A stretch of DNA of 64,000 nucleotides from Mesorhizobium sp. L-2-11 (GTDB taxonomy: Bacteria; Pseudomonadota; Alphaproteobacteria; Rhizobiales; Rhizobiaceae): NCBI RefSeq assembly GCF_016756595.1, contig NZ_AP023257.1, forward strand, positions 434,001 to 498,000. The letters run 5' to 3'. Shown here one piece after another: positions 1 to 64,000 of this stretch. Each line of letters starts with the position of its first letter. Within the stretch, counting starts at the first letter, position 1. The notes beneath the pieces are model-generated. The model was not told the origin of the DNA. It did no database searches and saw nothing but the letters and a program-made list of their open reading frames with translations. The position numbers were made by a program, and so were the translations under genes.

Positions 1-285
1 GCCATCGCCAATGTCTCCCGCGCCATTATCCCGGCGCTGCGTGATCGCTATGCCAATCTGGCTGTCGTCGAGATCTCCGCGTCGCCGCAGATCCTGGCCG
101 AGCGACTGGCGATGCGCGGCCGCGAGTCGCGTGGCGAGGTGCTGGCGCGGCTGGCGCGCAGCGCCAATGTGGCGCTGTCCGGGCCAGATGTCACCTCGAT
201 CGACAATAGCGGACAGCGCGAGGCGGCTGGCGAGCGTTTTGTCGAAGTGCTGCGCAGGGCGATGACGTTCTCCGACGGGGCGTAA
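1..285 (+). CDS. phnN: Ribose 1,5-bisphosphate phosphokinase PhnN, C-terminal part
   Basis: Only the last 94 codons lie in the window; the frame is open from base 1 and stops with TAA at 283-285. The segment VVEISASPQILAERLAMRGR, followed by a conserved ARLARS stretch, is the C-terminal part of the PhnN/guanylate-kinase-like fold. PhnN phosphorylates ribose 1,5-bisphosphate to PRPP at the end of the C-P lyase phosphonate pathway in the cytoplasm. The rest of the phn genes would lie to the left, outside the window. The family call is from recognition of the tail only. Confidence 0.75.
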   Translation, partial: AIANVSRAIIPALRDRYANLAVVEISASPQILAERLAMRGRESRGEVLARLARSANVALSGPDVTSIDNSGQREAAGERFVEVLRRAMTFSDGA

Positions 286-301
286 TCCGAGCCGCCTTTT
301 G

Positions 302-591
302 CCTTCTCCCCTTGTGGGAGAAGGTGGATCGGCGCGCAGCGCCGAGACGGTTGAGGGGTGTTGGGAGAAATGAGGCGTCGGCGTTCTCTGGAACACCCCT
401 GCCATGAAAGTAATTTCAAACCCTGTTTCATTTCAAAGAGATAGCGGCTTGGGCCAAGGACTCGATTTTAGAGCCGACATACCAGAGAAAGCGGCCCGCG
501 CACCTTTCATCTGCGATGGCGCCCGGTGCCGGGCGATGTGTCTCATCCGGCCGAGCTTCGCTCGGCCACCTTCTCCCACAAGGGGAGAAGG
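302..591. repeat. Perfect 26-bp inverted repeat bounding the phnN / permease intergenic region
   Basis: CCTTCTCCCCTTGTGGGAGA... at 302-327 recurs as its exact reverse complement at 566-591. Each arm is itself a hairpin (CTTCTCCC/GGGAGAAG). Beyond each arm lies a second short palindrome (CGGCGCGCAGCGCCG near 330; GGCCGAGCTTCGCTCGGCC near 549-567). These are typical of the intergenic palindromes scattered through Mesorhizobium and related genomes. The 320 bp between phnN and the permease gene hold nothing else I can support as a gene. As the two flanking genes converge, the hairpins may also help end transcription. Confidence 0.8.
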
Positions 592-605
592 AAGAGGCGG
601 AGCCG

Positions 606-1601
606 CTACTCCGCGGCTGCGCCAGCCGCGCCCTTGCGGGTTGCCTCCAGCATCAGCCGCCGCTCCCGGTACACGCCCCATTGCTGGTCGACCAGCACGC
701 CGATCAAAATCACCCCGCCCATCACGGCGAAATTGAGCGAGGACGGGATGCCGAGCAGGTTGACGAGGTTTTGCAGTTCCTGCAGCAGAACCGTGCCCAG
801 GATCACGCCGATCAGCGAGCCTTCGCCGCCACGCAGCGAGAAGCCGCCGAGCACGGCTGCAGCAATGGCGTAGAGTTCGTAGAACTGGCCGTGGCTGGCC
901 GGTGAGATCGAGCGCGTGTACATGGCGAAATAGATCGCCGACAGCGCCGTCAGCACACCGCAGATGACGTAGGCCGCCATGACGACGCGGCCGGTGCGGA
1001 TGCCCGAATATTTCGCCGCCTCCTCATTCTTGCCGATGGCGTAGAGGTAGCGGCCGAACACCGAACGGTGCAGCACTACCCACATCACGATGGCGATGAC
1101 GATCAACGCGATGAAACTGTTCGGCACGCCATAGGAACGCCCCGCGGTCAGGAATTCGAGCTCCGGAAAGTTCTGTCCGAAGGCAAAGCCCGCCGTGCCG
1201 TCGGCCGTGTAGAACCGCGCCACGCCGCGATAGATCAACAGGCCGCACAGTGTCACCACAAAAGGCTGCAATTTGAGCCGCGTGATCAGCCAGCCATGTG
1301 CCAGCCCGATGATGCCGCCGAGCACGAGGATCAGCGGCAGCGCGACCGGCCATGCCATGCCGCGCGTGGCGATGAAATCGATGAACAGGACACCGAGCAG
1401 CGCGACCACCGAGCCGACCGACAATTCGATGCCGCCGGTGATGATGACGAAGGCCTGGCCGATCGCCAGGATGCCGAACAGCCCGATCAGGTTCGATGTG
1501 TTGGCGAGGTTGATCGGCAGCAGGAAGCGCGGGTTGATGATCGCCACCACCGCTCCCACCACAAGGATCAGGATCAGCAGGCCGAGATCTTTCTTGCTCA
1601 T
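606..1601 (-). CDS. Sugar ABC transporter permease (RbsC-like)
   Basis: 331 residues, very hydrophobic, with 8-10 predicted membrane segments. It carries family landmarks of ribose/xylose-type permeases: LFGILAIGQAFVIITGGIEL near residues 40-60, the GRYLYAIGKNEEAAKYSGI cytoplasmic loop near 185-203, and AAAVLGGFSLRGGEGSL near 247-263. The start is supported by GGGGAG about 7 bases upstream. It is the last gene of a minus-strand operon after the ATPase (81 bp gap) and binding protein. Inferred role: inner-membrane channel for a monosaccharide or similar polyol; the substrate cannot be read from the sequence. Confidence 0.9.
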   Translation of the reverse strand: MSKKDLGLLILILVVGAVVAIINPRFLLPINLANTSNLIGLFGILAIGQAFVIITGGIELSVGSVVALLGVLFIDFIATRGMAWPVALPLILVLGGIIGLAHGWLITRLKLQPFVVTLCGLLIYRGVARFYTADGTAGFAFGQNFPELEFLTAGRSYGVPNSFIALIVIAIVMWVVLHRSVFGRYLYAIGKNEEAAKYSGIRTGRVVMAAYVICGVLTALSAIYFAMYTRSISPASHGQFYELYAIAAAVLGGFSLRGGEGSLIGVILGTVLLQELQNLVNLLGIPSSLNFAVMGGVILIGVLVDQQWGVYRERRLMLEATRKGAAGAAAE

Positions 1602-1682
1602 CGTCTTCTCCCCAATGCCTGCCTAGGCAGGCTCCGCACAGTGTCCGCTATTTGCGAGCAGAACGTGCGTCAAAAACAAAAA

Positions 1683-3227
1683 CTATCTCGGCTGTTTGCC
1701 GACGGCCAGCAGCAGCACGTTTTCCTGGCTGAACTGTTCCTTGTCGAGAATGCCTGAGATCTGGCCCTCATGCATGACGGCGATGCGGTCGGAGACGCCG
1801 ATCACCTCCTCCATGTCGCTCGATATCATCAGGACTGCGACGCCGGCATCGGCCAGCGCCCGCATCAGCCCATAGATTTCGGCCTTGGCGCCGATGTCGA
1901 TGCCGCGCGTTGGCTCATCGAGGATCATCACCTTCGGGCTCATGGCCAGCCACTTGGCCAGCACCACCTTTTGCTGGTTGCCGCCTGACAGCGTGCCGGT
2001 GCGCGTCGTCACCGAAGGCGCCTTGATGCCGAGATTGCGTTTCTGCGTCTCGGCGGTGACAGCTTCGGCGCGGGCAGAGACCAGGGATCGCCGGGCATGC
2101 GCCGGCAGATTGGGGAGCGAGATATTCTGGGCAATCGACAGGTCGAGCAGGATGCCGGTCAGCTTGCGATCCTCGGGGACGAGGAAGATCCCGTTGGCCA
2201 CAGCGTCGGCCGCCGAACCAAGTACCAGATCTTTTCCATCAAGCTGGAGCGCGCCGCCAAGGCTCGTCTCGATACCGAAAAGCACGCGCGCCAGTTCGGT
2301 GCGGCCCGAGCCGACAAGACCCGCCAGGCCAAGGATTTCGCCGCGCCTGACGCCGAGATCGACCGGCCGGTCGGGATAGGCGCTGGTGCGAACGGCCTTG
2401 GCCGACAGGGCGACGGCGCCAGGCGGGCGGGCCGATTCTGCGGCCTTCTCCCGCTCCTTCAGCATGCGGCCGATCATCAGCTTGACCATAGAGTCGTGGT
2501 TGATGGCGTTCTTCGGCAGCGTGCCGGCAAGCATGCCGTCCCTCAGCACGACGACGCGATCGGCAACCCGCTCGACCTCGTGAAGGCGATGCGAGATGAA
2601 GATGACGCTGATGCCGTCGGCCTTCAGCGCCTTGATGACATCGAGCAGCTTGTCGGTTTCGGCAAGGGGCAGGCTCGACGTCGGCTCGTCGAGGATGACC
2701 AGCCGCGCCTCGATCGACAGCGCCTTGGCGATTTCGACCATCTGCTGCTGGGCAAGCGACAGCGCCGATACCGGGGTGTCGGCCGAGAAATTGGCGCCCA
2801 CGCGTTTGAGCAGCGGCGCCGCCAGCGTGCGCAGTCTGGTGCGGTCGACAAGCCTGAGCGGACCGGCACGCAACGGCTCGCGGCCGAAAAAGATGTTGGC
2901 GGCAACGTCGAGGTTTTCGAACAGGTTGAGTTCCTGGTGGACGAAGGCGATGCCGGAACCGATGCTGGCCTCGACGGTCAGCCCGTCATGGGCGACGCCG
3001 TCGACCGTGATCGTGCCGGTGTCGGGTGTGGTCACGCCGCCGAGGATCTTCATCAGCGTCGACTTGCCAGCGCCGTTTTCGCCGACGAGGCCGATAACCT
3101 CGCCAGGCCTGACCTCCAGCGAAAACCCGTCCAGCGCGACCACGCCGGGATAGGTCTTGCGTACGTCCTCGAGGCTGAGGAACGGGGCAATCGTGGATGC
3201 GCCGATAGATGCGTCGGAATAGTTCAT
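1683..3227 (-). CDS. Sugar ABC transporter ATP-binding protein (RbsA-like, two nucleotide-binding domains)
   Basis: About 514 residues with two ABC domains, as usual for RbsA/MglA/XylG. The first has Walker A GLVGENGAGKST, signature LSLAQQQ and Walker B RLVILDEPTS. The second has the degenerate loop GLVGSGRTELA, signature LSGGNQQKV and Walker B VMILDEPTRG, a pattern typical of this class. The ATG at 3227 (protein starts MNYSD) is preferred over an upstream GTG at 3278, because AGG lies just before it and the homologous region begins there. It energises the adjacent permease on the cytoplasmic side. Confidence 0.9.
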   Translation of the reverse strand: MNYSDASIGASTIAPFLSLEDVRKTYPGVVALDGFSLEVRPGEVIGLVGENGAGKSTLMKILGGVTTPDTGTITVDGVAHDGLTVEASIGSGIAFVHQELNLFENLDVAANIFFGREPLRAGPLRLVDRTRLRTLAAPLLKRVGANFSADTPVSALSLAQQQMVEIAKALSIEARLVILDEPTSSLPLAETDKLLDVIKALKADGISVIFISHRLHEVERVADRVVVLRDGMLAGTLPKNAINHDSMVKLMIGRMLKEREKAAESARPPGAVALSAKAVRTSAYPDRPVDLGVRRGEILGLAGLVGSGRTELARVLFGIETSLGGALQLDGKDLVLGSAADAVANGIFLVPEDRKLTGILLDLSIAQNISLPNLPAHARRSLVSARAEAVTAETQKRNLGIKAPSVTTRTGTLSGGNQQKVVLAKWLAMSPKVMILDEPTRGIDIGAKAEIYGLMRALADAGVAVLMISSDMEEVIGVSDRIAVMHEGQISGILDKEQFSQENVLLLAVGKQPR

Positions 3228-3313
3228 AATGCCTGACAGCAGTTGGCGGGCTGAAAACTGACGGGCCTGCGCGGGCACGTCAACGATAAACAGGACAATC
3301 CGCTGAAGGTTTG

Positions 3314-3440
3314 GCGCTGCCCCTCACCCTTACCCTCTCCCCGTTAAAAACGGGGAGAGGGGGTCGCCAGCGCTGCGGCCAAGTCCCTTCTCCCCGCGAT
3401 AATGGGGAGAAGGTGCCGGCAGGCGGATGAGGGGCAGCGC
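3314..3440. repeat. Nested palindromes between binding-protein and ATPase genes
   Basis: An outer 13-bp inverted repeat (GCGCTGCCCCTCA at 3314-3326, reverse complement at 3428-3440) encloses two strong hairpins: CCCTCTCCCCGT/ACGGGGAGAGGG at 3333-3362 and CCTTCTCCCC/GGGGAGAAGG at 3386-3413. The second belongs to the same family as the arms at 302 and 566. Placed just after the binding-protein gene and before the ATPase gene of one operon, the transcript would form a three-way junction. That could protect the upstream message or slow read-through, as REP elements do in malEFG; this role is inferred. Confidence 0.8.
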
Positions 3441-3472
3441 AAACGCCGACAAGCGGTTGCGGCCTGCCTCCA

Positions 3473-4435
3473 TCAGTTGCCGGACATAGCCTTCAGATTG
3501 GCGGCATAGGCGTTGACGTCGTCCTTGCCGATGATCTTGGTCGGGATGATGATCAGGCCGTTCTCCGGAATGCCCGACTTGTCGCCCTCGAGATAGGCCC
3601 CCATCAGCTTCATGCCCTGGTAGGCCCATTCGAAGGGCTGCTGCACGACGGTGGCGGCAACGGTGCCTTCCTTGACGCCGCCCAGCGTGATTGGATCGTC
3701 GTCGAAGCCGACGACGGTGATCTGGCCGAGCTTGCCGGCGTCACGCAGCGCTTCATAGATGCGCGGCGTGTTGTAGGAATAGAAGCCGACCATGCAGGTG
3801 ACGTCGGGGCTGGCGACCAGCGCGTCCTCGACGTTCTTCTTGGCGCGGGCCTGGTCGATGTCGTCGCCACGCACGTCGATCAGCTCGATCTTGGTGCCGG
3901 CGAGCCCTTCCTTCATGCCTTGGATGCGCTCTTTGGCATTGTCGGCGCCGAGCAGGCCGACGAAGCCGAGGCATTTACCGCCGTCGGGCATCGCCTTCTT
4001 GGCGATCTCGGCCGCCTGCTTGCCGGCATCGATGTTGGACGAGCCGATATAGGCGATACGCTTGGTCTGCGGCGCGTCGCTGTCGGTGGTGAACAGCGCC
4101 GTCTCCGAGGCGATCTTGTTGAGCCCGTCGGTCGAGGTCTTGGGGTCGACTGCCGAAACCATGATCGCCTTGACGCCGGCCGTCACCAGATCGTCCATCA
4201 GCCGCTGCTGGATGGCGACCGACGACTGTTCCGGATATTTGAGCTCGAGATTGTAGTTGGGCAATTCGGCCTGGGCCTTCTTGACGCCGGCTTCGGCGGC
4301 CTTCCAGAAATCGGAAGCGCCGTTGACGACGAAGGCCAGCGTCGGCTTGTCCTGGGCACGGGCAATCGCCGTGAAGGACAGGCCGAGAGCCAGGGCCGCT
4401 GCGGCGACGGACGCAATTCGTATCGCAGATTTCAT
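3473..4435 (-). CDS. Sugar ABC transporter periplasmic substrate-binding protein
   Basis: 320 residues from the ATG at 4435, which has a strong GGGAGG about 6 bases upstream. A signal peptide (MKSAIRIASVAAAALALGLS, cut after ARA) is followed by a periplasmic binding protein type 1 fold: LAFVVNGASDFWKAAEAGVK, VDPKTSTDGLN, and VVGFDDDPITLGGVKEG near the C-terminal hinge. This matches the ribose/xylose-binding cluster. It captures the sugar in the periplasm and delivers it to the permease encoded downstream. First gene of the three-gene minus-strand operon. The ligand is unknown. Confidence 0.9.
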   Translation of the reverse strand: MKSAIRIASVAAAALALGLSFTAIARAQDKPTLAFVVNGASDFWKAAEAGVKKAQAELPNYNLELKYPEQSSVAIQQRLMDDLVTAGVKAIMVSAVDPKTSTDGLNKIASETALFTTDSDAPQTKRIAYIGSSNIDAGKQAAEIAKKAMPDGGKCLGFVGLLGADNAKERIQGMKEGLAGTKIELIDVRGDDIDQARAKKNVEDALVASPDVTCMVGFYSYNTPRIYEALRDAGKLGQITVVGFDDDPITLGGVKEGTVAATVVQQPFEWAYQGMKLMGAYLEGDKSGIPENGLIIIPTKIIGKDDVNAYAANLKAMSGN

Positions 4436-4899
4436 GTTCAACCTCCCAATTGATTTCATTTTCGCTGATCTGGACTTTGTCGAATGCAGCTTGAACGCCC
4501 TCCTCCTCAAGGGTGCTGGCAGCGAAAGAACGGCGCCATCCCAGCCGCGATCTGAACTCTAAAGACTCATTGGCTGCTCGTAAATAGTCCGATTTGTCTG
4601 ATATTTCGTGATTTGTGGAGCGTTGCCCTGCAACGCAAACGTCCCGGACGATGGTGGCCAAAGCTATGCAGACAAGGCTCCCCGCGGAGGCAGCCTCGCG
4701 GATACTGGTATACGAGTATACGAATATCCGGTTCGGATCTGAGAACAGGTTCTGCAGCCAACCCTTCTCGTCCCGTGAAAGCTGCGCTTCAATTCGCAGC
4801 ATAAGTGCTATAGTTAGACCAAGGACGCGGCTCGCCGCTTACAGAGGCAATGAAGGCGAAAGCGTATTGGTCGCAGTGTACGAAAGCCGTAGTGATGGG
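4436..4899. other. Regulatory gap upstream of the sugar ABC operon
   Basis: 464 bp between the divergent binding-protein gene and the small exported protein. Open frames here lack ribosome sites and family resemblance. It is less GC-rich than its surroundings near 4560-4800 and contains the dyad annotated at 4701-4728. The promoter of the sugar operon probably lies here, but no convincing -35/-10 pair was found. No regulator gene for the transporter lies in the window. Confidence 0.5.
4701..4728. promoter_or_regulatory. 28-bp imperfect dyad, candidate operator
   Basis: GATACTGGTATAC-GA-GTATACGAATATC: 11 of 13 positions are symmetric around a 2-bp centre, and both half sites contain GTATAC. 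The pattern is reminiscent of GntR-family sites. It lies 266 bp upstream of the binding-protein start, so it could control the sugar operon or the divergent gene at 4900. The regulator is not identified. Confidence 0.4.
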
Positions 4900-5298
4900 A
4901 TGAGACGAGGCGGCCGAGGACGGGCCGGCGTTATGCTCAGCCTGGGTGCTGGTCTGCGGCTGCTGGCTTCGCTGCTCTTTCTGATCTGGACCATTCCTGC
5001 GGCAACGGCCGACCGGGTCGCGCACGACCTTGCCAAGAGCCAAATCGGCGCGACCGAGCCAGTCACATACCCGACTGTCCTTGCCCGCAGCATTGCGCGC
5101 CACGTCGGCGCTGAGACTTCCCGTTTCAAGACACCTGTCATTGCGAGAGACGGCAAACCGTTTTGCATTATCGCGGTTTTGCGGCTGCCGCCCGAAACCG
5201 CGTCAGCCGCGCCATTTGGCATATGGACTGAAGACCGGCCGGAACTGTCGCCGATCCGCGCCTTTGATGCGCGCGCGCCTCCGCTTCTCACGGCGTGA
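4900..5298 (+). CDS. Small exported protein of unknown function
   Basis: 132 residues from ATG 4900; this start is chosen because a signal-like segment follows: an Arg-rich N-terminus, then AGLRLLASLLFLIWTIPAATA near residues 16-36. The mature part has no recognised domain or cysteine pair (a single Cys near position 91). Upstream in-frame codons to 4615 are open but look non-coding. It lies 137 bp before secDF on the same strand and might share its transcript. Not recognised; coding potential is moderate, since no strong ribosome site precedes the ATG. Confidence 0.45.
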   Translation: MRRGGRGRAGVMLSLGAGLRLLASLLFLIWTIPAATADRVAHDLAKSQIGATEPVTYPTVLARSIARHVGAETSRFKTPVIARDGKPFCIIAVLRLPPETASAAPFGIWTEDRPELSPIRAFDARAPPLLTA

Positions 5299-5435
5299 AC
5301 CTGGCCGCGCGACCGCGGCTCTAGACTCCCAAAACTTTCACATCGCGTTCCGTTCGTCGAGTTGCTCGCCGGTCGGAACGACAAAGCTCTTGTCGGAGGC
5401 GGTTTGCGCCCGATATGGGCTGAACGGACAAGAAC

Positions 5436-7991
5436 ATGCTGCATTTTTCGCGCTGGAAGACCATTCTCATCTGGCTGACGGTTCTGGCCGGCATCCTCTA
5501 CGCAGCTCCCAATCTGGTTCCCGCCTCCACTCTGGCATCGCTGCCGAATTGGCTGCCAAAGCAGCAGCTGACGATGGGGCTCGACCTGCAGGGCGGCTCG
5601 CACATCCTGCTCCAGATCGATCGGCAGGACCTCGCCAACGAACGCCTCGAATCGGCACGCGACGAGGTCCGCACTTCGCTGCGCGATGCCCAGATCGGCT
5701 ATACCGGGCTTGCCGGCACCGCCAATTCCATCCAGGTCCGCATTCGCGACCAAGGCCAGATCGAAGCGGCGAAGAGCGCGCTCGAAAGATTGACGCAGCC
5801 GATCTCGACGGGGCTTTTCATGAGCGGCTCGGTGACCGAGATGGAGATGGCCGAGCCGGAACCGGGCCTGCTGCGCTTCACGCTGACCGAAGCCGGGATC
5901 GACTACCGAATCGCCGCGGCGCTGACTCAATCGATCGAGGTGGTGAGCCGGCGCGTCAATGAACTCGGCACGACCGAGCCGATCATCCAGCGCCAGGGAT
6001 CGGACCGCATCATGGTCCAGGTGCCGGGCCTGCAGGATCCGCAGCGGCTGAAGGATATCCTCGGACAGACGGCCAAGCTGACCTTCCAGATGGTCGACCA
6101 GTCGGTGCCGGTCGAGGAAGCGATCTCCGGCCGTCCACCGGCGGGCTCGACGGTGTTGTATTCTACGGAAGAGCCGCGGGTCCCCTATCTGATCGAGAAC
6201 CGGATCATCGTTTCCGGCGAAAACCTCGTCGATGCGCAGGCGACCTTCGACCAGCGCACCAACGAGCCGGTGGTCTCGTTTCGCTTCGACAGCCGCGGCG
6301 CCACCCGCTTCGGTCAGGCTACCCAGGCCAATGTCGGGCGCCTGTTCGCGATCATCCTCGACAACGAGGTGATCTCCGCGCCTCAGATCCGCGAACCTAT
6401 CCTCGGCGGCACCGGACAGATATCCGGCAGTTTCACGGTGGAGAGCGCGAACGATCTTGCCGTCCTGCTGCGCGCTGGCGCGCTGCCTGCCGACCTCACT
6501 ATCGTCGAGGAGCGCACCGTCGGTCCGAGCCTCGGCAGCGATTCGATCGAGGCGGGCCAGTTCGCGTCAATCATCGCCGGGGTTCTGGTCGTCGGCTTCA
6601 TGCTGTTCGCCTATGGGCGACTGGGGCTGATCGCTAATATCGCGCTGCTGGCCAACGTCGCACTGATCATCGCCATCCTGTCGGTGCTCGGGGCGACGCT
6701 GACGCTGCCTGGCATCGCCGGCATCGTGCTGACGATGGGCATGGCGGTCGATTCCAACGTCATCATCTTCGAGCGCGTCCGCGAAGAGAACCGCCAAGGG
6801 CGCTCGATGGTGCAGTCGATGGATTCCGGGTTCAGACAGGCGCTGGCGACCGTCGTCGACGCCAATGTGACGACGCTGATTGCCGCCGTCATCCTGTTCT
6901 TTCTCGGCTCGGGGCCGATCAAGGGGTTTGCCGTCACCCTCGCCATCGGCATCGTCACCACCGTGTTCACGGCTTTCACGCTGACGCGCTGGCTGGTCGC
7001 GTTCTGGCTTCGCCGGCAGCGGCCGAAAACCATGCCTGCCGGTGTCATGCGGCTGGTGCCCGACGACACGCGCGTGCCATTCATGGCATTCCGAAAATAC
7101 GCCTTCACGCTGTCCGTGCTGTTGTCGATCGCTTCGGCGGTGCTGTTCTTCACCGTCGGCATGAACTACGGCATCGACTTCCGCGGTGGTTCGAGCATCG
7201 AAGTGCAGGCAAAGGGCCAGCAGGCCGACATCGGCGACATCCGTGAGCGGCTGACCGGTCTCGAACTGGGTGAGGTGCAGGTGCAGGAGTTCGGCTCGGC
7301 CCGGGATGTGCTGATCCGCATCGGCACCCAGGGGGGCGGCGACGTTGCCGAACAGTCCGCCGTCGAGAAGGTAAGAAGCGCGCTGGAAACCGACTACGAG
7401 TTCCGCCGCATCGAGGTCGTCGGTCCGACAGTGTCCTCCGAACTCGCGTTCAACGGCACAATGGGCGTGCTCGCCTCGCTGCTGGCGATGCTCGTCTACA
7501 TCTGGATCAGGTTCGAGTGGCAGTTCGGGCTCGGCGCCATCATTTCGACTTTCCACGACGTGATCCTGATGGTCGGCTTCTACGTCGTCGCCGGCATCGA
7601 GTTCAATCTGACCTCGATTGCCGCGATCCTGACTATTGTCGGCTATTCCATCAACGATACGGTTGTCGTCTATGACCGGGTCCGCGAGAATCTGCGCCGC
7701 TATAAAAGGATGCCGATCGCCGAGCTGCTCGACCTGTCGATGAACCAGACTCTGGCGCGAACGGTCCTGACCGGAGTGACCACGCTGTTTGCGCTGGCGG
7801 CGCTTTCGATCTGGGGCGGCGAGGTGATCCAGTCCTTCACGGTCGCAATGATCTTCGGCATCCTCGCCGGCACCTATTCCTCCATCTTCGTCGCCGGGCC
7901 ACTGCTGATCCTGTTCAAGCTCCGGCCGGGCGCCCTCAGCCATGAGGAAGCCGCAGTGGCGAAGGAGCCGCCGGCGCAACAGGCGTTGTGA
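5436..7991 (+). CDS. secDF: Protein translocase subunit SecDF (fused)
   Basis: 851 residues joining SecD and SecF. N-terminal membrane helix, then the D1 motif GLDLQGGSH at residues 48-56, the P1 periplasmic domain, and five membrane helices including TMGMAVDSNVIIFERVREE. SecF begins near residue 545 with its own helix and GIDFRGGSS near 578, then a second five-helix set with the matching YSINDTVVVYDRVREN signature. SecDF uses the proton gradient to pull exported chains out of SecYEG. It is complete. It has no yajC neighbour, unlike the usual bacterial secDF locus, so it could be a second copy; this needs the whole genome. Confidence 0.93.
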   Translation: MLHFSRWKTILIWLTVLAGILYAAPNLVPASTLASLPNWLPKQQLTMGLDLQGGSHILLQIDRQDLANERLESARDEVRTSLRDAQIGYTGLAGTANSIQVRIRDQGQIEAAKSALERLTQPISTGLFMSGSVTEMEMAEPEPGLLRFTLTEAGIDYRIAAALTQSIEVVSRRVNELGTTEPIIQRQGSDRIMVQVPGLQDPQRLKDILGQTAKLTFQMVDQSVPVEEAISGRPPAGSTVLYSTEEPRVPYLIENRIIVSGENLVDAQATFDQRTNEPVVSFRFDSRGATRFGQATQANVGRLFAIILDNEVISAPQIREPILGGTGQISGSFTVESANDLAVLLRAGALPADLTIVEERTVGPSLGSDSIEAGQFASIIAGVLVVGFMLFAYGRLGLIANIALLANVALIIAILSVLGATLTLPGIAGIVLTMGMAVDSNVIIFERVREENRQGRSMVQSMDSGFRQALATVVDANVTTLIAAVILFFLGSGPIKGFAVTLAIGIVTTVFTAFTLTRWLVAFWLRRQRPKTMPAGVMRLVPDDTRVPFMAFRKYAFTLSVLLSIASAVLFFTVGMNYGIDFRGGSSIEVQAKGQQADIGDIRERLTGLELGEVQVQEFGSARDVLIRIGTQGGGDVAEQSAVEKVRSALETDYEFRRIEVVGPTVSSELAFNGTMGVLASLLAMLVYIWIRFEWQFGLGAIISTFHDVILMVGFYVVAGIEFNLTSIAAILTIVGYSINDTVVVYDRVRENLRRYKRMPIAELLDLSMNQTLARTVLTGVTTLFALAALSIWGGEVIQSFTVAMIFGILAGTYSSIFVAGPLLILFKLRPGALSHEEAAVAKEPPAQQAL

Positions 7992-8036
7992 CACAACGAA
8001 AGACGCGGCCATCTTTTGGGTAGCGGCACTTTGATC

Positions 8037-8089
8037 TGGCGCATGATCCTTTCCGAAAATCGATTGCGATTTTCAGGGATCATGCGCCA
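8037..8089. repeat. Long intergenic palindrome after secDF (CATGATCC-type)
   Basis: Outer arms TGGCGCATGATCC (8037-8049) and its exact complement (8077-8089), with an inner perfect 8-bp stem GAAAATCG/CGATTTTC (8055-8062 and 8067-8074). It has the structure of the CATGATCC...GGATCATG palindromes common in Mesorhizobium intergenic regions. It could act as a transcript end or 3' stabiliser for secDF, but no T-run follows, so I do not call it an intrinsic terminator. Confidence 0.75.
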
Positions 8090-8401
8090 ACCAGACCGTC
8101 TCTCGCATCACCTCGTTCGCATCACCTCGTTGCCGTGCAGCCGATGATCAGTCGGCGGCAATCACCTTGGCGACCGGCAAGGACGGCAGCGACGCTGAAC
8201 CTTGGGAGGTCAGAGCGGCAATTTCGTCGTTGATGCCGGCACAGGCGGCAGCGGCGGGCCAGCGCGGCCGCCTGCTCCAGGCTGATGCGGGTCTGCAAGC
8301 CGGTGCGCAAGCCGCCATTCGCGTTCATGAGAGCGATGCACCGCTCAACCGGTAAAATTGCATGTTGATGTTGATGAAGCCAATGATATTGTTTCAGGAA
8401 T
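8090..8401. other. Intergenic stretch before the LysR gene; possible decayed coding remnant
   Basis: About 310 bp without a convincing gene. On the minus strand, 8149-8250 reads ...AGINDEIAALTSQGSASLPS and ends in TGA at 8149-8151. This resembles the end of a small protein, but the frame is broken upstream. It may be a remnant. The LysR promoter should lie near 8330-8400, where the DNA is AT-rich; no clear hexamers were assigned. Confidence 0.3.
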
Positions 8402-9370
8402 ATGCTGAACGAAATTGATCTTTCGCGCACCGATCTCAATCTCCTCGTCCTCTTCGAGGCCGTGCTCGGAGAGGGCCACGTGGGCCGGGCGGCGGACCGG
8501 CTTAACCTGACGCCATCGGCCGTCAGTCACGGGCTCGGCCGATTGCGCCGGCTCCTCAACGATCCGCTGTTCCTAAGAACGCCCAAGGGCGTGGTGCCGA
8601 CGGCCCGTGCAACGGAATTGGCCGCGCCGATCGCCGACGTTCTGGCGCGCGTGCGCAGCGTGATGGCGACTGCCGCGCCCTTCGATCCCGCCACGGCCAT
8701 GCGCCGGTTCGCAATCGGCGCACCGGACGGTGCCTCAGCCGTGATCCTGCGCCCGCTTCTCGCCGAACTCACCCGGATTGCGCCACGCATCGACGTCAGC
8801 GTGCGTCAGATCCTGCCCTCGCCAGCGCGCGTCTGGCGGAGCGCGATTGTCGATCTCGAGGCGCACGCAATCGATATCGCGATCATTCCGTCCGATGACA
8901 TCCCGTCTCGCTTCGAAAAGCGCTGCATCTACGAAGAAGACTTTGTCATTGCCATGCGCCTTGGACATCCGTTCGCGCGTGATCCGACCTTGGAGCGATA
9001 CTGCAGCATGCAGCATCTGGTGGTCTCGGACAGCGGCGATCCCTACGGCTTCGTGGATGAACAACTGGCCAAGCAAGGCCGGGCGCGACGGGTCGCGTTG
9101 ACGGTTCCGAACTTCATGTTCGCGCTCGCGGTCATCGCCGAGACCGACCTGATCTCGGCCCTGCCGCGGCGGTTCGTTGCCATGCATGCGGCGCGTTTCG
9201 GCGTGCTGAGCCTCGATGCCCCGTTGCCGTTGCCCGGCTTCCGGCTCAACGCCGTCGCTCCCAAGGTCGCGATGATGGATTCTGGCGTGGCATGGCTCTT
9301 CGATCTGCTTGCAGGAGTGGAGCAGACTGCGCACCACAGCGGCCTGCCCGCACGAAGACGGCAATCATAG
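8402..9370 (+). CDS. LysR-family transcriptional regulator
   Basis: 322 residues. Winged helix at about 10-68 (LNLLVLFEAVLGEGHVGRAA then LTPSAVSHGLGRLR) and a LysR substrate-binding domain from about 95 onward. The DLNLL...VFEAVL start and HTH spacing resemble the NodD/LeuO branch rather than the CysB branch. It is flanked by secDF upstream and a convergent AHSA1 gene downstream, so it does not face an obvious target; the effector and regulon are unknown. The C-terminal tail after about residue 305 is Arg-rich and runs into a repeat, so the stop may have been displaced. Confidence 0.88.
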   Translation: MLNEIDLSRTDLNLLVLFEAVLGEGHVGRAADRLNLTPSAVSHGLGRLRRLLNDPLFLRTPKGVVPTARATELAAPIADVLARVRSVMATAAPFDPATAMRRFAIGAPDGASAVILRPLLAELTRIAPRIDVSVRQILPSPARVWRSAIVDLEAHAIDIAIIPSDDIPSRFEKRCIYEEDFVIAMRLGHPFARDPTLERYCSMQHLVVSDSGDPYGFVDEQLAKQGRARRVALTVPNFMFALAVIAETDLISALPRRFVAMHAARFGVLSLDAPLPLPGFRLNAVAPKVAMMDSGVAWLFDLLAGVEQTAHHSGLPARRRQS

Positions 9371-9395
9371 CTCGGAAAGCATCGTCGGCGCTGCG

Positions 9396-9429
9396 GGGGA
9401 AACGCAATTGTCAGTTTCATCCACGCTGG
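9396..9429. repeat. Copy 1 of a dispersed element (TCAGTTTCATCCACGCTGG)
   Basis: The segment GGAAACGCAATTGTCAGTTT continuing to CATCCACGCTGG matches, with three differences over 32 bases, the complement of a sequence at about 36659-36690. Here it lies between two convergent genes and may overlap the 3' edge of the LysR locus. The second copy has a complete GCGCCCCAGCG palindrome around it; this one does not. Probably one member of a rhizobial short-repeat family. Confidence 0.6.
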
Positions 9430-9434
9430 CGGTT

Positions 9435-10238
9435 CTACTCCGCGGGCGATGGGAAATGCTTTTCAAGCCAGGTTCGCCACTTTGGCTCCTCCCGTTTTGC
9501 AATGCGCGCTGCATCGTCGCCAAAAAGGAAAAACCGCATGGACAGGTATGTCATCGCGCCCATCGGCAAGGCGAGGAAGTGCGCGAAGCCCGGCGCGGGC
9601 TGGTCCAGTCGGACCGCCAACTCGGGATGGTCCTGCGGCCCTGTTCGCTCGACGACGCCTTCGAATGCCTGCGTGTCGGAAGGGGTGACGACGGGCTGTT
9701 GTTCAGTCGCATTCGCCAGGCCCAAGGGTTCAACCAGCTTTCGCCATGCATCGGCTAAAGGTTCAGAGGACGGGACCAAGAGCTGAAAAGCCGAGCCGTG
9801 CTGCCCGGGAAAATGCGTGAGGTAGAGGCGGAGCAGGCGAAAGAAGGAAATCCATCCATAGCTGTGGGCGTCGAACTGATCATCCCAATCATCGGAAGTC
9901 GAGAACCAGCGATGGACAACGCGAACGCTGCATAGCCCGCCGGACTTTGCCTCGACAATCCATTCCGTCGCTACAGTTCCCGGCCCGCCCGGTGCTTCTG
10001 CGACAAACCGCCTGGGCGGCTCCCAAGCTGTAATGGTGGCGATGGCATCCATGCTTCCATCGGAAGCGAAATGCGAAACGGCGGTTCCTCCGATGCGGCC
10101 TTCGAGTTCGCTCGGCACGAACCATTGAGATATTCCAGGTCCCGTTGCGATCGCGTTCCAGACGTCCTGCGGCGTACCGGGGACATCCACTTGCGCCTCG
10201 ACCGAGCGATTGCCGGCCGCATCTTTTCTTACTGGCAT
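9435..10238 (-). CDS. SRPBCC / AHSA1-domain protein
   Basis: 267 residues. An AHSA1-like START/Bet v1 fold occupies roughly residues 12-150: EAQVDVPGTPQDVWNAIATG, WFVPSELEGRIGG, TEWIVEAK, VHRWF. A less conserved extension of about 110 residues follows. Such proteins bind hydrophobic ligands; the exact function is not known for this subgroup. Its start overlaps the end of the ArsR-like gene by 10 bp, so the two are one translationally coupled operon. A second regulator/AHSA1 pair occurs at 32.5-33.3 kb. Confidence 0.85.
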   Translation of the reverse strand: MPVRKDAAGNRSVEAQVDVPGTPQDVWNAIATGPGISQWFVPSELEGRIGGTAVSHFASDGSMDAIATITAWEPPRRFVAEAPGGPGTVATEWIVEAKSGGLCSVRVVHRWFSTSDDWDDQFDAHSYGWISFFRLLRLYLTHFPGQHGSAFQLLVPSSEPLADAWRKLVEPLGLANATEQQPVVTPSDTQAFEGVVERTGPQDHPELAVRLDQPAPGFAHFLALPMGAMTYLSMRFFLFGDDAARIAKREEPKWRTWLEKHFPSPAE

Positions 10239-10837
10239 TGATCGTCCTTTCCCTGCGGATTGGCTGGTGAGGGATGCGCCGTCACGACAAGGCGGTGCGA
10301 TCGTCCCTGCGGCGCGGTTTCGTCGTGATAGCGTGCCGCCAGCGTGGTGATGGCCTCGGTCAATTCACGCGTGAACGATGCGCGGTCGGCGGCGGAGCGG
10401 AAGCGGATTTCGGTGTCGATCGCCAAGGTCGCCAGGCGCTTGCCGGCATCGGTGGCGGCGCGCTGGAGAGCCCCGATCTCCCGCACCAGCCGGGCACCGA
10501 GCGCGATGAGGTAGCTTGCCGACAGGCGGTCCGGGGTGCGGTTCGGATCGGCGCCGACCGGACCCAGCGCGCTCGTCGAGACGACATAACTTGTGGCGCT
10601 CGCCACCATCAGCCGCTCCGTCAGGCCACCCCACTTGCGCGTGTCTGCAACCTGGACAAGCCCGTGCTCCTCCAGAGCATGCAGGTGGTAATTGATCTTC
10701 TGCCGTTTGAGGCCGAGGCGTGCGGCGAGGGTAGCGGCCGAGGCAGGCTCCCGCAGTTCTGAGAGGAGCTGGCTCCGAACCGGCTCCAATGCGGCGGCGG
10801 CCGCGCTCGGCCGATCTATGACTTCGATATCAAGCAT
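10229..10837 (-). CDS. ArsR-like winged-helix transcriptional regulator
   Basis: 202 residues. An N-terminal winged helix (residues about 13-75: LRSQ..LSELREPASAATLAARLG, KRQKINYHLHALEEHGLV) is followed by a helical domain of about 110 residues with no metal-binding Cys motif. This is the HTH_20/ArsR-like class usually paired with AHSA1 proteins. It heads the two-gene operon. Two matching 20-bp dyads just upstream (10850-10869 and 10876-10895) are likely its own operators, giving autoregulation; this is inferred from position and symmetry. Confidence 0.85.
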   Translation of the reverse strand: MLDIEVIDRPSAAAAALEPVRSQLLSELREPASAATLAARLGLKRQKINYHLHALEEHGLVQVADTRKWGGLTERLMVASATSYVVSTSALGPVGADPNRTPDRLSASYLIALGARLVREIGALQRAATDAGKRLATLAIDTEIRFRSAADRASFTRELTEAITTLAARYHDETAPQGRSHRLVVTAHPSPANPQGKDDQCQ

Positions 10838-10847
10838 GCAGCCCTCA

Positions 10848-10895
10848 CATTGACAAGTTTTCCTGTCAATGCCCGTTGACGAGTGTAGTTGTCAA
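10848..10895. promoter_or_regulatory. Two copies of a TTGAC-N10-GTCAA operator
   Basis: The first dyad is extended to 8 bp per arm (CATTGACA...TGTCAATG, 10848-10871); the second is TTGAC at 10876-10880 with GTCAA at 10891-10895. Both have a 20-bp core and their centres are 26 bp apart. They lie 11-58 bp upstream of the regulator start at 10837. TTGACA/TTGACG may also serve as the -35 element on the minus strand. Expected ligand: the adjacent ArsR-like protein. Confidence 0.7.
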
Positions 10896-11071
10896 GAGCG
10901 AAAGGACCGCTTCGTCCCACAGGCCGAACTTTCCAGATGGCACGGGTGCTGCAGCAAGCGACCTAGCTATCGCCCACTATGGAGTCGACGCGTCCCGCCC
11001 GAATCGGCAATTGCAATGGCAGCGCCGTTCGTTGTAGCCATTGCGACCGCTTGATTTGAAGGAGACGCAGC

Positions 11072-11464
11072 GTGGACCGATTCACTGGCGGTTGCCTGTG
11101 CGGCAACGTCCGGATTGTGGCGTCGGGACTCCCATACCGGGTCGGCATTTGTCATTGTCTCGACTGCCGCAAGCACCATGGCGCCCTTTTTCACGCTTCC
11201 GCGGTGTTCCCCCAGGATGCGGTGACGATCGAAGGCGAGACGCGCGACTACGCCGGGCGGTTTTTTTGTCCCCGTTGCGGCTCGACAATTTTCGGACGCA
11301 CCGCAGACGAAATCGAAGTGAACCTGGGATCCCTCGACGCCCCTGACCAACTGATGCCAACCTACGAAAGCTGGATCATCCGTCGCGAGTCCTGGTTGCC
11401 GCCGTTTCCGCTCACCAGACGGTACGAGCGCGATCGTGACGCCACGAGTCGCTTCGAGGCGTAG
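11072..11464 (+). CDS. GFA-family (glutathione-dependent formaldehyde-activating enzyme-like) zinc protein
   Basis: 130 residues starting at GTG 11072 with AAGGAG 7 bases upstream. The GFA/CENP-V fold shows the expected zinc ligands: GGCLCGNVR (residues 6-14), CHCLDCRK (27-34) and FFCPRCGSTIF near 66-76. Gfa of Paracoccus speeds formaldehyde-glutathione condensation, but most members have unproven activity. It stands alone between the regulator/AHSA1 operon and a convergent regulator pseudogene. Length and motifs are complete. Confidence 0.9.
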   Translation: MDRFTGGCLCGNVRIVASGLPYRVGICHCLDCRKHHGALFHASAVFPQDAVTIEGETRDYAGRFFCPRCGSTIFGRTADEIEVNLGSLDAPDQLMPTYESWIIRRESWLPPFPLTRRYERDRDATSRFEA

Positions 11465-11510
11465 ATCGCACGAACGGTGCGAAGGCGTTTGGCAGGTCAC
11501 GCCGGCAACG

Positions 11511-13015
11511 TCACTCCGGAAGGCCGGCCTTGCGGAAGCCGTCGACGAAATGCTCGAGCGTCGCGGCGTCGCGGAATGGCTCCGTCGCGGCCCAATGGCG
11601 GGTTGTGAAATGCGGGTTGCCGACGAGGAACAGTTCGGCCTCTGCGCGCGCCTCGTCGACCCGGCCCAGTTGGGCAAGGCTTGCCGCCAGAAAGCGGCGT
11701 GAGCTTGTACGATAGGTCTCGTCCCTGCGCAGTGTCTCGACAGCGGCTTCGTATTCGCCGGCCGCATATTGCGCCTGGCCGAGCGTCAGATAGTACCAAC
11801 TTGCCGGAAACGGGTTCAGCCGGAACGCCTTGCGAATGTGCTCGAGGCCCTCGTCGACCCGTCCGGCCAACACCGCAATGTCGGATAATGCCGCCCAGGC
11901 ATCGGCCTCGTTCGGATCGAGCTCGATCGCCCTGGCGAATTCCGCATCCGCCTCGGCGAAGCTGCGCTCATAGGCAAGCAGGTAAGCCAGAACCCAGCGA
12001 CAGCCGGCATCGTTCGGATCGATCGCCACGGCTTTGCGCGCCAGCTCCAACGCAACGCTACGGGACGTTTCGGTAGGTCCGCCAGAATGCACCCATCCCA
12101 TCCAGTGATTCATGGCAAGCCAGCGATAGGCCTCGGCATATTCCGGATCGAGCGAAACCGCGCGGGTGAGCATCAGATGCGCTTCGCGCGCCGCCTGCGG
12201 CGTGTCATCCATCAGCTTGCGTGCCCGCACGCAGAGATCGTAAGCCTCGAGACTTTTGGGCCGATTGCGCGGCGGCGGTTCGCGCAGCCTGCCGAGCAAC
12301 GCCTCGACGATCTTGCCGGTGACCTCGTCCTGAACGGCAAAAATGTCTTCCAGGCTGCGATCGAAGCGCTCTGCCCATAGATGGTCGCCGCTCACTGCGT
12401 CGACCAGCTGGGCGTTGATGCGCACGCGCCCCGCGGCGCGCCGTGCGCTCCCCTCCAGCAGGTAGCGCACGCCGAGGTCCTGCGCGATGTCGCGCACGTC
12501 CATCGTCTTTCCTTTGTAGGCAAAGGCCGAGTTGCGCGCGATGACGAACAGTCCGGAGATCCTCGACAGGTCGGTAATCAGGTCCTCGGTCAACCCATCC
12601 GCGAAGGATTCCTGCTCGGGATCGTTGCTGACATCGACGAAGGGCAGCACCGCTATCGATGGCTTGCCGGGCAGCGGTAAAGGTTTTCGCTTCGCGCCGA
12701 GCTGTTCGACGGCCCCCGTGAAGCGGTAGCCGACGCGCGGAACCGTGGCGATCCATTCGCCGCCATCTGCAGCCGGGCCAAGCAGCTTCGCAGCAGCGCG
12801 ATCTGCACGGTGAGGTTGCCTTCCTCGACAGCCGTGCCCGGCCACGCCGCGTCCATCAACTCGGCCTTGCCAAGGATTTCGCCGGCTCGTCCAACGAGCG
12901 CCGCAAGCAGCTTTATCCCGCGGTAGCCAACGGCAACGGGGACATCGTTGCGAAGCAGCGTACCCGCACCGGAATCAAGGACGAACGGACCAAAGGCAAA
13001 GCGCGATCCCTGCAT
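11511..13015 (-). pseudogene. Winged-helix / TPR regulator (CadC-like) interrupted by a -1 frameshift
   Basis: The N-terminal frame (ATG 13015) encodes an OmpR/CadC-type winged helix: FAFGPFVLDSGAGTLLRNDV ... AAWPGTAVEEGNLTVQIALL. Near 12788 the reading must change frame to continue as KLLGPAADGGEWIATVPRVG. The second frame then gives a PSIAVLPF module (residues about 110-235) and at least six TPR-like repeats, stopping at 11511. Joined, it would be about 500 residues, normal for this family. Restoring one base after CTGCTGCG at 12786-12790 repairs it. Either a recent pseudogene or a sequence error. A similar PSIAVLPF/TPR module is fused to a cyclase at 30.3-32.2 kb. Confidence 0.85.
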
Positions 13016-13150
13016 GCAGCGAATCTATAGCCCGTTTGGAAGTTTTGAGAACTATTTGGCAGAGCTTAATTACGACGCTGTTCGTATCCTGCAGAATTCA
13101 GCCTCTTTCAGGTCGAGGGTCCCTGGACCTTCAAACCGATGGAGGTTGCT

Positions 13151-13402
13151 ATGAACGATACTCTTGCAGCGGCCCCGCATCCGGCCGCGCCGCGGGGAAC
13201 GCACGTGCGGCCGGCGGGAACGTCGCGTCGGCACTACAGCCTGGCGACCCTGCGCAGCATTGTCGCGGCCTGGGACGAGCGCAAACGCTTTCGCTGGGAG
13301 CTCGAGCAGATGGCGAAGGACAATCCCCATTTGATCGACGACATCGGCCTGACGAAACGGCAGGTCGAGGCCGAGATCGCCAAGCCCTTCTGGCGAAAAT
13401 AA
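13151..13402 (+). CDS. DUF1127-like small protein
   Basis: 83 residues from ATG 13151, preceded by GGAGG at 13140-13144; an in-frame ATG at 13139 overlaps that site and is rejected. The C-terminal half (WDERKRFRWELEQMAKDNPH then LIDDIGLTKRQVEAEIAKPF) is the DUF1127/YjiS-like pattern. Some rhizobial and Agrobacterium DUF1127 proteins bind RNA and affect phosphate or carbon responses; whether this one does is not known. It is divergent from the winged-helix/TPR gene. Confidence 0.85.
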   Translation: MNDTLAAAPHPAAPRGTHVRPAGTSRRHYSLATLRSIVAAWDERKRFRWELEQMAKDNPHLIDDIGLTKRQVEAEIAKPFWRK

Positions 13403-13542
13403 TCCTCGTCGCCGCAAGGGTCGTGAAGCCGTTAGCGTCATCGCCGCCCTTGGTGGCGCCAAAAGGCGTCCAAGATGCGAGAAGCTGGCCGCCGATCCGA
13501 TCCCAAAACGGGCCTTGGCGTGCGTCAGCGCCCGGCTTTTCC

Positions 13543-13815
13543 TTAGTCGTCGTCGTCATCATCCGTGTAGCGGTCGCGATAGCGGCGACGATCATAGTCC
13601 TGGTAACGACGGGAGGATCGATCGTCCTGGTAAACCCTGCGTTTGACGTAGGTCTCACAATAGTCGTCCTCACAGTAGGTCTCGACAATCCGCTCACGCA
13701 CAACGCCGTTGTTCGACGAGCTATTCGAGCTTCTGTTCGAGGACTGACTGTCGGCGTGGGCAACGACTGTCGCCATCATTGTCGCTGATGTCACCAGTAG
13801 GAACGTCATACGCAC
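13543..13815 (-). CDS. Small exported protein with Ser/Asn linker and poly-Asp tail
   Basis: About 90 residues. GGAGG at 13820-13824 fits a GTG start at 13815 (ATG at 13809 is the alternative). A signal peptide (MTFLLVTSATMMATVVAHA) is followed by a Ser/Asn-rich linker, a short YCEDDYCETYVKRRVYQDD core with two cysteines, an Arg/Tyr/Asp-rich stretch and six terminal Asp residues. No family recognised. The charge pattern suggests a periplasmic or surface protein that could bind cations or polymers; this is a guess. Confidence 0.65.
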   Translation of the reverse strand: MRMTFLLVTSATMMATVVAHADSQSSNRSSNSSSNNGVVRERIVETYCEDDYCETYVKRRVYQDDRSSRRYQDYDRRRYRDRYTDDDDDD

Positions 13816-14078
13816 GGCTGCCTCCATTTTGGGCTAGATAGCGCAGCTCAAAGCCAAGTCGACTCACAAGCAACGGCTGGGCATGCCGAGCGTGCACTGC
13901 AGTCTAGCCCAAAGTGTGGCTTGGCGCGCCGGACAGGATGAACCTGGGAACTCGTTGTGCTCCTATCTGAGATCACCGCTCGAAGCGAAGATCCGCCTTG
14001 CGGCCCAAAAACTGCCCTTGCCCCCTCGGCCGAACAGCCAAAATCGGACCTACCCGGGGTCACGCGTCAAGGGGAAGA

Positions 14079-14471
14079 TCATGCCGGCTGACCCGAGCAA
14101 CGGAACTGTTCACCCCAGCGGCATAAGCCCTCTGCCCCAGCACAGAGCGTCGATCCGCTTTCCGTCAACGAATAGACGACCTTCGCGGGAGAACCCGGAT
14201 GGACTTTTCGGTTCACAAGCCCGTCTGCCTCTAGTTCTCGCAACTGCTGCGTCAGCATCTTTTCGCTGATCGCCGGAATTGACTGCCGCAGCCGGCCGAA
14301 CCTGCGTGGTGACGCGCCGAGTTCGCAGATGATGTCTAATTTCCACTTGCCGGAGACCATCTTTATCGCGGTTGCAAAACCATTTTCGGTGGGTCTGTGC
14401 ACCTTGCCCTCCTTACCGGCAGGTAACCACTTACGCATCCGTGCGTATTGGCGTCGCGCTTCCCAGATCAT
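14079..14471 (-). CDS. HxlR-family transcriptional regulator
   Basis: 130 residues from ATG 14471, which has GAGGGAGAGCT directly upstream; longer in-frame extension to 14669 is rejected. The HxlR winged helix is clear: ENGFATAIKMVSGKWKLDII, FGRLRQSIPAISEKMLTQQL, RELEADGLVNRKVHP. Members of this family often sense oxidants or electrophiles and regulate a divergent oxidoreductase gene. Here the divergent neighbour across 330 bp is an NADP-dependent oxidoreductase at 14802, the likely target. Confidence 0.9.
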   Translation of the reverse strand: MIWEARRQYARMRKWLPAGKEGKVHRPTENGFATAIKMVSGKWKLDIICELGASPRRFGRLRQSIPAISEKMLTQQLRELEADGLVNRKVHPGSPAKVVYSLTESGSTLCAGAEGLCRWGEQFRCSGQPA

Positions 14472-14519
14472 AGCTCTCCCTCGGACAGCAAGCGAGCCGA
14501 GCGTTGCGCAAATCAAATA

Positions 14520-14645
14520 TGGGGTGTCGGAACAATCAGTGCCCTGGAGACTCCACTTATGGATCGGCGCTCGCTCGCGCGCTGCTTCAAGCAGGATATC
14601 GCACGACCGTCTGCGACAGGACAGCAAAAGAGCCAGGAGGCGATC
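14520..14645 (+). pseudogene. Remnant of an NAD(P)-binding dehydrogenase N-terminus
   Basis: Between the HxlR gene and the oxidoreductase, one frame reads VGTISALETPLM and, after a one-base shift, GSALARALLQAGYRTTVCDR. Together these match the start of a beta-hydroxyacid/imine reductase type Rossmann fold (GxGxMGSALARALL.AGY.TTVWNRT). Two glycines of the nucleotide loop are replaced, the frame is broken, and similarity ends near 14645. It is a short dead fragment, probably left from a gene once controlled by the neighbouring HxlR protein. The rest of the 14472-14801 gap shows nothing else. Confidence 0.55.
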
Positions 14646-14801
14646 CAAACCTTCATCATCATCAACCAATCATGGAATGCCTACGAAAAGCGAACTCCTG
14701 CTTCGCCGGCGCGAAACAAGAAATCACGTCGGCGAGGCTCGATTCACGACCGTTAGAAGCGGCGGCCGTTTCATCACCAACATATTCCTAGGAGAAAAAG
14801 C

Positions 14802-15773
14802 ATGACGAATGCAAAACCGGATACAATGCAGGCCGCCGCCATCGACCGGTTCGGTGGAGCCGAGTTGGTTACCCTGCGAGCCGTGCCCGTGCCCGAGGTC
14901 GGGCCGAACGATGTCCTAATCCGGGTCGAAGTGGCGGGCGTGGCCTCGTGGGACGCGCTCGAGCGTGAGGGTCGCTACGACGGGGCTTTCGGAATGCCGT
15001 CGAGATTCCCCTATGTGCTCGGCTGGGACTGCGCGGGCGCAGTCGTCGCCGTTGGCGGCGAAGTTAGCCGCTTCAAGGAAGGCGACCGGGTGTACGCTGC
15101 ATCCATGCCACTTCCCAAGGGTGGAACCTACGCCACCTACGCAGTAACGGATGCGGACAACGTGTCGCTCATCCCCGCCAAGCTCACGGTCGAGCAAGCG
15201 GGCGTCATGGGCTGGGATGCGTTGACCGCGCTCAGCGGCCTGGAAGAGGTCGGCCTGAAGCAGGGCGATACGATAATGATCTTCGGCGCCAGCGGCGGTA
15301 TCGGGCACATGGCCATCCAACTCGCAAAACGATTGGGCGCCCGCGTATTGGCGGTGGCTTCGGGCGATGACGGCGTGGCGCTATCGCAGCGGCTGGGCGC
15401 CGACGCCATCGTCAACGGGCGCAAAGAGGACGTGCTGGCGGCCGCTCGTGAATTCGCCGCCGGCGGCCTCGACGCTGCCCTTGTCACCGCAAGCGGTGAG
15501 GCGGCCGACCGCGCGCTGACGTCAGTGCGCGACGGCGGTCGGGTCGCCTGCCCGCACGGCGTGATGCCCGATCCAACTGTCCGGCCCGGCGTGGAGCTCA
15601 TTCGCTACAACGGCGCCCGCAGCCAGGCCGCGACCGACAAGCTTAACCGCCTGATCGACTCTGGCCCGTTCGACGTCCATGTCGCCCGGACATTCCCGTT
15701 CGACAGGGTTATTGACGCGCACCGAGCGCTTGCCACCCACTACGTCGGCAAGCTCGCTTTGCGGGTAAGCTGA
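14802..15773 (+). CDS. NADP-dependent quinone oxidoreductase-like (zinc-free MDR family)
   Basis: 323 residues; AGGAG lies about 9 bases before the ATG. Medium-chain dehydrogenase/reductase: an N-terminal GroES-like domain (VLIRVEVAGVASWDALEREG, PYVLGWDCAGAVVAVG) and a Rossmann domain with IFGASGGIGHMAIQLAKRLG near 167-186. The structural-zinc Cys cluster of true alcohol dehydrogenases is absent, so it belongs with the quinone reductases. Cytoplasmic; likely reduces quinones or enones using NADPH. Divergent from HxlR, its probable regulator. Its last 34 bp overlap the convergent QueA-like gene. Confidence 0.88.
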   Translation: MTNAKPDTMQAAAIDRFGGAELVTLRAVPVPEVGPNDVLIRVEVAGVASWDALEREGRYDGAFGMPSRFPYVLGWDCAGAVVAVGGEVSRFKEGDRVYAASMPLPKGGTYATYAVTDADNVSLIPAKLTVEQAGVMGWDALTALSGLEEVGLKQGDTIMIFGASGGIGHMAIQLAKRLGARVLAVASGDDGVALSQRLGADAIVNGRKEDVLAAAREFAAGGLDAALVTASGEAADRALTSVRDGGRVACPHGVMPDPTVRPGVELIRYNGARSQAATDKLNRLIDSGPFDVHVARTFPFDRVIDAHRALATHYVGKLALRVS

Positions 15774-16852
15774 GCAAATGGTGGATTCCATCGGACATCG
15801 CCGGGCGTTGCGACGGCAGATCGATCCAGCGGTTGCCGATTGAGCAGCATGGAATCGCCGAATTCATGCGTGCGGTATCGGTGCGCGGCTAAGGCCGCGG
15901 AGGCCCTGACGAGCAGAGCATCGTCGGCAAAGGCGCGCAGGAGCTCGAAATGGCTTTCGCCCGGCTGGTGGACGCCTGTGAGAATCGCATCGACCACGCG
16001 AAGCGGTGTGTCCCGCGCGACGCGGCCCGTGGCAATGCTATTTCCTGCACGCACGCTGCCATCGGGATTGGCGGCCGCCTCAAGCGCGCGCACCACGCTC
16101 GTGCCGACCGCGATGATGCGGCTGCCGCGCAGCTTCGCCCGCGCGACCTCAGCCGCGGTGTGCTCGGGGATGCGGTATGGCTCGTCGAAGGGAAGGCGCG
16201 AGTCGAGCGCGCGATCCCCGGTCGAGGAAATGCCGGTGGCATGCGTGAGTGTCGCGAAGCCGACGTCGTGCCGGCGCCAGCTTTGAAGCGTGCGCCAGTC
16301 GAGCGCAAAGCCTGCCGATGGCGCCTCGAACGCGACCGGCCGGGCGGCAATCTTCGTCCAAACATCCCAAAGTGCCAACGGCTCGGGAACATGCGCGTAT
16401 TGGATCGGCCGGCCGTGCTGCGCCAGTCCTGCAAGCACAGTTGCGCGGTTGCCTAAGAAGCGCAGCTCGAGAAGGCGAGGATGGTCGAGAAGGCGATCCA
16501 CAACGGCTTCAAGCGGGCCGAGCCGGAGGCGATTGCCCGGTGACAGTGGCGGCGGATGCAGCCGATCTTCGGTGCGCGTGCGGTGATCGCCCGCACCGAA
16601 GGCAATCGCCACGAAACGCCTTGGATCGGCAAGTGACAGCCAGCCCGCCAGGCGGATCTCGATCGCTTCACTGCTGGGGACATGCGTGCCGTGCAAGCTG
16701 GCAGGCAAGGTCGCGGCGTCATTGGCGACGACCAGGTCGCCGGGCCCGAACAGCTTCGCAAGGTCAGCGCGCGGCAGGTCGGTCATCGCGCCGTCCGCCA
16801 TGACCACCAACAGCCTGGCGGGGCGCCGATCCGGACGGTCGGCGGCGATCAT
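15740..16852 (-). CDS. QueA-like protein (S-adenosylmethionine:tRNA ribosyltransferase-isomerase family)
   Basis: 370 residues matching QueA along its length: DLVVANDAATLPASLHGT near 37-54, GRPIQYAHVPEPLALWDVW, APSAGFALDW, GSRIIAVGTSVVRALE near 244-259, DAILTGVHQPGESHFELL, and YRTHEFGDSMLL. QueA adds the ribosyl moiety of SAM to preQ1 in tRNA. Several signature residues differ here (AGFALDW for the usual AGLHF; an altered HVGAGTF loop), and there is no tgt or queF neighbour, so it is probably a diverged paralogue with another substrate. Its ATG overlaps the SDR stop by 4 bp: one operon. Confidence 0.85.
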   Translation of the reverse strand: MIAADRPDRRPARLLVVMADGAMTDLPRADLAKLFGPGDLVVANDAATLPASLHGTHVPSSEAIEIRLAGWLSLADPRRFVAIAFGAGDHRTRTEDRLHPPPLSPGNRLRLGPLEAVVDRLLDHPRLLELRFLGNRATVLAGLAQHGRPIQYAHVPEPLALWDVWTKIAARPVAFEAPSAGFALDWRTLQSWRRHDVGFATLTHATGISSTGDRALDSRLPFDEPYRIPEHTAAEVARAKLRGSRIIAVGTSVVRALEAAANPDGSVRAGNSIATGRVARDTPLRVVDAILTGVHQPGESHFELLRAFADDALLVRASAALAAHRYRTHEFGDSMLLNRQPLDRSAVATPGDVRWNPPFAQLTRKASLPT

Positions 16853-17571
16853 CCAGGTGCCCCAGCGCGAAGTGCTGCGCCGGCCGGCAACGCGTCAAGC
16901 AGCTTTTCGATGATCTCGGCAGCTGCCAGATCGGGATGCTTCAAGGTGGCCGGATCGGCATCAGGAAGCGCCAGCGCGTGCAACGGGGTGTCCATATCGC
17001 CGGGGTCGAGCGCGAGGAACCTTATGCCATCGTCTTTCGCCTCCTCGTCCCAGATCGCCGTCAGATGGGCAAGAGCGGCCTTGCTCGCACCATACGCGCC
17101 CCAGCCGGGATAGGCGTTCACCGCCGCGTCGCTGGAGATGTTGATCACCAGCGCGCCACGGCCCTCGCGCGCCGACGTGGCAAGCGCACCGAACAGCGCT
17201 TTGGTCAGCCGAAACGCGCCGACGAGATTGACCGCAAGCGCTGTCTCCAGATCCTCGCACTCGGTGTCGGCAAGCAGCGCAGGCGGCACCGGCCCGAGGC
17301 TAGATGCATTGTTGACCAGAACGTCGAGCCCGCCGAGCCTCGCGGTGACCTGCAACGCGATCGGGTAGATGTCATGCTTTTTGCCGAGGTCGCCGACAAT
17401 GCCGTGTGCGCCCGTCTCGTCAGCGATGCGCTCGACGTTTGCGGCAGTGCGTGCGACGAAGGCGACGCTCGCACCCTGCGCGGCGAGCTGCCGCACAAGC
17501 GCCAGTCCAAGGCCGGACGTGCCACCCGTGACCGCTACGCGAAGTCCGTGAAAATCTATATTGGTCAGCAT
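16849..17571 (-). CDS. Short-chain dehydrogenase/reductase (SDR)
   Basis: 240 residues, standard SDR length. Cofactor loop TGGTSGLGLALVRQL at residues 16-30, NNAS near 87, catalytic Ser in NISSDAAV and the YGASK motif (YxxxK) near 159-163, then the LDPGDMDTPL loop. AAGGAG precedes the ATG. It is first in the two-gene operon with the QueA-like gene and is preceded by a SoxR-type promoter, so its job may be in redox or xenobiotic defence. The substrate cannot be told. Confidence 0.9.
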   Translation of the reverse strand: MLTNIDFHGLRVAVTGGTSGLGLALVRQLAAQGASVAFVARTAANVERIADETGAHGIVGDLGKKHDIYPIALQVTARLGGLDVLVNNASSLGPVPPALLADTECEDLETALAVNLVGAFRLTKALFGALATSAREGRGALVINISSDAAVNAYPGWGAYGASKAALAHLTAIWDEEAKDDGIRFLALDPGDMDTPLHALALPDADPATLKHPDLAAAEIIEKLLDALPAGAALRAGAPG

Positions 17572-17601
17572 TTCCGATGCTCCTTCGATCCTTGCAAGCC
17601 A

Positions 17602-17632
17602 AAGCTACAAGCTCAAGTTAACTTGAGGTCAA
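17602..17632 (-). promoter_or_regulatory. SoxR/MerR-type promoter with 19-bp spacer
   Basis: On the minus strand: -35 TTGACC (17632-17627), 19-bp spacer, -10 TAGCTT (17607-17602). The spacer region holds a perfect 16-bp palindrome CTCAAGTTAACTTGAG (17612-17627), which is the core of the SoxR box (CCTCAAGTTAACTTGAGG). MerR-family activators work at over-long 19-bp spacers exactly like this. The promoter lies 31 bp upstream of the SDR start. No SoxR/MerR gene is present in the window, so the activator must be encoded elsewhere. Confidence 0.8.
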
Positions 17633-17639
17633 GCATTCA

Positions 17640-17936
17640 TTGCGTGGATCGATGCCGACCATATGCACGCCGCACGGCAGGCGCAGCCGCGATCCCGGCG
17701 GCCACGCACGACTTCCAGATGGCATTTCAGATCGGGGAACTAGAAGCTGCGGAACAGGTGGCGCATATTGGCGCGACTATTTCGACAGTGCCGGCTTCTC
17801 GGCTGCCCCTGGGAAGCAGGCGGCTCGAGTGTCTGTTTGGACGGCACCGCCGCTCCCGGGCATGCGCCGAAGTTCCTTGTCGAGCGTCGCCTGGCTCCAC
17901 CAGCCGGGTCCTATACCCTTTCGGACGTACGACGGT
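17640..17936. other. Gap between the SDR promoter and the OhrR-like gene
   Basis: About 300 bp. Open frames cross it on both strands, but none has a ribosome site, a familiar domain or consistent third-position bias. It lies upstream of the SDR operon and downstream of the MarR gene. No repeat or terminator was recognised. Confidence 0.4.
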
Positions 17937-18407
17937 TCAGGCCGGCGAGTTCCAGCCGCCGACATGGGAATAGATCATGTCGCGAAGTCCCCTGACGTTG
18001 CGGTTGAGTTCGCCCAGATGCGCCGGGGTCTGGCCGGATGCGGAGAGGAGCGCATCGCCAAGGCATCCGGCCCGAGATCTGATGGCGCGCCCCTGGTCGG
18101 TCAGGGCGACCACGACCTGTCGTTCATTGTCCGGATTCCGCGTGCGGCGCACCAGCCCGGCGGCTTCCAGCCGCTTGAGCACGGGCGTCAGCGTACTCGA
18201 GTCTAGCGCCAGCCTTTCGGCGATGCCGCCCACCGTCTGCTGATCACCGCTCCAGAGCACGTTGAGCACGAGATATTGCGGGTAGGTCAGGCCCAGCGCA
18301 TCAAGCAAGGGCTTGTAGAGCCGTTGGATGGCGATGCCCGCCGAGTAGACGGCGTAGCAAAGCTGGTCGTCCAGCGGCACGGGACTGCTTGTCTTTTCGT
18401 CGGTCAT
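17937..18407 (-). CDS. MarR/OhrR-family transcriptional regulator
   Basis: 156 residues. The N-terminal LDDQLCYAVYSA matches the OhrR segment LD.QLCFALY, whose Cys (here residue 17) is the peroxide-sensing cysteine. PQYLVLNVLW, LALDSSTLTPVLKRLEAAGL and the wing NPDNERQVVVALT complete the winged helix. OhrR represses organic hydroperoxide reductase genes until oxidised. Here the divergent gene is not ohr but an exported alpha/beta hydrolase, with palindromic sites between them. Direct peroxide sensing is inferred from the conserved Cys. Confidence 0.9.
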   Translation of the reverse strand: MTDEKTSSPVPLDDQLCYAVYSAGIAIQRLYKPLLDALGLTYPQYLVLNVLWSGDQQTVGGIAERLALDSSTLTPVLKRLEAAGLVRRTRNPDNERQVVVALTDQGRAIRSRAGCLGDALLSASGQTPAHLGELNRNVRGLRDMIYSHVGGWNSPA

Positions 18408-18452
18408 TGGGCTCCTTGCGTTTCATATAGCCGCTTCCATCGCGAAAATAAA

Positions 18453-18518
18453 TATCGCGATAAAAATTACGCTGGACAACATTCAGTTGTTATCGTAATA
18501 ACAATTATCGCGATAATT
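18453..18518. promoter_or_regulatory. Repeated ATCGCGAT palindromes between the OhrR-like gene and hydrolase
   Basis: AATTATCGCGATAATT at 18503-18518 is a perfect 16-bp palindrome; TATCGCGATA recurs at 18453-18462 (10-bp palindrome), and a related GTTATCGTAATAAC lies at 18489-18502. The 137-bp divergent region is much more AT-rich than its surroundings. The spacing suggests two operators, one for each promoter, for the MarR-type protein encoded next door. Confidence 0.7.
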
Positions 18519-18544
18519 AACGTCGCGCTGAACAAGGATGGCAC

Positions 18545-19339
18545 ATGAACACCAAGACGAGAAACATCCTGGCCATAACGGCCGCCGCGGCAGGCATTGC
18601 CGCCACCACGCTCGCGCATTCCGCCAACCGGATTCCCGACACCCAGCCCATCAGGAACGTCGTGCTGGTGCACGGCGCCTTCGCCGACGGCTCGGGATGG
18701 CGCGGGGTCTATGATCAGCTCACCGCGCGCGGCTATCGCGTCACCATCGCCCAGAATCCCCTCACCACGCTTGCGGACGACGCCGCAGCAACCAGGCGGG
18801 CCCTGGATCGCCAGGACGGTCCGAGCATCCTCGTCGGTCATTCCTGGGGCGGCACCGTCATTACCGAGGCAGGCGTCCACCCCAAGGTGGCTGGCCTCGT
18901 TTATGTCTCAGCGCTGTCGCCCGACGCCGGCGAGACGACGGCTCAACAGTATGACGGGTTCACCACGCCTCCGGAGTTCGTCATCGACACGCAGGAGGAC
19001 GGTTTCGGCTTCCTGAATCTCGAGAAGTTCAAGGCGGGCTTCGCGGCGGACGCCAGCGACGCGGATGCAGCGTTCCTGCGCGACTCGCAGGTGCCGATCA
19101 ACATGTCCGTGTTTGCGACCAAGCTCAGTAACGCCGCCTGGCGGACCAGGCCGAGCTGGGCGGTCATCGCCACGAAGGACAAGGCGTTCGACCAGAAGAT
19201 GCTGTTCAGCATGGCGGAGCGCATCGGCGCGACGATCACGGAAGTCGAGGCCAGCCATGCTGTCTTCATGACCCAGCCGAAGGTGGTGGCCGACGTCATC
19301 GATCAGGCCGCGCAAGGCGCTGCGGCCGCTGCACGCTGA
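18545..19339 (+). CDS. Exported alpha/beta hydrolase
   Basis: 264 residues. The N-terminus (MNTKTRNILAITAAAAGIAA...LAHS) is a signal peptide. The mature part is a compact alpha/beta hydrolase: oxyanion region VVLVHGAFADGSGWRG, nucleophile elbow GHSWGG near 98-103, catalytic His in EASHAVFMTQP near 237. It resembles salicylate-esterase/EstC-like hydrolases that are widespread beside MarR or AraC regulators. Likely hydrolyses an ester or amide in the periplasm. Divergent from the OhrR-like regulator and followed by an intrinsic terminator. Confidence 0.9.
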   Translation: MNTKTRNILAITAAAAGIAATTLAHSANRIPDTQPIRNVVLVHGAFADGSGWRGVYDQLTARGYRVTIAQNPLTTLADDAAATRRALDRQDGPSILVGHSWGGTVITEAGVHPKVAGLVYVSALSPDAGETTAQQYDGFTTPPEFVIDTQEDGFGFLNLEKFKAGFAADASDADAAFLRDSQVPINMSVFATKLSNAAWRTRPSWAVIATKDKAFDQKMLFSMAERIGATITEVEASHAVFMTQPKVVADVIDQAAQGAAAAAR

Positions 19340-19410
19340 TGCCGGCCAGCCGCAACAGCGGATGATACAGGCAGGCGGCGCCCCTTTCGGCCCCGCCTCA
19401 GATCGCTGAC

Positions 19411-19439
19411 AAACCCCGTCGATTTTCGGCGGGTTTTTC
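19411..19439 (+). terminator. Intrinsic terminator after the hydrolase gene
   Basis: AAACCCCGTCG-ATTTT-CGGCGGGTTTTT forms a GC-rich stem with one mismatch and an immediate run of five T. It lies 72 bp after the stop codon at 19337-19339. Confidence 0.75.
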
Positions 19440-19605
19440 TTATCCGACGGCGGCGTTTTGGTTGTCGGGCGTCAGGGATGTTTGTCAGGAGGTGCTGGGC
19501 CTCAGGCGGGCTTGGCAAGCGACTTGGCGCCAGTGCGATCTTCTTGATGTTCTGGATACCAGAAGCGAGACCCTGCCATCAACGAGACGCCGGGGCCGGC
19601 AAGGT

Positions 19606-20106
19606 TCAGCTGCGGTATTCTTCTTCGCTGACTTTCTCCAGCCATTCGACCGGCTTGCCATCAAGGGATTCCTGGACAGCGAGATGCGTCATCGCCGTTG
19701 TCGCGGACGCGCCGTGCCAATGCTTCACGCCAGGCGGAATCCAGACGACGTCACCCGGCCGGATTTCTTCGACTGGCGCGCCTTCGCGCTGGACCCGGCC
19801 GAGACCGGCCGTGACGATCAGTGTCTGGCCGAGTGGGTGCGTGTGCCAGGCGGTGCGGGCGCCAGGCTCGAACGTGACACTGGCGCCACCGACGCGGGCC
19901 GGCTCGGGCGCCTGGAAGAGCGGATCGATGCGCACGGCTCCGGTAAAGTAATCGGCCGGCCCGGGGCCGGACGGCTGCGACCCAACTCGAGTGATCTTCA
20001 TTGTCTCATTCCTTCCTTGAACAGAAGCTGCGCCAACCTGGCCTGCTGCAGCCAAAGCAGCGAAACCACTTGTCGCGGCAAGGACGTCTCTGCGGGTGAG
20101 GATCAT
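19606..20106 (-). CDS. Exported cupin-domain protein
   Basis: 166 residues. The N-terminus [20 protein letters not shown] carries a twin-Arg signal. A single cupin follows: [20 protein letters not shown] near 81-100 and [18 protein letters not shown] near 118-135, giving the usual His metal ligands. Similar proteins are annotated as carboxymuconolactone- or mandelonitrile-lyase-type cupins, without proof here. It lies 26 bp after the molybdenum enzyme genes on the same strand, so it is probably part of that operon. Tat export implies it folds with its metal before leaving the cytoplasm. Confidence 0.88.
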
Positions 20107-20132
20107 GTCTCAAGCCCCTTTGCTTTCGACGG

Positions 20133-22247
20133 TCAGAGCAGCTTGTCCGGCGTGATGGGCAGCTCGCGGACGCGCTTTCCGGTAGCGTGGAAAATGGCAT
20201 TGGCGATCGCTGGCGCGACGCCGACCAGCGCGATCTCGCCGAGGCCTTTCACGCCGAGCGGGTTCACGTGCGGGTCGTGCTCGTCGACGAAGATCACGTC
20301 CATGACAGGCGGCGCGTCGGCGTGCACCGGCACGGCGTATTCGGCGAGATTGGCATTGGTGACGCGTCCGTTGCGGGGGTCGACAACCGAGTGCTCCATG
20401 AGAGCCATGCCGATGCCGCCGATCATGCCGCCGATGCACTGGCTGCGCGCGATCTTCGGGTTGACGACGCGGCCGGCGCCATAGGCGCCGACGATGCGCC
20501 GCACGCGCGTCTCGCCGAGATCGGGATCGACGGCAACCTCCACGAACACGGCGCCAAAGGCGTGCATGGAAAACCGCTTTGACCCATCTCCGGGAGCGAC
20601 GTCAGCCGTTGCCTCGATGACTTGGCCGAGACGCTTCATGGCGTCTTCAATATCGTTGGCGCCGGCGCGTGCCAGCGCGTCGGCGCGCGCCTTGCGGCAA
20701 GCCGCCTGCACCGCACTGCCGACGCTCGCCATGGTCATGGAACCGCCGTGGATAGGCGCGCGCGGCAGGCGGGTGTCGCCAAGCGTGAACTTGACCCGCT
20801 CGATCGGCATGCCCAGCGTGTCCGCCGCGACCTGCGTCATCGATGTCCATGTGCCGGGTCCCATGTCGCTCGCCGCGCTCATCACTTCGGCAGTGCCGTC
20901 CGGCAAGAGTCGGGCCAGGGCCGAGGCGGGTGCATAGTTCATCGGATAGGTGGCGCTCGCCATGCCCCAGCCGATCAGCATCCGCCCGTCGCGCATGGAG
21001 CGTGGCTCAGCCGTTCTTTGGCTCCACCCGAACCGCTCGGCGGCGGCCCGGTAGCATTCCCTGGTCGATCGGCTCGAGAACGGGAGGTCCTTGAATTCGT
21101 CCCGGTCCGGCTCGTTGCGCAGCCGCAGTTCGACGGGATCCATGCGCAGCGCGACCGCCAACTCGTCCATGGCCGATTCGAGCGCATACATGCCGCTCGC
21201 CTCGCCGGGCGCGCGCATGTAGGTCGGCGTGTGGACGTTCATCGGCGCGATGCGATGGCGCGTGTGGACGTTCGGGCAGGAGTGCAGGAACCGGGTCGCG
21301 CTGAGCAGCGCCTCGGTGAACTCCTCGTAGGTCGACGTCTCCTGGTAGCCCTCGTGCCGGATGGCCTGGAGCTGGCCGTCACGGGAGGCGCCAAGCGCGG
21401 TCCGCTGCACCGTGTGCGGACGGTAGCCGACGCCATAATACATTTCCCGCCGTGACAGCACCAGCTTGACTGGCCGGCCAGCCACACGGGCGCCCAGTGC
21501 CGCCAGCGTGACATGCGGCCAGCAACGCAGCCCCGAGCCGAACGCGCCGCCGACGAAGGGCGAGATGACACGCACGTTCTCGGCAGCGATGTCGAACACG
21601 GCGGCGATCTCCTCGGCAACGTTGTGCACCCACTGTGTCTTGTCCCACAGTGTCAGGCTGTTGCCCTCCCATGCGGCAATGGTGGCGAACATCTCGATCG
21701 GATTGTGGTTCTCGCGCGGGATCACATAGGTCTGGTCGACCCGGAATTCCGCTTGTTCGAATGCGCTGTCGGGTTCGCCTCGCCGTATCTCCCACTCGGC
21801 CGGTTTCCCGGAAGGCAGAACTGGATCGACGCTTTCCATGTCGGTGGCCGCCGCTTCATTCCGGTAAGTAACCCGCACGACCTCGGCCGCGTGAACCGCC
21901 TGTTCAAGTGTGTCGGCGACCACCAGCGCGATCGGCTGGCCCTGGTGATTCACCCCGTCGTCCTGCAGCACATGCAGGCGCTCGCCAACGGCTGCGTCGG
22001 GGAGGCCTTTATGCGGCTGGTAGGCGAGCCTGGGCGCGTTTCGGTGTGTCACAACTGCGATTACGCCGGGCGCGCGTTCGGCCTCCGCCGTGTCGATAGC
22101 AATGCGGCCGTTCGCGACAATGCTCCTGACGACGGCGGCATAAGCGAGGTTCGCCACCTCGAACTCGGCGGCATAGGTCGCAGCGCCGGTAACTTTCAGG
22201 CGGCCATCGACGCGGCTGACGGATTTTCCGATCAAGGCAGCAGTCAT
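20133..22247 (-). CDS. paoC: Aldehyde oxidoreductase, molybdenum-binding subunit (PaoC type)
   Basis: 704 residues, close to E. coli PaoC (732). An N-terminal aldehyde oxidase a/b hammerhead domain runs from about 18-125. It is followed by molybdopterin-binding segments: GGAFGSGLRCWPHVTLAALG, YMRAPGEASGMYALESAMDE, GSMTMASVGSAVQAACRKA, and the C-terminal VKGLGEIALVGVAPAIANAI, whose Glu is the catalytic base of this family. It oxidises aldehydes (aromatic in PaoABC) with water as oxygen donor. The start overlaps the FAD subunit gene by 4 bp. No molybdenum-cofactor maturation factor gene is adjacent. Confidence 0.9.
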   Translation of the reverse strand: MTAALIGKSVSRVDGRLKVTGAATYAAEFEVANLAYAAVVRSIVANGRIAIDTAEAERAPGVIAVVTHRNAPRLAYQPHKGLPDAAVGERLHVLQDDGVNHQGQPIALVVADTLEQAVHAAEVVRVTYRNEAAATDMESVDPVLPSGKPAEWEIRRGEPDSAFEQAEFRVDQTYVIPRENHNPIEMFATIAAWEGNSLTLWDKTQWVHNVAEEIAAVFDIAAENVRVISPFVGGAFGSGLRCWPHVTLAALGARVAGRPVKLVLSRREMYYGVGYRPHTVQRTALGASRDGQLQAIRHEGYQETSTYEEFTEALLSATRFLHSCPNVHTRHRIAPMNVHTPTYMRAPGEASGMYALESAMDELAVALRMDPVELRLRNEPDRDEFKDLPFSSRSTRECYRAAAERFGWSQRTAEPRSMRDGRMLIGWGMASATYPMNYAPASALARLLPDGTAEVMSAASDMGPGTWTSMTQVAADTLGMPIERVKFTLGDTRLPRAPIHGGSMTMASVGSAVQAACRKARADALARAGANDIEDAMKRLGQVIEATADVAPGDGSKRFSMHAFGAVFVEVAVDPDLGETRVRRIVGAYGAGRVVNPKIARSQCIGGMIGGIGMALMEHSVVDPRNGRVTNANLAEYAVPVHADAPPVMDVIFVDEHDPHVNPLGVKGLGEIALVGVAPAIANAIFHATGKRVRELPITPDKLL

Positions 22248-23242
22248 GCGCGTGCTCCCGCGATTTCGACCGCACGCACGATGGCGCGTTGCATGAGTTC
22301 GATCTTGAAGTCGTTGTGGCCGCGACCCCGTGTGCCTTCTGCTGCGAGCGCCGCCGCCTGGCGGAGCACCGCTGGCTCGAAGTCGGCGCCCGCGAGAGCG
22401 GTCTCGACGTTCGGCAGGCGCCAGGGTTTCGTCCCAACGCCACCGAGCGCTACCCGGGCCTGCCGGATGCGAGCGCCGTCCGTCTCGATTGCGACCGCGG
22501 CCGAGACGACGGCGAACTCGAAGGAGGCGCGATCGCGTACCTTGAGATAGTGAGATCGCAGTCCTGCCGCAGTGGCCGGGACCGTGATCGCGGTGATCAC
22601 TTCGCCCGGCTCGAGGACGGCTTCGAGGTGCGGCGTATCGCGGGGAAGGCGATGGAGATCGGAGAGCGGCACGGAACGATCACCGCCAGTTCCTCGCAGC
22701 TCGACCGATGCATCGAGCGCCACCAGGGCAACCGCGAGGTCCGACGGGTGAACGGCGATACAGTCGTCGCTCGTGCCGAGCACTGCGTGCCAGCGGTTCT
22801 CGCCATCCAGGGCGGCGCAACCGGAGCCAGGCACGCGCTTGTTGCATGCCTCGTAGCCGACATCGCGAAAGTAGGGACAGCGTGTGCGCTGAAGCAGATT
22901 GCCGCCCATCGTCGCCTGGTTGCGGACCTGCGGGCTCGCCGAATTCAGCAGCGCCTGGGATATGAGAGGGAAATGCTCGACCACAGCTTGATGGGCGGCC
23001 ACCTCCGCCATCGTGGCGGCGGCGCCAAGCCTCAGGCCTTGCGGACCGATCTCGATGCCGTCGTCGAGAACTCCCGCCAGGCTCACAAGCCGATCCGGTC
23101 GGCGGACATACTCCTGCAGAAGCTGCACCATGTCGGTGCCGCCGGCGATGTATTCGACCGGCGCATCATTGCGGCCGGCCTGGGCGCCAAAGCTAAGTGC
23201 GGCGGAGAGATCACGCGGACGTTCGAGCACAAAGGGATGCAT
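22244..23242 (-). CDS. paoB: Aldehyde oxidoreductase, FAD-binding subunit (PaoB type)
   Basis: 332 residues: PCMH-type FAD domain (YIAGGTDMVQLLQEYVRRPD near 31-50; QATMGGNLLQRTRCPYFRD near 113-131) and a CO-dehydrogenase flavoprotein C-terminal domain. The CPYFRDVGYEACNKRVPGSGC stretch, with three Cys, matches the region that holds an additional [4Fe-4S] cluster in E. coli PaoB and sets this subfamily apart from plain xanthine dehydrogenases. Middle gene of the operon, 3 bp after the iron-sulfur gene and overlapping paoC. Confidence 0.9.
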   Translation of the reverse strand: MHPFVLERPRDLSAALSFGAQAGRNDAPVEYIAGGTDMVQLLQEYVRRPDRLVSLAGVLDDGIEIGPQGLRLGAAATMAEVAAHQAVVEHFPLISQALLNSASPQVRNQATMGGNLLQRTRCPYFRDVGYEACNKRVPGSGCAALDGENRWHAVLGTSDDCIAVHPSDLAVALVALDASVELRGTGGDRSVPLSDLHRLPRDTPHLEAVLEPGEVITAITVPATAAGLRSHYLKVRDRASFEFAVVSAAVAIETDGARIRQARVALGGVGTKPWRLPNVETALAGADFEPAVLRQAAALAAEGTRGRGHNDFKIELMQRAIVRAVEIAGARA

Positions 23243-23245
23243 GGC

Positions 23246-23884
23246 TCAGCCCTCCTGCGTCGAGCTGGACACGGCAGCCGCGTCCTGGATGGCCGCGACG
23301 ATATGGTCGTAGGCGCCGCAGCGGCAGAGATTGCCGCTCATCCATTCGCGGATCTCCTGCGGCGACCCGGCATGGCCTTCGCTGATGCAGGCGACGCCGG
23401 CCATGATCTGCCCCGACGTGCAATAGCCGCACTGGAAGGCATCGCGCTCGATGAAGGACGCCTGCAGCGGGTGGAGCTCCTCGCCCTGCGCCAGTCCTTC
23501 GATGGTTTTGATGTCGCGGCCCTGAGCGAGCGCTGCGAGCGAGAGGCACGCCTTCACGCGCATGCCATCCATCAACACCGTGCAGGCGCCGCACTGGCCG
23601 AGGCCGCAGCCCTTCTTCGAGCCTGTCAGATGCAGGTGCTCGCGCAGCGCATCCAGCAGCGTCGTGCGCGGATCGAGCGAAAGCCGGTGCTCCGTCCCGT
23701 TGATGCGCAGCGATACATCGAGCGGCGCCGTCGCGGCGCCGGCAGCCTGTGCCAGCGCCGGCGATATAGCTCCGGGCACGAGTTGTTCTCCCAAAACAGC
23801 ACCGCCAATCACAGCAGCCGCTTGCATGAGCTCCCGGCGCGTTATGTCTGAACTGGCTGTCGAAGTTCCTTGGCTATCAGACAT
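23246..23884 (-). CDS. paoA: Aldehyde oxidoreductase, [2Fe-2S] subunit with Tat signal (PaoA type)
   Basis: 212 residues from ATG 23884. A Tat signal (TRRELMQAAAVIGGAVLGE near 15-33) exports the assembled heterotrimer. The plant-ferredoxin-like cluster is GCGLGQCGACTVLMDG near 92-107; the second cluster is CGYCTSGQ and SGNLCRCGAY near 150-188. Electrons pass from molybdenum through these clusters to FAD. It opens the operon paoA-paoB-paoC-cupin. The divergent LysR gene 336 bp away is the probable regulator. Confidence 0.92.
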   Translation of the reverse strand: MSDSQGTSTASSDITRRELMQAAAVIGGAVLGEQLVPGAISPALAQAAGAATAPLDVSLRINGTEHRLSLDPRTTLLDALREHLHLTGSKKGCGLGQCGACTVLMDGMRVKACLSLAALAQGRDIKTIEGLAQGEELHPLQASFIERDAFQCGYCTSGQIMAGVACISEGHAGSPQEIREWMSGNLCRCGAYDHIVAAIQDAAAVSSSTQEG

Positions 23885-24220
23885 GTCGATTGTCGCTTTC
23901 GTGATGATCCGCCAATTCGCGGCCCAAGATATGGATGCCCCCCCGACCCGAAGGCACACTGCGTGCGTGCGACGCTAAAGCTTAGGGCGCTTGAGGCGCC
24001 TTGATTAGCGCCCGCTCCCCGATAGGACCTATCGGTCGGGGCCATGAATGGCAGCGACGCGAATGAACTGCCGCCGGTTCTTCCTTCGTTATTGCTCAGC
24101 CGGATTCGCGCCGCCGTTCGGGAAATTTGCGCTGCTCTCGGCAATCACGATCGATTGAGCGTGTGCTGTTCGCTCGATCATTCCGTATAATCCGCACAAA
24201 CTTATGGGAGGGAGCTATAA
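23885..24220. promoter_or_regulatory. Divergent control region, pao operon / LysR gene
   Basis: 336 bp holding both promoters. A perfect dyad CCGATAG-GAC-CTATCGG lies at 24019-24035, in the range expected for a LysR-type site. TATAAT at 24186-24191 could be the -10 of the LysR gene, but a good -35 at proper spacing was not found. GGGAGGGAG at 24207-24215 is the ribosome site for the LysR gene. Confidence 0.55.
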
Positions 24221-25114
24221 ATGCAGCGCGGACGACTCGATATGCTTCTGGCCTTTCTGGTGGTTGCGCGCGAGGGCAGCTTCACGCGCGCCGCTGCGCA
24301 GCTCGGAATTTCGCAGTCCACGCTCAGCCACACGATCCGCGATCTGGAAGAGCGCCTGGGCATTCGGCTGCTGACGAGAACGACCCGCAGCGTTTCACCT
24401 ACAGAAGCCGGCGAGCGGCTGCTGCGCAATATCGGTCCGCGCTTTGAGGAGATCGAGGCCGAAGTCGAAGCCTTGAGCGAATTGCGGGAGAAGCCCGCCG
24501 GCACCATTCGGCTCACGGCAAGCGATCACGCGTTCAACGCCGTCATCTGGCCGAAACTGGCGAAGCTCCTGCCGGACTATCCCGACGTCACCGTCGAGGT
24601 CTTCCTCGACAACGCACTGACGGATATTGCTGCCGAACGGTTCGACGCGGGTGTGCGCATGGGAGAGCGTGTTGCAAAAGACATGATCGCGGTGCGCGTC
24701 GGACCGGACATCCGCTTCGCCGTCGTCGGGACAAAGTCGTATTTCGCCAAGCGGCCGCCGCCAACGACGCCGCAGGATCTGACCGGCCACGTTTGCATCA
24801 ACCAGCGCTTTTCCATCAATGGCGGGCTTTGGGCCTGGGATTTCGAGCGCGACGGTCGCGAACTGAAGGTGCGGGTGGACGGCCAGATCGTCCTCAATGG
24901 CACCCTCGAGATTCTTGAGGCCGCGCTGGCTGGTTGCGGCCTCGCCTATGTGCCGGAGGATGTCGCGGAGCATCATCTGGAAAGCGGCCGCCTGATGCGG
25001 GTGCTGGATGAGTGGTCACCGCCCTGGCCGGGATATCACCTCTACTATCCAAGCCGCCGTCAAGCGTCGCCGGCTTTCGCCCTGCTCGTCGATGCGCTCC
25101 GCTTCTCGGGTTGA
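24221..25114 (+). CDS. LysR-family regulator of the pao operon
   Basis: 297 residues. Winged helix at about 5-64 (LLAFLVVAREGSFTRAAAQL, ISQSTLSHTIRDLEERLGIR) and an effector domain of the CrgA/DmlR type (GTIRLTASDHAFNAVIWPKL; CINQRFSINGGLWAWDFERD; AGCGLAYVPEDVAEHHLESG). GGGAGGGAG supports the start. Divergent from paoABC, which it probably controls in response to an aldehyde or aromatic compound; the arrangement is the evidence. Confidence 0.9.
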   Translation: MQRGRLDMLLAFLVVAREGSFTRAAAQLGISQSTLSHTIRDLEERLGIRLLTRTTRSVSPTEAGERLLRNIGPRFEEIEAEVEALSELREKPAGTIRLTASDHAFNAVIWPKLAKLLPDYPDVTVEVFLDNALTDIAAERFDAGVRMGERVAKDMIAVRVGPDIRFAVVGTKSYFAKRPPPTTPQDLTGHVCINQRFSINGGLWAWDFERDGRELKVRVDGQIVLNGTLEILEAALAGCGLAYVPEDVAEHHLESGRLMRVLDEWSPPWPGYHLYYPSRRQASPAFALLVDALRFSG

Positions 25115-25282
25115 GGCAATGCAGTCCCATCGAGATCCATTGGGGCCGCGGCATCCGCCGAAGAATGCGGCGGCCCAGAATAAAAGCGCTCTGTAAGCGA
25201 TCCTTCGCGCCCCCCTCTGTCCCTCCACGATCAAAGGTCCTGCACCGCAGCAGCGCTCGGGATAACCGGGATACGGCCAAGC

Positions 25283-27622
25283 CTACTTCTCGCATAGCCT
25301 GCGTGGGCCGCTGTAAGGCTGAAACGTGCAATCGGTCGCGCGGAACGAGCGATAGGTGCGCGCGCATGCCCGGAAATTGCAGGCGGGAGCTTCCCCGTCC
25401 GCGGCCGAGCTAGCCGCGACCGCGTCGGGACCAGGTGCACTGTCTTCGGGTGCGGCAAGAGCAGCGCTCATGAAATTCCGCCAGATCCGCGCCGGCAGCT
25501 TGCCGCCCGTCACCTGCGACATCGGCGTCTCGTCATCGTTGCCGACCCAGACCCCCACTACCAACGGCTCGGTGAAGCCGACAAACCAGGCGTCGCGATG
25601 GTTTTGACTAGTGCCGGTCTTGCCCGCCGCGAAGGCTCCGAAATCGGCTTCTCGGCCCGTCCCCTTCTCGACGACCAACCTCAGTAGGCCGACCAAGTCC
25701 CGCTGATGGTGGCGCAGATCGGATGTGGGCTGTCCGGACGGTCCAACGCGGAAGGCGCGCGGCTGACCGTCGGCATGGAAGGAAACGATCCCCCATGGCT
25801 CAATCGGCGCGACGCCTGCCCGGACCGAGGCATAGGCGCCGGTAAGGTCGAGCAGGGTCACCTCAAACGTGCCGAGCGCCAGGCTGGGTGTTTCAGCCAA
25901 TGGTGCGTTGATACCCAGTTCCCGCGCTGCGGCGATAACCTTGTCGATCCCGATTTCCATGGCTAGTGCCACGGTCGCCGCGTTCAATGACCGCGCAAAC
26001 GCCTCGGCTATGCTGACCCGGCCGCTATAGCCGCCGCCATAGTTTTCCGGGGACCAGCCATTGATTTCGATCGGCGCATCCTCGATCCGGTCGAATGGTG
26101 TGACGCCTGCCTTCATCGCCGCATAGTAGACAAACAGCTTGAACGCCGAGCCGGGCTGGCGCATGGCCATCGCGGCGCGGTTGAACGTGCTCTTGCCGTA
26201 GTCGCGCCCGCCGACCATGGCGACCACGGCGCCGTCCGGCGCCATCGCCACGAGCGCGGCCTGCGATGCGCCCGCCTGCCGGCCTTCGCGGTCGAGCGCT
26301 TCGGCCACGACCTTCTCGGCGATCGCCTGCAGCTGCGGCACCATCGTGGTCTTGACCTTGATCGTGCCACGGTAAGGTCCGGCAAGCTCGCGCGCCTCCT
26401 GCATCACCCAGTCGGCGAACCAGCTGCCGGAACGCGCCGCCGGGCTCGTCGGGCGGAGATCGGCGAACTCGGCGGTCGCGGACTTCGCTTGCCCAGCGGT
26501 GATCCTGCCGCCTTTCAGCATGGCGTCGAGCACGATTTCTGCCTGTCGGCGGGCGCGCTCCGGGTTCGTCACCGGGTTGAGTTGCGAAGGCGCACGGATG
26601 ATGCCGGCAAGCATCGCGGATTCGCCGAGATCCAGTTCGCGCACCTCTTTGTCGAAATAGATGCGAGCGGCCGCGGGAACGCCGGTTGCACCCGCCCCGA
26701 GGTAGATGTTGTTGAGATATCGCGTCAGGACTTCGTCCTTGCCGAGTTTCCGCTCCAGCCAGAAAGCGATCACCGCTTCTTGAATTTTCCGCTTCCAGGT
26801 GCGGTCCCGCTCCAGATAGAGGATCTTGATCAGCTGCTGGGTGATGGTGCTGCCGCCCTGAACGACCTCGCCGGCTCCCACGTTGCGGTACAGAGCCCGA
26901 GAAATACCCCGCAGGTCGATGCCCGAATGGTCGTAGAAGCGCCGATCCTCGGCAGTGAGCACCGCGTCGATCAAATGGCGCGGAAAATCCTCGTGTGTCG
27001 CGTAGGGTCCTTGGATCGGCCCCTGCCTCACCAATGGCTTTCCATCGGAGGTCTCGAGCACCACCACCGGTCTGAGCGTGCCTTCCGCGATTTCGTCCCA
27101 CGGCACATCGCCTAGCGCCCAGGCAAAGACGCCAACGAAAAAAATCAGGGATGCTGCACCTGTTGCCGCAAGACTTCGCAGGACGAGCTTCCGCCGGCGC
27201 CGTTTGTTACCTTCCGCGGATCTTATCTCGGGCATGGGCGCGCGCGGGCGCACCAGCCGCGACCAGACGGCTGCGGAACGCTGCGCCAGCGCGCCGGCCC
27301 TCCGTTTCGCAGTGGAGTGGTCCAGATCACGCAGCCGCTGCGCGGCGTCGCGGCCGAGTATGCGGAGCCTCTTGGCCGCTCGACGTGACGCAGCCGCCAC
27401 GTCGTCGCGCAATGCCTCGCTAAATTTCAGAAAGGCCCGGCCGAGTTTAGCAAGTGCCTTCCCTGACCGCGCGAAAGCCGCGCCATCGGATACGGGAAAC
27501 ACGTTCCTGCCGGACTTGAGGTCGGCTGAGGCGTGGTCCTCGGGGTCACTGTCCGGTGCGGATGTGGTCTCCGGCATGCGCGGCTTTTTGCTCCGCTTGT
27601 AGAATTGCCGCGCCGGTGGCAC
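25283..27622 (-). CDS. Class A penicillin-binding protein (PBP1A family)
   Basis: 779 residues if begun at GTG 27622; ATG 27577 is an alternative, as neither has a clear ribosome site. A basic cytoplasmic stretch of about 150 residues precedes one membrane helix (residues about 152-170). The glycosyltransferase domain has EDRRFYDHSGID (catalytic Glu), GGSTITQQLIK and NNIYLGAGATG. The transpeptidase has PGSAFKLF (S-x-x-K), SLN and AGKTGTSQN. It polymerises and cross-links peptidoglycan in the periplasm. The long Arg-rich N-terminus is unusual. Stands alone. Confidence 0.92.
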   Translation of the reverse strand: MPPARQFYKRSKKPRMPETTSAPDSDPEDHASADLKSGRNVFPVSDGAAFARSGKALAKLGRAFLKFSEALRDDVAAASRRAAKRLRILGRDAAQRLRDLDHSTAKRRAGALAQRSAAVWSRLVRPRAPMPEIRSAEGNKRRRRKLVLRSLAATGAASLIFFVGVFAWALGDVPWDEIAEGTLRPVVVLETSDGKPLVRQGPIQGPYATHEDFPRHLIDAVLTAEDRRFYDHSGIDLRGISRALYRNVGAGEVVQGGSTITQQLIKILYLERDRTWKRKIQEAVIAFWLERKLGKDEVLTRYLNNIYLGAGATGVPAAARIYFDKEVRELDLGESAMLAGIIRAPSQLNPVTNPERARRQAEIVLDAMLKGGRITAGQAKSATAEFADLRPTSPAARSGSWFADWVMQEARELAGPYRGTIKVKTTMVPQLQAIAEKVVAEALDREGRQAGASQAALVAMAPDGAVVAMVGGRDYGKSTFNRAAMAMRQPGSAFKLFVYYAAMKAGVTPFDRIEDAPIEINGWSPENYGGGYSGRVSIAEAFARSLNAATVALAMEIGIDKVIAAARELGINAPLAETPSLALGTFEVTLLDLTGAYASVRAGVAPIEPWGIVSFHADGQPRAFRVGPSGQPTSDLRHHQRDLVGLLRLVVEKGTGREADFGAFAAGKTGTSQNHRDAWFVGFTEPLVVGVWVGNDDETPMSQVTGGKLPARIWRNFMSAALAAPEDSAPGPDAVAASSAADGEAPACNFRACARTYRSFRATDCTFQPYSGPRRLCEK

Positions 27623-27676
27623 GGTTTCGGCGCAGCAGAAGGATGTGGCTTTTCGGTTTCCGAAGCTCGTTCGGCG

Positions 27677-27982
27677 TCAGTAGCGATAGACGTAGGCTGG
27701 GCGCCTCCAGCCGCGCTTACACTTGATCTCTTCCTTGTACTCGTCTTCCTCCCACTTTCGCTCGATTTTGCACCGGCCGCGGCGGTATTCCTCCTTGTAA
27801 GCGCGACGTCCGTAACGGTGCTCGCGATAGTAGCGGTGTGTCCGCCTGTAGTCTCCACCTTGTTCATAGCGGCCCATCCAACGCCCATGGCCGCTTTCAT
27901 CCTTCCAGGGATCGGCCGCTGCCACGCCGATGCATCCGGTCATCGCCATCGACTTAGCAAGCATGGTGCCGAGAATCTTCAT
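27677..27982 (-). CDS. Small exported Tyr/Arg/Lys-rich protein
   Basis: 101 residues from ATG 27982, with GAGGAGAC upstream; a longer in-frame extension to 28171 is rejected. Signal peptide MKILGTMLAKSMAMTGCIGVAAA, then a highly polar chain rich in Tyr, Arg, Lys and Glu (HRYYREHRYGRRAYKEEYRR), ending KRGWRRPAYVYRY. Not a recognised family. With pI clearly basic, it is the reverse of the acidic-tailed exported protein at 13.6 kb. It could bind anionic polymers such as the outer-membrane or cell-wall surface; this is speculative. Confidence 0.65.
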   Translation of the reverse strand: MKILGTMLAKSMAMTGCIGVAAADPWKDESGHGRWMGRYEQGGDYRRTHRYYREHRYGRRAYKEEYRRGRCKIERKWEEDEYKEEIKCKRGWRRPAYVYRY

Positions 27983-28522
27983 GGAATGTCTCCTCTTCAG
28001 AGAGGCCCCGCAGAAACCACAGCTTACACCGCCGGACCACTCAACTTCCGCAACAGGCCTGCAATGAGCGCGGAGCCAGAATGCACCTTCGACCGCTGTC
28101 CGTCGAGCAGACAAACGCCTTCGGTCGGCCCTCCGGCTCAATGAACGATCGGGAAGCGTCTGACGTTCCATCAGAGGTCGCTCATGGAGAAACCTGCCAC
28201 CATGGTGCGTCGCCGTAGAAGCCGTCGAATGTGGCCTGGCCAGCTTGCCGGATGACCAACAGCGTTGGGCCGGATGCGACCGGAAGCTTCAGGAGAAAAA
28301 GACCTCCTAGGCGGATAGTCCGCATGCCGCCGTGTCCGGCCTATAGCGGACAGTCGGCAATTTGGCAGCGAATGTGCACATTGTGACGATCTTGCCGAAG
28401 TCGAACGTCTAACCTAAACCCCATCCAGGACATCAACCAAATTGGCGCCACTGTTTGGGACCGGGCCGTAGTTGCGACGTTTGCCCTATCCGGACGTGTG
28501 AGCAAGGCCGTGGGCAACCGTA
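27983..28522. other. 540-bp gap without a supportable gene
   Basis: No frame shows family resemblance. One 46-codon frame begins at ATG 28081 after a weak GGAG but has no other support. AGGAGAAAAAGACCTCCT near 28292-28309 forms a small hairpin. The promoters of the exported protein at 27982 (minus) and the lipoprotein peptidase at 28523 (plus) must lie here. Confidence 0.4.
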
Positions 28523-29581
28523 ATGCGTGCATTTTTTCGTTCGGTTGCTGCGATGATCGTGATGTCCGGCGTGGCAGGTTGCACCAGCATTTCTTACTAC
28601 GCACAATCCTTGAAGGGTCACGTGGAGATCATGGCGGCGCGCCAGGATGTCGAAGCGCTGATCGACAATCCTTCGATCCCTGGTACGTTACGGGCTCGAA
28701 TGGAATCGGCGAGCGCCATCCGACAGTTCGCGATAGATGAACTAGCGCTGCCGGACAACAATAGCTACCGCAGCTATGTCGACGTTGGTCGGGACGCGGT
28801 GACATGGGCCGTCTTCGCCGCGCCGGAATTCTCGCTGACGCCACGAACATGGTGCTTTCCGGTGTTCGGATGCGTTCCGTACCGAGGATACTTCTCCAAA
28901 AGGTCGGCGATTGAAACCGCTGTCGCACTTCAGAGACAGGGCCTGGACGTCTATGTGACGGGCATCACTGCATATTCCACGCTTGGCTGGTCAAGTGACC
29001 CGCTGCTAAGCACGATGCTCAGCCAAGATGAAACGTATCTTGCAGGGCTGGTTTTCCACGAACTGGCCCACCAACGCGTCTATGTGAAGGACGATTCCGC
29101 ATTCAACGAGGCATTCGCTGTCGCCGTCGAAACAACCGGCGTGAGAAAATGGCTGCGCGCGGTTGGTGATACCGGCGAATTGCGCCGTTACAAAGCCGAC
29201 CGGAGGCGCAGGACCGAATTTCTTGCGCTGGTGTCGCAGACCCGGGACGAGCTGGCGCACGTCTATGACGACTCCAGTACCTCGGCCCAGAAGCGGGCCG
29301 CAAAGTCAGCCGCGATCGAACGGATGCGGATGCGCTACCGAGAGATGCGCGACAGTCGATGGCGTGGATACCGGGGATACGATGTCTGGTTCGATGCTCC
29401 GATCAACAACGCGAAGCTCGCCGCGACTTCCGTCTACGGCGATCAGGTGGCGACGTTTCTCCGCTTGTTCGATTTGTGTTCGGGCGACTATCCGAGGTTC
29501 TACGCGTTGGTTCGACGGATCGGCGCGTTAGACAAACCTGACCGCGCCGAAGCGCTCAAAGCAGCAGATTCATGCGATTGA
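28523..29581 (+). CDS. Lipoprotein zinc aminopeptidase-like protein (PF10023 type)
   Basis: 352 residues. The lipobox VMSGVAGC gives a lipidated Cys at residue 20, so the protein is anchored to a membrane facing the periplasm. The zinc motif HELAH is at residues 179-183, with a downstream NEAFAVAVETTG providing the third ligand, as in the putative aminopeptidase family PF10023 (YjbA-like lipoprotein peptidases). WCFPVFGCVPYRGYFS near 110-125 is also typical. The substrate is unknown. It is monocistronic. Confidence 0.85.
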   Translation: MRAFFRSVAAMIVMSGVAGCTSISYYAQSLKGHVEIMAARQDVEALIDNPSIPGTLRARMESASAIRQFAIDELALPDNNSYRSYVDVGRDAVTWAVFAAPEFSLTPRTWCFPVFGCVPYRGYFSKRSAIETAVALQRQGLDVYVTGITAYSTLGWSSDPLLSTMLSQDETYLAGLVFHELAHQRVYVKDDSAFNEAFAVAVETTGVRKWLRAVGDTGELRRYKADRRRRTEFLALVSQTRDELAHVYDDSSTSAQKRAAKSAAIERMRMRYREMRDSRWRGYRGYDVWFDAPINNAKLAATSVYGDQVATFLRLFDLCSGDYPRFYALVRRIGALDKPDRAEALKAADSCD

Positions 29582-29814
29582 GCCAGTCAATCCGAAGGCC
29601 AGAAGCGGCGCTTCGGTCGCCGATGTACAGCCGCCGGAGGTGATTGAATTGAATTGACCTTGGCGGCCGATTTACTTTGACGTCGGGCGGCGCCGGAATC
29701 CACAAGTCGGCCTACAGAAGGTAGGGGCCAAAAGCGAACTTGCCTGAGCTCCCCGGCGGGATCCTGGACCACAATGGTTGCCGGCGTGCCGTGGCGCCTC
29801 AGCGTGCGCCGTCC

Positions 29815-30048
29815 CTACGAGGCCGAAAACCTCACGCTCACGCCGCGCTGCCGAAAATAAGCCTGCATCAGCTTGCGGCCCGAACGGTTGTTCTGCGCCA
29901 GTCTGGTCGGATCGAACACCGCCTGTTCCAACCCCTCTCGCGTCAGCGCCGCCTTGAGCGCCGCGATTTTTGCGTCGATGTCGGCATTGTTCGCGCCGAG
30001 CGATGCATAGATGCTGTCGGTCGCCTCGGCCACGGTCGGCTCGCTCAC
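29815..30048 (-). CDS. Conserved hypothetical small protein
   Basis: 77 residues from GTG 30048 with AAAGGAG 7 bases upstream. It reads as an N-terminal helix (IDAKIAALKAALTREGLEQA) followed by FDPTRLAQNNRSGRKLMQAY and a beta-like RGVSVRFSAS end. No cysteine, no signal, so it is probably cytoplasmic. Not recognised as a characterised family. It stands alone between the lipoprotein peptidase and cyclase genes. Confidence 0.65.
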   Translation of the reverse strand: MSEPTVAEATDSIYASLGANNADIDAKIAALKAALTREGLEQAVFDPTRLAQNNRSGRKLMQAYFRQRGVSVRFSAS

Positions 30049-30302
30049 GGGTGTACTCCTTTGGCTGTTCGGGGCGGCGGCTTAGCACAGATCAGCGGCT
30101 TCGCCGATACCGATAAGACGGCTAGATTGCGGCAACAGTGCCCCTTGGGGTTAAAAAGGATGCCGATGACGCGCGCCAACGGCTCGCCGCGGCGGCGATT
30201 GTGGCAATTTTCAGTGTTGGCGTCGTGGAAATGGCAAAAATTGGCGCCGGAGAGGATGAAACTGGGCACCGCTATATCATTGAAGTCGCTCTGCAAAAAC
30301 TT

Positions 30303-32180
30303 TCAGGCGGATTCAGGAGCCTTGGCCTTTGCGAGGTCCTGCAGGAACTCTTCCATCAGCGGCCTGTCACCGAACCGGCGGTAAGCGCGCTCTGCTTCCA
30401 GTGAGAATGCCGGATGCGCTTCGACCAGCTTTGCCATCGTCTGCTGGGCTGCCTCGACCTCGCCGCCCCCGGCCTGCAAAGCGGCCTGAATCAGAAGGCA
30501 GTTTTCATCGCCCGGCGCCCGGATCAGGCATTCTTCTATGACGGCGGAAGCCTCGTCGCGGCGGTCAGCCGCGTAAAGCGCCTGCCCGTGCACGTAGGCG
30601 TAGTACTCGGGCGCCATAGGATGAAGGCGGCGGGCCCGCTCTGCGTTGGCGACGGCATCATCATATTCCCCGAAGCGAACCTGCGCCTTTGCGAGCGCCA
30701 TCATGCTGTCGGGATCGTTAGGGTTGAGCTCCACGGCGCGCCGTGCGGCCTGCAAGCCGCCTGAATAGTCGCCCTGCAGGGCAAGCCCGAAGCTGATGAC
30801 CTGATAGCCAAGGCCAAGATTGGGGTCGAGACGGACCGCCTGCCGAGCTTCGCTAAGCCCAAGATGGAGTTCGGGCGCGTTTTCCCGGCCGTCACCGCTC
30901 TGCGCCACGCTGGCGATAAAGGTCAGCGCGAGGCCCGCGCGGGCGGCCGCATAGGACGGGTCCATTTCAAGGGCGCGCTGGTAGAGGCCCCGCGCCTCCA
31001 GAATGTCCTGCGGGTCATCGCCGCCGTGCCGGTAGCGGTTGCGGGCCTGCAGCACGAGGTCATAGGCCTGCAGATTGTCGGTCGGGCGTTCCGCTGCCGC
31101 CGCCGCCTCGCTCCTGCCGATATAGGGTGCGATCTGCGCGACGATTTCAGTAGTCAGCTCGCTCTGAACGGTGAATACGTCGGCGACCTGCCGGTCAAAA
31201 CTGCGCGACCACAGATGCGCGCCTGTCTTTACATCGATCAGCTGCGCCGACACGCGAAGCTGGTCGCCTTCGCGGCGGGCGCTGCCTTCAACCACATAAT
31301 CGACGCCGAGCTTCGCCCCGAGCTTGCGCACGTCCGTACCCTGCCCGTGCACGGCGTAGGTGGAATCGCGCGCGATGACCTGTAGCTCTGAATTGCGGGC
31401 AAGGGCTGTCGTCACATCCTCGGCCAGTCCGTCCGCGAAATACGATTGCTCGCCGCTGCCGCTCATCGCGGCAAAAGGCATGACCGCCACTGACGGCCGG
31501 GGGTCGGCGCGGCCCTGGTCCATCGACAAGACCCCCGGGATGCGGCTGACCATGGCTGCCAGGGGGAGCGGCTGGATTTGGGTGCCGATGAGAATGAGGG
31601 CTATGGCGGCAACGCCATAAGACCAGCGGGCGGCGGTGCTGCGCAGCGCCTGCGGCACGTGCCGCCATGGCGACCACGCAGAGCCCGCGCGCCTTACTCG
31701 GTAGACGTTGAGAAGTTCGGGAATGTTCTTGGCCCGCCTGCGGCCGATGCGGACGAATCTGTCCGCGCTGTTGCGGTCGGCCGCCATCACCACGGCGCTG
31801 CTGACGAATATCTGCCCCGGATCGCACATGGCCTCAAGACGGGCGGCCACATTGACGCCGTCGCCGTATACGTCGCCGTCATCTTCGATGACATCGCCAA
31901 GATTGATGCCGATGCGCAGCTCGAACGGACCCTTGTCGAAGCCCTCCTGTATGGCCAGCGCCGCATCAACCGCTTCGTTGACGCTGGGAAACATGGCGAG
32001 AAAGCCATCTCCCGCCGTCTTGACGATGCGCCCGCCATGGCGGGCAGTGGTCGGGTCAATGAGCTCATCAAAAACAGCGCGCAGCTTCGCGTAGGTGGAA
32101 GCCTCGTTTTCAGCCATCAGCAGGCTGTAGCCGACGATATCGGCGGCCATGATTGCCGCGAGCTTGCGTTCCATCAGCAT
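30303..32180 (-). CDS. Class III adenylate/guanylate cyclase with C-terminal TPR domain
   Basis: 625 residues. Catalytic domain about 1-165: metal Asp in AAIMAADIVGYS, KTAGDGFLAMFPS, and GDVYGDGVNVAARLE. One membrane helix near 188-206 is followed by a PSVAVMPF module (about 225-350: YFADGLAEDVTTALARNSEL, VVEGSARREGDQLRVSAQLI, HLWSRSFDRQVADVFTVQSE) and TPR-like repeats to the end. This is a common, poorly understood rhizobial cyclase class, with many copies per genome. The substrate (ATP or GTP) and signal are not clear. Monocistronic. Confidence 0.9.
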   Translation of the reverse strand: MLMERKLAAIMAADIVGYSLLMAENEASTYAKLRAVFDELIDPTTARHGGRIVKTAGDGFLAMFPSVNEAVDAALAIQEGFDKGPFELRIGINLGDVIEDDGDVYGDGVNVAARLEAMCDPGQIFVSSAVVMAADRNSADRFVRIGRRRAKNIPELLNVYRVRRAGSAWSPWRHVPQALRSTAARWSYGVAAIALILIGTQIQPLPLAAMVSRIPGVLSMDQGRADPRPSVAVMPFAAMSGSGEQSYFADGLAEDVTTALARNSELQVIARDSTYAVHGQGTDVRKLGAKLGVDYVVEGSARREGDQLRVSAQLIDVKTGAHLWSRSFDRQVADVFTVQSELTTEIVAQIAPYIGRSEAAAAAERPTDNLQAYDLVLQARNRYRHGGDDPQDILEARGLYQRALEMDPSYAAARAGLALTFIASVAQSGDGRENAPELHLGLSEARQAVRLDPNLGLGYQVISFGLALQGDYSGGLQAARRAVELNPNDPDSMMALAKAQVRFGEYDDAVANAERARRLHPMAPEYYAYVHGQALYAADRRDEASAVIEECLIRAPGDENCLLIQAALQAGGGEVEAAQQTMAKLVEAHPAFSLEAERAYRRFGDRPLMEEFLQDLAKAKAPESA

Positions 32181-32536
32181 TATTCCTGAGCGGCGGCCAT
32201 GCAGGGACTATTACTCCTGACACTTAAGACGACGCACGCTTCAAGATTAGACCCATAATCCCGAATAAGCTTATCATACAGCTCACAAATGCGTGACCAT
32301 TGTGGCCTATACCGTTCTGACCTTCGTCAGCCATCATCCGCTTCGCGTGGAGCCGTCCCCGCATCGGAAGCGGCGTTGGGCATGCTGGTCGGCGTGATTG
32401 TTGCGCCTACGCTTGTCGGGCTCCGGGTAGGGAAGAGAGGTTATTCGCGGCAGTGTCGCCACCGCGAATACCTCCTGAGCTTACGGGATTGCAGGCCGCA
32501 AGGCCGGATTCGGTCTGATGCTTGCGGATGTGGCCG
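32181..32536. other. Gap with a hairpin downstream of the AHSA1 gene
   Basis: 356 bp. A strong stem GAGGTTATTCGCGG/CCGCGAATACCTC at 32437-32474 (one bulge) lies 63 bp beyond the stop of the AHSA1 gene and may end that transcript, though no T-run follows. The remainder is the upstream region of the cyclase; no further gene was found. Confidence 0.45.
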
Positions 32537-33022
32537 TCAGGCCCGACCCCCGAACAGGTCGGCGTATCGCTGCAGGTAGAGCGGCCAGCCTTGATCGGCG
32601 GCGACACCATCGCGCACGCTTTCCCAGCCGGCGCCGTGGCGCTCCAGTTTGCGATGCTCGAGATCGAGGCGGGTCCGGTTGGCTGTCTCGGCGGTGAAGC
32701 GGACCTCCCACTCGCTGGCCTTGTTCGGATCGGTCTCCAACCGCCATTGCGGACTGATGTCCCAACTAAGCAGCACACGGTGCGGCGGCTCATAAGCCAG
32801 CACGCGCGCCCAGCGGCACTCGCTGCCATCGGCGCCGCGATCATAAATATGGCCGCCGACGCGCGGCTCGAACACGGTCTCGGCGATCGGCACGGCGAGC
32901 AGATTGTGCTCCCTGGGTTTGAACTTGCCAAAATCCTCGGTGAAGACCTTGAAGGCGCGCTCGATCGGCGCCTCGACCACGATCGAGTGCCTGACCAAGG
33001 TGTCTACTGCTTGCGTGTTCAT
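32537..33022 (-). CDS. AHSA1/SRPBCC-domain protein
   Basis: 161 residues, all one AHSA1-like domain: HSIVVEAPIERAFKVFTEDF, VGGHIYDRGADGSECRWARV, SEWEVRFTAETANRTRLDLE, and a C-terminal amphipathic helix GWPLYLQRYADLF. AAAGGAG precedes the ATG. It follows the ArsR gene by 4 bp. The fold binds hydrophobic ligands; ArsR/AHSA1 pairs are common in soil bacteria with no known substrate. A second, longer pair is at 9.4-10.8 kb. Confidence 0.88.
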   Translation of the reverse strand: MNTQAVDTLVRHSIVVEAPIERAFKVFTEDFGKFKPREHNLLAVPIAETVFEPRVGGHIYDRGADGSECRWARVLAYEPPHRVLLSWDISPQWRLETDPNKASEWEVRFTAETANRTRLDLEHRKLERHGAGWESVRDGVAADQGWPLYLQRYADLFGGRA

Positions 33023-33026
33023 TTTT

Positions 33027-33341
33027 TTACTCCTTTCGCGGTTGTTCGACAGCTTGCTTGAAGGCAGCGAGCGTCTTCATCCAGAACCGGTCGAGTTCGG
33101 TGCGAAGCGCCGCCAACCCGTCGAGTTCGACGCGGTAGATGCGGTGCTTGCCAGCCGGCGTGTCTGCCACGAGCCCTGCCTCTTTCAACACCTTCAGATG
33201 CTGCGAGACCGCCGACCGAGTCACCGGCAGGGCACGCGCCAACTCGGTAACCGAACGCGGATGCTCGACCAAGAGTTCGAAGATCGTGCGCCTGGTGTGG
33301 TCGCCCAGGGCGGTCCAGCTGTTGTTCACGTTAGTCACCAC
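33027..33341 (-). CDS. ArsR-family transcriptional regulator
   Basis: 104 residues, a minimal ArsR winged helix: NSWTALGDHTRRTIFELLVE, VTRSAVSQHLKVLKEAGLV, PAGKHRIYRVE. It lacks the CxC-type metal motif, so it is one of the metal-independent group that pairs with AHSA1 proteins. Three in-frame GTGs (33341, 33338, 33329) could start it; none has a good ribosome site, and all lie inside or next to the operator. A short or leaderless message is possible. Autoregulation is likely. Confidence 0.85.
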   Translation of the reverse strand: MVTNVNNSWTALGDHTRRTIFELLVEHPRSVTELARALPVTRSAVSQHLKVLKEAGLVADTPAGKHRIYRVELDGLAALRTELDRFWMKTLAAFKQAVEQPRKE

Positions 33342-33375
33342 TAACGCGTTAGCACGGACTAACGTGATGTGTCAA
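33329..33375 (-). promoter_or_regulatory. Two abutting 18-bp operators (CGTTAG-N6-CTAACG) with a -35 box
   Basis: CGTTAG-TCACCA-CTAACG at 33329-33346 and CGTTAG-CACGGA-CTAACG at 33347-33364 are identical dyads placed exactly end to end; a further CTAACG half site lies at 33381-33386. A consensus -35 TTGACA (minus strand, 33375-33370) sits just upstream, so a repressor on the dyads would cover the -10 and the start codon. The binding protein is most likely the ArsR product. Confidence 0.75.
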
Positions 33376-33438
33376 CCTTGCTAACGCCTAAAAAGGACCT
33401 GGGTCAGTGAGTGAGGGGGACTTTGAAGTTGAAGTCGA

Positions 33439-34098
33439 TCAGGCCTCGACAGCTAAGCCCGCGTCACGCCATTCGGGCAGGCCATCTTGCATGCGGCGTG
33501 CGCGGAAGCCGTGCTCACGCAGCAATGCGACCGCCTCGAATGACATCACGCACCACGGCCCGCGGCAGTAGGCGACAATCTCGGGCTTCGCCTCGAGGTC
33601 GGGCAACCGCTGCTCCAGTTGGCCAAGGGGGACGTTGATCGCGCCGGGCAGATGTCCGAGCGCAAACTCATCGGGCGGTCGGACGTCAATGACTGTAACG
33701 AGCCCGTCTTTCATTCGCGCGGCCAGCTCTTCCCGTGACACGGGCTCCATATCGTCGTGCCGGTCGAAATACCCCCTCACGATGCGTTCGACCTCGGCCG
33801 AATGCCGCTCGGCAACGACTCGAATGGAGGCGAAGGCGGCAAGTACGCTCTCATCCGCGAGCCTGTAATTGATGAACTTGCCATCGCGCTCTGACGTCAC
33901 CAGTCCGGCGCGGCGCATCGCCTGGAGATGCTGCGAGACATTCGCCACCGGACGCGCAAGCTTGGCGGCCAAGGCTTCCACGCTGCGTGGACCCTGCGCG
34001 AGTTGCTCGATCAGTTCCAGCCTCTGCGGATTGCCCAGAGCCTTCGCGACAACCGCGAACTGCTCGTAAAGTGCCTGCTTCGGATTGCGGATTGACAT
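33439..34098 (-). CDS. ArsR-type regulator fused to a rhodanese domain
   Basis: About 219 residues from ATG 34098 (another in-frame start is 34113). N-terminal ArsR winged helix (VVAKALGNPQRLELIEQLAQ; PVANVSQHLQAMRRAGLV) and C-terminal rhodanese (VIDVRPPDEFALGHLPGAIN; catalytic loop YCRGPWCVMS near 184-193, Cys present). Such fusions are thought to sense reactive sulfur or control sulfur/thiosulfate exporters. The divergent MFS gene is the expected target, with a dyad between them. Regulation by sulfane sulfur is inferred. Confidence 0.9.
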   Translation of the reverse strand: MSIRNPKQALYEQFAVVAKALGNPQRLELIEQLAQGPRSVEALAAKLARPVANVSQHLQAMRRAGLVTSERDGKFINYRLADESVLAAFASIRVVAERHSAEVERIVRGYFDRHDDMEPVSREELAARMKDGLVTVIDVRPPDEFALGHLPGAINVPLGQLEQRLPDLEAKPEIVAYCRGPWCVMSFEAVALLREHGFRARRMQDGLPEWRDAGLAVEA

Positions 34099-34119
34099 CA
34101 GGGTGGCAGCCACGCTAGT

Positions 34120-34143
34120 TCATTCAACATAATTATTGAATGA
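34120..34143. promoter_or_regulatory. TCATTCA-N10-TGAATGA dyad
   Basis: Perfect 7-bp inverted repeat with 10-bp spacing, in an AT-rich patch between the divergent ArsR-rhodanese and MFS genes. Shape and position recall BigR/SqrR-type ArsR operators (ATTCA/TGAAT cores). It would overlap both promoters. Confidence 0.65.
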
Positions 34144-34176
34144 TTCCTATCACACGGCCCCCGAGGAGACAAGTCC

Positions 34177-34293
34177 GTGGCCGAGAAGCCCCTTCAATCG
34201 CATAGCAGCCTTGGCGTCGATACCATGACAGCGGATATTCCGCCGCCGCCTGACGCCGCGCGCACCCGCGCCCTCTATGCCGGTGCCGCATGA
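34177..34293 (+). CDS. 38-codon leader ORF overlapping the MFS start
   Basis: GTG at 34177 with GAGGAG 8 bases upstream; the frame runs 38 codons (VAEKPLQSHSSLGVDTM..., ending LYAGAA) to a TGA at 34291-34293. That stop overlaps the MFS ATG at 34290 in an ATGA arrangement. The MFS gene has no ribosome site of its own, so translation is probably coupled through this leader. The peptide is Pro/Ala-rich and has no membrane segment. It could be a small partner protein or simply a translational entry; either is inferred. Confidence 0.55.
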   Translation: MAEKPLQSHSSLGVDTMTADIPPPPDAARTRALYAGAA

Positions 34294-35537
34294 CAATGAC
34301 CGCGGCGCCGGCAGCGAGCCTCGGTCTCAAGGCCAACTGGCGGCAGTTCGCGCTTCTGGTGCTCATCAATGCGTTCGTCGGCGGCATGATCGGCATCGAG
34401 CGCACCGTCGTGCCGCTGATCGGCTCAGAGGAATTCGGGCTCGCTTCGACCACGCTGGTCGTCTCCTTCATCGTCAGCTTCGGCGTCGTCAAGGCGCTGG
34501 CCAACCTTGTTTCCGGACGGCTCGCCGACAAATGGGGGCGCAAGCGCGTGCTGGTCCTCGGCTGGCTGTTCGGCCTGCCGGTACCCTTCATGATCATTTG
34601 GGCGCCAGACTGGAACTGGGTCATCGCCGCCAATGCGCTGCTTGGCATCAGCCAGGGCTTCGCCTGGTCGATGACCGTCATCATGAAGGTCGATCTTGTC
34701 GGCCCGAAGGGGCGTGGCCTCGCCGTAGGGCTCAACGAGTTTGCCGGTTACCTCGCAGTCGGGATCACCGCCTTCCTCACCGGCTATCTCGCCAGTCGCT
34801 ACGGTCTGCGACCAATCCCGATCTATCTCGGCGTCGGCTACGCAGTGCTCGGCACGGTGCTCTCGATCCTGCTCGTGCGCGACACGCGCGATCATGTGCG
34901 TGCGGAACTGGCGAACCATCCGCGCGAGGCATCCCCGCTTTCCTTCCGCGAGGTCTTTGCGTTGACTTCTTTTCGGGATCGCAACCTCTTTGCCGCTTCG
35001 CAGGCCGGGTTGGTGAACAATCTCAATGACGGCATGAGCTGGGGCATCTTTCCGCTCCTCTTCGCAGCCGGCGGGCTTGGCGTGGAGCGCATCGGCATCC
35101 TGAAGGCCGTCTATCCCGTCACCTGGGGTGTGCTGCAGGTCGTGACGGGACCGCTCAGCGACCGTTGGGGCCGCAAGGGCCTGATCGTCGCCGGCATGTG
35201 GGTGCAGGCGGCGGCGCTCTTTCTCACGGCGCTGACCTCGAATTTTGGCTGGTGGCTGGTGGCGAGCCTCCTGCTTGGCCTGGGCACGGCGATGGTCTAT
35301 CCGAGCCTGATCGCTGCGGTGTCGGATGCGTCGCATCCTTCATGGCGCGCCCGCTCGCTCAGCGTCTACCGCTTCTGGCGCGATCTCGGCTACGCGATCG
35401 GCGCGCTGTCGGCGGGACTGATCGCCGACTTCTTCGGCCTGGCGTGGGCGGTTGCCTCGATCGCCGCCCTCACTTTCCTGTCCGGTACCGTGGTTGCCTT
35501 CATGATGCGCGAAGGTCATGCCGGACGAAGCAGTTGA
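34290..35537 (+). CDS. MFS transporter
   Basis: 415 residues with 12 predicted membrane helices. Loop 2-3 motif GRLADKWGRKRVLVLGWLFG near 71-90 and its repeat GPLSDRWGRKGLIVAGMW near 288-305 mark a major facilitator protein. It is of the drug/metabolite exporter type rather than sugar uptake. Expression is probably controlled by the divergent ArsR-rhodanese regulator, which points to a sulfur compound or a thiol-reactive toxin as substrate; that is inferred from context. Confidence 0.9.
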   Translation: MTMTAAPAASLGLKANWRQFALLVLINAFVGGMIGIERTVVPLIGSEEFGLASTTLVVSFIVSFGVVKALANLVSGRLADKWGRKRVLVLGWLFGLPVPFMIIWAPDWNWVIAANALLGISQGFAWSMTVIMKVDLVGPKGRGLAVGLNEFAGYLAVGITAFLTGYLASRYGLRPIPIYLGVGYAVLGTVLSILLVRDTRDHVRAELANHPREASPLSFREVFALTSFRDRNLFAASQAGLVNNLNDGMSWGIFPLLFAAGGLGVERIGILKAVYPVTWGVLQVVTGPLSDRWGRKGLIVAGMWVQAAALFLTALTSNFGWWLVASLLLGLGTAMVYPSLIAAVSDASHPSWRARSLSVYRFWRDLGYAIGALSAGLIADFFGLAWAVASIAALTFLSGTVVAFMMREGHAGRSS

Positions 35538-35640
35538 ACGTCGCCTCGGATGCGTCCGCCTCCGACTTCGTTGCCTTACGGGCCGAAACTGCGCTTACTG
35601 GCCGGATGACCGGGATGGCCATGTTCGACCTGTGGTGCCG

Positions 35641-36188
35641 CTATGAGCGCCGCGCGGAAGGTTTGCCTACCCGAGCTTCACAACCCAGCCCGCTCTGCTC
35701 CAGATCAACCATGCGGACGATCATCGCCGGGCGCGGATCGTAGGGCAGATCCACAAATCCCCAGCGCGCATAAAATCCGCGCGCGGCATCATCCAGCGGA
35801 TGCGTGAAGACGCACATGCTGCCGACGTCCTGGGACGACGTTAGCGCCGCGCGCAGAGCGAAGAGAAGCAGCGACCGAGCGTAGCCCTTTCCCTGATAGT
35901 CTTTGTGAACCGCGAGCTGACCAAGCAGGGTCGCCGGCACGGGATCGGGCTTGTTGCGCTGAAGCGGCTTAGGCGGCGCGGCTCGCTCGATCTGCCCGGC
36001 GCTCAAGGTGACATAGCCGGCGATCTGGCCTGTCTCCGCATCGCAAATGACATTAGCGCGCGGAAGGCCCGCAGCGTGATTGGCCCAGCCGTGACGCCGG
36101 AACCAGAGGTTCATCGAGTCCCGGCCGCATCGAATCTGTTGCGGTCGTCGGTTTCGGTGAGCGGCCGCGGCGGTGTTACTCCCGCCAT
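35641..36188 (-). pseudogene. GNAT toxin of TacT type, frameshifted near its N-terminus
   Basis: ATG 36188 gives MAGVTPPRPLTETDDRNRFD, then the frame must slip at 36129 to continue CGRDSMNLWFRRHGWANHA, the conserved FDCG...LNxWFRRHA element of TacT acetyltransferases. One missing T (GATGC for GATTGC) explains it. The remainder is intact: LLGQLAVHKDYQGKGYARSL (acetyl-CoA loop) and FYARWGFVDLP. TacT blocks translation by acetylating aminoacyl-tRNA. It overlaps the antitoxin stop by 13 bp, as usual. An internal ATG at 36114 would make a 157-residue truncated protein lacking the FDCG segment. Possibly an inactivated toxin, or a sequence error. Confidence 0.82.
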
Positions 36189-36439
36189 GCGGGATCGGTG
36201 CGCGCGAGCTCCTCGAGCGCGGCGACCTTCTGCGGCGGACGGCTGGCCCACGCCTCGAACGCCTCCCAGTCCTTGGCTGGGATGACGACTACGGGGCGCT
36301 CCAGCATGTCCATTTCGGCGGCTTCGAGCGCCCTGCGGCGGACGAAGTCGCTGAGGCTGGTGCGCGCGTGATCGGAGGCCGCCTCCAGGAGGGCGCGCTC
36401 CTCTTCGCTGACGCGCACGCTGAGAACGGAGGTTGTCAT
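36176..36439 (-). CDS. DUF1778 antitoxin (TacA type)
   Basis: 87 residues from ATG 36439 (ATG 36445 also possible). The N-terminal ribbon-helix-helix (TSVLSVRVSEEERALLEAAS; TSLSDFVRRRALEAAE) binds DNA. The C-terminal tail (VVVIPAKDWEAFEAWASRPP, EELARTDPAWRE) wraps the GNAT toxin. Order antitoxin-toxin with overlapping ends is typical. It would repress its own operon together with the toxin. The gene appears intact although the toxin is not. Confidence 0.9.
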   Translation of the reverse strand: MTTSVLSVRVSEEERALLEAASDHARTSLSDFVRRRALEAAEMDMLERPVVVIPAKDWEAFEAWASRPPQKVAALEELARTDPAWRE

Positions 36440-37179
36440 GGCCATTTTTCCGCGACCGAATAGGTGTGTGACAAGAGCATACACGAGTTCCGGCGGCAAT
36501 AGGAGCCGATCACGGTCGGCGCTCAGATCGCTCCAGTACTTCGGAACAACGAACGTCGCGAAGCGCCGAAGGCCGCCTTGTCCACGATGGGCCGAAACCA
36601 GCATTGCATAGGAGCGAAGGCTATCGCAGCGCCGACTGGATTTGGCGAATATGGCGCCCCAGCGTGGATGAAACTGATAACTACGTTTCCGCTGGGGCGC
36701 TATGAAATTGCGCTCCATTCTACGCCAATACGGCCTGCGGCGGGGCGGAACCCGCCACAGCGCTACGATTTGGCTGTGCGAGTGCTGTCCGGCGGCTCTG
36801 CGATGTTGCGTCAGCAATCTGCAGGGAAAACTACATCGATCCTTTGGAGCGCCAGTCATTCAGCGAACGAGGTGAAGGGTGTGCGGACCGGGCACGACCC
36901 CGACTTCGAAGTTGGTGCGCTCGAGCCTGGGCAGTTCACCGTACCCCGACATCTTCGGTCCGGACGATCACATCACCGCGGAAGTCCGCCCGCTCGGCTT
37001 CCGAAGCGCCGGAGGTTTGGCGAGCATCCGAGACTCGTCAAAGTTACTACGATTGATTGCATATCGCTTCCACAGCTAGGTGGGATGCCGAACCTCGCCC
37101 TTGCTCGTCTGCTGTGCGGAGCAAGGCAAAGGCCGGAGGTGACCCATTGCAGACGGTTCGAGATCGCGGGCGAAAGCAA
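36440..37179. other. 740-bp gap with a palindromic repeat
   Basis: The largest gene-free stretch in the window. It holds the palindrome at 36651-36703 and otherwise only chance frames: neither strand shows ribosome sites, conserved motifs or consistent codon bias. It separates the toxin-antitoxin pair from the AraC gene and may contain the remains of deleted genes. Confidence 0.45.
36651..36703. repeat. Copy 2 of the dispersed element, a full palindrome
   Basis: ATGGCGCCCCAGCG (36651-36664) pairs with CGCTGGGGCGCTAT (36690-36703) with one mismatch in 14 bp around a 25-base loop. The loop plus inner stem, read on the minus strand, carries GGAAACGTAGTTATCAGTTT then CATCCACGCTGG, which matches copy 1 at 9396-9429. 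A rhizobial short palindromic repeat. Confidence 0.7.
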
Positions 37180-38184
37180 CTAGACGTCATCGCGCCCACT
37201 TCCGAGCCGGTACTCTCCGGGAGACTGGCCCGAGTAGCGCTTGAATGCAGTTGAGAATGCAGCTTCCGAGCCGTAGCCAACAGTTTCGGCAATCCGCGCA
37301 AGGCCGGTTCGGCCGTTCCTTAAGAGTCTTGAGGCCTCGCGCATCCGGCGGCGGAACAAGTAGTGCATCGGTGGTTCGCCAACCAAAGCATGAAAGCGTT
37401 CTGCAAACGCTGCGCGCGATTGCCCGGCCACAAGAGCGAGCGACTCGATGGTCCACTTTTCCCCGCACGCGTCGTGAACGACAGCAAGCGCTCGCGCAAC
37501 GCCCGGGTCGCTCAGTCCCTTCAGCCAGCCGGTCTCATGCATGTTTTCGACACCATGGCGCAAAACCCGGGTGATCAGCGCAGCAGACAAGCGCGCAAGC
37601 ACAACCTCGCTGCCCGGCCCCGGCGCAAGGGCTTCGGCCATCAGCGTCTCGACATATCCCTTTAGCCAGCGCGACGCCGTGTCGTCCGTTCCTGCGACAT
37701 GTACCATCCTTGGAAGGCCAGAGAGCGCCGGGTGGTCGCTTTCGTTGAAAACGAATGCTCCGCAAACAATTACTGCTGGTTCACCACCGCCCCCGAACAC
37801 AATGCGGCCGCCTGTGCTCTCCGCAGCGACTTTCGCGCTCGATGTCGGCGTCATCTTTCTCGCATCGGGGGACCGTAAGACATGCGGATCGGCACGCGGC
37901 GCGATGACCAGATCGCCAGTCTTCAATAGCTGCGGCGGATCGTTGCCGAAAGCGATCTCGCACCGGCCCTCGGCAACGATGTGGATGCCACGCAAACCGG
38001 CCTGGTCGAAGGAGATTGCCCATGGCGCAGAAAGCTCGAGGCGGCGGTACCCGGCCGCAATGAAATGCAACTCGCGCATCATAGCGGCCAGCACATCCAC
38101 GGGGCGTTCCTCCAATTCAAGATGCTCGATGAAGCAGTTTAGACGATTACGAATGGAAACTCGCGGCGATTCCCTCCAATTCAT
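37180..38184 (-). CDS. AraC-family regulator with cupin domain
   Basis: 334 residues. N-terminal AraC_binding/cupin_6-type domain (SFDQAGLRGIHIVAEGRCEI; LLKTGDLVIAPRADPHVLRS; VVVLARL region) and C-terminal double HTH (WTIESLALVAGQSRAAFAER; ARIAETVGYGSEAAFSTAFK; YSGQSPGEYR). Complete. Divergent from the GST gene, 44 bp away, which is its probable target. The inducer is not evident. Confidence 0.9.
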   Translation of the reverse strand: MNWRESPRVSIRNRLNCFIEHLELEERPVDVLAAMMRELHFIAAGYRRLELSAPWAISFDQAGLRGIHIVAEGRCEIAFGNDPPQLLKTGDLVIAPRADPHVLRSPDARKMTPTSSAKVAAESTGGRIVFGGGGEPAVIVCGAFVFNESDHPALSGLPRMVHVAGTDDTASRWLKGYVETLMAEALAPGPGSEVVLARLSAALITRVLRHGVENMHETGWLKGLSDPGVARALAVVHDACGEKWTIESLALVAGQSRAAFAERFHALVGEPPMHYLFRRRMREASRLLRNGRTGLARIAETVGYGSEAAFSTAFKRYSGQSPGEYRLGSGRDDV

Positions 38185-38228
38185 TCGGGAGAGTTGCGCG
38201 AGCGCTCCGGAAAAAGGTGAAGCATCTC

Positions 38229-38902
38229 ATGTCCAAAATCGAGCTTTATGGCAGCACCCTATGTCCTTATGCGCAGCGCGTGAGGCTGGCCCTTGCGGAA
38301 AAGGGCTCTCCGCCACCGAGATCGAGATTGATCCGCGCAACAAGTCTGCTGATTTTCTTGCCATTTCGCCCACCGGCAAGGTCCCCCTTCTCGTCCATAA
38401 CGGCGTGCGCGTCTGGGAGGCGGCGGTGATCAATGAATATCTTGACGAGGCGTTCCCGGAGCATCCGCTGCTTCCCAAGACACCGGCGCAACGTGCTCTT
38501 GCGCGCATCTGGACCAGCTTTGCCGACTCAAGGCTATACGAGCCGACGCATCGCCTGCTGCTATGTTCCGATCCAAACATCCAGGCGAGAATCGCAGAAC
38601 AGTTGGGCAAGGAAATTCGTTTTCTCGAAACCCATGCGCTTGCGGCACATGACGGTCCCTATTGGCTCGGTGACGCGTTCAGTCTTGCCGACATAGCCTT
38701 GTTTCCCTGGTTCGAGCAGGTAGCGGTGCTGGAATGCTTTCGCCTGTTTCTCATGCCGGCTGAGTGCACCCGTATTCGGGCTTGGCGCGAAGCGGTCGCA
38801 CGCAGAGGGGGCGTACGATCGGCGGCGAGGTCATCCGACTTCTATGTGCAAGGGTATACTCTGTTGTTCGATCGATTGGCCCAAGGTGTTTCGGTCGCAT
38901 GA
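38229..38902 (+). pseudogene. Glutathione S-transferase, -1 frameshift after codon 26
   Basis: ATG 38229 gives MSKIELYGSTLCPYAQRVRL and AEKG, with the GST catalytic region CPYAQ (Cys-type, omega-like). Near 38306 the frame changes by one missing base to continue LSATEIEIDPRNKSADFLAI and SPTGKVPLLVHNG (glutathione-binding cis-Pro), then the helical domain to 38902. The joined protein would be about 224 residues, normal size. Everything after the break is well conserved, so the lesion is recent or an error. Likely detoxification enzyme controlled by the divergent AraC protein. Confidence 0.82.
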
Positions 38903-39063
38903 TGCTAGAGCCATGTGTCTGGAGGTTATCCCCGAAACGTTCTTGTCGGCTATCTCTGGAAGGCCTTAGCGGGATGTCTCCGACACTCAATCTCGGCGTC
39001 ACCGATTAATGCTCAAAGGGCGCGTCACATGGGAAATAGGCCGACGACTGAAGCGGGAGGATC

Positions 39064-39369
39064 ATGGTGCCAGCCTATATAATATTTGATGTCGAAATTA
39101 GCGATATGGCGCAGTACCAGGAGTTCATGGCGAGGGTGAAGCCCGAGTTGGAAACCGCTGGCGCAAGGTATCTTGCTCGTGGTGGTGTCCATAAGGTCTA
39201 TGAAGGAGATTGGCAGCCTCGCCGGATTGTTCTTCTGGAGTTCCCTTCAGTTGAAGCCTTCGAAACGTTTTATCATGGGCCTGCATACCAGGACCTGAAG
39301 AGCATCAGAGATGCGTGCAGCTCCGCGCGGCTCGTCGCTATCGAGGGGCTAGCACTACCTGAATCATGA
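39064..39369 (+). CDS. DUF1330 family protein
   Basis: 101 residues from ATG 39064 behind GGGAGG. The ferredoxin-like dimeric alpha/beta-barrel pattern is clear: YIIFDVEISDMAQYQEFMAR, ARYLARGGVHKVYEGDW, RIVLLEFPSVEAFETFYHGP, YQDLKSIRDACSSARLVAIE. DUF1330 proteins are small cytoplasmic proteins of unknown role. Single gene. Confidence 0.9.
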   Translation: MVPAYIIFDVEISDMAQYQEFMARVKPELETAGARYLARGGVHKVYEGDWQPRRIVLLEFPSVEAFETFYHGPAYQDLKSIRDACSSARLVAIEGLALPES

Positions 39370-39509
39370 AGTGGCCTCACGCAAGCGGAGGTGTATTCAC
39401 CAATGTGAACGCCAAACGCCGCAGAATACCGCCCGCCCTTCGACAGCAGAATTCCGTCCAGCGTGGCCAGTAGTAGCGGATCGCCGGAAATCGGAGATTC
39501 GGCGGAATT

Positions 39510-39586
39510 TGGCGCGCCCGAAGAGATTCGAACTCCTGACCCCCAGATTCGTAGTCTGGTGCTCTATCCAGCTGAGCTACGGGCGC
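39510..39586 (-). tRNA. tRNA-Arg (anticodon ACG)
   Basis: Read on the minus strand, the acceptor stem GCGCCCG pairs with CGGGCGC; the D arm begins GCTCAGCTGGATAGAGC; the anticodon stem CCAGA/TCTGG encloses loop CTACGAA with anticodon ACG; the T arm contains TTCGAAT. The CCA end is encoded (39510-39512). ACG-Arg is normally edited to inosine by TadA and reads CGN codons. Well formed with no mismatch in stems. No integrase or duplicated 3' end was found near it. Confidence 0.95.
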
Positions 39587-39720
39587 GCAACAGGCCATGC
39601 TTTGCATGGCCTCGCGATTCGATCCTTAACGACCGGCCGCGATGTGAGCTGTTCCCTAGCGACTGCATTTCCGAAAAGCAAGCCGATCCGACAAAAGTTT
39701 TGTTGTTCGTGGCTTCGAGT

Positions 39721-39798
39721 GGATCAGAGGGGGAGCGATCAGAGCGGGAGAGGATCAGACCGGGCGAGGATCGGGCGGGCGAGGATCAGGCCGGACGG
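39721..39798. repeat. Five imperfect 15-16-bp tandem repeats after the histidine kinase gene
   Basis: Units of the form GGATCAGAxxGGGxGA at 39721, 39737, 39752, 39768 and 39783. The last unit includes the stop codon of the histidine kinase (TGA at 39788-39786). On the kinase strand each unit supplies a TGATC; the repeat could have arisen by slippage and might vary between strains. Confidence 0.75.
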
Positions 39799-41273
39799 CG
39801 CAGGCCGTTGCGGGCCTGGTCGAGCCGGACCGGCTGGTCGGGGATGGTGACCGCGAATGTGGTGCGGCCGCCTCTGCTTTCGACAAGCTCCACCGTGCCG
39901 CCATGGGCGCGGATCAGTTCATAGGCGATGGCCAGGCCAAGGCCGGTGCCACCGCTGCGGGCCGAGCCGCGGAACGCCGCGAACAGGTTCTCGCGCGCCT
40001 TCGGCGGCAGGCCGGGTCCGGTATCGGTGACGGTGATGCGGCTGACGCTGCCGACGCGCTCTGCCGACACCTCCAGCCGGCGCACCACCGCGCTTTCCGC
40101 GTCCGCCGCCATCGCCTGGACGGCGTTGCGGCAAAGATTGGTGAGCACGCGAAAAAGCTGATCTGAATCGGCATCCACCTCGAAAGCCGGATCGACGGCA
40201 TTGACGAATTCTATGCCGCTTTCGGTGTCGAGCAGGCCGTGCACGTCGTCGACCAGCTGGCGCAGCCTGAGCCTGCGGCGCGAGGGCGGCGGCTCCTGGG
40301 TGCGGCCATAGGCAAGCACACCTTCCGAATAGGATACGGCACGATCGAGCGCGCGCAGCAGTTTTGGCGCGAAGGCCTGCACGGTGGGATCCTTGACCTG
40401 GCGCAGACGGTCCGACATCAGCTGCGCCGACGCCAGGATATTGCGCATGTCATGGTTGATCTTCGACACGGCGAGGCCAAGGTCGGCGAGATGCTTCTGC
40501 TCGGCGAGCATCTTTTGCAGCCGCTCCTGCATCTGCGAGAGCTCGCGCTCCGCAACGCCGATCTCGTCGGCGCGGGCAGCAGGGCGGATGATCCGCCCGG
40601 GGTCGTCGGGAGCCTCCGAAAAAGCCAGCATCGAGCGCGTCATCGTCCGGATCGGGCCGATCATGATCAGGTCTATGGCGGCATAGACCAGCATGGCGGT
40701 GAACAGCGAGATCAGCAGCGAGACGAAGGCGACGTTGCGCGAATAGATGAGCATGGCATCGCGCAGGCTGTAGTCGGGCATAATCAGCTCGAATTCCTTG
40801 TCGCTGTCGCCGACCGGGCCGAAAACGCGCAGCATCCGCTCGCCACCGAAAAACAGCGTGTCCAAAGCGCCGGTCATGCCCTCGACCAGGCCGACATTGG
40901 CAATGTCGACATGCTCGTCGACATGCGGCGGCATCTCAGCCACGACCAGAAGCCGCGAGACACCGCCGTCGCGCACGGCGATCGCCTTGGCGCCGATCGC
41001 CATCAGCACGTCGTTCTGGGCGGCGCGCGACAGCGAGGCCGGCTCTCCCTGCACCAACACGATCGAGACGGCCGCGGCGGTGCTCAGCCTTTCCTTCAGC
41101 CAACTCATCCGGTAGCTGGCGATCCAGGGCAGAAAGATGAGGACCTCGGCCAGGAGCACGAAGACGATGGTGAGCAGCAGGAGCTTTGTCGACAATCCAC
41201 GCGACAAAGGTACCCTCCGGGCGGCCGCGGTCGCCCGGTCGGTGCTTTCGTCCGCGGATGGGATTTCACTCAT
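39786..41273 (-). CDS. Sensor histidine kinase, membrane-bound
   Basis: 495 residues. Two membrane helices (about 29-50 and 181-205) enclose a periplasmic sensor of about 130 residues; a HAMP-like linker follows (IGPIRTMTRSMLAFSEAPDD). The phospho-acceptor is His274 in KINHDMRN, and the ATPase domain has DTGPGLPP and GGTGLGLAIAYEL. No response regulator gene is adjacent, so the partner is unknown (orphan kinase). The H-box (HDMRN) and ILASAQLMSDRL follow the pattern of rhizobial kinases seen next to yidC loci. Ends in the tandem repeat. Confidence 0.9.
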   Translation of the reverse strand: MSEIPSADESTDRATAAARRVPLSRGLSTKLLLLTIVFVLLAEVLIFLPWIASYRMSWLKERLSTAAAVSIVLVQGEPASLSRAAQNDVLMAIGAKAIAVRDGGVSRLLVVAEMPPHVDEHVDIANVGLVEGMTGALDTLFFGGERMLRVFGPVGDSDKEFELIMPDYSLRDAMLIYSRNVAFVSLLISLFTAMLVYAAIDLIMIGPIRTMTRSMLAFSEAPDDPGRIIRPAARADEIGVAERELSQMQERLQKMLAEQKHLADLGLAVSKINHDMRNILASAQLMSDRLRQVKDPTVQAFAPKLLRALDRAVSYSEGVLAYGRTQEPPPSRRRLRLRQLVDDVHGLLDTESGIEFVNAVDPAFEVDADSDQLFRVLTNLCRNAVQAMAADAESAVVRRLEVSAERVGSVSRITVTDTGPGLPPKARENLFAAFRGSARSGGTGLGLAIAYELIRAHGGTVELVESRGGRTTFAVTIPDQPVRLDQARNGLRRPA

Positions 41274-41589
41274 GCTGCTTTTTCTTCACGATCACTTGAT
41301 CGACCGAGATTAGGCTATTGCGGCTTTTTTGCCAATTTCATCCTCGTCCCAATTCGGGATAAGACCGCCCAGACTTCGGCCATTACTCCAGCCGTTGGCC
41401 CGAGGCACCGGAATGTCGAGGCCGGACGTCGGGGCCGCATTGACTTCCAAAACCCTTCTTTCTATAAGCCCGCTCACGCTCGGGCCATTCGTCCCGGCGC
41501 GGTTTCGATCGCGCCAAAGCCGGCCGGGCAAAGCTCCTGTTACACAGTGACAGAATCAAGAAGGGCCGCACCCCGCGGTATTGAAACAA
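41274..41589. other. Divergent upstream region, histidine kinase / rpmH
   Basis: 316 bp. Holds the rpmH promoter annotated at 41440-41468. Upstream of the kinase, GATCACTTGATCGACC near 41289-41304 contains a short GATCACTTGATC dyad. No other gene was found. Confidence 0.5.
41440..41468 (+). promoter_or_regulatory. Sigma-70-type promoter for rpmH-rnpA-yidC
   Basis: -35 TTGACT (41440-41445), exact 17-bp spacer, -10 TATAAG (41463-41468); each hexamer is one base away from consensus. It lies 122 bp upstream of rpmH. This is the best promoter match in the window, as expected for a ribosomal protein operon. Confidence 0.75.
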
Positions 41590-41724
41590 ATGAAGCGTAC
41601 CTACCAACCGTCCAAACTCGTCCGCAAACGCCGGCACGGTTTTCGTGCCCGCATGGCCACCAAGGGTGGTCGTGGCGTCGTCGCAGCCCGCCGCAACCGC
41701 GGCCGCAAGCGGCTCAGCGCCTGA
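41590..41724 (+). CDS. rpmH: Ribosomal protein bL34
   Basis: 44 residues, [20 protein letters not shown] followed by [20 protein letters not shown]: the classic L34 sequence and length. A component of the 50S subunit. First gene of the conserved rpmH-rnpA-yidC block. No strong ribosome site precedes the ATG, only AAACAA. Confidence 0.98.
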
Positions 41725-41740
41725 ACGGAAGACGAGATCG

Positions 41741-42094
41741 TTGCCCGCAACCGGCAAGCCAGTGGGAGCACATCCCAAGCGGCTTCTGAAGCGCGCGGAA
41801 TTCCTGGCCGTCCGGCGTGGCGAAAAGCGCCGCGGGCGGCTTTTTCTCGTCGAGGTTCTCGACCGCAGCGACGCAGGGGCGCCTCGCGTCGGCTACACGG
41901 TCACCAAGAAGGTCGGCAACGCAGTCGTCCGCAACCGCATCCGGCGGCGGCTGAGAGAAGCCGTGCGCACGCATGCCGCGGGTGACATGCAGCCAGGCAA
42001 TGACTATGTCATCGTCGGGCGCGAAGATGTGCTTGCCATTCCGTTCGGCCAGTTAAAGGCCGAACTCTCACGCCGACTGCGCGGAACACGATAG
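41741..42094 (+). CDS. rnpA: Ribonuclease P protein component
   Basis: 117 residues if begun at TTG 41741; GTG 41762 is also possible. [39 protein letters not shown] and RRLREAVR form the RnpA signature (RNR motif that binds pre-tRNA leader and metal). It helps the catalytic RNA mature tRNA 5' ends. 16 bp after rpmH and 13 bp before yidC. Confidence 0.93.
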
Positions 42095-42107
42095 GCCAAG
42101 GCTTTCG

Positions 42108-43931
42108 ATGGAAAACAACCGGAACTTCTTCATCACCATCGCGCTGTCGGTGCTGATCCTGTCGCTTTGGCAGTATTTTTACGTGCTGCCGCACAGCGAG
42201 GCGCAACGCGAGGCGGCCCGCATCGAAGAGCAGCGGCTAGCGGAGCAGAAGAAGGCGGCGCAAGCCGCCAGTCCGGGCGGCAGCGAAACGCCGGTGCCGC
42301 AGCAAGGCGCCATTCCCAATGCACCCAATGCGCCTGGAACCGACGGCACGACGCTGGCCAGCCGCGAGCAGGCGCTGGCGTCGACGAAGCGCGTCAGGAT
42401 CGACACGCCGAGCCTGGAGGGCTCGATCAATCTCACCGGCGCCCGTCTCGACGACCTCAAGCTCAAGCACTACAGGCTGACGGTCGACAAGAACTCGCCC
42501 GAGATCGAACTGCTCAACCCGGCAGCGCTGCCTACGGGCTACTATGCCGAGATCGGCTTTATCGGCAGCGACAAGACCGGCACGGTGCCGGGCCCGGAAA
42601 CCGTGTGGACCGTCGACGGCAATGCGACGCTGACCCCGGCGACCCCGGTCACGCTGACTTTCACCAACGACAAGGGTCTGACCTTCAAGCGCACCTTCTC
42701 CGTCGACGGCGACTACATGTTCACCGTCTCGGACACCGTGCAGAATTCGGGTTCAGCTGCTGTCACCCTGTCGAATTACGGCCGTGTCACACGTTTCGAC
42801 AAGCCTGCCGTTGCCAGCATCTATGTGCTGCATGAGGGGCTGATCGGCGTCACCGGCACGGAAGGCCTGCAGGAACACACATATTCGTCGATCGAGGAGG
42901 ACAAGCAGTTTACGCCGACCAAGTCGACCGATGGCTGGCTAGGCATCACCGACAAATACTGGGCGGTGACGCTGGTACCGACCGAGAAGCAGCCGTTCCA
43001 GCCGCGTTACGCCTATTTCGAGGACGGCCGCCCGCGCTACCAGGCCGACTTCCTCACTGACCCGATCACCGTCGATGCCGGCCAGTCGGCGACGGTCGAG
43101 AGCGAAATCTTCGCCGGCGCCAAGGAAGTCGCCAAGGTCAACGCCTATGCAGAAGACCGCAACATCAGGCTGTTCGACCGTTTGATCGACTGGGGATGGT
43201 TCATCTGGATCACCAAGCCGATGTTCTATCTGATCGACACGATGTACAAATTCTTCGGCAATTTCGGCCTGGCCATCCTGGCCACCACCGTCGTCGTCAA
43301 GGCCGCCTTCTATCCGCTCGCCAACAAGTCCTACGCGTCGATGGCGAACATGAAGAAGGTGCAGCCCAAGATGCTCGAGATCCGCGAGAAATACGCGGAC
43401 GACAAGATGAAGCAGCAACAGGCGATGATGGAGCTCTACAAGACCGAGAAGATCAATCCGCTCGCCGGCTGCTGGCCGGTGGCGCTGCAGATCCCGGTCT
43501 TCTTTGCGCTCTACAAGGTGCTCTACATCACCATCGAGATGCGGCACGCACCGTTCTTCGGCTGGATTCAGGATCTGGCGGCGCCCGATCCGACCTCGAT
43601 CTTCAACCTGTTCGGCCTCATTCCGATCGCTCTGCCGGATATGTTGATGATCGGCGTTTGGCCGCTGATCATGGGCCTGACCATGTTCTTGCAGATGCGC
43701 ATGAACCCGACGCCGCCCGACCCGACGCAGGCCATGATCTTCACCTGGATGCCGGTGGTCTTCACGTTCATGATGGCGGGTTTTCCGGCCGGCCTCGTCA
43801 TCTACTGGGCCTGGAACAATCTGCTTTCGATCATCCAGCAAGGCGTGATCATGAAGCGGCAGGGCGCCAAGATCGAATTGTGGGACAATCTGGTCGCGCT
43901 GTTTCGGAAGAAACCGTCGCCGGCGGAATAG
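42108..43931 (+). CDS. yidC: Membrane protein insertase YidC
   Basis: 607 residues, typical of Gram-negative YidC. An N-terminal helix (FFITIALSVLILSLWQYFYV) anchors a large periplasmic beta domain (about 75-345), followed by the five-helix insertase core: GWFIWITKPMFYLIDTMYKF, the C1 cytoplasmic hairpin, INPLAGCWPVALQIPVFFAL and AGFPAGLVIYWAWNNLLSII. It inserts proteins into the inner membrane alone or with SecYEG. Intact. Confidence 0.97.
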   Translation: MENNRNFFITIALSVLILSLWQYFYVLPHSEAQREAARIEEQRLAEQKKAAQAASPGGSETPVPQQGAIPNAPNAPGTDGTTLASREQALASTKRVRIDTPSLEGSINLTGARLDDLKLKHYRLTVDKNSPEIELLNPAALPTGYYAEIGFIGSDKTGTVPGPETVWTVDGNATLTPATPVTLTFTNDKGLTFKRTFSVDGDYMFTVSDTVQNSGSAAVTLSNYGRVTRFDKPAVASIYVLHEGLIGVTGTEGLQEHTYSSIEEDKQFTPTKSTDGWLGITDKYWAVTLVPTEKQPFQPRYAYFEDGRPRYQADFLTDPITVDAGQSATVESEIFAGAKEVAKVNAYAEDRNIRLFDRLIDWGWFIWITKPMFYLIDTMYKFFGNFGLAILATTVVVKAAFYPLANKSYASMANMKKVQPKMLEIREKYADDKMKQQQAMMELYKTEKINPLAGCWPVALQIPVFFALYKVLYITIEMRHAPFFGWIQDLAAPDPTSIFNLFGLIPIALPDMLMIGVWPLIMGLTMFLQMRMNPTPPDPTQAMIFTWMPVVFTFMMAGFPAGLVIYWAWNNLLSIIQQGVIMKRQGAKIELWDNLVALFRKKPSPAE

Positions 43932-44123
43932 ACGGCGCTGCCTTTCTGCCGAATCCAGGAAAGCCCGGCGCGGCGGTAGACACCGCCGCGACCTATAAGC
44001 TCCGCTATCGTTTCAGGGGCGCTGCGTCGATGAACAGGTGAGGATGATCCGCTGCGTACGCGGTCGGTGCTGCCGGGCGGATCGCGCTATTTTGACCTGC
44101 TGTTTCGTCGATGGAGCCAGACC

Positions 44124-44762
44124 ATGATCGGACCCAACCCCAACATCAAGCACCCGATCCCGATGCATAGCCGCGTCGGCTTTCTGAAGGGGCTGGTCAC
44201 GGCGCCGAACATCGAGATCGGCGACTTCACCTATTATGACGATCCGGACGGGCCGGACAAATTCGCCGAGCGATGCGTGCTGCATCACTATCCATTCATC
44301 GGCGACCGGCTGATCATCGGCAAGTTTTGCGCCATCGCCGAGGGCGCGCGCTTCATCATGAACGGCGCCAATCATGCCATGTCCGGCTTTTCGACCTATC
44401 CATTCAACATCTTCGGTCATGGCTGGGAAGAGGGTTTCGACCCGGCGACCTGGTCGAAGGAACTGCGCGGCGACACAGTGATCGGCAATGATGTATGGAT
44501 CGGCATGGAAGCGGCGATCCTGCCCGGCGTGGCGATCGGCCATGGCGCCATCGTTGCGGCAAAGTCGGTGGTGACGCATGACGTGGCGCCCTATGCGATC
44601 GTCGCCGGCAATGCGGCCAAGGTGGTGAAGATGCGTTTCGACGACAGGACCATCCGGCGGCTGTTGGCGGTGGCGTGGTGGGATTGGCCGGTGGAAAAGA
44701 TCAGCAGCAATGTGAATGCCATTCGTGGCGCCGATATTTCTGTTCTGGAGGCAGCGGTTTGA
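44124..44762 (+). CDS. Vat-type xenobiotic acetyltransferase (hexapeptide family)
   Basis: 212 residues from ATG 44124 (GGAG 7 bases upstream); an in-frame GTG-like extension to 44067 is unlikely. Left-handed beta-helix repeats and the loop [20 protein letters not shown], with the His of the GANH motif, match streptogramin/chloramphenicol acetyltransferases of the Vat/CatB group. [20 protein letters not shown] is the conserved hexapeptide run. Rhizobial members are not known to give resistance; the substrate is open. Its TGA overlaps the TTG start of engB. Confidence 0.9.
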
Positions 44763-45418
44763 ACGCGTTGAACAAGTCCGTGATCGGCATCGAGCTGTTC
44801 ACGCGGCCGTGGATCTTCATCCGCGGCGTGCCGGCGATGAAGTTCCTGCCGCCGGAAGGACCGCCGGAGATCGCTTTTGCCGGCCGCTCGAATGTCGGCA
44901 AATCGTCGCTGATCAACGCGCTGGTCAATCAGAAGGGACTGGCGCGCACGTCCAATACGCCGGGGCGGACGCAGGAACTCAACTATTTCGTTCCGGGCGG
45001 GTTTTCCGGCGAAGGCGCCGACCTGCCGCCGATGGCACTGGTCGACATGCCGGGCTACGGCTACGCCACCGCGCCCAAGGAAAAGGTCGACGACTGGACG
45101 AAACTCGTCTTCGACTATCTCAAGGGCCGCGTCACGCTGAAACGCGTCTACGTGCTGATCGACGCCCGCCACGGCATCAAGGCCAAGGACGACGAAGTGC
45201 TGACGCTGCTCGACAAGGCGGCGGTGTCCTACCAGATCGTGCTGACCAAGACCGACAAGATCAAGGCGGCTGGCGTGCCGCGATTGATCGAAGAGACACT
45301 GCAGAAGATCAAGAAGCGGCCGGCCGCGTTTCCGTTCGGTCTCGCCACGTCCTCGGAAAAGAACGAGGGCCTCGAGGAATTGCGCGCGGCGATCGTGCTG
45401 GCAGCCAATGGCGGCTAG
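44759..45418 (+). CDS. engB: Ribosome biogenesis GTPase EngB (YihA/YsxC)
   Basis: 219 residues from TTG 44759, which shares four bases with the Vat-like stop and has GGAGG 8 bases upstream. G1 GRSNVGKSS (42-50), G2 [10 protein letters not shown]3 DMPGYGYA, G4 TKTDK, G5-like TSSEKNEG. EngB acts in late 50S assembly and is usually essential. The overlap means its translation is coupled to the acetyltransferase gene. Its last 4 bp overlap the convergent TetR gene. Confidence 0.95.
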
Positions 45419-46134
45419 GACTTTGCCTCCAGCGCAATCGTCTGGGCGCTTTCTTCCGTGGCAAGCCTTTCGGTGCCGTAAGCCTTCAGGAACATGCCGA
45501 CGCCCGACCTGACGATGTGGTCGATTTCAGCCTGGCTTGGCGCTTTGGTGCGGTAGGCGAAGATGCACTGACGGAAAAGGCCCGCCAGGCACAGTTCGGT
45601 GAACTGATAGGCGGCAAGATCGACATCATCGACCTTGAGCAGGTCACGCTCGATGGCGGCATTGAGAAAAGCAACGACCTTGTCGTGGCCGCGTTTCGGG
45701 CCGCGTTCGTAAAAACGCGCGCCAAGTTCTGGGATCCTGTCGGACGCCCCGATTACGGTGCGCTGCGCCTGGACGACCTTTGCCGAGGTGATCTTGAGGG
45801 CCAGCACCTTGCCGAACTTCACCAGCGTCTCGCGAAGGTCGTCGGCGCGGTCGAGCATATCGTACATGTTCTTGAAGATCGTGCCGCGCTCCTCCTCGAT
45901 CAGCGCCTCGAACAGCTCTTCCTTGTTGGCGAAATAGACATAGATCGTGCCCTTGGAAACGCCGGCCTCGCGGGTGATGTCGTTCATCGACGCCGCTTCG
46001 AAGCCCTTGTCGATGAAGACACGACGCGCGCCCTCGATGATCTGGCTGCGCTTGACCGGGTCCTGCCCCGCCGCCGGGCGGCCGCGACGCAGGCCATCCA
46101 GCAGATCGCACTGGTCTTTGTCGGCTTCGGTCAT
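45415..46134 (-). CDS. TetR-family repressor of the EmrAB-type pump
   Basis: 239 residues. The N-terminal HTH is typical: [50 protein letters not shown]. The C-terminal domain is of the TetR_C_7/AefR-like sort. It is divergent from the efflux operon, with two GAACCG/CGGTTC dyads between the genes, so it very likely represses the pump and itself until a toxic ligand binds. Confidence 0.9.
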
Positions 46135-46156
46135 AATGTCACACCTCGAAAAATTT

Positions 46157-46235
46157 TCGAACCGATCGGTTCGATCGCCCTTGATATGGCCCTCTCTCCG
46201 CGCTAAGTCAACGCCAGCATCGAACCGAACGGTTC
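46157..46235. promoter_or_regulatory. Two TetR operators, GAACCG-NN-CGGTTC
   Basis: TCGAACCGATCGGTTCGA at 46157-46174 is a perfect 18-bp palindrome; GAACCG-AA-CGGTTC at 46222-46235 repeats its core. A candidate pump promoter lies between them: TTGATA (46181-46186), 17 bp, TAAGTC (46204-46209). The second site would cover the transcription start. Confidence 0.78.
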
Positions 46236-46290
46236 AGTCTGACTGTTTCCTGAGAGATGCCCAGCCTCCAGCAATGCCAAGAGAGATGCC

Positions 46291-47472
46291 ATGTCCTCGA
46301 ACGCGACCCCCACCGCCGAAGTCCGTCCCTTCCCCAACGCCAAGGTCGCGCCGGCAGCCGAAGCGCCGAACCTACCGACTGAGCCCGCAACGAGTCCTCC
46401 GGCCGAGGCACCGGCCAAAAAGAAGCGTTCGGCACGCTCCCTTCTGTTGCCGATCATCGCGCTTGGCTTGCTGGGCGCAGGTGCCTGGTATGGCTATGAT
46501 TACTGGACCGACGGGCGTTTCATGATCTCAACCGACGACGCCTATGTCCAGGCCGACATGGCATTCATATCGCCAAAAATTTCCGGCTATGTCGATCAGG
46601 TCAAGGTGACCGAGAACCAGCAGGTCAAGGCCGGCGACCCGCTACTGGTCGTCGACAATGGCGACTACAAAATAGCGGTCGCTCAGGCCGAGTCGCAGAT
46701 CGCCACCTTGAGCAAGACCCTCGACCGTATCGACGCCCAGACTTCAGCCGCGCGCGCCTCGCTCGAGCAGGCGCAGGCGCAGAAGACCGCCGACCAGGCC
46801 GCCGCCGCCAATGCGGCGCGTGTTCAAGCGCGCGCCGCCCAATTGCTCAAGACACATGTCGGCACCCAGGCCCAGTTGGATGATGCCCAGACCGCGGTCG
46901 AGCAGGCCAATGCCGCCCTTGTTGGCGCCGACGCCCAGATCGCGGCGGCTGAGGCCAATATCGGTGTGCTCCAGGCGCAGCGCGCGGAGACGGCAAGCAC
47001 GCTGGCGTCGCTGCAGCTTGCCAGGGACAAGGCCGCGCGCGACCTGTCGTTCACCGTGCTTCGCGCGCCCTATGACGGTGTCGTCGGCAACCGCTCGGTC
47101 GAACAGGGCGACCTGATCAGCCCCGGACAGAAGCTCGCCGTCATCGTGCCGTTGGACAAGCTCTATATCGTCGCCAATTTCAAGGAGACCCAGCTTGCCC
47201 GGCTGGTGCCTGGTGAAAAGGTCAGGATTTCGGTCGACGCGATCGACGGCCAGGATTTCGAAGGCACCGTCTCGTCGCTGGCGCCGGCATCCGGCGCGGT
47301 GTTTTCGCTGCTGCCGCCGGAAAACGCCACCGGCAACTTCACCAAGGTCGTGCAGCGCGTCCCGGTTCGCATCGACGTGCCGGCGGAAGTGCTGAAGACA
47401 GGCAAGCTGCGCGCCGGCCTCAGCGTCGTCGTCGCCGTCGACAGCCGCACCGCACCGGCCGCGTCGAACTGA
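46291..47472 (+). CDS. HlyD/EmrA-type membrane fusion protein
   Basis: 393 residues. A Pro/Ala-rich cytoplasmic N-terminus, one membrane helix (about 52-70: LLPIIALGLLGAGAWYGYDY), a biotinyl-lipoyl-like domain (STDDAYVQADMAFISPKISG), a long coiled coil (about 130-245), and a beta-barrel (LRAPYDGVVGNRSVEQGDLI). It spans the periplasm and links the MFS pump to an outer-membrane channel. First gene of the pump operon. Confidence 0.93.
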   Translation: MSSNATPTAEVRPFPNAKVAPAAEAPNLPTEPATSPPAEAPAKKKRSARSLLLPIIALGLLGAGAWYGYDYWTDGRFMISTDDAYVQADMAFISPKISGYVDQVKVTENQQVKAGDPLLVVDNGDYKIAVAQAESQIATLSKTLDRIDAQTSAARASLEQAQAQKTADQAAAANAARVQARAAQLLKTHVGTQAQLDDAQTAVEQANAALVGADAQIAAAEANIGVLQAQRAETASTLASLQLARDKAARDLSFTVLRAPYDGVVGNRSVEQGDLISPGQKLAVIVPLDKLYIVANFKETQLARLVPGEKVRISVDAIDGQDFEGTVSSLAPASGAVFSLLPPENATGNFTKVVQRVPVRIDVPAEVLKTGKLRAGLSVVVAVDSRTAPAASN

Positions 47473-47494
47473 GCGGCCGCCTGGGAGCAATGCC

Positions 47495-49087
47495 GTGGCA
47501 ACCGCAACCTTGACAGCAGGATCGCCGCCGGCGAGGCTGGCTACGCCTGATACCATTTCCACACGCCGCATCATCGCCTTCCTGGCGATGGTGTTCGGCA
47601 TGTTCATGGCGATCCTCGACATCCAGATCGTTTCGGCCTCGCTGGCCGAGATCCAGGCCGGCTTGAGCGCCAGCTCCGACGAAATTCCGTGGGTGCAGAC
47701 CGCCTATCTGATCGCCGAAGTCATCATGATCCCGCTGTCCGGTTTTCTCAGCCGGATGCTGTCGACGCGTGTGCTGTTCACCGTCTCTGCGGCCGGCTTC
47801 ACCGCCGCGAGTGCGCTGGCGGCGACCGCCACCAACATCGACCAGATGATCGTCTACCGCGCCGTCCAGGGCTTCATTGGCGGCGGCATGATCCCAAGCG
47901 TGTTCGCTGCCGCCTTCACCATCTTTCCGCCGTCGCGCCGTGCCATGGTTTCGCCGATGATCGGCCTGGTGGCGACGCTGGCGCCGACCATCGGCCCGAC
48001 TGTCGGCGGCTATATCAGCCATGCCATGTCCTGGCACTGGCTGTTCCTGATCAATGTGGTGCCCGGCATCATGGTGACCGCCGCGGCATGGTCGCTGATC
48101 GACTTCGACAAGCCCAATCTCAGCCTGTTCCGCAAGTTCGACTGGTGGGGCCTTGCCGGCATGGCGGCTTTCCTCGGCTCGCTGGAATATGTGCTCGAGG
48201 AAGGTCCCAACAACGACTGGCTTCAGGACCAGGCCGTGTTCGTCTGCGCCATCCTGATGACGGCCGGCGCGGTGCTGTTCTTCTGGCGCGCCTTCACTGC
48301 CGAGGAGCCGATCGTCGACCTGAAAGCCTTCGCCAACGTCAACTTCGCTTTCGGCTCGCTTTTCTCCTTCGTCATCGGCATCGGCCTCTACGGCCTGACC
48401 TATCTCTATCCGGTGTATCTCGGGCGCATCCGCGGCTACGATTCCCTAATGATCGGCGAGGCGCTGTTCGTCAGCGGCCTGGCGATGTTCGTCACCGCGC
48501 CGATTTCCGGCATCCTGTCGCGCAAGATGGATCCGCGGCTGATGATGATGATCGGCTTCTTCGGCTTCGCTGCCGGCACCTGGCGGATGACCTATCTGAC
48601 CGCCGACTGGGATTTCTGGGAGCTTTTGCTGCCGCAGATCCTGCGCGGCGCCTCGATGATGCTGTGCATGGTGCCGATCAACAACATCGCGCTGGGAACC
48701 CTGCCGCCTGACCGGCTTAAGAATGCATCCGGCCTGTTCAACCTCACCCGCAATCTCGGTGGCGCCGTCGGTCTTGCCGTCATCAACACCGTGCTGATCG
48801 ATCGCAGCGCCTTCCATTACGCGAGGCTGGCCGAGCACGTGCAATGGGGCAGCGCCGAGGCGCAGACCAGGCTGCAGAACATGACCCTCGACTTCCAGCA
48901 GAATGCCGGCCTCGACGCCTCCAAGGCGGCGATCTCCAAACTGTCCGGCATGGTCCAGCAGCAGGCTTCGCTGCTGTCCTTCATGGACGTGTTCTATCTC
49001 TTGACGTCGCTGTTCGCCACGCTGGCGGTCTTCACCATGGTCATCCGCAAGCCGGCCGAGCCGGCTGGCGGAGATGGCGGACACTGA
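47495..49087 (+). CDS. DHA2 (EmrB-type) 14-helix MFS efflux pump
   Basis: 530 residues from GTG 47495 with GGGAG upstream, 22 bp after the EmrA-like gene. Fourteen predicted helices. FMAILDIQIVSASLAEIQAG matches the LDxTIVNVALP motif of DHA2 pumps; APTIGPTVGGYISHAMSWHW and LFLINVVPGI are also typical. A proton-driven exporter of hydrophobic toxic compounds, acting with the fusion protein upstream and an outer-membrane factor encoded elsewhere. Confidence 0.93.
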   Translation: MATATLTAGSPPARLATPDTISTRRIIAFLAMVFGMFMAILDIQIVSASLAEIQAGLSASSDEIPWVQTAYLIAEVIMIPLSGFLSRMLSTRVLFTVSAAGFTAASALAATATNIDQMIVYRAVQGFIGGGMIPSVFAAAFTIFPPSRRAMVSPMIGLVATLAPTIGPTVGGYISHAMSWHWLFLINVVPGIMVTAAAWSLIDFDKPNLSLFRKFDWWGLAGMAAFLGSLEYVLEEGPNNDWLQDQAVFVCAILMTAGAVLFFWRAFTAEEPIVDLKAFANVNFAFGSLFSFVIGIGLYGLTYLYPVYLGRIRGYDSLMIGEALFVSGLAMFVTAPISGILSRKMDPRLMMMIGFFGFAAGTWRMTYLTADWDFWELLLPQILRGASMMLCMVPINNIALGTLPPDRLKNASGLFNLTRNLGGAVGLAVINTVLIDRSAFHYARLAEHVQWGSAEAQTRLQNMTLDFQQNAGLDASKAAISKLSGMVQQQASLLSFMDVFYLLTSLFATLAVFTMVIRKPAEPAGGDGGH

Positions 49088-49129
49088 TCGCGCAGCTTTG
49101 CGCGTCCAAAGGACGCGCGGCGCTTTATG

Positions 49130-49630
49130 TCAGGCGGTGGCCGGCTTGAAAGTCAGGGCGACGCCGTTGATGCAATGACGCAAACCGGTCGGCGGCGGGC
49201 CGTCGTCGAAGACATGGCCGAGATGACCGCCGCAACGGCGGCAGTGGACCTCGGTTCGGGTCATGCCCAGCGACCTGTCCACGGTCATGCCGACAGCGTT
49301 GGGAATCTCCTGCCAGAAGCTCGGCCAGCCGGTGCCGGAATCGAACTTGGTTTCGGAGGAATAGAGCGGCAGGTCGCAGCCGGCGCAGGCGAAGGTGCCC
49401 TTGCGGTGTTCGTTGAGCAGCGGGCTGGTGCCGGGATATTCGGTGCCTTCCTTGCGCAGCACGTTGAAAGCCGCGTCGGACAGGATGGCGCGCCACTCGG
49501 CCTCGGTCTTGGTGACCTCGAAGGTTTCGGTCGCGTGTGCGTCCTGCGGCCGGCCCATGCGCAGCGCTGCTGCCGTGCCTGCCAACAATGCCACAGCAGC
49601 ACCGCTCCAAAGAAAGTCGCGCCGGATCAT
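49130..49630 (-). CDS. msrB: Tat-exported methionine-R-sulfoxide reductase
   Basis: 166 residues from ATG 49630, with AAGGAGG 7 bases before it. Twin-Arg signal MIRRDFLWSGAAVALLAGTA, then the MsrB fold: zinc pairs CAGC and CRRC, GTGWPSFWQEIP, GGHLGHVFDDGPPPTGLRHC with the catalytic Cys in HCING. Most MsrB proteins are cytosolic; this one should repair oxidised methionine in periplasmic proteins. Separated by 43 bp from the convergent pump gene and upstream of the fasciclin/sigma-factor cluster. Confidence 0.92.
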   Translation of the reverse strand: MIRRDFLWSGAAVALLAGTAAALRMGRPQDAHATETFEVTKTEAEWRAILSDAAFNVLRKEGTEYPGTSPLLNEHRKGTFACAGCDLPLYSSETKFDSGTGWPSFWQEIPNAVGMTVDRSLGMTRTEVHCRRCGGHLGHVFDDGPPPTGLRHCINGVALTFKPATA

Positions 49631-49854
49631 CGCCATTCCTCCTTCCATCCGTTTGCCAAATTCGACCGTCACATGGAAATCAAAAGCCGGTGACGGCCAG
49701 CTCCCGACAACGGCACTCCGCACCTGCCCCACGCCTGCAGCGGAGGGCGGACGGTGCGGAGTGTACGCCTGTCGATTGCGCGGGTCACGCAAGCGGAAAT
49801 CCGCGCACCCGGCAGGGAGCCTCAGCCATATCTTCGCTGGCGACGACCCCTTCG

Positions 49855-50412
49855 TTACATCTTCGGCAGGAGAACCTTGTCGATGACGTGGATGACGCCG
49901 TTCGACTGCTCGACATCGGCGACGGTCACATTGGCGACATTGCCGTTCTCGTCGGTCGCGGTGACCTTGCCGTTTTCGGCCTTGAGCGTCAGTTCGCAGC
50001 CGCCAACCGTCTTGACCTTGTGTGCGCCACCATCGTCCATGGCCATCTTGGCGACGTCGGCGGCCATCGCCTTGGCACCGATGACGTGGCAGGTCAGGAT
50101 CTTGACCAGCTTGTCCTTGTTTTCGGGCTTGAGCAATGTATCGACGGTGCCGGCCGGAAGGGCGGCAAAGGCCTCGTTGGTCGGCGCGAACACGGTGAAG
50201 GGGCCGGCACTCTGCAGCGTGTCGACGAGACCACCGGCCTTGACGGCCGCGACCAGCGTCGTGTGATCCTTCGAATTGACGGCGTTCTCGACGATGTTCC
50301 TGGTGGCATACATGGCGGCGCCGCCGACCATCGGATTTTCGGCATTGGCGGCGGTGGCGAGCGCGGAGACGGCGACCGTTCCGGCAAGCAAAAGGGTGGC
50401 GAATTTACGCAT
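49855..50412 (-). CDS. Exported fasciclin-domain protein
   Basis: 185 residues. Signal peptide MRKFATLLLAGTVAVSALAT ending ANA. The remainder is a single FAS1 domain: LVAAVKAGGLVDTLQSAGPF (H1), TVFAPTNEAFAALPAG, and the H2 segment GVIHVIDKVLLP at the end. AAGGAG precedes the ATG. FAS1 proteins mediate adhesion; in alphaproteobacteria they are repeatedly found next to SigK/RskA genes, suggesting it is part of that regulon. Confidence 0.93.
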   Translation of the reverse strand: MRKFATLLLAGTVAVSALATAANAENPMVGGAAMYATRNIVENAVNSKDHTTLVAAVKAGGLVDTLQSAGPFTVFAPTNEAFAALPAGTVDTLLKPENKDKLVKILTCHVIGAKAMAADVAKMAMDDGGAHKVKTVGGCELTLKAENGKVTATDENGNVANVTVADVEQSNGVIHVIDKVLLPKM

Positions 50413-50619
50413 TATTTCTATCTCCTTAGTTTATTCTTGCCCTCTTTGGGGCACAAGGAGATACGGCGAATAAATGCCCGAGTTTCGCTGTTCAGGAGAA
50501 AATTTTATGTTTTTATAACGGCGAGCATGATTTTCATGGCAGGAACCTTACAGCCTGCATGCTTCTAAGCTAAAGTCACCACGGGCGATAGACTTAAAAT
50601 CTTCTCGAAAAATCAACAG

Positions 50620-51330
50620 TCAGATGCTCTTCAGATCGCCCGCGGCGACCACAGGGCCGGTCGGCTGGCCGGTCGGCGAACCGCCGGCCGGCTCGAGGCT
50701 GACCGCAAGCACGGCGCCTTGCGCAAGTCTTTCCTGCACGGCCGGGGAGATGGTCATACGCACGGTCTGGCCGGCCGGGATGACGCCCATCGAGACTGGC
50801 GCATTCTTGCCCTCGATCATCCACAGCTCGAAATCCTTGCCGGCGGCGCGCTCGCCGGATACATGCGACAGGCCGACCTCGCGACGGGCGGCATCATAGA
50901 CAGCGAGGTAGCTGACGTCGCTACCATCGGCAGCCAGCGAGGCGATGAGCCGCGGCTGCTCGGCCGGCGCATTGAGATACGGCACTGCGATATAGATCGC
51001 CAACGCCGCGACGGAAGCGGCGGCAAGACCGCGCCAGAAGGTAAGGCTTGACCAGAGGCCAGCGCGAGGCTCTGCGACGAACAGCCGGCGATCCAATGCC
51101 TCCTTGACCCTGATCGGCGGCTCTGTCTCCGGATAGGCGTCGGCCATCGGCGAAAGACGTGCCTCCCAGGCATCGACAAGACGCGCGAAAGCGGCGTCAG
51201 CGTCGATGCGACGTGACGCGATCTCGCGTTCGTCCGCAGCCAGGACGCCAAGGACGTATTCGGCGGCGAACAGGTCGTCGCCACCAGATTCCGCTCCGTC
51301 ATCCTTTGCCAGCGTCATCTTTCCAGACAC
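50620..51330 (-). CDS. Anti-sigma factor, RskA-like
   Basis: 236 residues. The N-terminal anti-sigma domain (LFAAEYVLGVLAADEREIAS; VDAWEARLSPMADAYPETEP) binds the sigma factor. One membrane helix (about 98-117) and a periplasmic RskA domain follow (DGSDVSYLAVYDAARREVGL; GKDFELWMIEGKNAPVSMGV; LAVSLEPAGGSPTGQPTGPV). Its start overlaps the end of the sigma gene by 16 bp. Release of the sigma factor would follow a periplasmic redox or envelope signal and proteolysis; inferred from the family. Confidence 0.92.
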   Translation of the reverse strand: MSGKMTLAKDDGAESGGDDLFAAEYVLGVLAADEREIASRRIDADAAFARLVDAWEARLSPMADAYPETEPPIRVKEALDRRLFVAEPRAGLWSSLTFWRGLAAASVAALAIYIAVPYLNAPAEQPRLIASLAADGSDVSYLAVYDAARREVGLSHVSGERAAGKDFELWMIEGKNAPVSMGVIPAGQTVRMTISPAVQERLAQGAVLAVSLEPAGGSPTGQPTGPVVAAGDLKSI

Positions 51331-51854
51331 TCTCTGAGCTTCAACAGGCTGCGCCGCAGCCAGGTCCGCATCGTATTCAGCGGCACGTCATGGCGCGCGG
51401 CCAGATCGGCATAGCTTTCGCCGTCCAGATACGCGCCCCGGACGGCCGCCGCCCGGTCCTTTTCCAATTCGTCGAGACAGCGATGGATGCGCCCGGATTC
51501 ACCGCCCGCAACAGCCGCAGCTTCCGGTCCCGGCGCCGGATCGGCGACGTCGAGCGCAGCGTCGATATAGGCGGCAGGCTCTCGCCGCGCCCTTATCCGA
51601 TCGATCGCGTGATTGCGCGCAATGGCCACCAGCCAGGAAATCGGGCTTAGCTCCGAAACGGCGAAACGGTCAGCCTTCGTCCATATCTTGACGAAGACCT
51701 CTTGCAGCGCCTCTTCCGCCTCTCCCCGGTCCTTCAATACACGAAGGCAGACGCCGAAAAGTTTCGCGCTGGTCTGCCGGTAGAGCAGATCGAATGCAGC
51801 CCGGTCCTTCATAGAAGTCCGGACGATCAGGTCGCTGATGTCCTGCGGCGTCAT
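51315..51854 (-). CDS. ECF sigma factor, SigK type
   Basis: 179 residues from ATG 51854. Region 2 (DRAAFDLLYRQTSAKLFGVC; GEAEEALQEVFVKIWTKADR; SWLVAIARNHAIDRIR) and region 4 (RGAYLDGESYADLAARHDVP; MRTWLRRSLLKLRECL) are both intact; no extra C-terminal domain. It is co-transcribed with the anti-sigma gene. Probable targets include the fasciclin and perhaps msrB gene just downstream. An upstream palindrome at 51891 may be part of its control. Confidence 0.93.
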   Translation of the reverse strand: MTPQDISDLIVRTSMKDRAAFDLLYRQTSAKLFGVCLRVLKDRGEAEEALQEVFVKIWTKADRFAVSELSPISWLVAIARNHAIDRIRARREPAAYIDAALDVADPAPGPEAAAVAGGESGRIHRCLDELEKDRAAAVRGAYLDGESYADLAARHDVPLNTMRTWLRRSLLKLRECLER

Positions 51855-51890
51855 CGGCTGCCAAATTAAGCAATTGCCCAAATTATTCCA

Positions 51891-51906
51891 CTGCAATGTA
51901 TTGCAG
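51891..51906. promoter_or_regulatory. CTGCAAT-GT-ATTGCAG dyad upstream of the sigma gene
   Basis: Perfect 7-bp arms around a 2-bp centre, 37 bp upstream of the SigK-type start codon, in an AT-rich patch. A possible repressor site or part of the autoregulated promoter. GGGAAC just upstream on the minus strand (near 51926) could be an ECF -35, but no fitting -10 was recognised. Confidence 0.45.
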
Positions 51907-51975
51907 CGGCGGAAGCGTTCCCGGGCACCGAGAGCGCGGCAGGCTTCGATCCCCAAGAAAGAGCCGACCTTTTCG

Positions 51976-52026
51976 GGCATCTGATTTTCCCAAAACCGGG
52001 TTTCCACTTTTGCATCCGATGCTCTA
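51976..52026. repeat. AAAACCGGGTTTCC-type intergenic element
   Basis: GGGCATCTGATTTTCCCAAA...GCATCCGATGCTC contains the AAACCGGGTTTCCACTTTT signature of a rhizobial repeat, ending in a GCATCCGATGC dyad on one side. Poorly symmetrical; a degenerate member. It lies between the sigma factor and amidase promoters. Confidence 0.5.
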
Positions 52027-52052
52027 GCTTGCCGATAGTTGGGGGAGCATGA

Positions 52053-53549
52053 ATGTCGGTCGAACGGGCCCTGTGGGAACATGACGCTACCGGCCTGGCC
52101 GGCTTGGTGCGCAAAGGAGAAATCTCGCCGCAGGAGCTCGTCGATGCGGCGATTGCGCGGGCCGAGGCCACTCGCCCGGACATCAATGCCATCGCCGAGC
52201 CGCTTTACGAGGCGGCGCGGACGCGGGCGAAAACCATCGACCGGAACCTGCCGCTGGCCGGTGTGCCCTTTGCGCTGAAGGATCTCGGCATCGCCATGAA
52301 GGGTGTGCCGACGTACGGCGGCAGCCGCATTCCGGCTTTCGTTGCCGATTTCGACTCGGTGATGACCGAACGCCATCTGGCCGCCGGCCTTGTCCCGATC
52401 GCCACCAGCACCTCGCCCGAACATGGGCTGAGGCTGATGACCGAATCCACCGCTTTCGGCATCACCCGCAATCCGTGGAATACAGCCCATACCAGCGGCG
52501 GCTCGTCTGGAGGTGCGGCGGCCCTGGTCGCAGCCGGCGTCGTGCCGGTGGCACATGCTTCGGATGGCGGCGGCTCGATCCGCGTACCCGCCGCCTGCAC
52601 CGGGCTGATCGGGCTGAAAACCTCGCGCGGGCGTGTGCCGCTGTCGCCGCTCGTCACCGAAAGCTGGTACGGCATGGTCGTCGGCCACGCCGTTTCCCGC
52701 TCGGTTCGGGATTCGGCCATGCTGCTCGACCTGACGCATGGACCCGATCCGCTGTCGCCCTATGCGGCGGCGCCGCCAAAAGGAAGTTTCGCCGCCGCAG
52801 CAGTGCGTGACCCCGGCAAGCTGAAACTGGCCGTCTACCGGAAATCGCCGCTCGGCCTGCCGATATCGGCCGAGACGCTGGCGGCGCTGGACACTGCGAC
52901 AGCGTTGGCGCGCGAAGGCGGCCATACGATAGAGGAGATCGACCTGCCCTATATCGATCGCGATTTCATCGGTGATTTCGCCAGGACCGTCGCCGCGGCG
53001 GTGGCCGGCACGATGCGCGGCGAGGTCTTGCGTGTCGGCCGCTCCATTTCAGGTGATATCGAACGCGCCACGCGTGTGCTGAGCCGCTTCGGCGAAATCC
53101 TTTCGGCCGGCGAGATCTATGCCAGCCTGCAGCGGCTGCACGCCACGTCGCGCCGCCTGATCACCGAGACCGCGCCGTACGATGCCGTTCTGATGCCTGT
53201 TATCGCGCATCCGCCGCTCGCCTGCGGCGCGATGGACCCGAAAGGCGCAGATGCGTTCCTGGAAGACATGCTCGACAGGCTGCGGCTTGCCCGCCTGCTG
53301 AAATTCAAGCCGCTGTTCGGCCAGTTGATGGACAAGAGCCTGTGGTTCACCCACTGGCCGGCAATCCAGAACGTCAGCGGCCAGCCGTCGATCGCGCTGC
53401 CTGTTTATGTCACCGATGCCGGCCTGCCGCTCGGCATCCAGGCCGCCGGCCGCCCCGGCGACGAGGAGACCTTGTTGTCACTCGCCGCGCAAATGGAAAA
53501 GATTTCGGGATGGCTGACGCGGCGGGCGCCGCTGCAGGTGCCGGCATGA
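52053..53549 (+). CDS. Amidase signature-family hydrolase
   Basis: 498 residues, standard for the family. The catalytic triad is readable: Lys76 (FALKDLG), cis-Ser151 (TSGGSSGGAAA) and the nucleophile Ser175 (DGGGSIRVPAA). No signal peptide, so cytoplasmic. It lacks the GatA-specific context (no gatB or gatC), so it is a stand-alone amide hydrolase of unknown substrate. Followed by argB 102 bp later. Confidence 0.92.
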   Translation: MSVERALWEHDATGLAGLVRKGEISPQELVDAAIARAEATRPDINAIAEPLYEAARTRAKTIDRNLPLAGVPFALKDLGIAMKGVPTYGGSRIPAFVADFDSVMTERHLAAGLVPIATSTSPEHGLRLMTESTAFGITRNPWNTAHTSGGSSGGAAALVAAGVVPVAHASDGGGSIRVPAACTGLIGLKTSRGRVPLSPLVTESWYGMVVGHAVSRSVRDSAMLLDLTHGPDPLSPYAAAPPKGSFAAAAVRDPGKLKLAVYRKSPLGLPISAETLAALDTATALAREGGHTIEEIDLPYIDRDFIGDFARTVAAAVAGTMRGEVLRVGRSISGDIERATRVLSRFGEILSAGEIYASLQRLHATSRRLITETAPYDAVLMPVIAHPPLACGAMDPKGADAFLEDMLDRLRLARLLKFKPLFGQLMDKSLWFTHWPAIQNVSGQPSIALPVYVTDAGLPLGIQAAGRPGDEETLLSLAAQMEKISGWLTRRAPLQVPA

Positions 53550-53651
53550 AAGCGGGCCGATTTTCACCTGACGTGACAGCAAAGCCGTTTGCCCCCTGCT
53601 CCAATTCCCGCTAAGACGCCGCCGTTCATGCCAAGCTGGGAACCAAGCCGA

Positions 53652-54545
53652 ATGACGGACCTCGCCGCCACCGCCGAAATGCAGGCCGCGCTGCTCTCGA
53701 GGGCGCTGCCCTATATGCAGCGCTACGAGAACAAGACGGTCGTGGTGAAGTATGGCGGCCACGCCATGGGCGACATCGCGCTCGGCAAGGCCTTCGCCCG
53801 CGACATCGCGCTGCTCAAACAATCCGGCGTCAATCCGATCGTCGTGCATGGCGGCGGGCCGCAGATCGGCGCCATGCTGAACAAGATGGGCATCGAATCG
53901 AAGTTCGAGGGCGGACTGCGCGTCACCGACCAGAAGACGGTCGAGATCGTCGAAATGGTGCTGGCCGGCTCGATCAACAAGGAGATCGTCGCGCTGATCA
54001 ATGCCGAGGGCGAATGGGCCATCGGCCTGTGCGGCAAGGACGGCAATATGGTTTTCGCCGAAAAGGCGCGCAAGACCATGATCGACCTGGACTCCAACAT
54101 CGAGCGTGTGCTCGATCTCGGCTTCGTCGGCGAGCCGGTCGAGGTCGATCGCACCCTGCTCGACCTTCTGGCGCGGTCCGAAATGATCCCGGTGCTGGCG
54201 CCGGTGGCGCCGGGCCGCGACGGCCACACCTACAACATCAATGCCGACACCTTCGCCGGCGCCATCGCCGGCGCCTGCCAGGCGACACGCCTGCTGTTCC
54301 TCACCGACGTGCCCGGCGTGCTCGACAGGAACAAGAAGCTCATCGACGAACTGACCGTCGCCGAGGCCAAGGCCTTGATCAAGGACGGCACGGTATCGGG
54401 CGGCATGATCCCCAAGGTCGAGACCTGCATCGAGGCGATCGAGCGCGGCGTCGAAGGCGTCGTCATCCTCAATGGCAAGACGCCGCATTCGGTGCTGCTC
54501 GAACTGTTTACCGAACACGGCGCCGGCACACTGATCGTGCGGTAA
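53652..54545 (+). CDS. argB: Acetylglutamate kinase
   Basis: 297 residues from ATG 53652 (alternatives at 53589 and 53628 upstream are less likely). Amino-acid-kinase fold: [70 protein letters not shown]. It phosphorylates N-acetylglutamate in arginine synthesis. In many Hyphomicrobiales it directly follows engB; here about 8.2 kb separate them. Confidence 0.96.
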
Positions 54546-54602
54546 GCGCAGGCTGCAACTTGCCGGTTATCAACCAAGGGTTGAAAAGGCGCCAGGGCGA
54601 AC

Positions 54603-55085
54603 TTATCGCCTGAGGTGCCCAAGCGGCACGTGGCCCGGCCCCTTGATGTTCTGCAGCACGAGCTGCGTGTGGACGTCGCGGACGCCGTCGAGCCGCATCA
54701 GCCGGTGCATGACAAAGGCGTTGAGCTCGTCGACCGACGGCACCATGACATGCAGCAGGAAATCGTAGTCGCCGGTCATCGTCCAGCACGACGACACCTC
54801 GTCCATGCGCTGCACGGCGGCGATGAAGGTTTCGGGCGAACCGTCGCTGTGGGTTACCAGGCGCACCTGAATGAACACCTCGACCATCAGGCCGATGGCG
54901 CGGCGGCTGAGCACGGCGGCAAAGCGCTTGATGATGCCGGCGCTCTGAAGCGCCTCGAAGCGGCGCGCGCATGGCGTCGTCGAAAGGCCGATCTCCTGGG
55001 CCAGTTCGGACACAGGCTTGCGCCCATCGCGCTGCAAGATATCGAGCATCTTGATCTCAAAATCGTCAAACTGAGGCACTTTCAC
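54603..55085 (-). CDS. Lrp/AsnC-family regulator
   Basis: 160 residues: HTH (FEIKMLDILQRDGRKPVSEL; LSTTPCARRFEALQSAGII) and a RAM/AsnC ligand domain (EVFIQVRLVTHSDGSPETFI; CWTMTGDYDFLLHVMVPSVD; VRDVHTQLVLQNIKGPGHVP). Divergent from phhA across 129 bp; it very probably activates or represses phenylalanine breakdown in response to an aromatic amino acid. Confidence 0.92.
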   Translation of the reverse strand: MKVPQFDDFEIKMLDILQRDGRKPVSELAQEIGLSTTPCARRFEALQSAGIIKRFAAVLSRRAIGLMVEVFIQVRLVTHSDGSPETFIAAVQRMDEVSSCWTMTGDYDFLLHVMVPSVDELNAFVMHRLMRLDGVRDVHTQLVLQNIKGPGHVPLGHLRR

Positions 55086-55214
55086 TCTCCTGCAGCTTTG
55101 CTGTGGTGGCTTTTACCTCAAATCGCCTGTTCGGGCCATTATCAAAGCGGATTTGCCTCACCGGATCCGGCTAAACTTTTAATATGTTAGTCGTGATTTC
55201 CAGGGAGAACAGCC

Positions 55215-56051
55215 ATGACGATGAGCGTTGCCGATTACGCCCGCGAATGCGCGGCGCAAGGCCTTCGCGGCGACTATTCGGTCTGCCGTGCCGATTTCAC
55301 CGTTGAGCAGAGCTACAAATACACCGCTGACGAGCAGGCGGTGTGGCGTACTTTGTGCGACCGCCAGACGAAGCTGACCAAAAAACTGGCACATCGGTCC
55401 TATCTCGACGGCGTCGCCACGCTGGGCCTGCTCGACAGGATTCCGGATTTCGGTGTGGTCAGCGAGAAGCTGCGCAAGCTTACCGGTTGGGAAATCGTCG
55501 CCGTGCCGGGCCTCATTCCCGCACCGGCCTTCTTCGTCCACCTGGCGGCCCGGCGCTTCCCGGTGACCAACTGGCTGCGGACGAAACAAGAGCTCGACTA
55601 CATCGTCGAGCCGGATATGTTCCATGACTTCTTCGGCCATGTGCCGGTGCTGACCCAGCCGGTCTTTGCCGATTTCATGCAGATGTATGGTGAGAAGGCC
55701 GAGCATCTGATCGCGCTCGGCGGCGACGAGATGATCAGCCGCCTCTACTGGTACACCGTCGAATACGGGCTGATCCAGGAGGCCGGCCAACCGTTGAAGG
55801 CTTTCGGCGCCGGGCTGATGTCATCCTTTGCGGAACTTCAATTCGCGGTTGAAAGCAAGGACGCGCATCATGTTCCCTTCGATCTGGAAACGGTAATGCG
55901 CACCAGCTATGAGATCGACAAGTTCCAGCGCGCCTATTTCGTGCTGCCGTCATTCGACGTTTTGCGCGATGCCTTCCGGAACGTCGCCGACATGGCAGCG
56001 ATCATCGGACGCCACAAGGGCAAGCCGGCGCTCGACCCGGCGAAACTTTAG
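55215..56051 (+). CDS. phhA: Phenylalanine 4-monooxygenase
   Basis: 278 residues with AGGGAG upstream. Iron ligands His137 and His142 in PDMFHDFFGHVP and Glu183 in YWYTVEYG are all present, as is the pterin-pocket segment. It hydroxylates phenylalanine to tyrosine with a tetrahydropterin. No pterin-carbinolamine dehydratase gene is adjacent. Control is probably by the divergent Lrp protein; AAATCGC/GCGGATTT half-sites (55121-55156) lie between them. Confidence 0.95.
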   Translation: MTMSVADYARECAAQGLRGDYSVCRADFTVEQSYKYTADEQAVWRTLCDRQTKLTKKLAHRSYLDGVATLGLLDRIPDFGVVSEKLRKLTGWEIVAVPGLIPAPAFFVHLAARRFPVTNWLRTKQELDYIVEPDMFHDFFGHVPVLTQPVFADFMQMYGEKAEHLIALGGDEMISRLYWYTVEYGLIQEAGQPLKAFGAGLMSSFAELQFAVESKDAHHVPFDLETVMRTSYEIDKFQRAYFVLPSFDVLRDAFRNVADMAAIIGRHKGKPALDPAKL

Positions 56052-56156
56052 ACGCTGGCCAGGCTCGGACGCTCGCAGCCGATCGGCGCGGGCGTTATTG
56101 GTGGCGCGCTGTGATGACAATCGCTCGGAGGCCGGAAGCCGAGAAGATGGGACCGC

Positions 56157-56918
56157 TCAGGCCGCTTCGGAAACGTCCCTGTCCAGGATGGTCAGATTGC
56201 GGCCGCGATCCTTGGCCTGGTAAAGGCGGCGGTCGGCGGCACGCATCAGATCCGATACGCCGGCATCCTCGCCGCAGGTGACACCGCCGATGCTGACGGT
56301 GAGGGGTATGACCCGCTCATCGACGGGACGGAAACGGATCAGCTCGACTTCACGGCGAATGCGTTCAGCGACGCGTTTGGCTTCCTGTTCGGTGGCGCCG
56401 ACCAGAAACGCACCGAATTCCTCGCCGCCGATGCGGCCGATCACGTCGCCGCTGCGCACGCCGCGCTCGATCGCGCTTGCAATCAGGAGTAGCGCATCGT
56501 CGCCGGTCAGGTGGCCGTAGCTGTCGTTGATGAGCTTGAAGTGATCGGCATCGATGATCAGCAACGCGCCGCGATCGGATTTACGCCGGGTCGCCTCGAG
56601 CGCGGCAAAGAAGCTCTCGCGGTTGAGCATGCCGGTCATGTCGTCGCGGCTCGCCTTCTCCGACAGGCGCCGATGCGCTGCGGCGAGCTCGGCATGAGCG
56701 CGGGCGAGGTCGCGATGGGCGCCTTTCAACCTCTCGCCCTGCCAGAACGTGTAGGCGCTGGCGATCCAGGCGAGCACCAGCGGGCAGACCGTGGATGTCA
56801 GCCAGATCGTGCGGTTGATCGGGAAGCCCATTGCCGGAACGACGATCAGCGTCAACAAAAGCGAGACTGCGAGGGAGGCGAAAGCGACGGCGGCAGACTT
56901 CAGAAATATGCGGCTCAT
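56157..56918 (-). CDS. Diguanylate cyclase (GGEEF), membrane-bound
   Basis: 253 residues from ATG 56918 (GGGGAG upstream); in-frame codons to 57344 are rejected. Two helices (about 8-28 and 36-58) precede the GGDEF domain. The active site is GGEEF in GRIGGEEFGAF, with an I-site RSGD five residues before it, so product inhibition is expected. It makes c-di-GMP. A second GGDEF protein is encoded at 61 kb. Confidence 0.92.
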   Translation of the reverse strand: MSRIFLKSAAVAFASLAVSLLLTLIVVPAMGFPINRTIWLTSTVCPLVLAWIASAYTFWQGERLKGAHRDLARAHAELAAAHRRLSEKASRDDMTGMLNRESFFAALEATRRKSDRGALLIIDADHFKLINDSYGHLTGDDALLLIASAIERGVRSGDVIGRIGGEEFGAFLVGATEQEAKRVAERIRREVELIRFRPVDERVIPLTVSIGGVTCGEDAGVSDLMRAADRRLYQAKDRGRNLTILDRDVSEAA

Positions 56919-57080
56919 CGCTGGCTCCCCCTGGACCATCTGTGTGCCAGCAAGCCCTGAATGGCACCTTTCGGCGATGCCTAAAATTTGAACCACCGCG
57001 CGATTTTCGTCACCCGTGACGCGCATAAGTTGTGGATAAAGCCTCTGCCAAAAGCATTGTTTCGTGCCATAAGGGGTTGC

Positions 57081-57721
57081 ATGACCACGCTCCCGGATCC
57101 CGCCCGCTTTGCCCATGTCACCGACTGGGTGTTCGACCTCGACAACACGCTCTATCCGCACCATTCGAACCTGTTCGCGCAGATCGACGTAAAGATGACC
57201 TCCTATGTCGAAGAACTGCTGACGCTGCCTCGCGACGATGCCCGCAAGCTGCAGAAGGAACTCTACCGGGAATATGGCACGACGCTGAACGGTCTGATGG
57301 CGCGCCACGGCATCGATCCCGACGACTTTCTCGAGAAGGTCCATGACATCGACTATTCACCAATGGCGACCGCAGGCATGCCGAACGCACCGCGCGCCAA
57401 CTCGGCATCCTCGATCATTTCGACGACATCTTCGATATCGTCGCTGCCGGGCTGAACCCCAAGCCGGCGCGCCAGACCTACGAGAAGTTCGCGGAACTCC
57501 ACGCGGTCACCGGCCACAATGCGGTGATGTTCGAGGATCTGGCCCGCAACCTATCCGTGCCGAAATCGCTCGGCATGACCACGGTGCTGGTCGTGCCGCG
57601 CAACTTCGAGCCGACCTTCTCGGAAATCTGGGAACGTGACACGGCCAACGAGGACGATGTGGATTTCGTCACCGACGATCTTGCCGAATTCCTCACCGCG
57701 ATCGTCGACGTCACCGCTTGA
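57081..57721 (+). pseudogene. Pyrimidine 5'-nucleotidase-like HAD hydrolase with internal deletion
   Basis: ATG 57081 behind AAGGGG. Motif I VFDLDNTLYPHHSNLFAQID is intact and the cap follows to DFLEKVHDIDYS at 57358. There the frame jumps directly into FTNGDRRHAERTARQLGILD (motif II region) in another frame, then continues to the motif III/IV end FVTDDLAEFLTAIV. In relatives about 22 residues lie between these points, so roughly 65 bases seem deleted with loss of frame. The second part stays open to 57721. In Hyphomicrobiales this gene normally sits just before dapD. Confidence 0.82.
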
Positions 57722-57765
57722 GAGCCGTTGCTTGGTAAAGTCGGATCGATACCGCAGCCCGCGGC

Positions 57766-58605
57766 CTAAAGCTGATAGAAGCGGCTGATGATCCCCCAGG
57801 CTTCGTCGGCGGTGTCGACGAAATCGATGATGTCCTGGTCGCCAGGGGTGATCGTGCCTTGCTCGGCGAGGAAATCGAGATCGATCGCCCGTTTCCAGAA
57901 AGCCTTGCCGAACAGGATCACCGGCACGCGCTCCATGCGGCCGGTCTGGATCAGGGTCAGCGTCTCGAAAAATTCGTCCATCGTGCCGAAGCCGCCAGGA
58001 AACACCGCGACAGCCTTGGCGCGCATGACGAAATGCATCTTGCGGACCGCGAAATAGTGGAAGTTGAAACAGAGCTCCGGCGTCACATAGGCATTCGGCG
58101 CCTGCTCGTGCGGCAACACGATGTTGAGGCCGATCGACGGCGCGCCGACATCGTCGGCACCGCGGTTGCCGGCTTCCATGACGCCGGGTCCGCCGCCCGT
58201 CACCACGACGAATTCGCGATAATAGGAGGTGGCCGACTGCTGCGAGCAGAGGCGGGCGAATTTTCGCGCTTCCTCGTAATATTTGCTGTTTCTCTCGAGG
58301 TTCTCCTTCTGCGTCTCGTTCTTGGCCGCCCAGGCTTCACCGCCCGGCTCGGGGATGCGCGCCCCGCCGAACAGAATGACGGTCGAGCCGATGCCGCGCT
58401 CGGCCAGGATCATCTCCGGCTTCAACAGTTCGAGCTGCAGCCTGACCGCGCGCAATTCGCGCCGTGTCATGAAGTCGGGATCGTTCCAGGCCAACCGGTA
58501 GGTCTCGGCACGCGTCTGCGGCGTGTCCGGCACGCTTTTCGACCGCTCCAGATCCTCGTCCGAATGCGGCAGCGGCGTCCACCCCGTCTTTTCCATAGGA
58601 GTCAT
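57766..58605 (-). CDS. LOG-family protein (TIGR00730 Rossmann-fold, cytokinin riboside phosphoribohydrolase-like)
   Basis: 279 residues. A Rossmann fold with the LOG signatures VVTGGGPGVMEAGNRGADDV and AVFPGGFGTMDEFFETLTLI (PGGxGTxxE, catalytic Glu/Arg region). Longer than plant LOG proteins because of an N-terminal extension of about 75 residues, as usual in alphaproteobacteria. Such enzymes cleave nucleotide 5'-monophosphates (AMP or cytokinin). Divergent from dapD. Confidence 0.92.
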   Translation of the reverse strand: MTPMEKTGWTPLPHSDEDLERSKSVPDTPQTRAETYRLAWNDPDFMTRRELRAVRLQLELLKPEMILAERGIGSTVILFGGARIPEPGGEAWAAKNETQKENLERNSKYYEEARKFARLCSQQSATSYYREFVVVTGGGPGVMEAGNRGADDVGAPSIGLNIVLPHEQAPNAYVTPELCFNFHYFAVRKMHFVMRAKAVAVFPGGFGTMDEFFETLTLIQTGRMERVPVILFGKAFWKRAIDLDFLAEQGTITPGDQDIIDFVDTADEAWGIISRFYQL

Positions 58606-58764
58606 GTTACCTACCCGTCCAATTATTTACTTGCCCAATTATTCACTGGGGCCATCCCGGTGACGCAGCCCGATTGACCCTCACCAAGCCTTCACATAGG
58701 GTCCGGCGACTTTCAAAACAGGTTAAGGTGCGGCCCCTTAACAGCTTGGTAATGGAGCGAATTC

Positions 58765-59619
58765 ATGTCAAAGCCCGATCTGGCGAGCCTCGAAAAGACC
58801 ATCGAAACCGCCTTCGAGGAACGCGAGACGATTTCGACGGCAACCCGCGGCGCGACGCGTGACGCCATCCAATCGGCGCTCGACCTGCTCGACCGGGGTG
58901 TCGCCCGCGTTGCCGAGCGCCAGGCCGACGGCACATGGCATGTCAACCAGTGGCTGAAGAAAGCGGTGCTGCTGTCGTTCCGACTCAACCCGATGGAGAT
59001 CATCACCGGTGGTCCGGGCCAGGCCGTGTGGTGGGACAAGGTGCCGTCGAAATTCGACGGCTGGAGCGCCATCGATTTCGAGAAAGCAGGTTTCCGCGCC
59101 GTGCCATCGTCGATCGTGCGGCGCTCCGCCCACGTCGCGCCAGGTGCCGTGCTGATGCCGTCCTTCGTCAATGTCGGAGCCTATGTCGACAGCGGCACCA
59201 TGGTCGACACATGGGCCTCGGTCGGCTCCTGCGCCCAGATCGGCAAGAATGTGCATCTGTCGGGCGGCGTCGGCATCGGCGGCGTGCTGGAGCCGATGCA
59301 GGCCGGCCCCACCATCATCGAGGACAATTGCTTTATCGGCGCACGCTCCGAAGTGGTCGAAGGCTGCATCGTGCGCGAAGGCTCGGTGCTCGGCATGGGC
59401 GTCTTCATCGGCCAGTCGACCAAGATTGTCGACCGTGCCACCGGCGAGGTTTTCTACGGCGAAGTGCCGGCCAATTCCGTGGTGGTGGCGGGCACGATGC
59501 CGGGCAAGAACGTGCCAGGCGAAAACTGGGGTCCCAGCCTCTACTGCGCCGTCATCGTCAAGCGGGTCGATGCCAGGACCCGTTCCAAAACCTCGATCAA
59601 TGAACTGCTTCGCGATTGA
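58765..59619 (+). CDS. dapD: 2,3,4,5-tetrahydropyridine-2,6-dicarboxylate N-succinyltransferase
   Basis: 284 residues with hexapeptide repeats: [40 protein letters not shown] and [20 protein letters not shown]. It succinylates tetrahydrodipicolinate in the lysine/diaminopimelate pathway. dapE, the desuccinylase two steps later, is encoded downstream in the same direction, but not adjacent. Confidence 0.97.
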
Positions 59620-59646
59620 TCTTCTAGAAAAAACGGACGTACCCGC

Positions 59647-60018
59647 TTGCTCGACAGACCTCGATTTCTATGGCTTTTCTTCAGCCTTTCCGGGCGAGTG
59701 AACCCCAGCGCCTATGTTTTGGCGGGTCTTTTGCCGCTCCTCACTCAGCTTTTCCTGCTCTACCAGTTCTCGCGAACGCCGCTGGGCACTGCTGCAAGTC
59801 AGTACTGGGCGCTCGCCTGGTGGATCGCTGTGGTGGTCTCGACATGGTCGACCTTTGCGCTGACGGCGAAGCGGTTCCATGATTTCGGCAAGCCTACCTA
59901 CTACGCATTGATCTCTCTCATCGTCGGCGCCATTCTCCTTGTCATTTTAGCCTTTTTCAAAAGTGATCCCGGACCCAACCGCTACGGCAAACGCACCAAT
60001 GCGCCGGCCGAATCCTGA
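59647..60018 (+). CDS. DUF805 family membrane protein
   Basis: 123 residues from TTG 59647. Four predicted helices; WLFFSLSGRVNPSAYVLAGL at the N-terminus and TAKRFHDFGKPTYYALISLI near 73-92 (the R.HD.G motif) are typical of DUF805. Function unknown. Lies in a run of plus-strand genes between dapD and dapE. Confidence 0.88.
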   Translation: MLDRPRFLWLFFSLSGRVNPSAYVLAGLLPLLTQLFLLYQFSRTPLGTAASQYWALAWWIAVVVSTWSTFALTAKRFHDFGKPTYYALISLIVGAILLVILAFFKSDPGPNRYGKRTNAPAES

Positions 60019-60039
60019 GCGCCGGGCGGGTATCCAGCC

Positions 60040-60762
60040 ATGCGCTACCGCACGCTTGATGCGAAACTGATCATCGAAACCGCCGAGCGACTGGAAAAAC
60101 GCGTCGCCGAGCGGTTTCCCGATGCAGGCTTGCGTGGCGTCGCCATGGAACTTGTGTCGCTGTCGCGTGATCTGGCCAAGGCGGCGAAGGCGCTGGAAGC
60201 GCCGATCTGGTGGCTTCGCGGCGTCGTCATCACCGCCATTGCCGCCGGCGCGCTGATGTTCCTGTTCGTCGGCACCATCCTGCCGCTCGGCCGTATCTCG
60301 CCAACCCACGACGCCATCCAGTCGGTGCAAGGCATCGAATCCTTGATCAACATGATCATCCTCGCGATGCTCGGCTTCCTGGCCTTGATCCGGACCGAGG
60401 AGCGCATCAAGCGCAAGCAGGTGTTTCGCAAGCTCCATGGCTTGCGCTCGCTGATCCATGTCATCGACATGCATCAGCTGACCAAGGATCCGGCAGCGCT
60501 TTCAAACGAATTCAAGCCGACATCGCATTCACCGGTACGCATAACCGACCGTGCCGATCTCGCGCGCTACCTCGACTATTGCTCCGAAATGCTGTCGATC
60601 ACCGGCAAGATCGCCGCGCTGTTCGCGCAATCGGTCAATGACGATGTGGTCGTCGATGGCGTCAACGACATCGAGTCCCTGGGCTCCAATCTGTCGCGAA
60701 AGATCTGGCAAAAGATCACGCTGATCGACGGTCCATTGCGGTCGGCTCGTCCAAATACCTAA
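60040..60762 (+). CDS. Conserved membrane protein of unknown function
   Basis: 240 residues. Two or three helices near 63-85 and 105-125 (GVVITAIAAGALMFLFVGTI; SLINMIILAMLGFLALI) lie between cytoplasmic helices. The C-terminal half (FRKLHGLRSLIHVIDMHQLT, PARITDRADLARYLDYCSEM, NDDVVVDGVNDIESLGSNLS) is soluble and conserved-looking. I do not recognise a named family. Its position between dapD and dapE is shared by several rhizobial genomes as I recall. Confidence 0.7.
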   Translation: MRYRTLDAKLIIETAERLEKRVAERFPDAGLRGVAMELVSLSRDLAKAAKALEAPIWWLRGVVITAIAAGALMFLFVGTILPLGRISPTHDAIQSVQGIESLINMIILAMLGFLALIRTEERIKRKQVFRKLHGLRSLIHVIDMHQLTKDPAALSNEFKPTSHSPVRITDRADLARYLDYCSEMLSITGKIAALFAQSVNDDVVVDGVNDIESLGSNLSRKIWQKITLIDGPLRSARPNT

Positions 60763-60788
60763 GCTAATCTTAATCACCTTGGTCCAGC

Positions 60789-62018
60789 ATGCCCCGTGAA
60801 GACTGTGTCGACCGGCACGGAGCACTCGACTGGCACACGACGAACCCCTGGCCAACCTGAAAACGCGCGGAAAGCGACGCGCCGGCGCGCGGCTGTTCGC
60901 CTGGTTTTCTTCACCGATCAGAGGGGAACCGGAAGCCGTCCGCGCGCGGCTTCTCGACACCACTTTCGACCGCAAATTCGCTGTCCTGTTCGGCACCATC
61001 AGCGTCGTGGTGCTAGCAGTCGGCGCCGCGCTCGTTACCGGCGACCGATGGCCCTACGCCTGGATGGCGGCCGACCTCAGCCTGTTTGCCGTCCGCTTCC
61101 TGCTGATGCGGGAATGTGAGCAGGCCCGCAAGCGCAGGGGAACGGGGCCGCTGTGCAGGGCTCATGGCCGCCGGTGGGGCATGGTCGGTGATTTTCGGCC
61201 TCGGCTGCTATGGCTGCGTCGTCAGCGGGGACATGGCGCTCGCCGTACTGGCTGCCTTGAACGTCGCAGGCGTCGTCGGCGTGGTGTCGTCGCGCAACGC
61301 AGCGACCCCGCGCTACGCCATATTCGTCATGCTGGCCGTAGGCCTGCCTTTCCTGGTTGGCGCGCTGTTATCTCCGGCGCCCGGAATGTCGATCGTCGGA
61401 TTTCAAGTGCCTTTCTATGTGGCCGGCATCATCATCGTGCTGCTGCAAAATCATGCGATCACCGCCCGCATGATCCGCGCCGAACTGGACAATCGCGATC
61501 TGGCGATCAAGGATGCGCTGACCGGCCTGCCAAACCGCATCTTCCTTCAGGAGAAACTGCGCGGCATGTGCAGCGAGCTTGCGGCGCCGGCAGCAAACGG
61601 CGGCAGGCCGTTTGCCGTTCTCAGCATGGACCTCGACGGCTTCAAACACGTCAATGACCGCTTCGGCCACGCGGTCGGCGACAAGCTGCTGCGCAAGGTA
61701 GCCGAACGATTGAAGCGCGCTTTCCGACCAGGGGATGTGGTCTTTCGCATCGGCGGTGACGAATTCGTGATCCTGCTGCCCGACACATCCGAAATCGAAG
61801 CTACCCTCCTGGCCAAGCGCGCCATTGAGAAGATTTCGGTACCTTTCGACCTTGGCGTGGGCACCGCAATACCCATCGGGTTGAGCATTGGAAGTGCCTT
61901 CGCGCCTGCCGACGGCGGCGAGCCGGAACTTCTTCTCACCTGCTCCGATCACGCGCTTTATGAAGCCAAACGCACCGGCAAGGGCCGTTACCGGGCGCAT
62001 GTGCGGGCCGCCAACTGA
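60789..62018 (+). pseudogene. GGDEF diguanylate cyclase with frame disruption
   Basis: The GGDEF domain is intact in the frame ending at 62018 (NRIFLQEKLR; FKHVNDRFGHAVGDKLLRKV; I-site RPGD and RIGGDEFVILL). The membrane region before it is split: one frame gives FDRKFAVLFGTISVVVLAVG to QARKRRG near 61140, then the next frame continues as RCAGLMAAGGAWSVIFGLGC. One extra base in the G-run at 61137-61140 would explain the shift. The true start is unclear; ATG 60789 may need a second shift near 60835. An internal GTG at 61116 could make a 300-residue truncated protein with one sensor half. Confidence 0.75.
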
Positions 62019-62291
62019 CGATTGCAGCGATTATTGGGGTCTGTTGTCGCTCAATCCATCCAATAGACGTCGCGTCTGAAGCGAACCCTGCGAGGCACTT
62101 TAAGCCTTGTTTGTTTTATGCGTATTTGCCCAAACCCGCTGTGCCCGCACGGGTCGAGCCCGAGGCCATGCCTTTGGGCGACATGCATTGGGCCTGCGAC
62201 AATACGCCATGAAAACCATAATGTCGGCGGGATGGCTGGACCTTATGTCTTGCCGTGACAGGCCTTGCGCTTTCGACTAACGCTTTTGCCC
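62019..62291. other. Upstream region of dapE
   Basis: About 270 bp with no gene. It is locally less GC-rich near 62100-62130. No firm promoter, riboswitch or repeat was recognised. The dapE start lacks a clear ribosome site. Confidence 0.35.
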
Positions 62292-63491
62292 ATGACGTTG
62301 CCGACCGATCCCGCTGGAAATCTCGCCGCCCTCATCCGCTGCCCCTCCGTCACACCCATTGAGGGTGGGGCACTGAGCACGCTGGAAACAATGCTGACAC
62401 CACTCGGCTTTTCCGTCGAGCGCCCGGTGTTTTCGGAGGACGGCACGCCCGATATCGAAAATCTCTATGCGCGGCGCTCCGGCAACGGTCCGCACCTGAT
62501 GTTCGCCGGGCATACCGACGTGGTGCCGGCCGGCGACGAGACCTCATGGACGTATCCGCCTTTCGCTGCCGAGATCGCCAAGGGCGAGATGTTCGGTCGC
62601 GGTGCCGTCGATATGAAGGGCGGCATCGCCTGTTTCATCGCCGCCGTGGCGCGCCATCTTGAGTCGAAAGGCGGCCTGAAAGGCTCGGTCTCGCTGCTGA
62701 TCACCGGCGACGAAGAAGGGCCGGCCATCAACGGCACGACAAAGCTGCTCGAATGGGCGGTCGCCAAGGGCGAGAAATGGGATGCGTCGATCGTCGGCGA
62801 GCCGACCAATCCCGATGCGCTGGGCGACATGATCAAGATCGGCCGGCGCGGCTCTTTGTCCGGCAGCATCATCGTCAACGGCCGCCAGGGCCACGCCGCT
62901 TACCCCCAGCTTGCCGATAATCCGGTGCGCGGCCTGATGACACTGGTCGAAGCCTTGCTGCACCCTGTCTTCGACAAGGGCACCAGGGACTTCCAGCCGA
63001 CCAATCTGGAGGTGACCTCGATCGACGTCGGCAATCCGGCCACCAATGTTATTCCGGCAAAGGCGACCGCCACATTCAACATCCGTTTCAACGACACATG
63101 GACCGCCGAGACCATCCAGGCGGAAATCCACAACCGTCTCGACAAGGCGGCGAAGCGAAAGAAATACCGGGCCGGCAAGACGACGCCGGTCGATTACGAA
63201 CTCGTCTGGCGCGACCGGCCGAGCCACGTCTTCCTCACCCGCGACGAGCGGCTGATCGAAGCGCTCAGCGGTTCGGTCGAGGCGGTGATCGGCAGGAAGC
63301 CGGCGCTTTCCACCTCCGGCGGCACCTCCGACGCACGCTTCATCAAGGATTATTGTCCGGTGGTCGAGTTCGGGCTGGTCGGCAAGACCATGCACATGGT
63401 CGATGAACGCGTCGCACTTGCCGACCTCGAGACGCTGACGCAGATCTATCAGCGCTTCATCGAAGACTGGTTCGAGCAAGGCGCATCGTAA
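62292..63491 (+). CDS. dapE: Succinyl-diaminopimelate desuccinylase
   Basis: 399 residues from ATG 62292 (upstream TTG 62265 rejected by homology). M20 metallopeptidase: His74 in [12 protein letters not shown], Asp107 in [10 protein letters not shown], and Glu141-Glu142 in ITGDEEGPA form the di-zinc and base set; the lid domain is at about 180-295 and the last ligand His lies in [10 protein letters not shown]. Frees LL-diaminopimelate for peptidoglycan and lysine. Confidence 0.96.
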
Positions 63492-63493
63492 TC

Positions 63494-64000
63494 ATGCTTT
63501 CGTCGGATGAAACCTATGCTTCGCTCAAGGGCGCCTGGCGACTGATGCTCGGCAAGGCCGATGGGCTGCGCCAGCTCGACCTTTCGGCCGACGGTTTCTG
63601 GAATTCCTTCTTCGCCATCGTCGTCGCGGCGCCGGCGCTGATCGTCGGTTGGGTCGGCCTTGCCAACGAGATCGGCGATCCGAATGCATTCGCCGGACGC
63701 TTCAGCATGCTGATCCGTCTGGCGACGGTCGACATCGGCGTCTGGGTGTTGCCGCTTGTCGGCCTTGCCCTCGTCGCGCCGCGCGCCGGCATTGGCGGGC
63801 GCTTCGTCCACTATGTCGTCGCCAGCAACTGGGCGTCGGCGATCATTGCCTGGCTAATGCTGCCAGCGGCGTTGATCAGGCTTTTCCTGCCGTCCACCAA
63901 CGAGTTCGCCGTACTGGCGTCGCTGCTTTTGTTCGCGCTGTCGATGATCCTGACCTGGCGGATGACAAACGTCGCCATCGGCAGGGGCGCGGCTGTCGGC
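63494..64000 (+). CDS. Membrane protein of unknown function, N-terminal part
   Basis: ATG 63494, 2 bp after the dapE stop; open to the window end (169 codons, stop not seen). Several hydrophobic helices: FFAIVVAAPALIVGWVGLAN, TVDIGVWVLPLVGLALVAP, VVASNWASAIIAWLMLPAAL and FAVLASLLLFALSMI. No known family recognised. Close spacing suggests an operon with dapE. Confidence 0.8.
   Translation, partial: MLSSDETYASLKGAWRLMLGKADGLRQLDLSADGFWNSFFAIVVAAPALIVGWVGLANEIGDPNAFAGRFSMLIRLATVDIGVWVLPLVGLALVAPRAGIGGRFVHYVVASNWASAIIAWLMLPAALIRLFLPSTNEFAVLASLLLFALSMILTWRMTNVAIGRGAAVG

Follow-up and report, generated by a model that had tools for sequence, protein, structure and literature searches.

Gene pair and promoter

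What does a protein of the QueA family do in an operon that carries the marks of SoxR control, and by which regulator is that operon controlled? The question is raised by a locus of Mesorhizobium sp. L-2-11 lying within the 64,000-nucleotide stretch of DNA analysed here (the window, bases 434001-498000 of contig 1 of this 7.4-Mb genome). An earlier note on this stretch had described a minus-strand promoter whose 19-bp spacer surrounds a perfect palindrome, the core of the SoxR box, in front of two tightly coupled genes with an ATGA overlap, encoding an SDR and a QueA-family protein. The names used below for the latter, QL (QueA-like protein), and for a linked SoxR paralogue of relatives, SoxL, were coined in this analysis.

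Both open reading frames and their overlap were found as described (Table 1, with Pfam matches). Classical SDRs follow the motif rules TGxxxGxG and YxxxK, and the motifs TGGTSGLG and YGASK read in the sequence place the first protein among them. The 4-base overlap was kept in relatives, and translational coupling of SDR and QL is likely from the arrangement of their reading frames. Two SDR-QL fusions, P0082 and P0108, were considered as further support for coupling and rejected: the SDR end of the former is out of frame, and the latter may be a frameshift.

Table 1. Features of the SDR-QL operon (window coordinates)
Feature	Position	Strand	Description
MerR/SoxR-type promoter	17602..17632	minus	-35 TTGACC (17632-17627), 19-bp spacer, -10-like TAGCTT (17607-17602)
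Palindrome CTCAAGTTAACTTGAG	17612..17627	.	perfect; SoxR box core; right end G-type (SoxR-type)
SDR	16849..17571 (17571-16849)	minus	ORF, 240 aa; PF00106 (adh_short) 139 bits, E 1.7e-40
ATGA overlap	16849..16852	minus	SDR stop/QL start, read from ORFs
QL (QueA-like)	15740..16852 (16852-15740)	minus	ORF, 370 aa; PF02547 (Queuosine_synth) 134 bits, E 7.2e-39

The -10 hexamer is weak, the spacer length was read from the sequence, and a generic sigma-70 scan restricted to spacers of 16-18 bp returned no promoter at this site. An 18-bp SoxR box, with the 16-mer palindrome as its core, lies between the -35 and -10 elements. In the minus-strand promoter, GCTCAAGTTAACTTGAGG agrees at 17 of 18 positions with the E. 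coli SoxR box, given as CCTCAAGTTAACTTGAGG in the accessible part of PMC4411124, where a 19-bp spacer is likened to typical SoxR promoters; the promoter stands as the earlier note had drawn it. An occurrence of the box by chance was rejected, since, at up to three mismatches, the window has a single copy of the extended motif TTGACCTCAAGTTAACTTGAGCTTGTA and none of 100 dinucleotide shuffles of it has any. For the 16-mer, also at up to three mismatches, the expectation was 0.03, and such a match was reached in 3 of 100 shuffles. Genome-wide and at up to three mismatches, CCTCAAGTTAACTTGAG gave three sites: a perfect one, which is the SDR-QL promoter, one immediately next to soxR that differs at one base, and a third that differs at three; a 24-base form of the box gave just two sites, the SDR-QL promoter and soxR.

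Distribution of the SDR-QL cassette

Conservation of the site was evaluated in related genomes by a contig scan for cassette relatives, which yielded 53 loci, three of them beginning inside QL and 50 thus retaining upstream sequence. The nearest relatives belonged to Mesorhizobium, with QL identities of up to 94%. The SDR was directly upstream of QL in all 50 loci, and in 49 of the 50 pairs the 4-base overlap was in the frame of QL (ATGA 41, GTGA 7, TTGA 1), that of L056 being out of frame. A site not conserved in relatives would, by the earlier note, have refuted its interpretation; in fact 44 of the 50 loci had the promoter motif in the corresponding position, differing from the 16-mer by 0-6 mismatches, and it was missing at six (L054, L055, L057, L058, L059 and L061). 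A SoxR-type gene, soxL, was divergently adjacent to the cassette in 31 of the 50 loci; three of the soxL ORFs listed were irregular, owing to an unread base (L017), an altered end (L035) or a missing start (L062). No other neighbour family conserved across taxa was found around these cassettes, and the remaining wide clusters look like shadow ORFs belonging to the cassette or regulator genes.

A SoxR-family gene was found in 13 of 17 cassette genomes searched and was missing from those of L054, L055, L058 and L059. These four genomes host cassettes without a box, a pattern that is confounded with phylogeny. The six boxless cassettes, together with the four genomes lacking SoxR, indicate that the enzyme pair as such does not entail control by SoxR.

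In a collection of plasmids, QL occurred in 32 records, all from Rhizobium. Two of these were examined, R. etli CFN 42 p42f and Rhizobium sp. T136, and their annotation lists soxR, an SDR and an S-adenosylmethionine:tRNA ribosyltransferase-isomerase. Among 142 genomes of the class scanned with PF02547, a full-length diverged second copy was present solely in the genome under study, so that the cassette is rare at this sampling, and QL is accessory within the genus (10 of 81 genomes). In a search with QL, 7999 candidates were scored and 7515 proteins passed E <= 0.001; true QueA may be among the distant ones.

Genes other than SDR-QL also lie under such boxes in relatives: MFS transporters (L116, L118), FMN reductases (L175, L177) and, at six loci, ABM-like proteins, of which two were tested against the Pfam cut-off, one falling just above and one just below it. 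The genome of the window yielded no ABM gene. All three kinds of protein are in keeping with a role in handling small redox-active molecules.

QL and the QueA family

The earlier note had listed, among what would refute it, that this gene is the only queA of its genome and complements queuosine loss. This does not apply: a separate, full queA (422 bits, against 134 bits for QL) was found, its end overlapping the start of tgt. QL itself remained below all three QueA equivalog cut-offs that it matched (106.7 versus 324, 78.7 versus 267.45 and 37 versus 588 bits). QL was consequently rejected as the queuosine enzyme of this genome, and given its missed QueA model cut-offs and its lack of signature loops, it is quite likely not a queuosine enzyme. 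Queuosine genes near the SDR-QL pair, which had been reported as lacking, were indeed found neither in the window nor in the compared neighbourhoods of relatives. Where the sources name the close QL relatives listed, they call them queuosine tRNA enzyme or S-adenosylmethionine tRNA ribosyltransferase, names that are probably wrong.

The divergence of the signature loops, also claimed before, was borne out by an alignment of 49 QL rows with 30 QueA rows. The two groups have in common a residue core that includes N44, T166, P178, A180, T203, G207, E224, G250, T251, R255, E258, D288, H295, P297, G332 and D333. The PLPPY loop was missing in 49 of 49 QL rows, the QueA motifs LHVGxGTFxPV, FHLPxST and SYGDA were replaced by THAxGxSSTGD, VHQPGESHF and EFGDS, respectively, and a motif FGxGDxRxRTEDRP was gained. 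The AlphaFold model of QL (pLDDT 74.7, pTM 0.77; pLDDT under 50 at residues 1-9, 46-49, 152-183 and 343-370) had four PDB matches at E <= 0.001, all of them QueA, with low TM-scores of 0.45-0.61 and an rmsd of 10-11. According to this model, QL is a protein that retains the QueA fold.

Because fold and core residues are kept while the loops are rebuilt, an acceptor other than preQ1-tRNA appears most likely. It is possible, at a little under even chances, that the SDR-QL pair modifies a small molecule. Alternatively, QL could be a QueA paralogue induced under stress that serves as a further enzyme of RNA modification, on tRNA or on some other RNA, and the SDR would then alter the group attached. 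The QueA fold and the common core would suit such a role, as would the gene content of the hosts: a QueA match stronger than QL and separate from it was found in 17 of the 18 cassette genomes searched (in one case partial, at a contig end), and TGT in 8 of the 10 searched, so that preQ1-tRNA is usually available. This explanation is nevertheless unlikely in view of the missing PLPPY loop and other QueA signatures, and of the absence of queuosine genes from the window and from the neighbourhoods compared. Labrys sp. KNU-23 also speaks against it, having QL and neither QueA nor TGT; as queG was kept there, this genome argues just weakly for a role outside queuosine.

Another possibility is that QL cleaves or rearranges SAM itself, for instance so that SAM levels fall or a diffusible molecule is made from SAM, the product being reduced by the SDR. 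According to the portion of PMC10491745 consulted, the chemistry of QueA starts with deprotonation and depurination of SAM and proceeds by addition of an amine to the vinyl sulfonium and by epoxide formation with loss of methionine. Such a first step, and the fact that no dedicated acceptor gene was found conserved beside the pair, would be in line with a reaction on SAM alone; the new loops of QL are, however, strongly conserved and suggest a specific acceptor site, which renders this explanation quite improbable. The same portion of that report describes the binding of SAM and tRNA by QueA as still not settled, and the residues of QL can therefore not show that use of SAM was retained. Modification of a small molecule by QL and SDR is the reading kept below.

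SoxR, SoxL and the two operator types

The earlier note had named a genome without any SoxR or MerR homologue able to bind the box as fatal to its interpretation. This is not the case here: soxR was the sole gene of the genome above the curated SoxR cut-off (224.5 versus 116.9 bits, TIGR01950). It sits 1.6 Mb from the SDR-QL operon, and the second box of the genome adjoins its start. The window was said to host no SoxR or MerR gene, in agreement with tblastn searches of it using four regulator queries (the genome's own SoxR, two of its own MerR proteins and SoxL), which gave nothing at E <= 0.01. Across the genus, TTGACNTCAAGTTAACTTGA was found at up to two mismatches in 76 of 81 genomes, the present one included, and its reversed control pattern in none of the 81. 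Thirty loci were listed for this pattern, 25 with a close soxR, three with the cassette and two with neither. SoxR-type control of the SDR-QL operon is very likely.

In relatives the cassette is accompanied by a regulator of its own. SoxL of locus L016 exceeded the SoxR cut-off (180.9 versus 116.9 bits, TIGR01950), the best PDB match of SoxL was E. coli SoxR (2zhg), and the four cluster cysteines, CX2CXCX5C, were kept wherever the SoxL sequence was complete. SoxL stands on a branch apart, the genome's own SoxR and E. coli SoxR grouping together (support 100, flagged for long branches), and the wing of SoxL has AGSGHRRY where that of SoxR has SGNQRRY. The two regulators also differed in the end of the neighbouring box, counted from a fixed anchor at loci L003, L013-L065 and L078-L177. 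Next to soxR this end was G in 32 of 32 cases, one further soxR having no box at up to six mismatches; next to soxL it was A in 32 of 33, the exception (L170) having no A-type box. These counts are related by descent, so that a Fisher value for them does not measure chance. Many of the soxR loci came from a pattern search, the end base not being part of the pattern.

The same distinction runs through the cassettes. Boxes with a linked soxL ended in A in 31 of 31 cases, and the 13 without one comprised six ending in G and seven ending in A. The G-type cassettes, that of the window and those of L013, L014, L015, L021, L022 and L045, were all from Mesorhizobium; the seven A-type cassettes without linked soxL were from four Inquilinus-like hosts and three Labrys. 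Each G-type genome searched (the window's and those of L013, L014, L022 and L045) had a single member of the SoxR family at E <= 1e-35, whose wing was that of SoxR, and an unlinked SoxL-type gene was found in three of three A-type genomes searched that lack a linked one (Inquilinus and two Labrys). In the genomes searched, the box end thus fits the regulator present, whether linked or unlinked.

Traces of soxL persist at some G-type loci. A remnant of 298 nt in L045 matched the soxL region of L016 at 68%, and a shorter one of 49 nt (78-80%) was found in L013 and L021; in the window, L014, L015 and L022 there was no match inside soxL besides short pieces of chance length. On the QL tree the G-type state requires three changes, two of which are forced by well-supported branches: that of the window clade (support 100), and that of L045, nested among soxL-bearing relatives (support 99). 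Both systems can reside in one genome, as in G224, the genome of L016, where soxR is accompanied by a G-type box and soxL by an A-type one. Taken together, these patterns suggest that the genomic SoxR took over control from the local SoxL on at least two occasions in the tree; with soxL lost and the operator ending in G instead of A, the SDR-QL pair would have come under the SoxR of the genome.

A MerR-family regulator other than SoxR might control the operon in this genome, which holds four further MerR-type matches, all under the SoxR cut-off, and closely similar boxes do serve SoxL in relatives. This is very unlikely, given that the SDR-QL box is identical to the soxR box of the genome at 27 of 28 bases and that a search of the genome at E <= 1e-35 turned up a single gene of the SoxR family and none of the SoxL type. 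That the promoter is an unregulated relic left by the loss of soxL, which is missing from the window and decayed in relatives, is hardly credible, since a relic would drift and the palindrome is perfect at five of the seven G-type loci, the window included, the operator change running towards the genome's own SoxR box.

Proposed mechanism

Oxidised [2Fe-2S] SoxR distorts an over-long spacer and thereby activates the promoter. The accessible part of PMC4411124 agrees with this model. At the present locus, oxidised SoxR would bind the palindrome in the 19-bp spacer when redox-cycling compounds are present, and binding would activate expression of SDR and QL. QL would then most likely transfer a ribosyl group derived from SAM, the acceptor being something other than preQ1-tRNA, and the joint action of QL and SDR would alter a redox-active small molecule and thereby disarm it, possibly with NADPH as the cofactor of the SDR, a guess from its class. 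The sequence comparison shows the gene pair, the box, the linkage to the regulator, the handover and the separate queA. The explanation as a whole, a SoxR-activated two-enzyme cassette with QL acting on an acceptor other than preQ1-tRNA, disarming a small molecule and having undergone a change of regulator, is one towards which we lean slightly. A bolder version is conceivable and rather doubtful: QL would be the first QueA-fold enzyme working outside tRNA, adding a SAM-derived (iso)ribosyl group to a redox-active, amine-bearing natural product. With the SDR it would form a mobile detoxification cassette that soil bacteria switch on through SoxR, and retuning at the operator end would repeatedly have handed control of this cassette from the cassette's SoxR paralogue to the SoxR resident in the host.

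SoxR regulons, the QueA fold and SDRs are of known kinds. The combination, the likely new substrate of QL and the operator handover were not described in the literature searched: neither a link between SoxR and the QueA family nor an SDR-QL cassette was found in open-licence literature, covered by titles, abstract starts and term counts. If QL acts on a substrate other than tRNA, a poorly understood SAM chemistry would be extended, and induction by SoxR offers a handle for finding that substrate. As the SoxR and SoxL systems differ by one operator end, the replacement of one regulator by another can be put to the test in laboratory strains such as Rhizobium etli CFN 42.

Comparison with known systems

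SoxR regulons outside enterics have been reported from Streptomyces coelicolor (PMC4146615) and, with mfsA, from Stenotrophomonas maltophilia (PMC4411124). In the accessible parts of these reports they resemble the present case by a SoxR box within a 19-bp spacer, by the small size of the regulon and by targets that handle redox-active small molecules (oxidoreductases, a monooxygenase and transporters). The earlier view that the operon is atypical for SoxR has to be narrowed: oxidoreductases being usual SoxR targets, the SDR half is not unusual, and the claim stands for the QueA-like half only. A QueA-family target is absent from those parts of the two reports, whereas here an SDR is joined, probably by translational coupling, to a QueA paralogue.

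QL is like QueA (tRNA preQ1(34) S-adenosylmethionine ribosyltransferase-isomerase) in its PF02547 match, its predicted fold and its residue core. It is unlike QueA in scoring below the equivalog cut-offs, in the loss of PLPPY, the replaced loops and the gain of FGxGDxRxRTEDRP, and in having no tgt neighbour. Likewise, SoxL agrees with SoxR (TIGR01950) in its score, its closest PDB match and its cysteine pattern, but differs from it by a separate branch, another wing and an operator ending in A rather than G.

Genes associated with other SoxR-type boxes

A SoxR-type box also preceded an ABM-monooxygenase-like gene (113-115 aa) at L108, L109, L110, L115, L120 and L121, all loci of other Mesorhizobium genomes; no copy of this gene turned up in the genome that carries the window. 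Boxes with a right-end A (A-type) accompanied further genes of the SoxL type, SoxL being the SoxR paralogue linked to the cassette in relatives. At locus L113, such a gene (69% identical) faced away from two others, one cupin-like and one encoding a 128-aa protein that matched no Pfam family, and in Labrys (L175, L177) an unlinked SoxL-type gene with an A-type box was divergent from an NADPH-dependent FMN reductase. The soxR-adjacent box of locus L003 reads as a promoter directed away from soxR, the sole long ORF downstream being antisense to a trmL-like gene; its main role may be autorepression.

Features of the window and of related loci
Locus	Position	Feature
Window	14079-15773	Divergent pair: HxlR-type regulator and PIG3-like ADH (zinc-type quinone oxidoreductase-like)
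Window	17937-19339	Divergent alpha/beta hydrolase and MarR/OhrR-like regulator
Window	18505	Palindrome TTATCGCGATAA between these two genes
L113	1593-2967	SoxL-type gene, A-type box, divergent cupin-like gene and 128-aa protein gene
L003	1945-1975	soxR-adjacent box

Cassette neighbours and QueA-family copies

The HxlR-type regulator/PIG3-like ADH pair was convergent with QL, the diverged QueA-family gene of the cassette, and no SoxR-type box was reported there in the search of the window. The palindrome at 18505 is likely a MarR operator.

In the Inquilinus group (L042, L044, L046, L049), a MetE-like gene (cobalamin-independent methionine synthase family) lay immediately upstream of the cassette, a link to SAM metabolism that may be due to chance. 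The L042 record, entitled Mycobacterium sp. KBS0706, is probably mislabelled because its QL groups with Inquilinus. Genome G237, host of L059, contained three PF02547 genes (415, 272 and 177 bits), suggesting an additional QueA-family branch.
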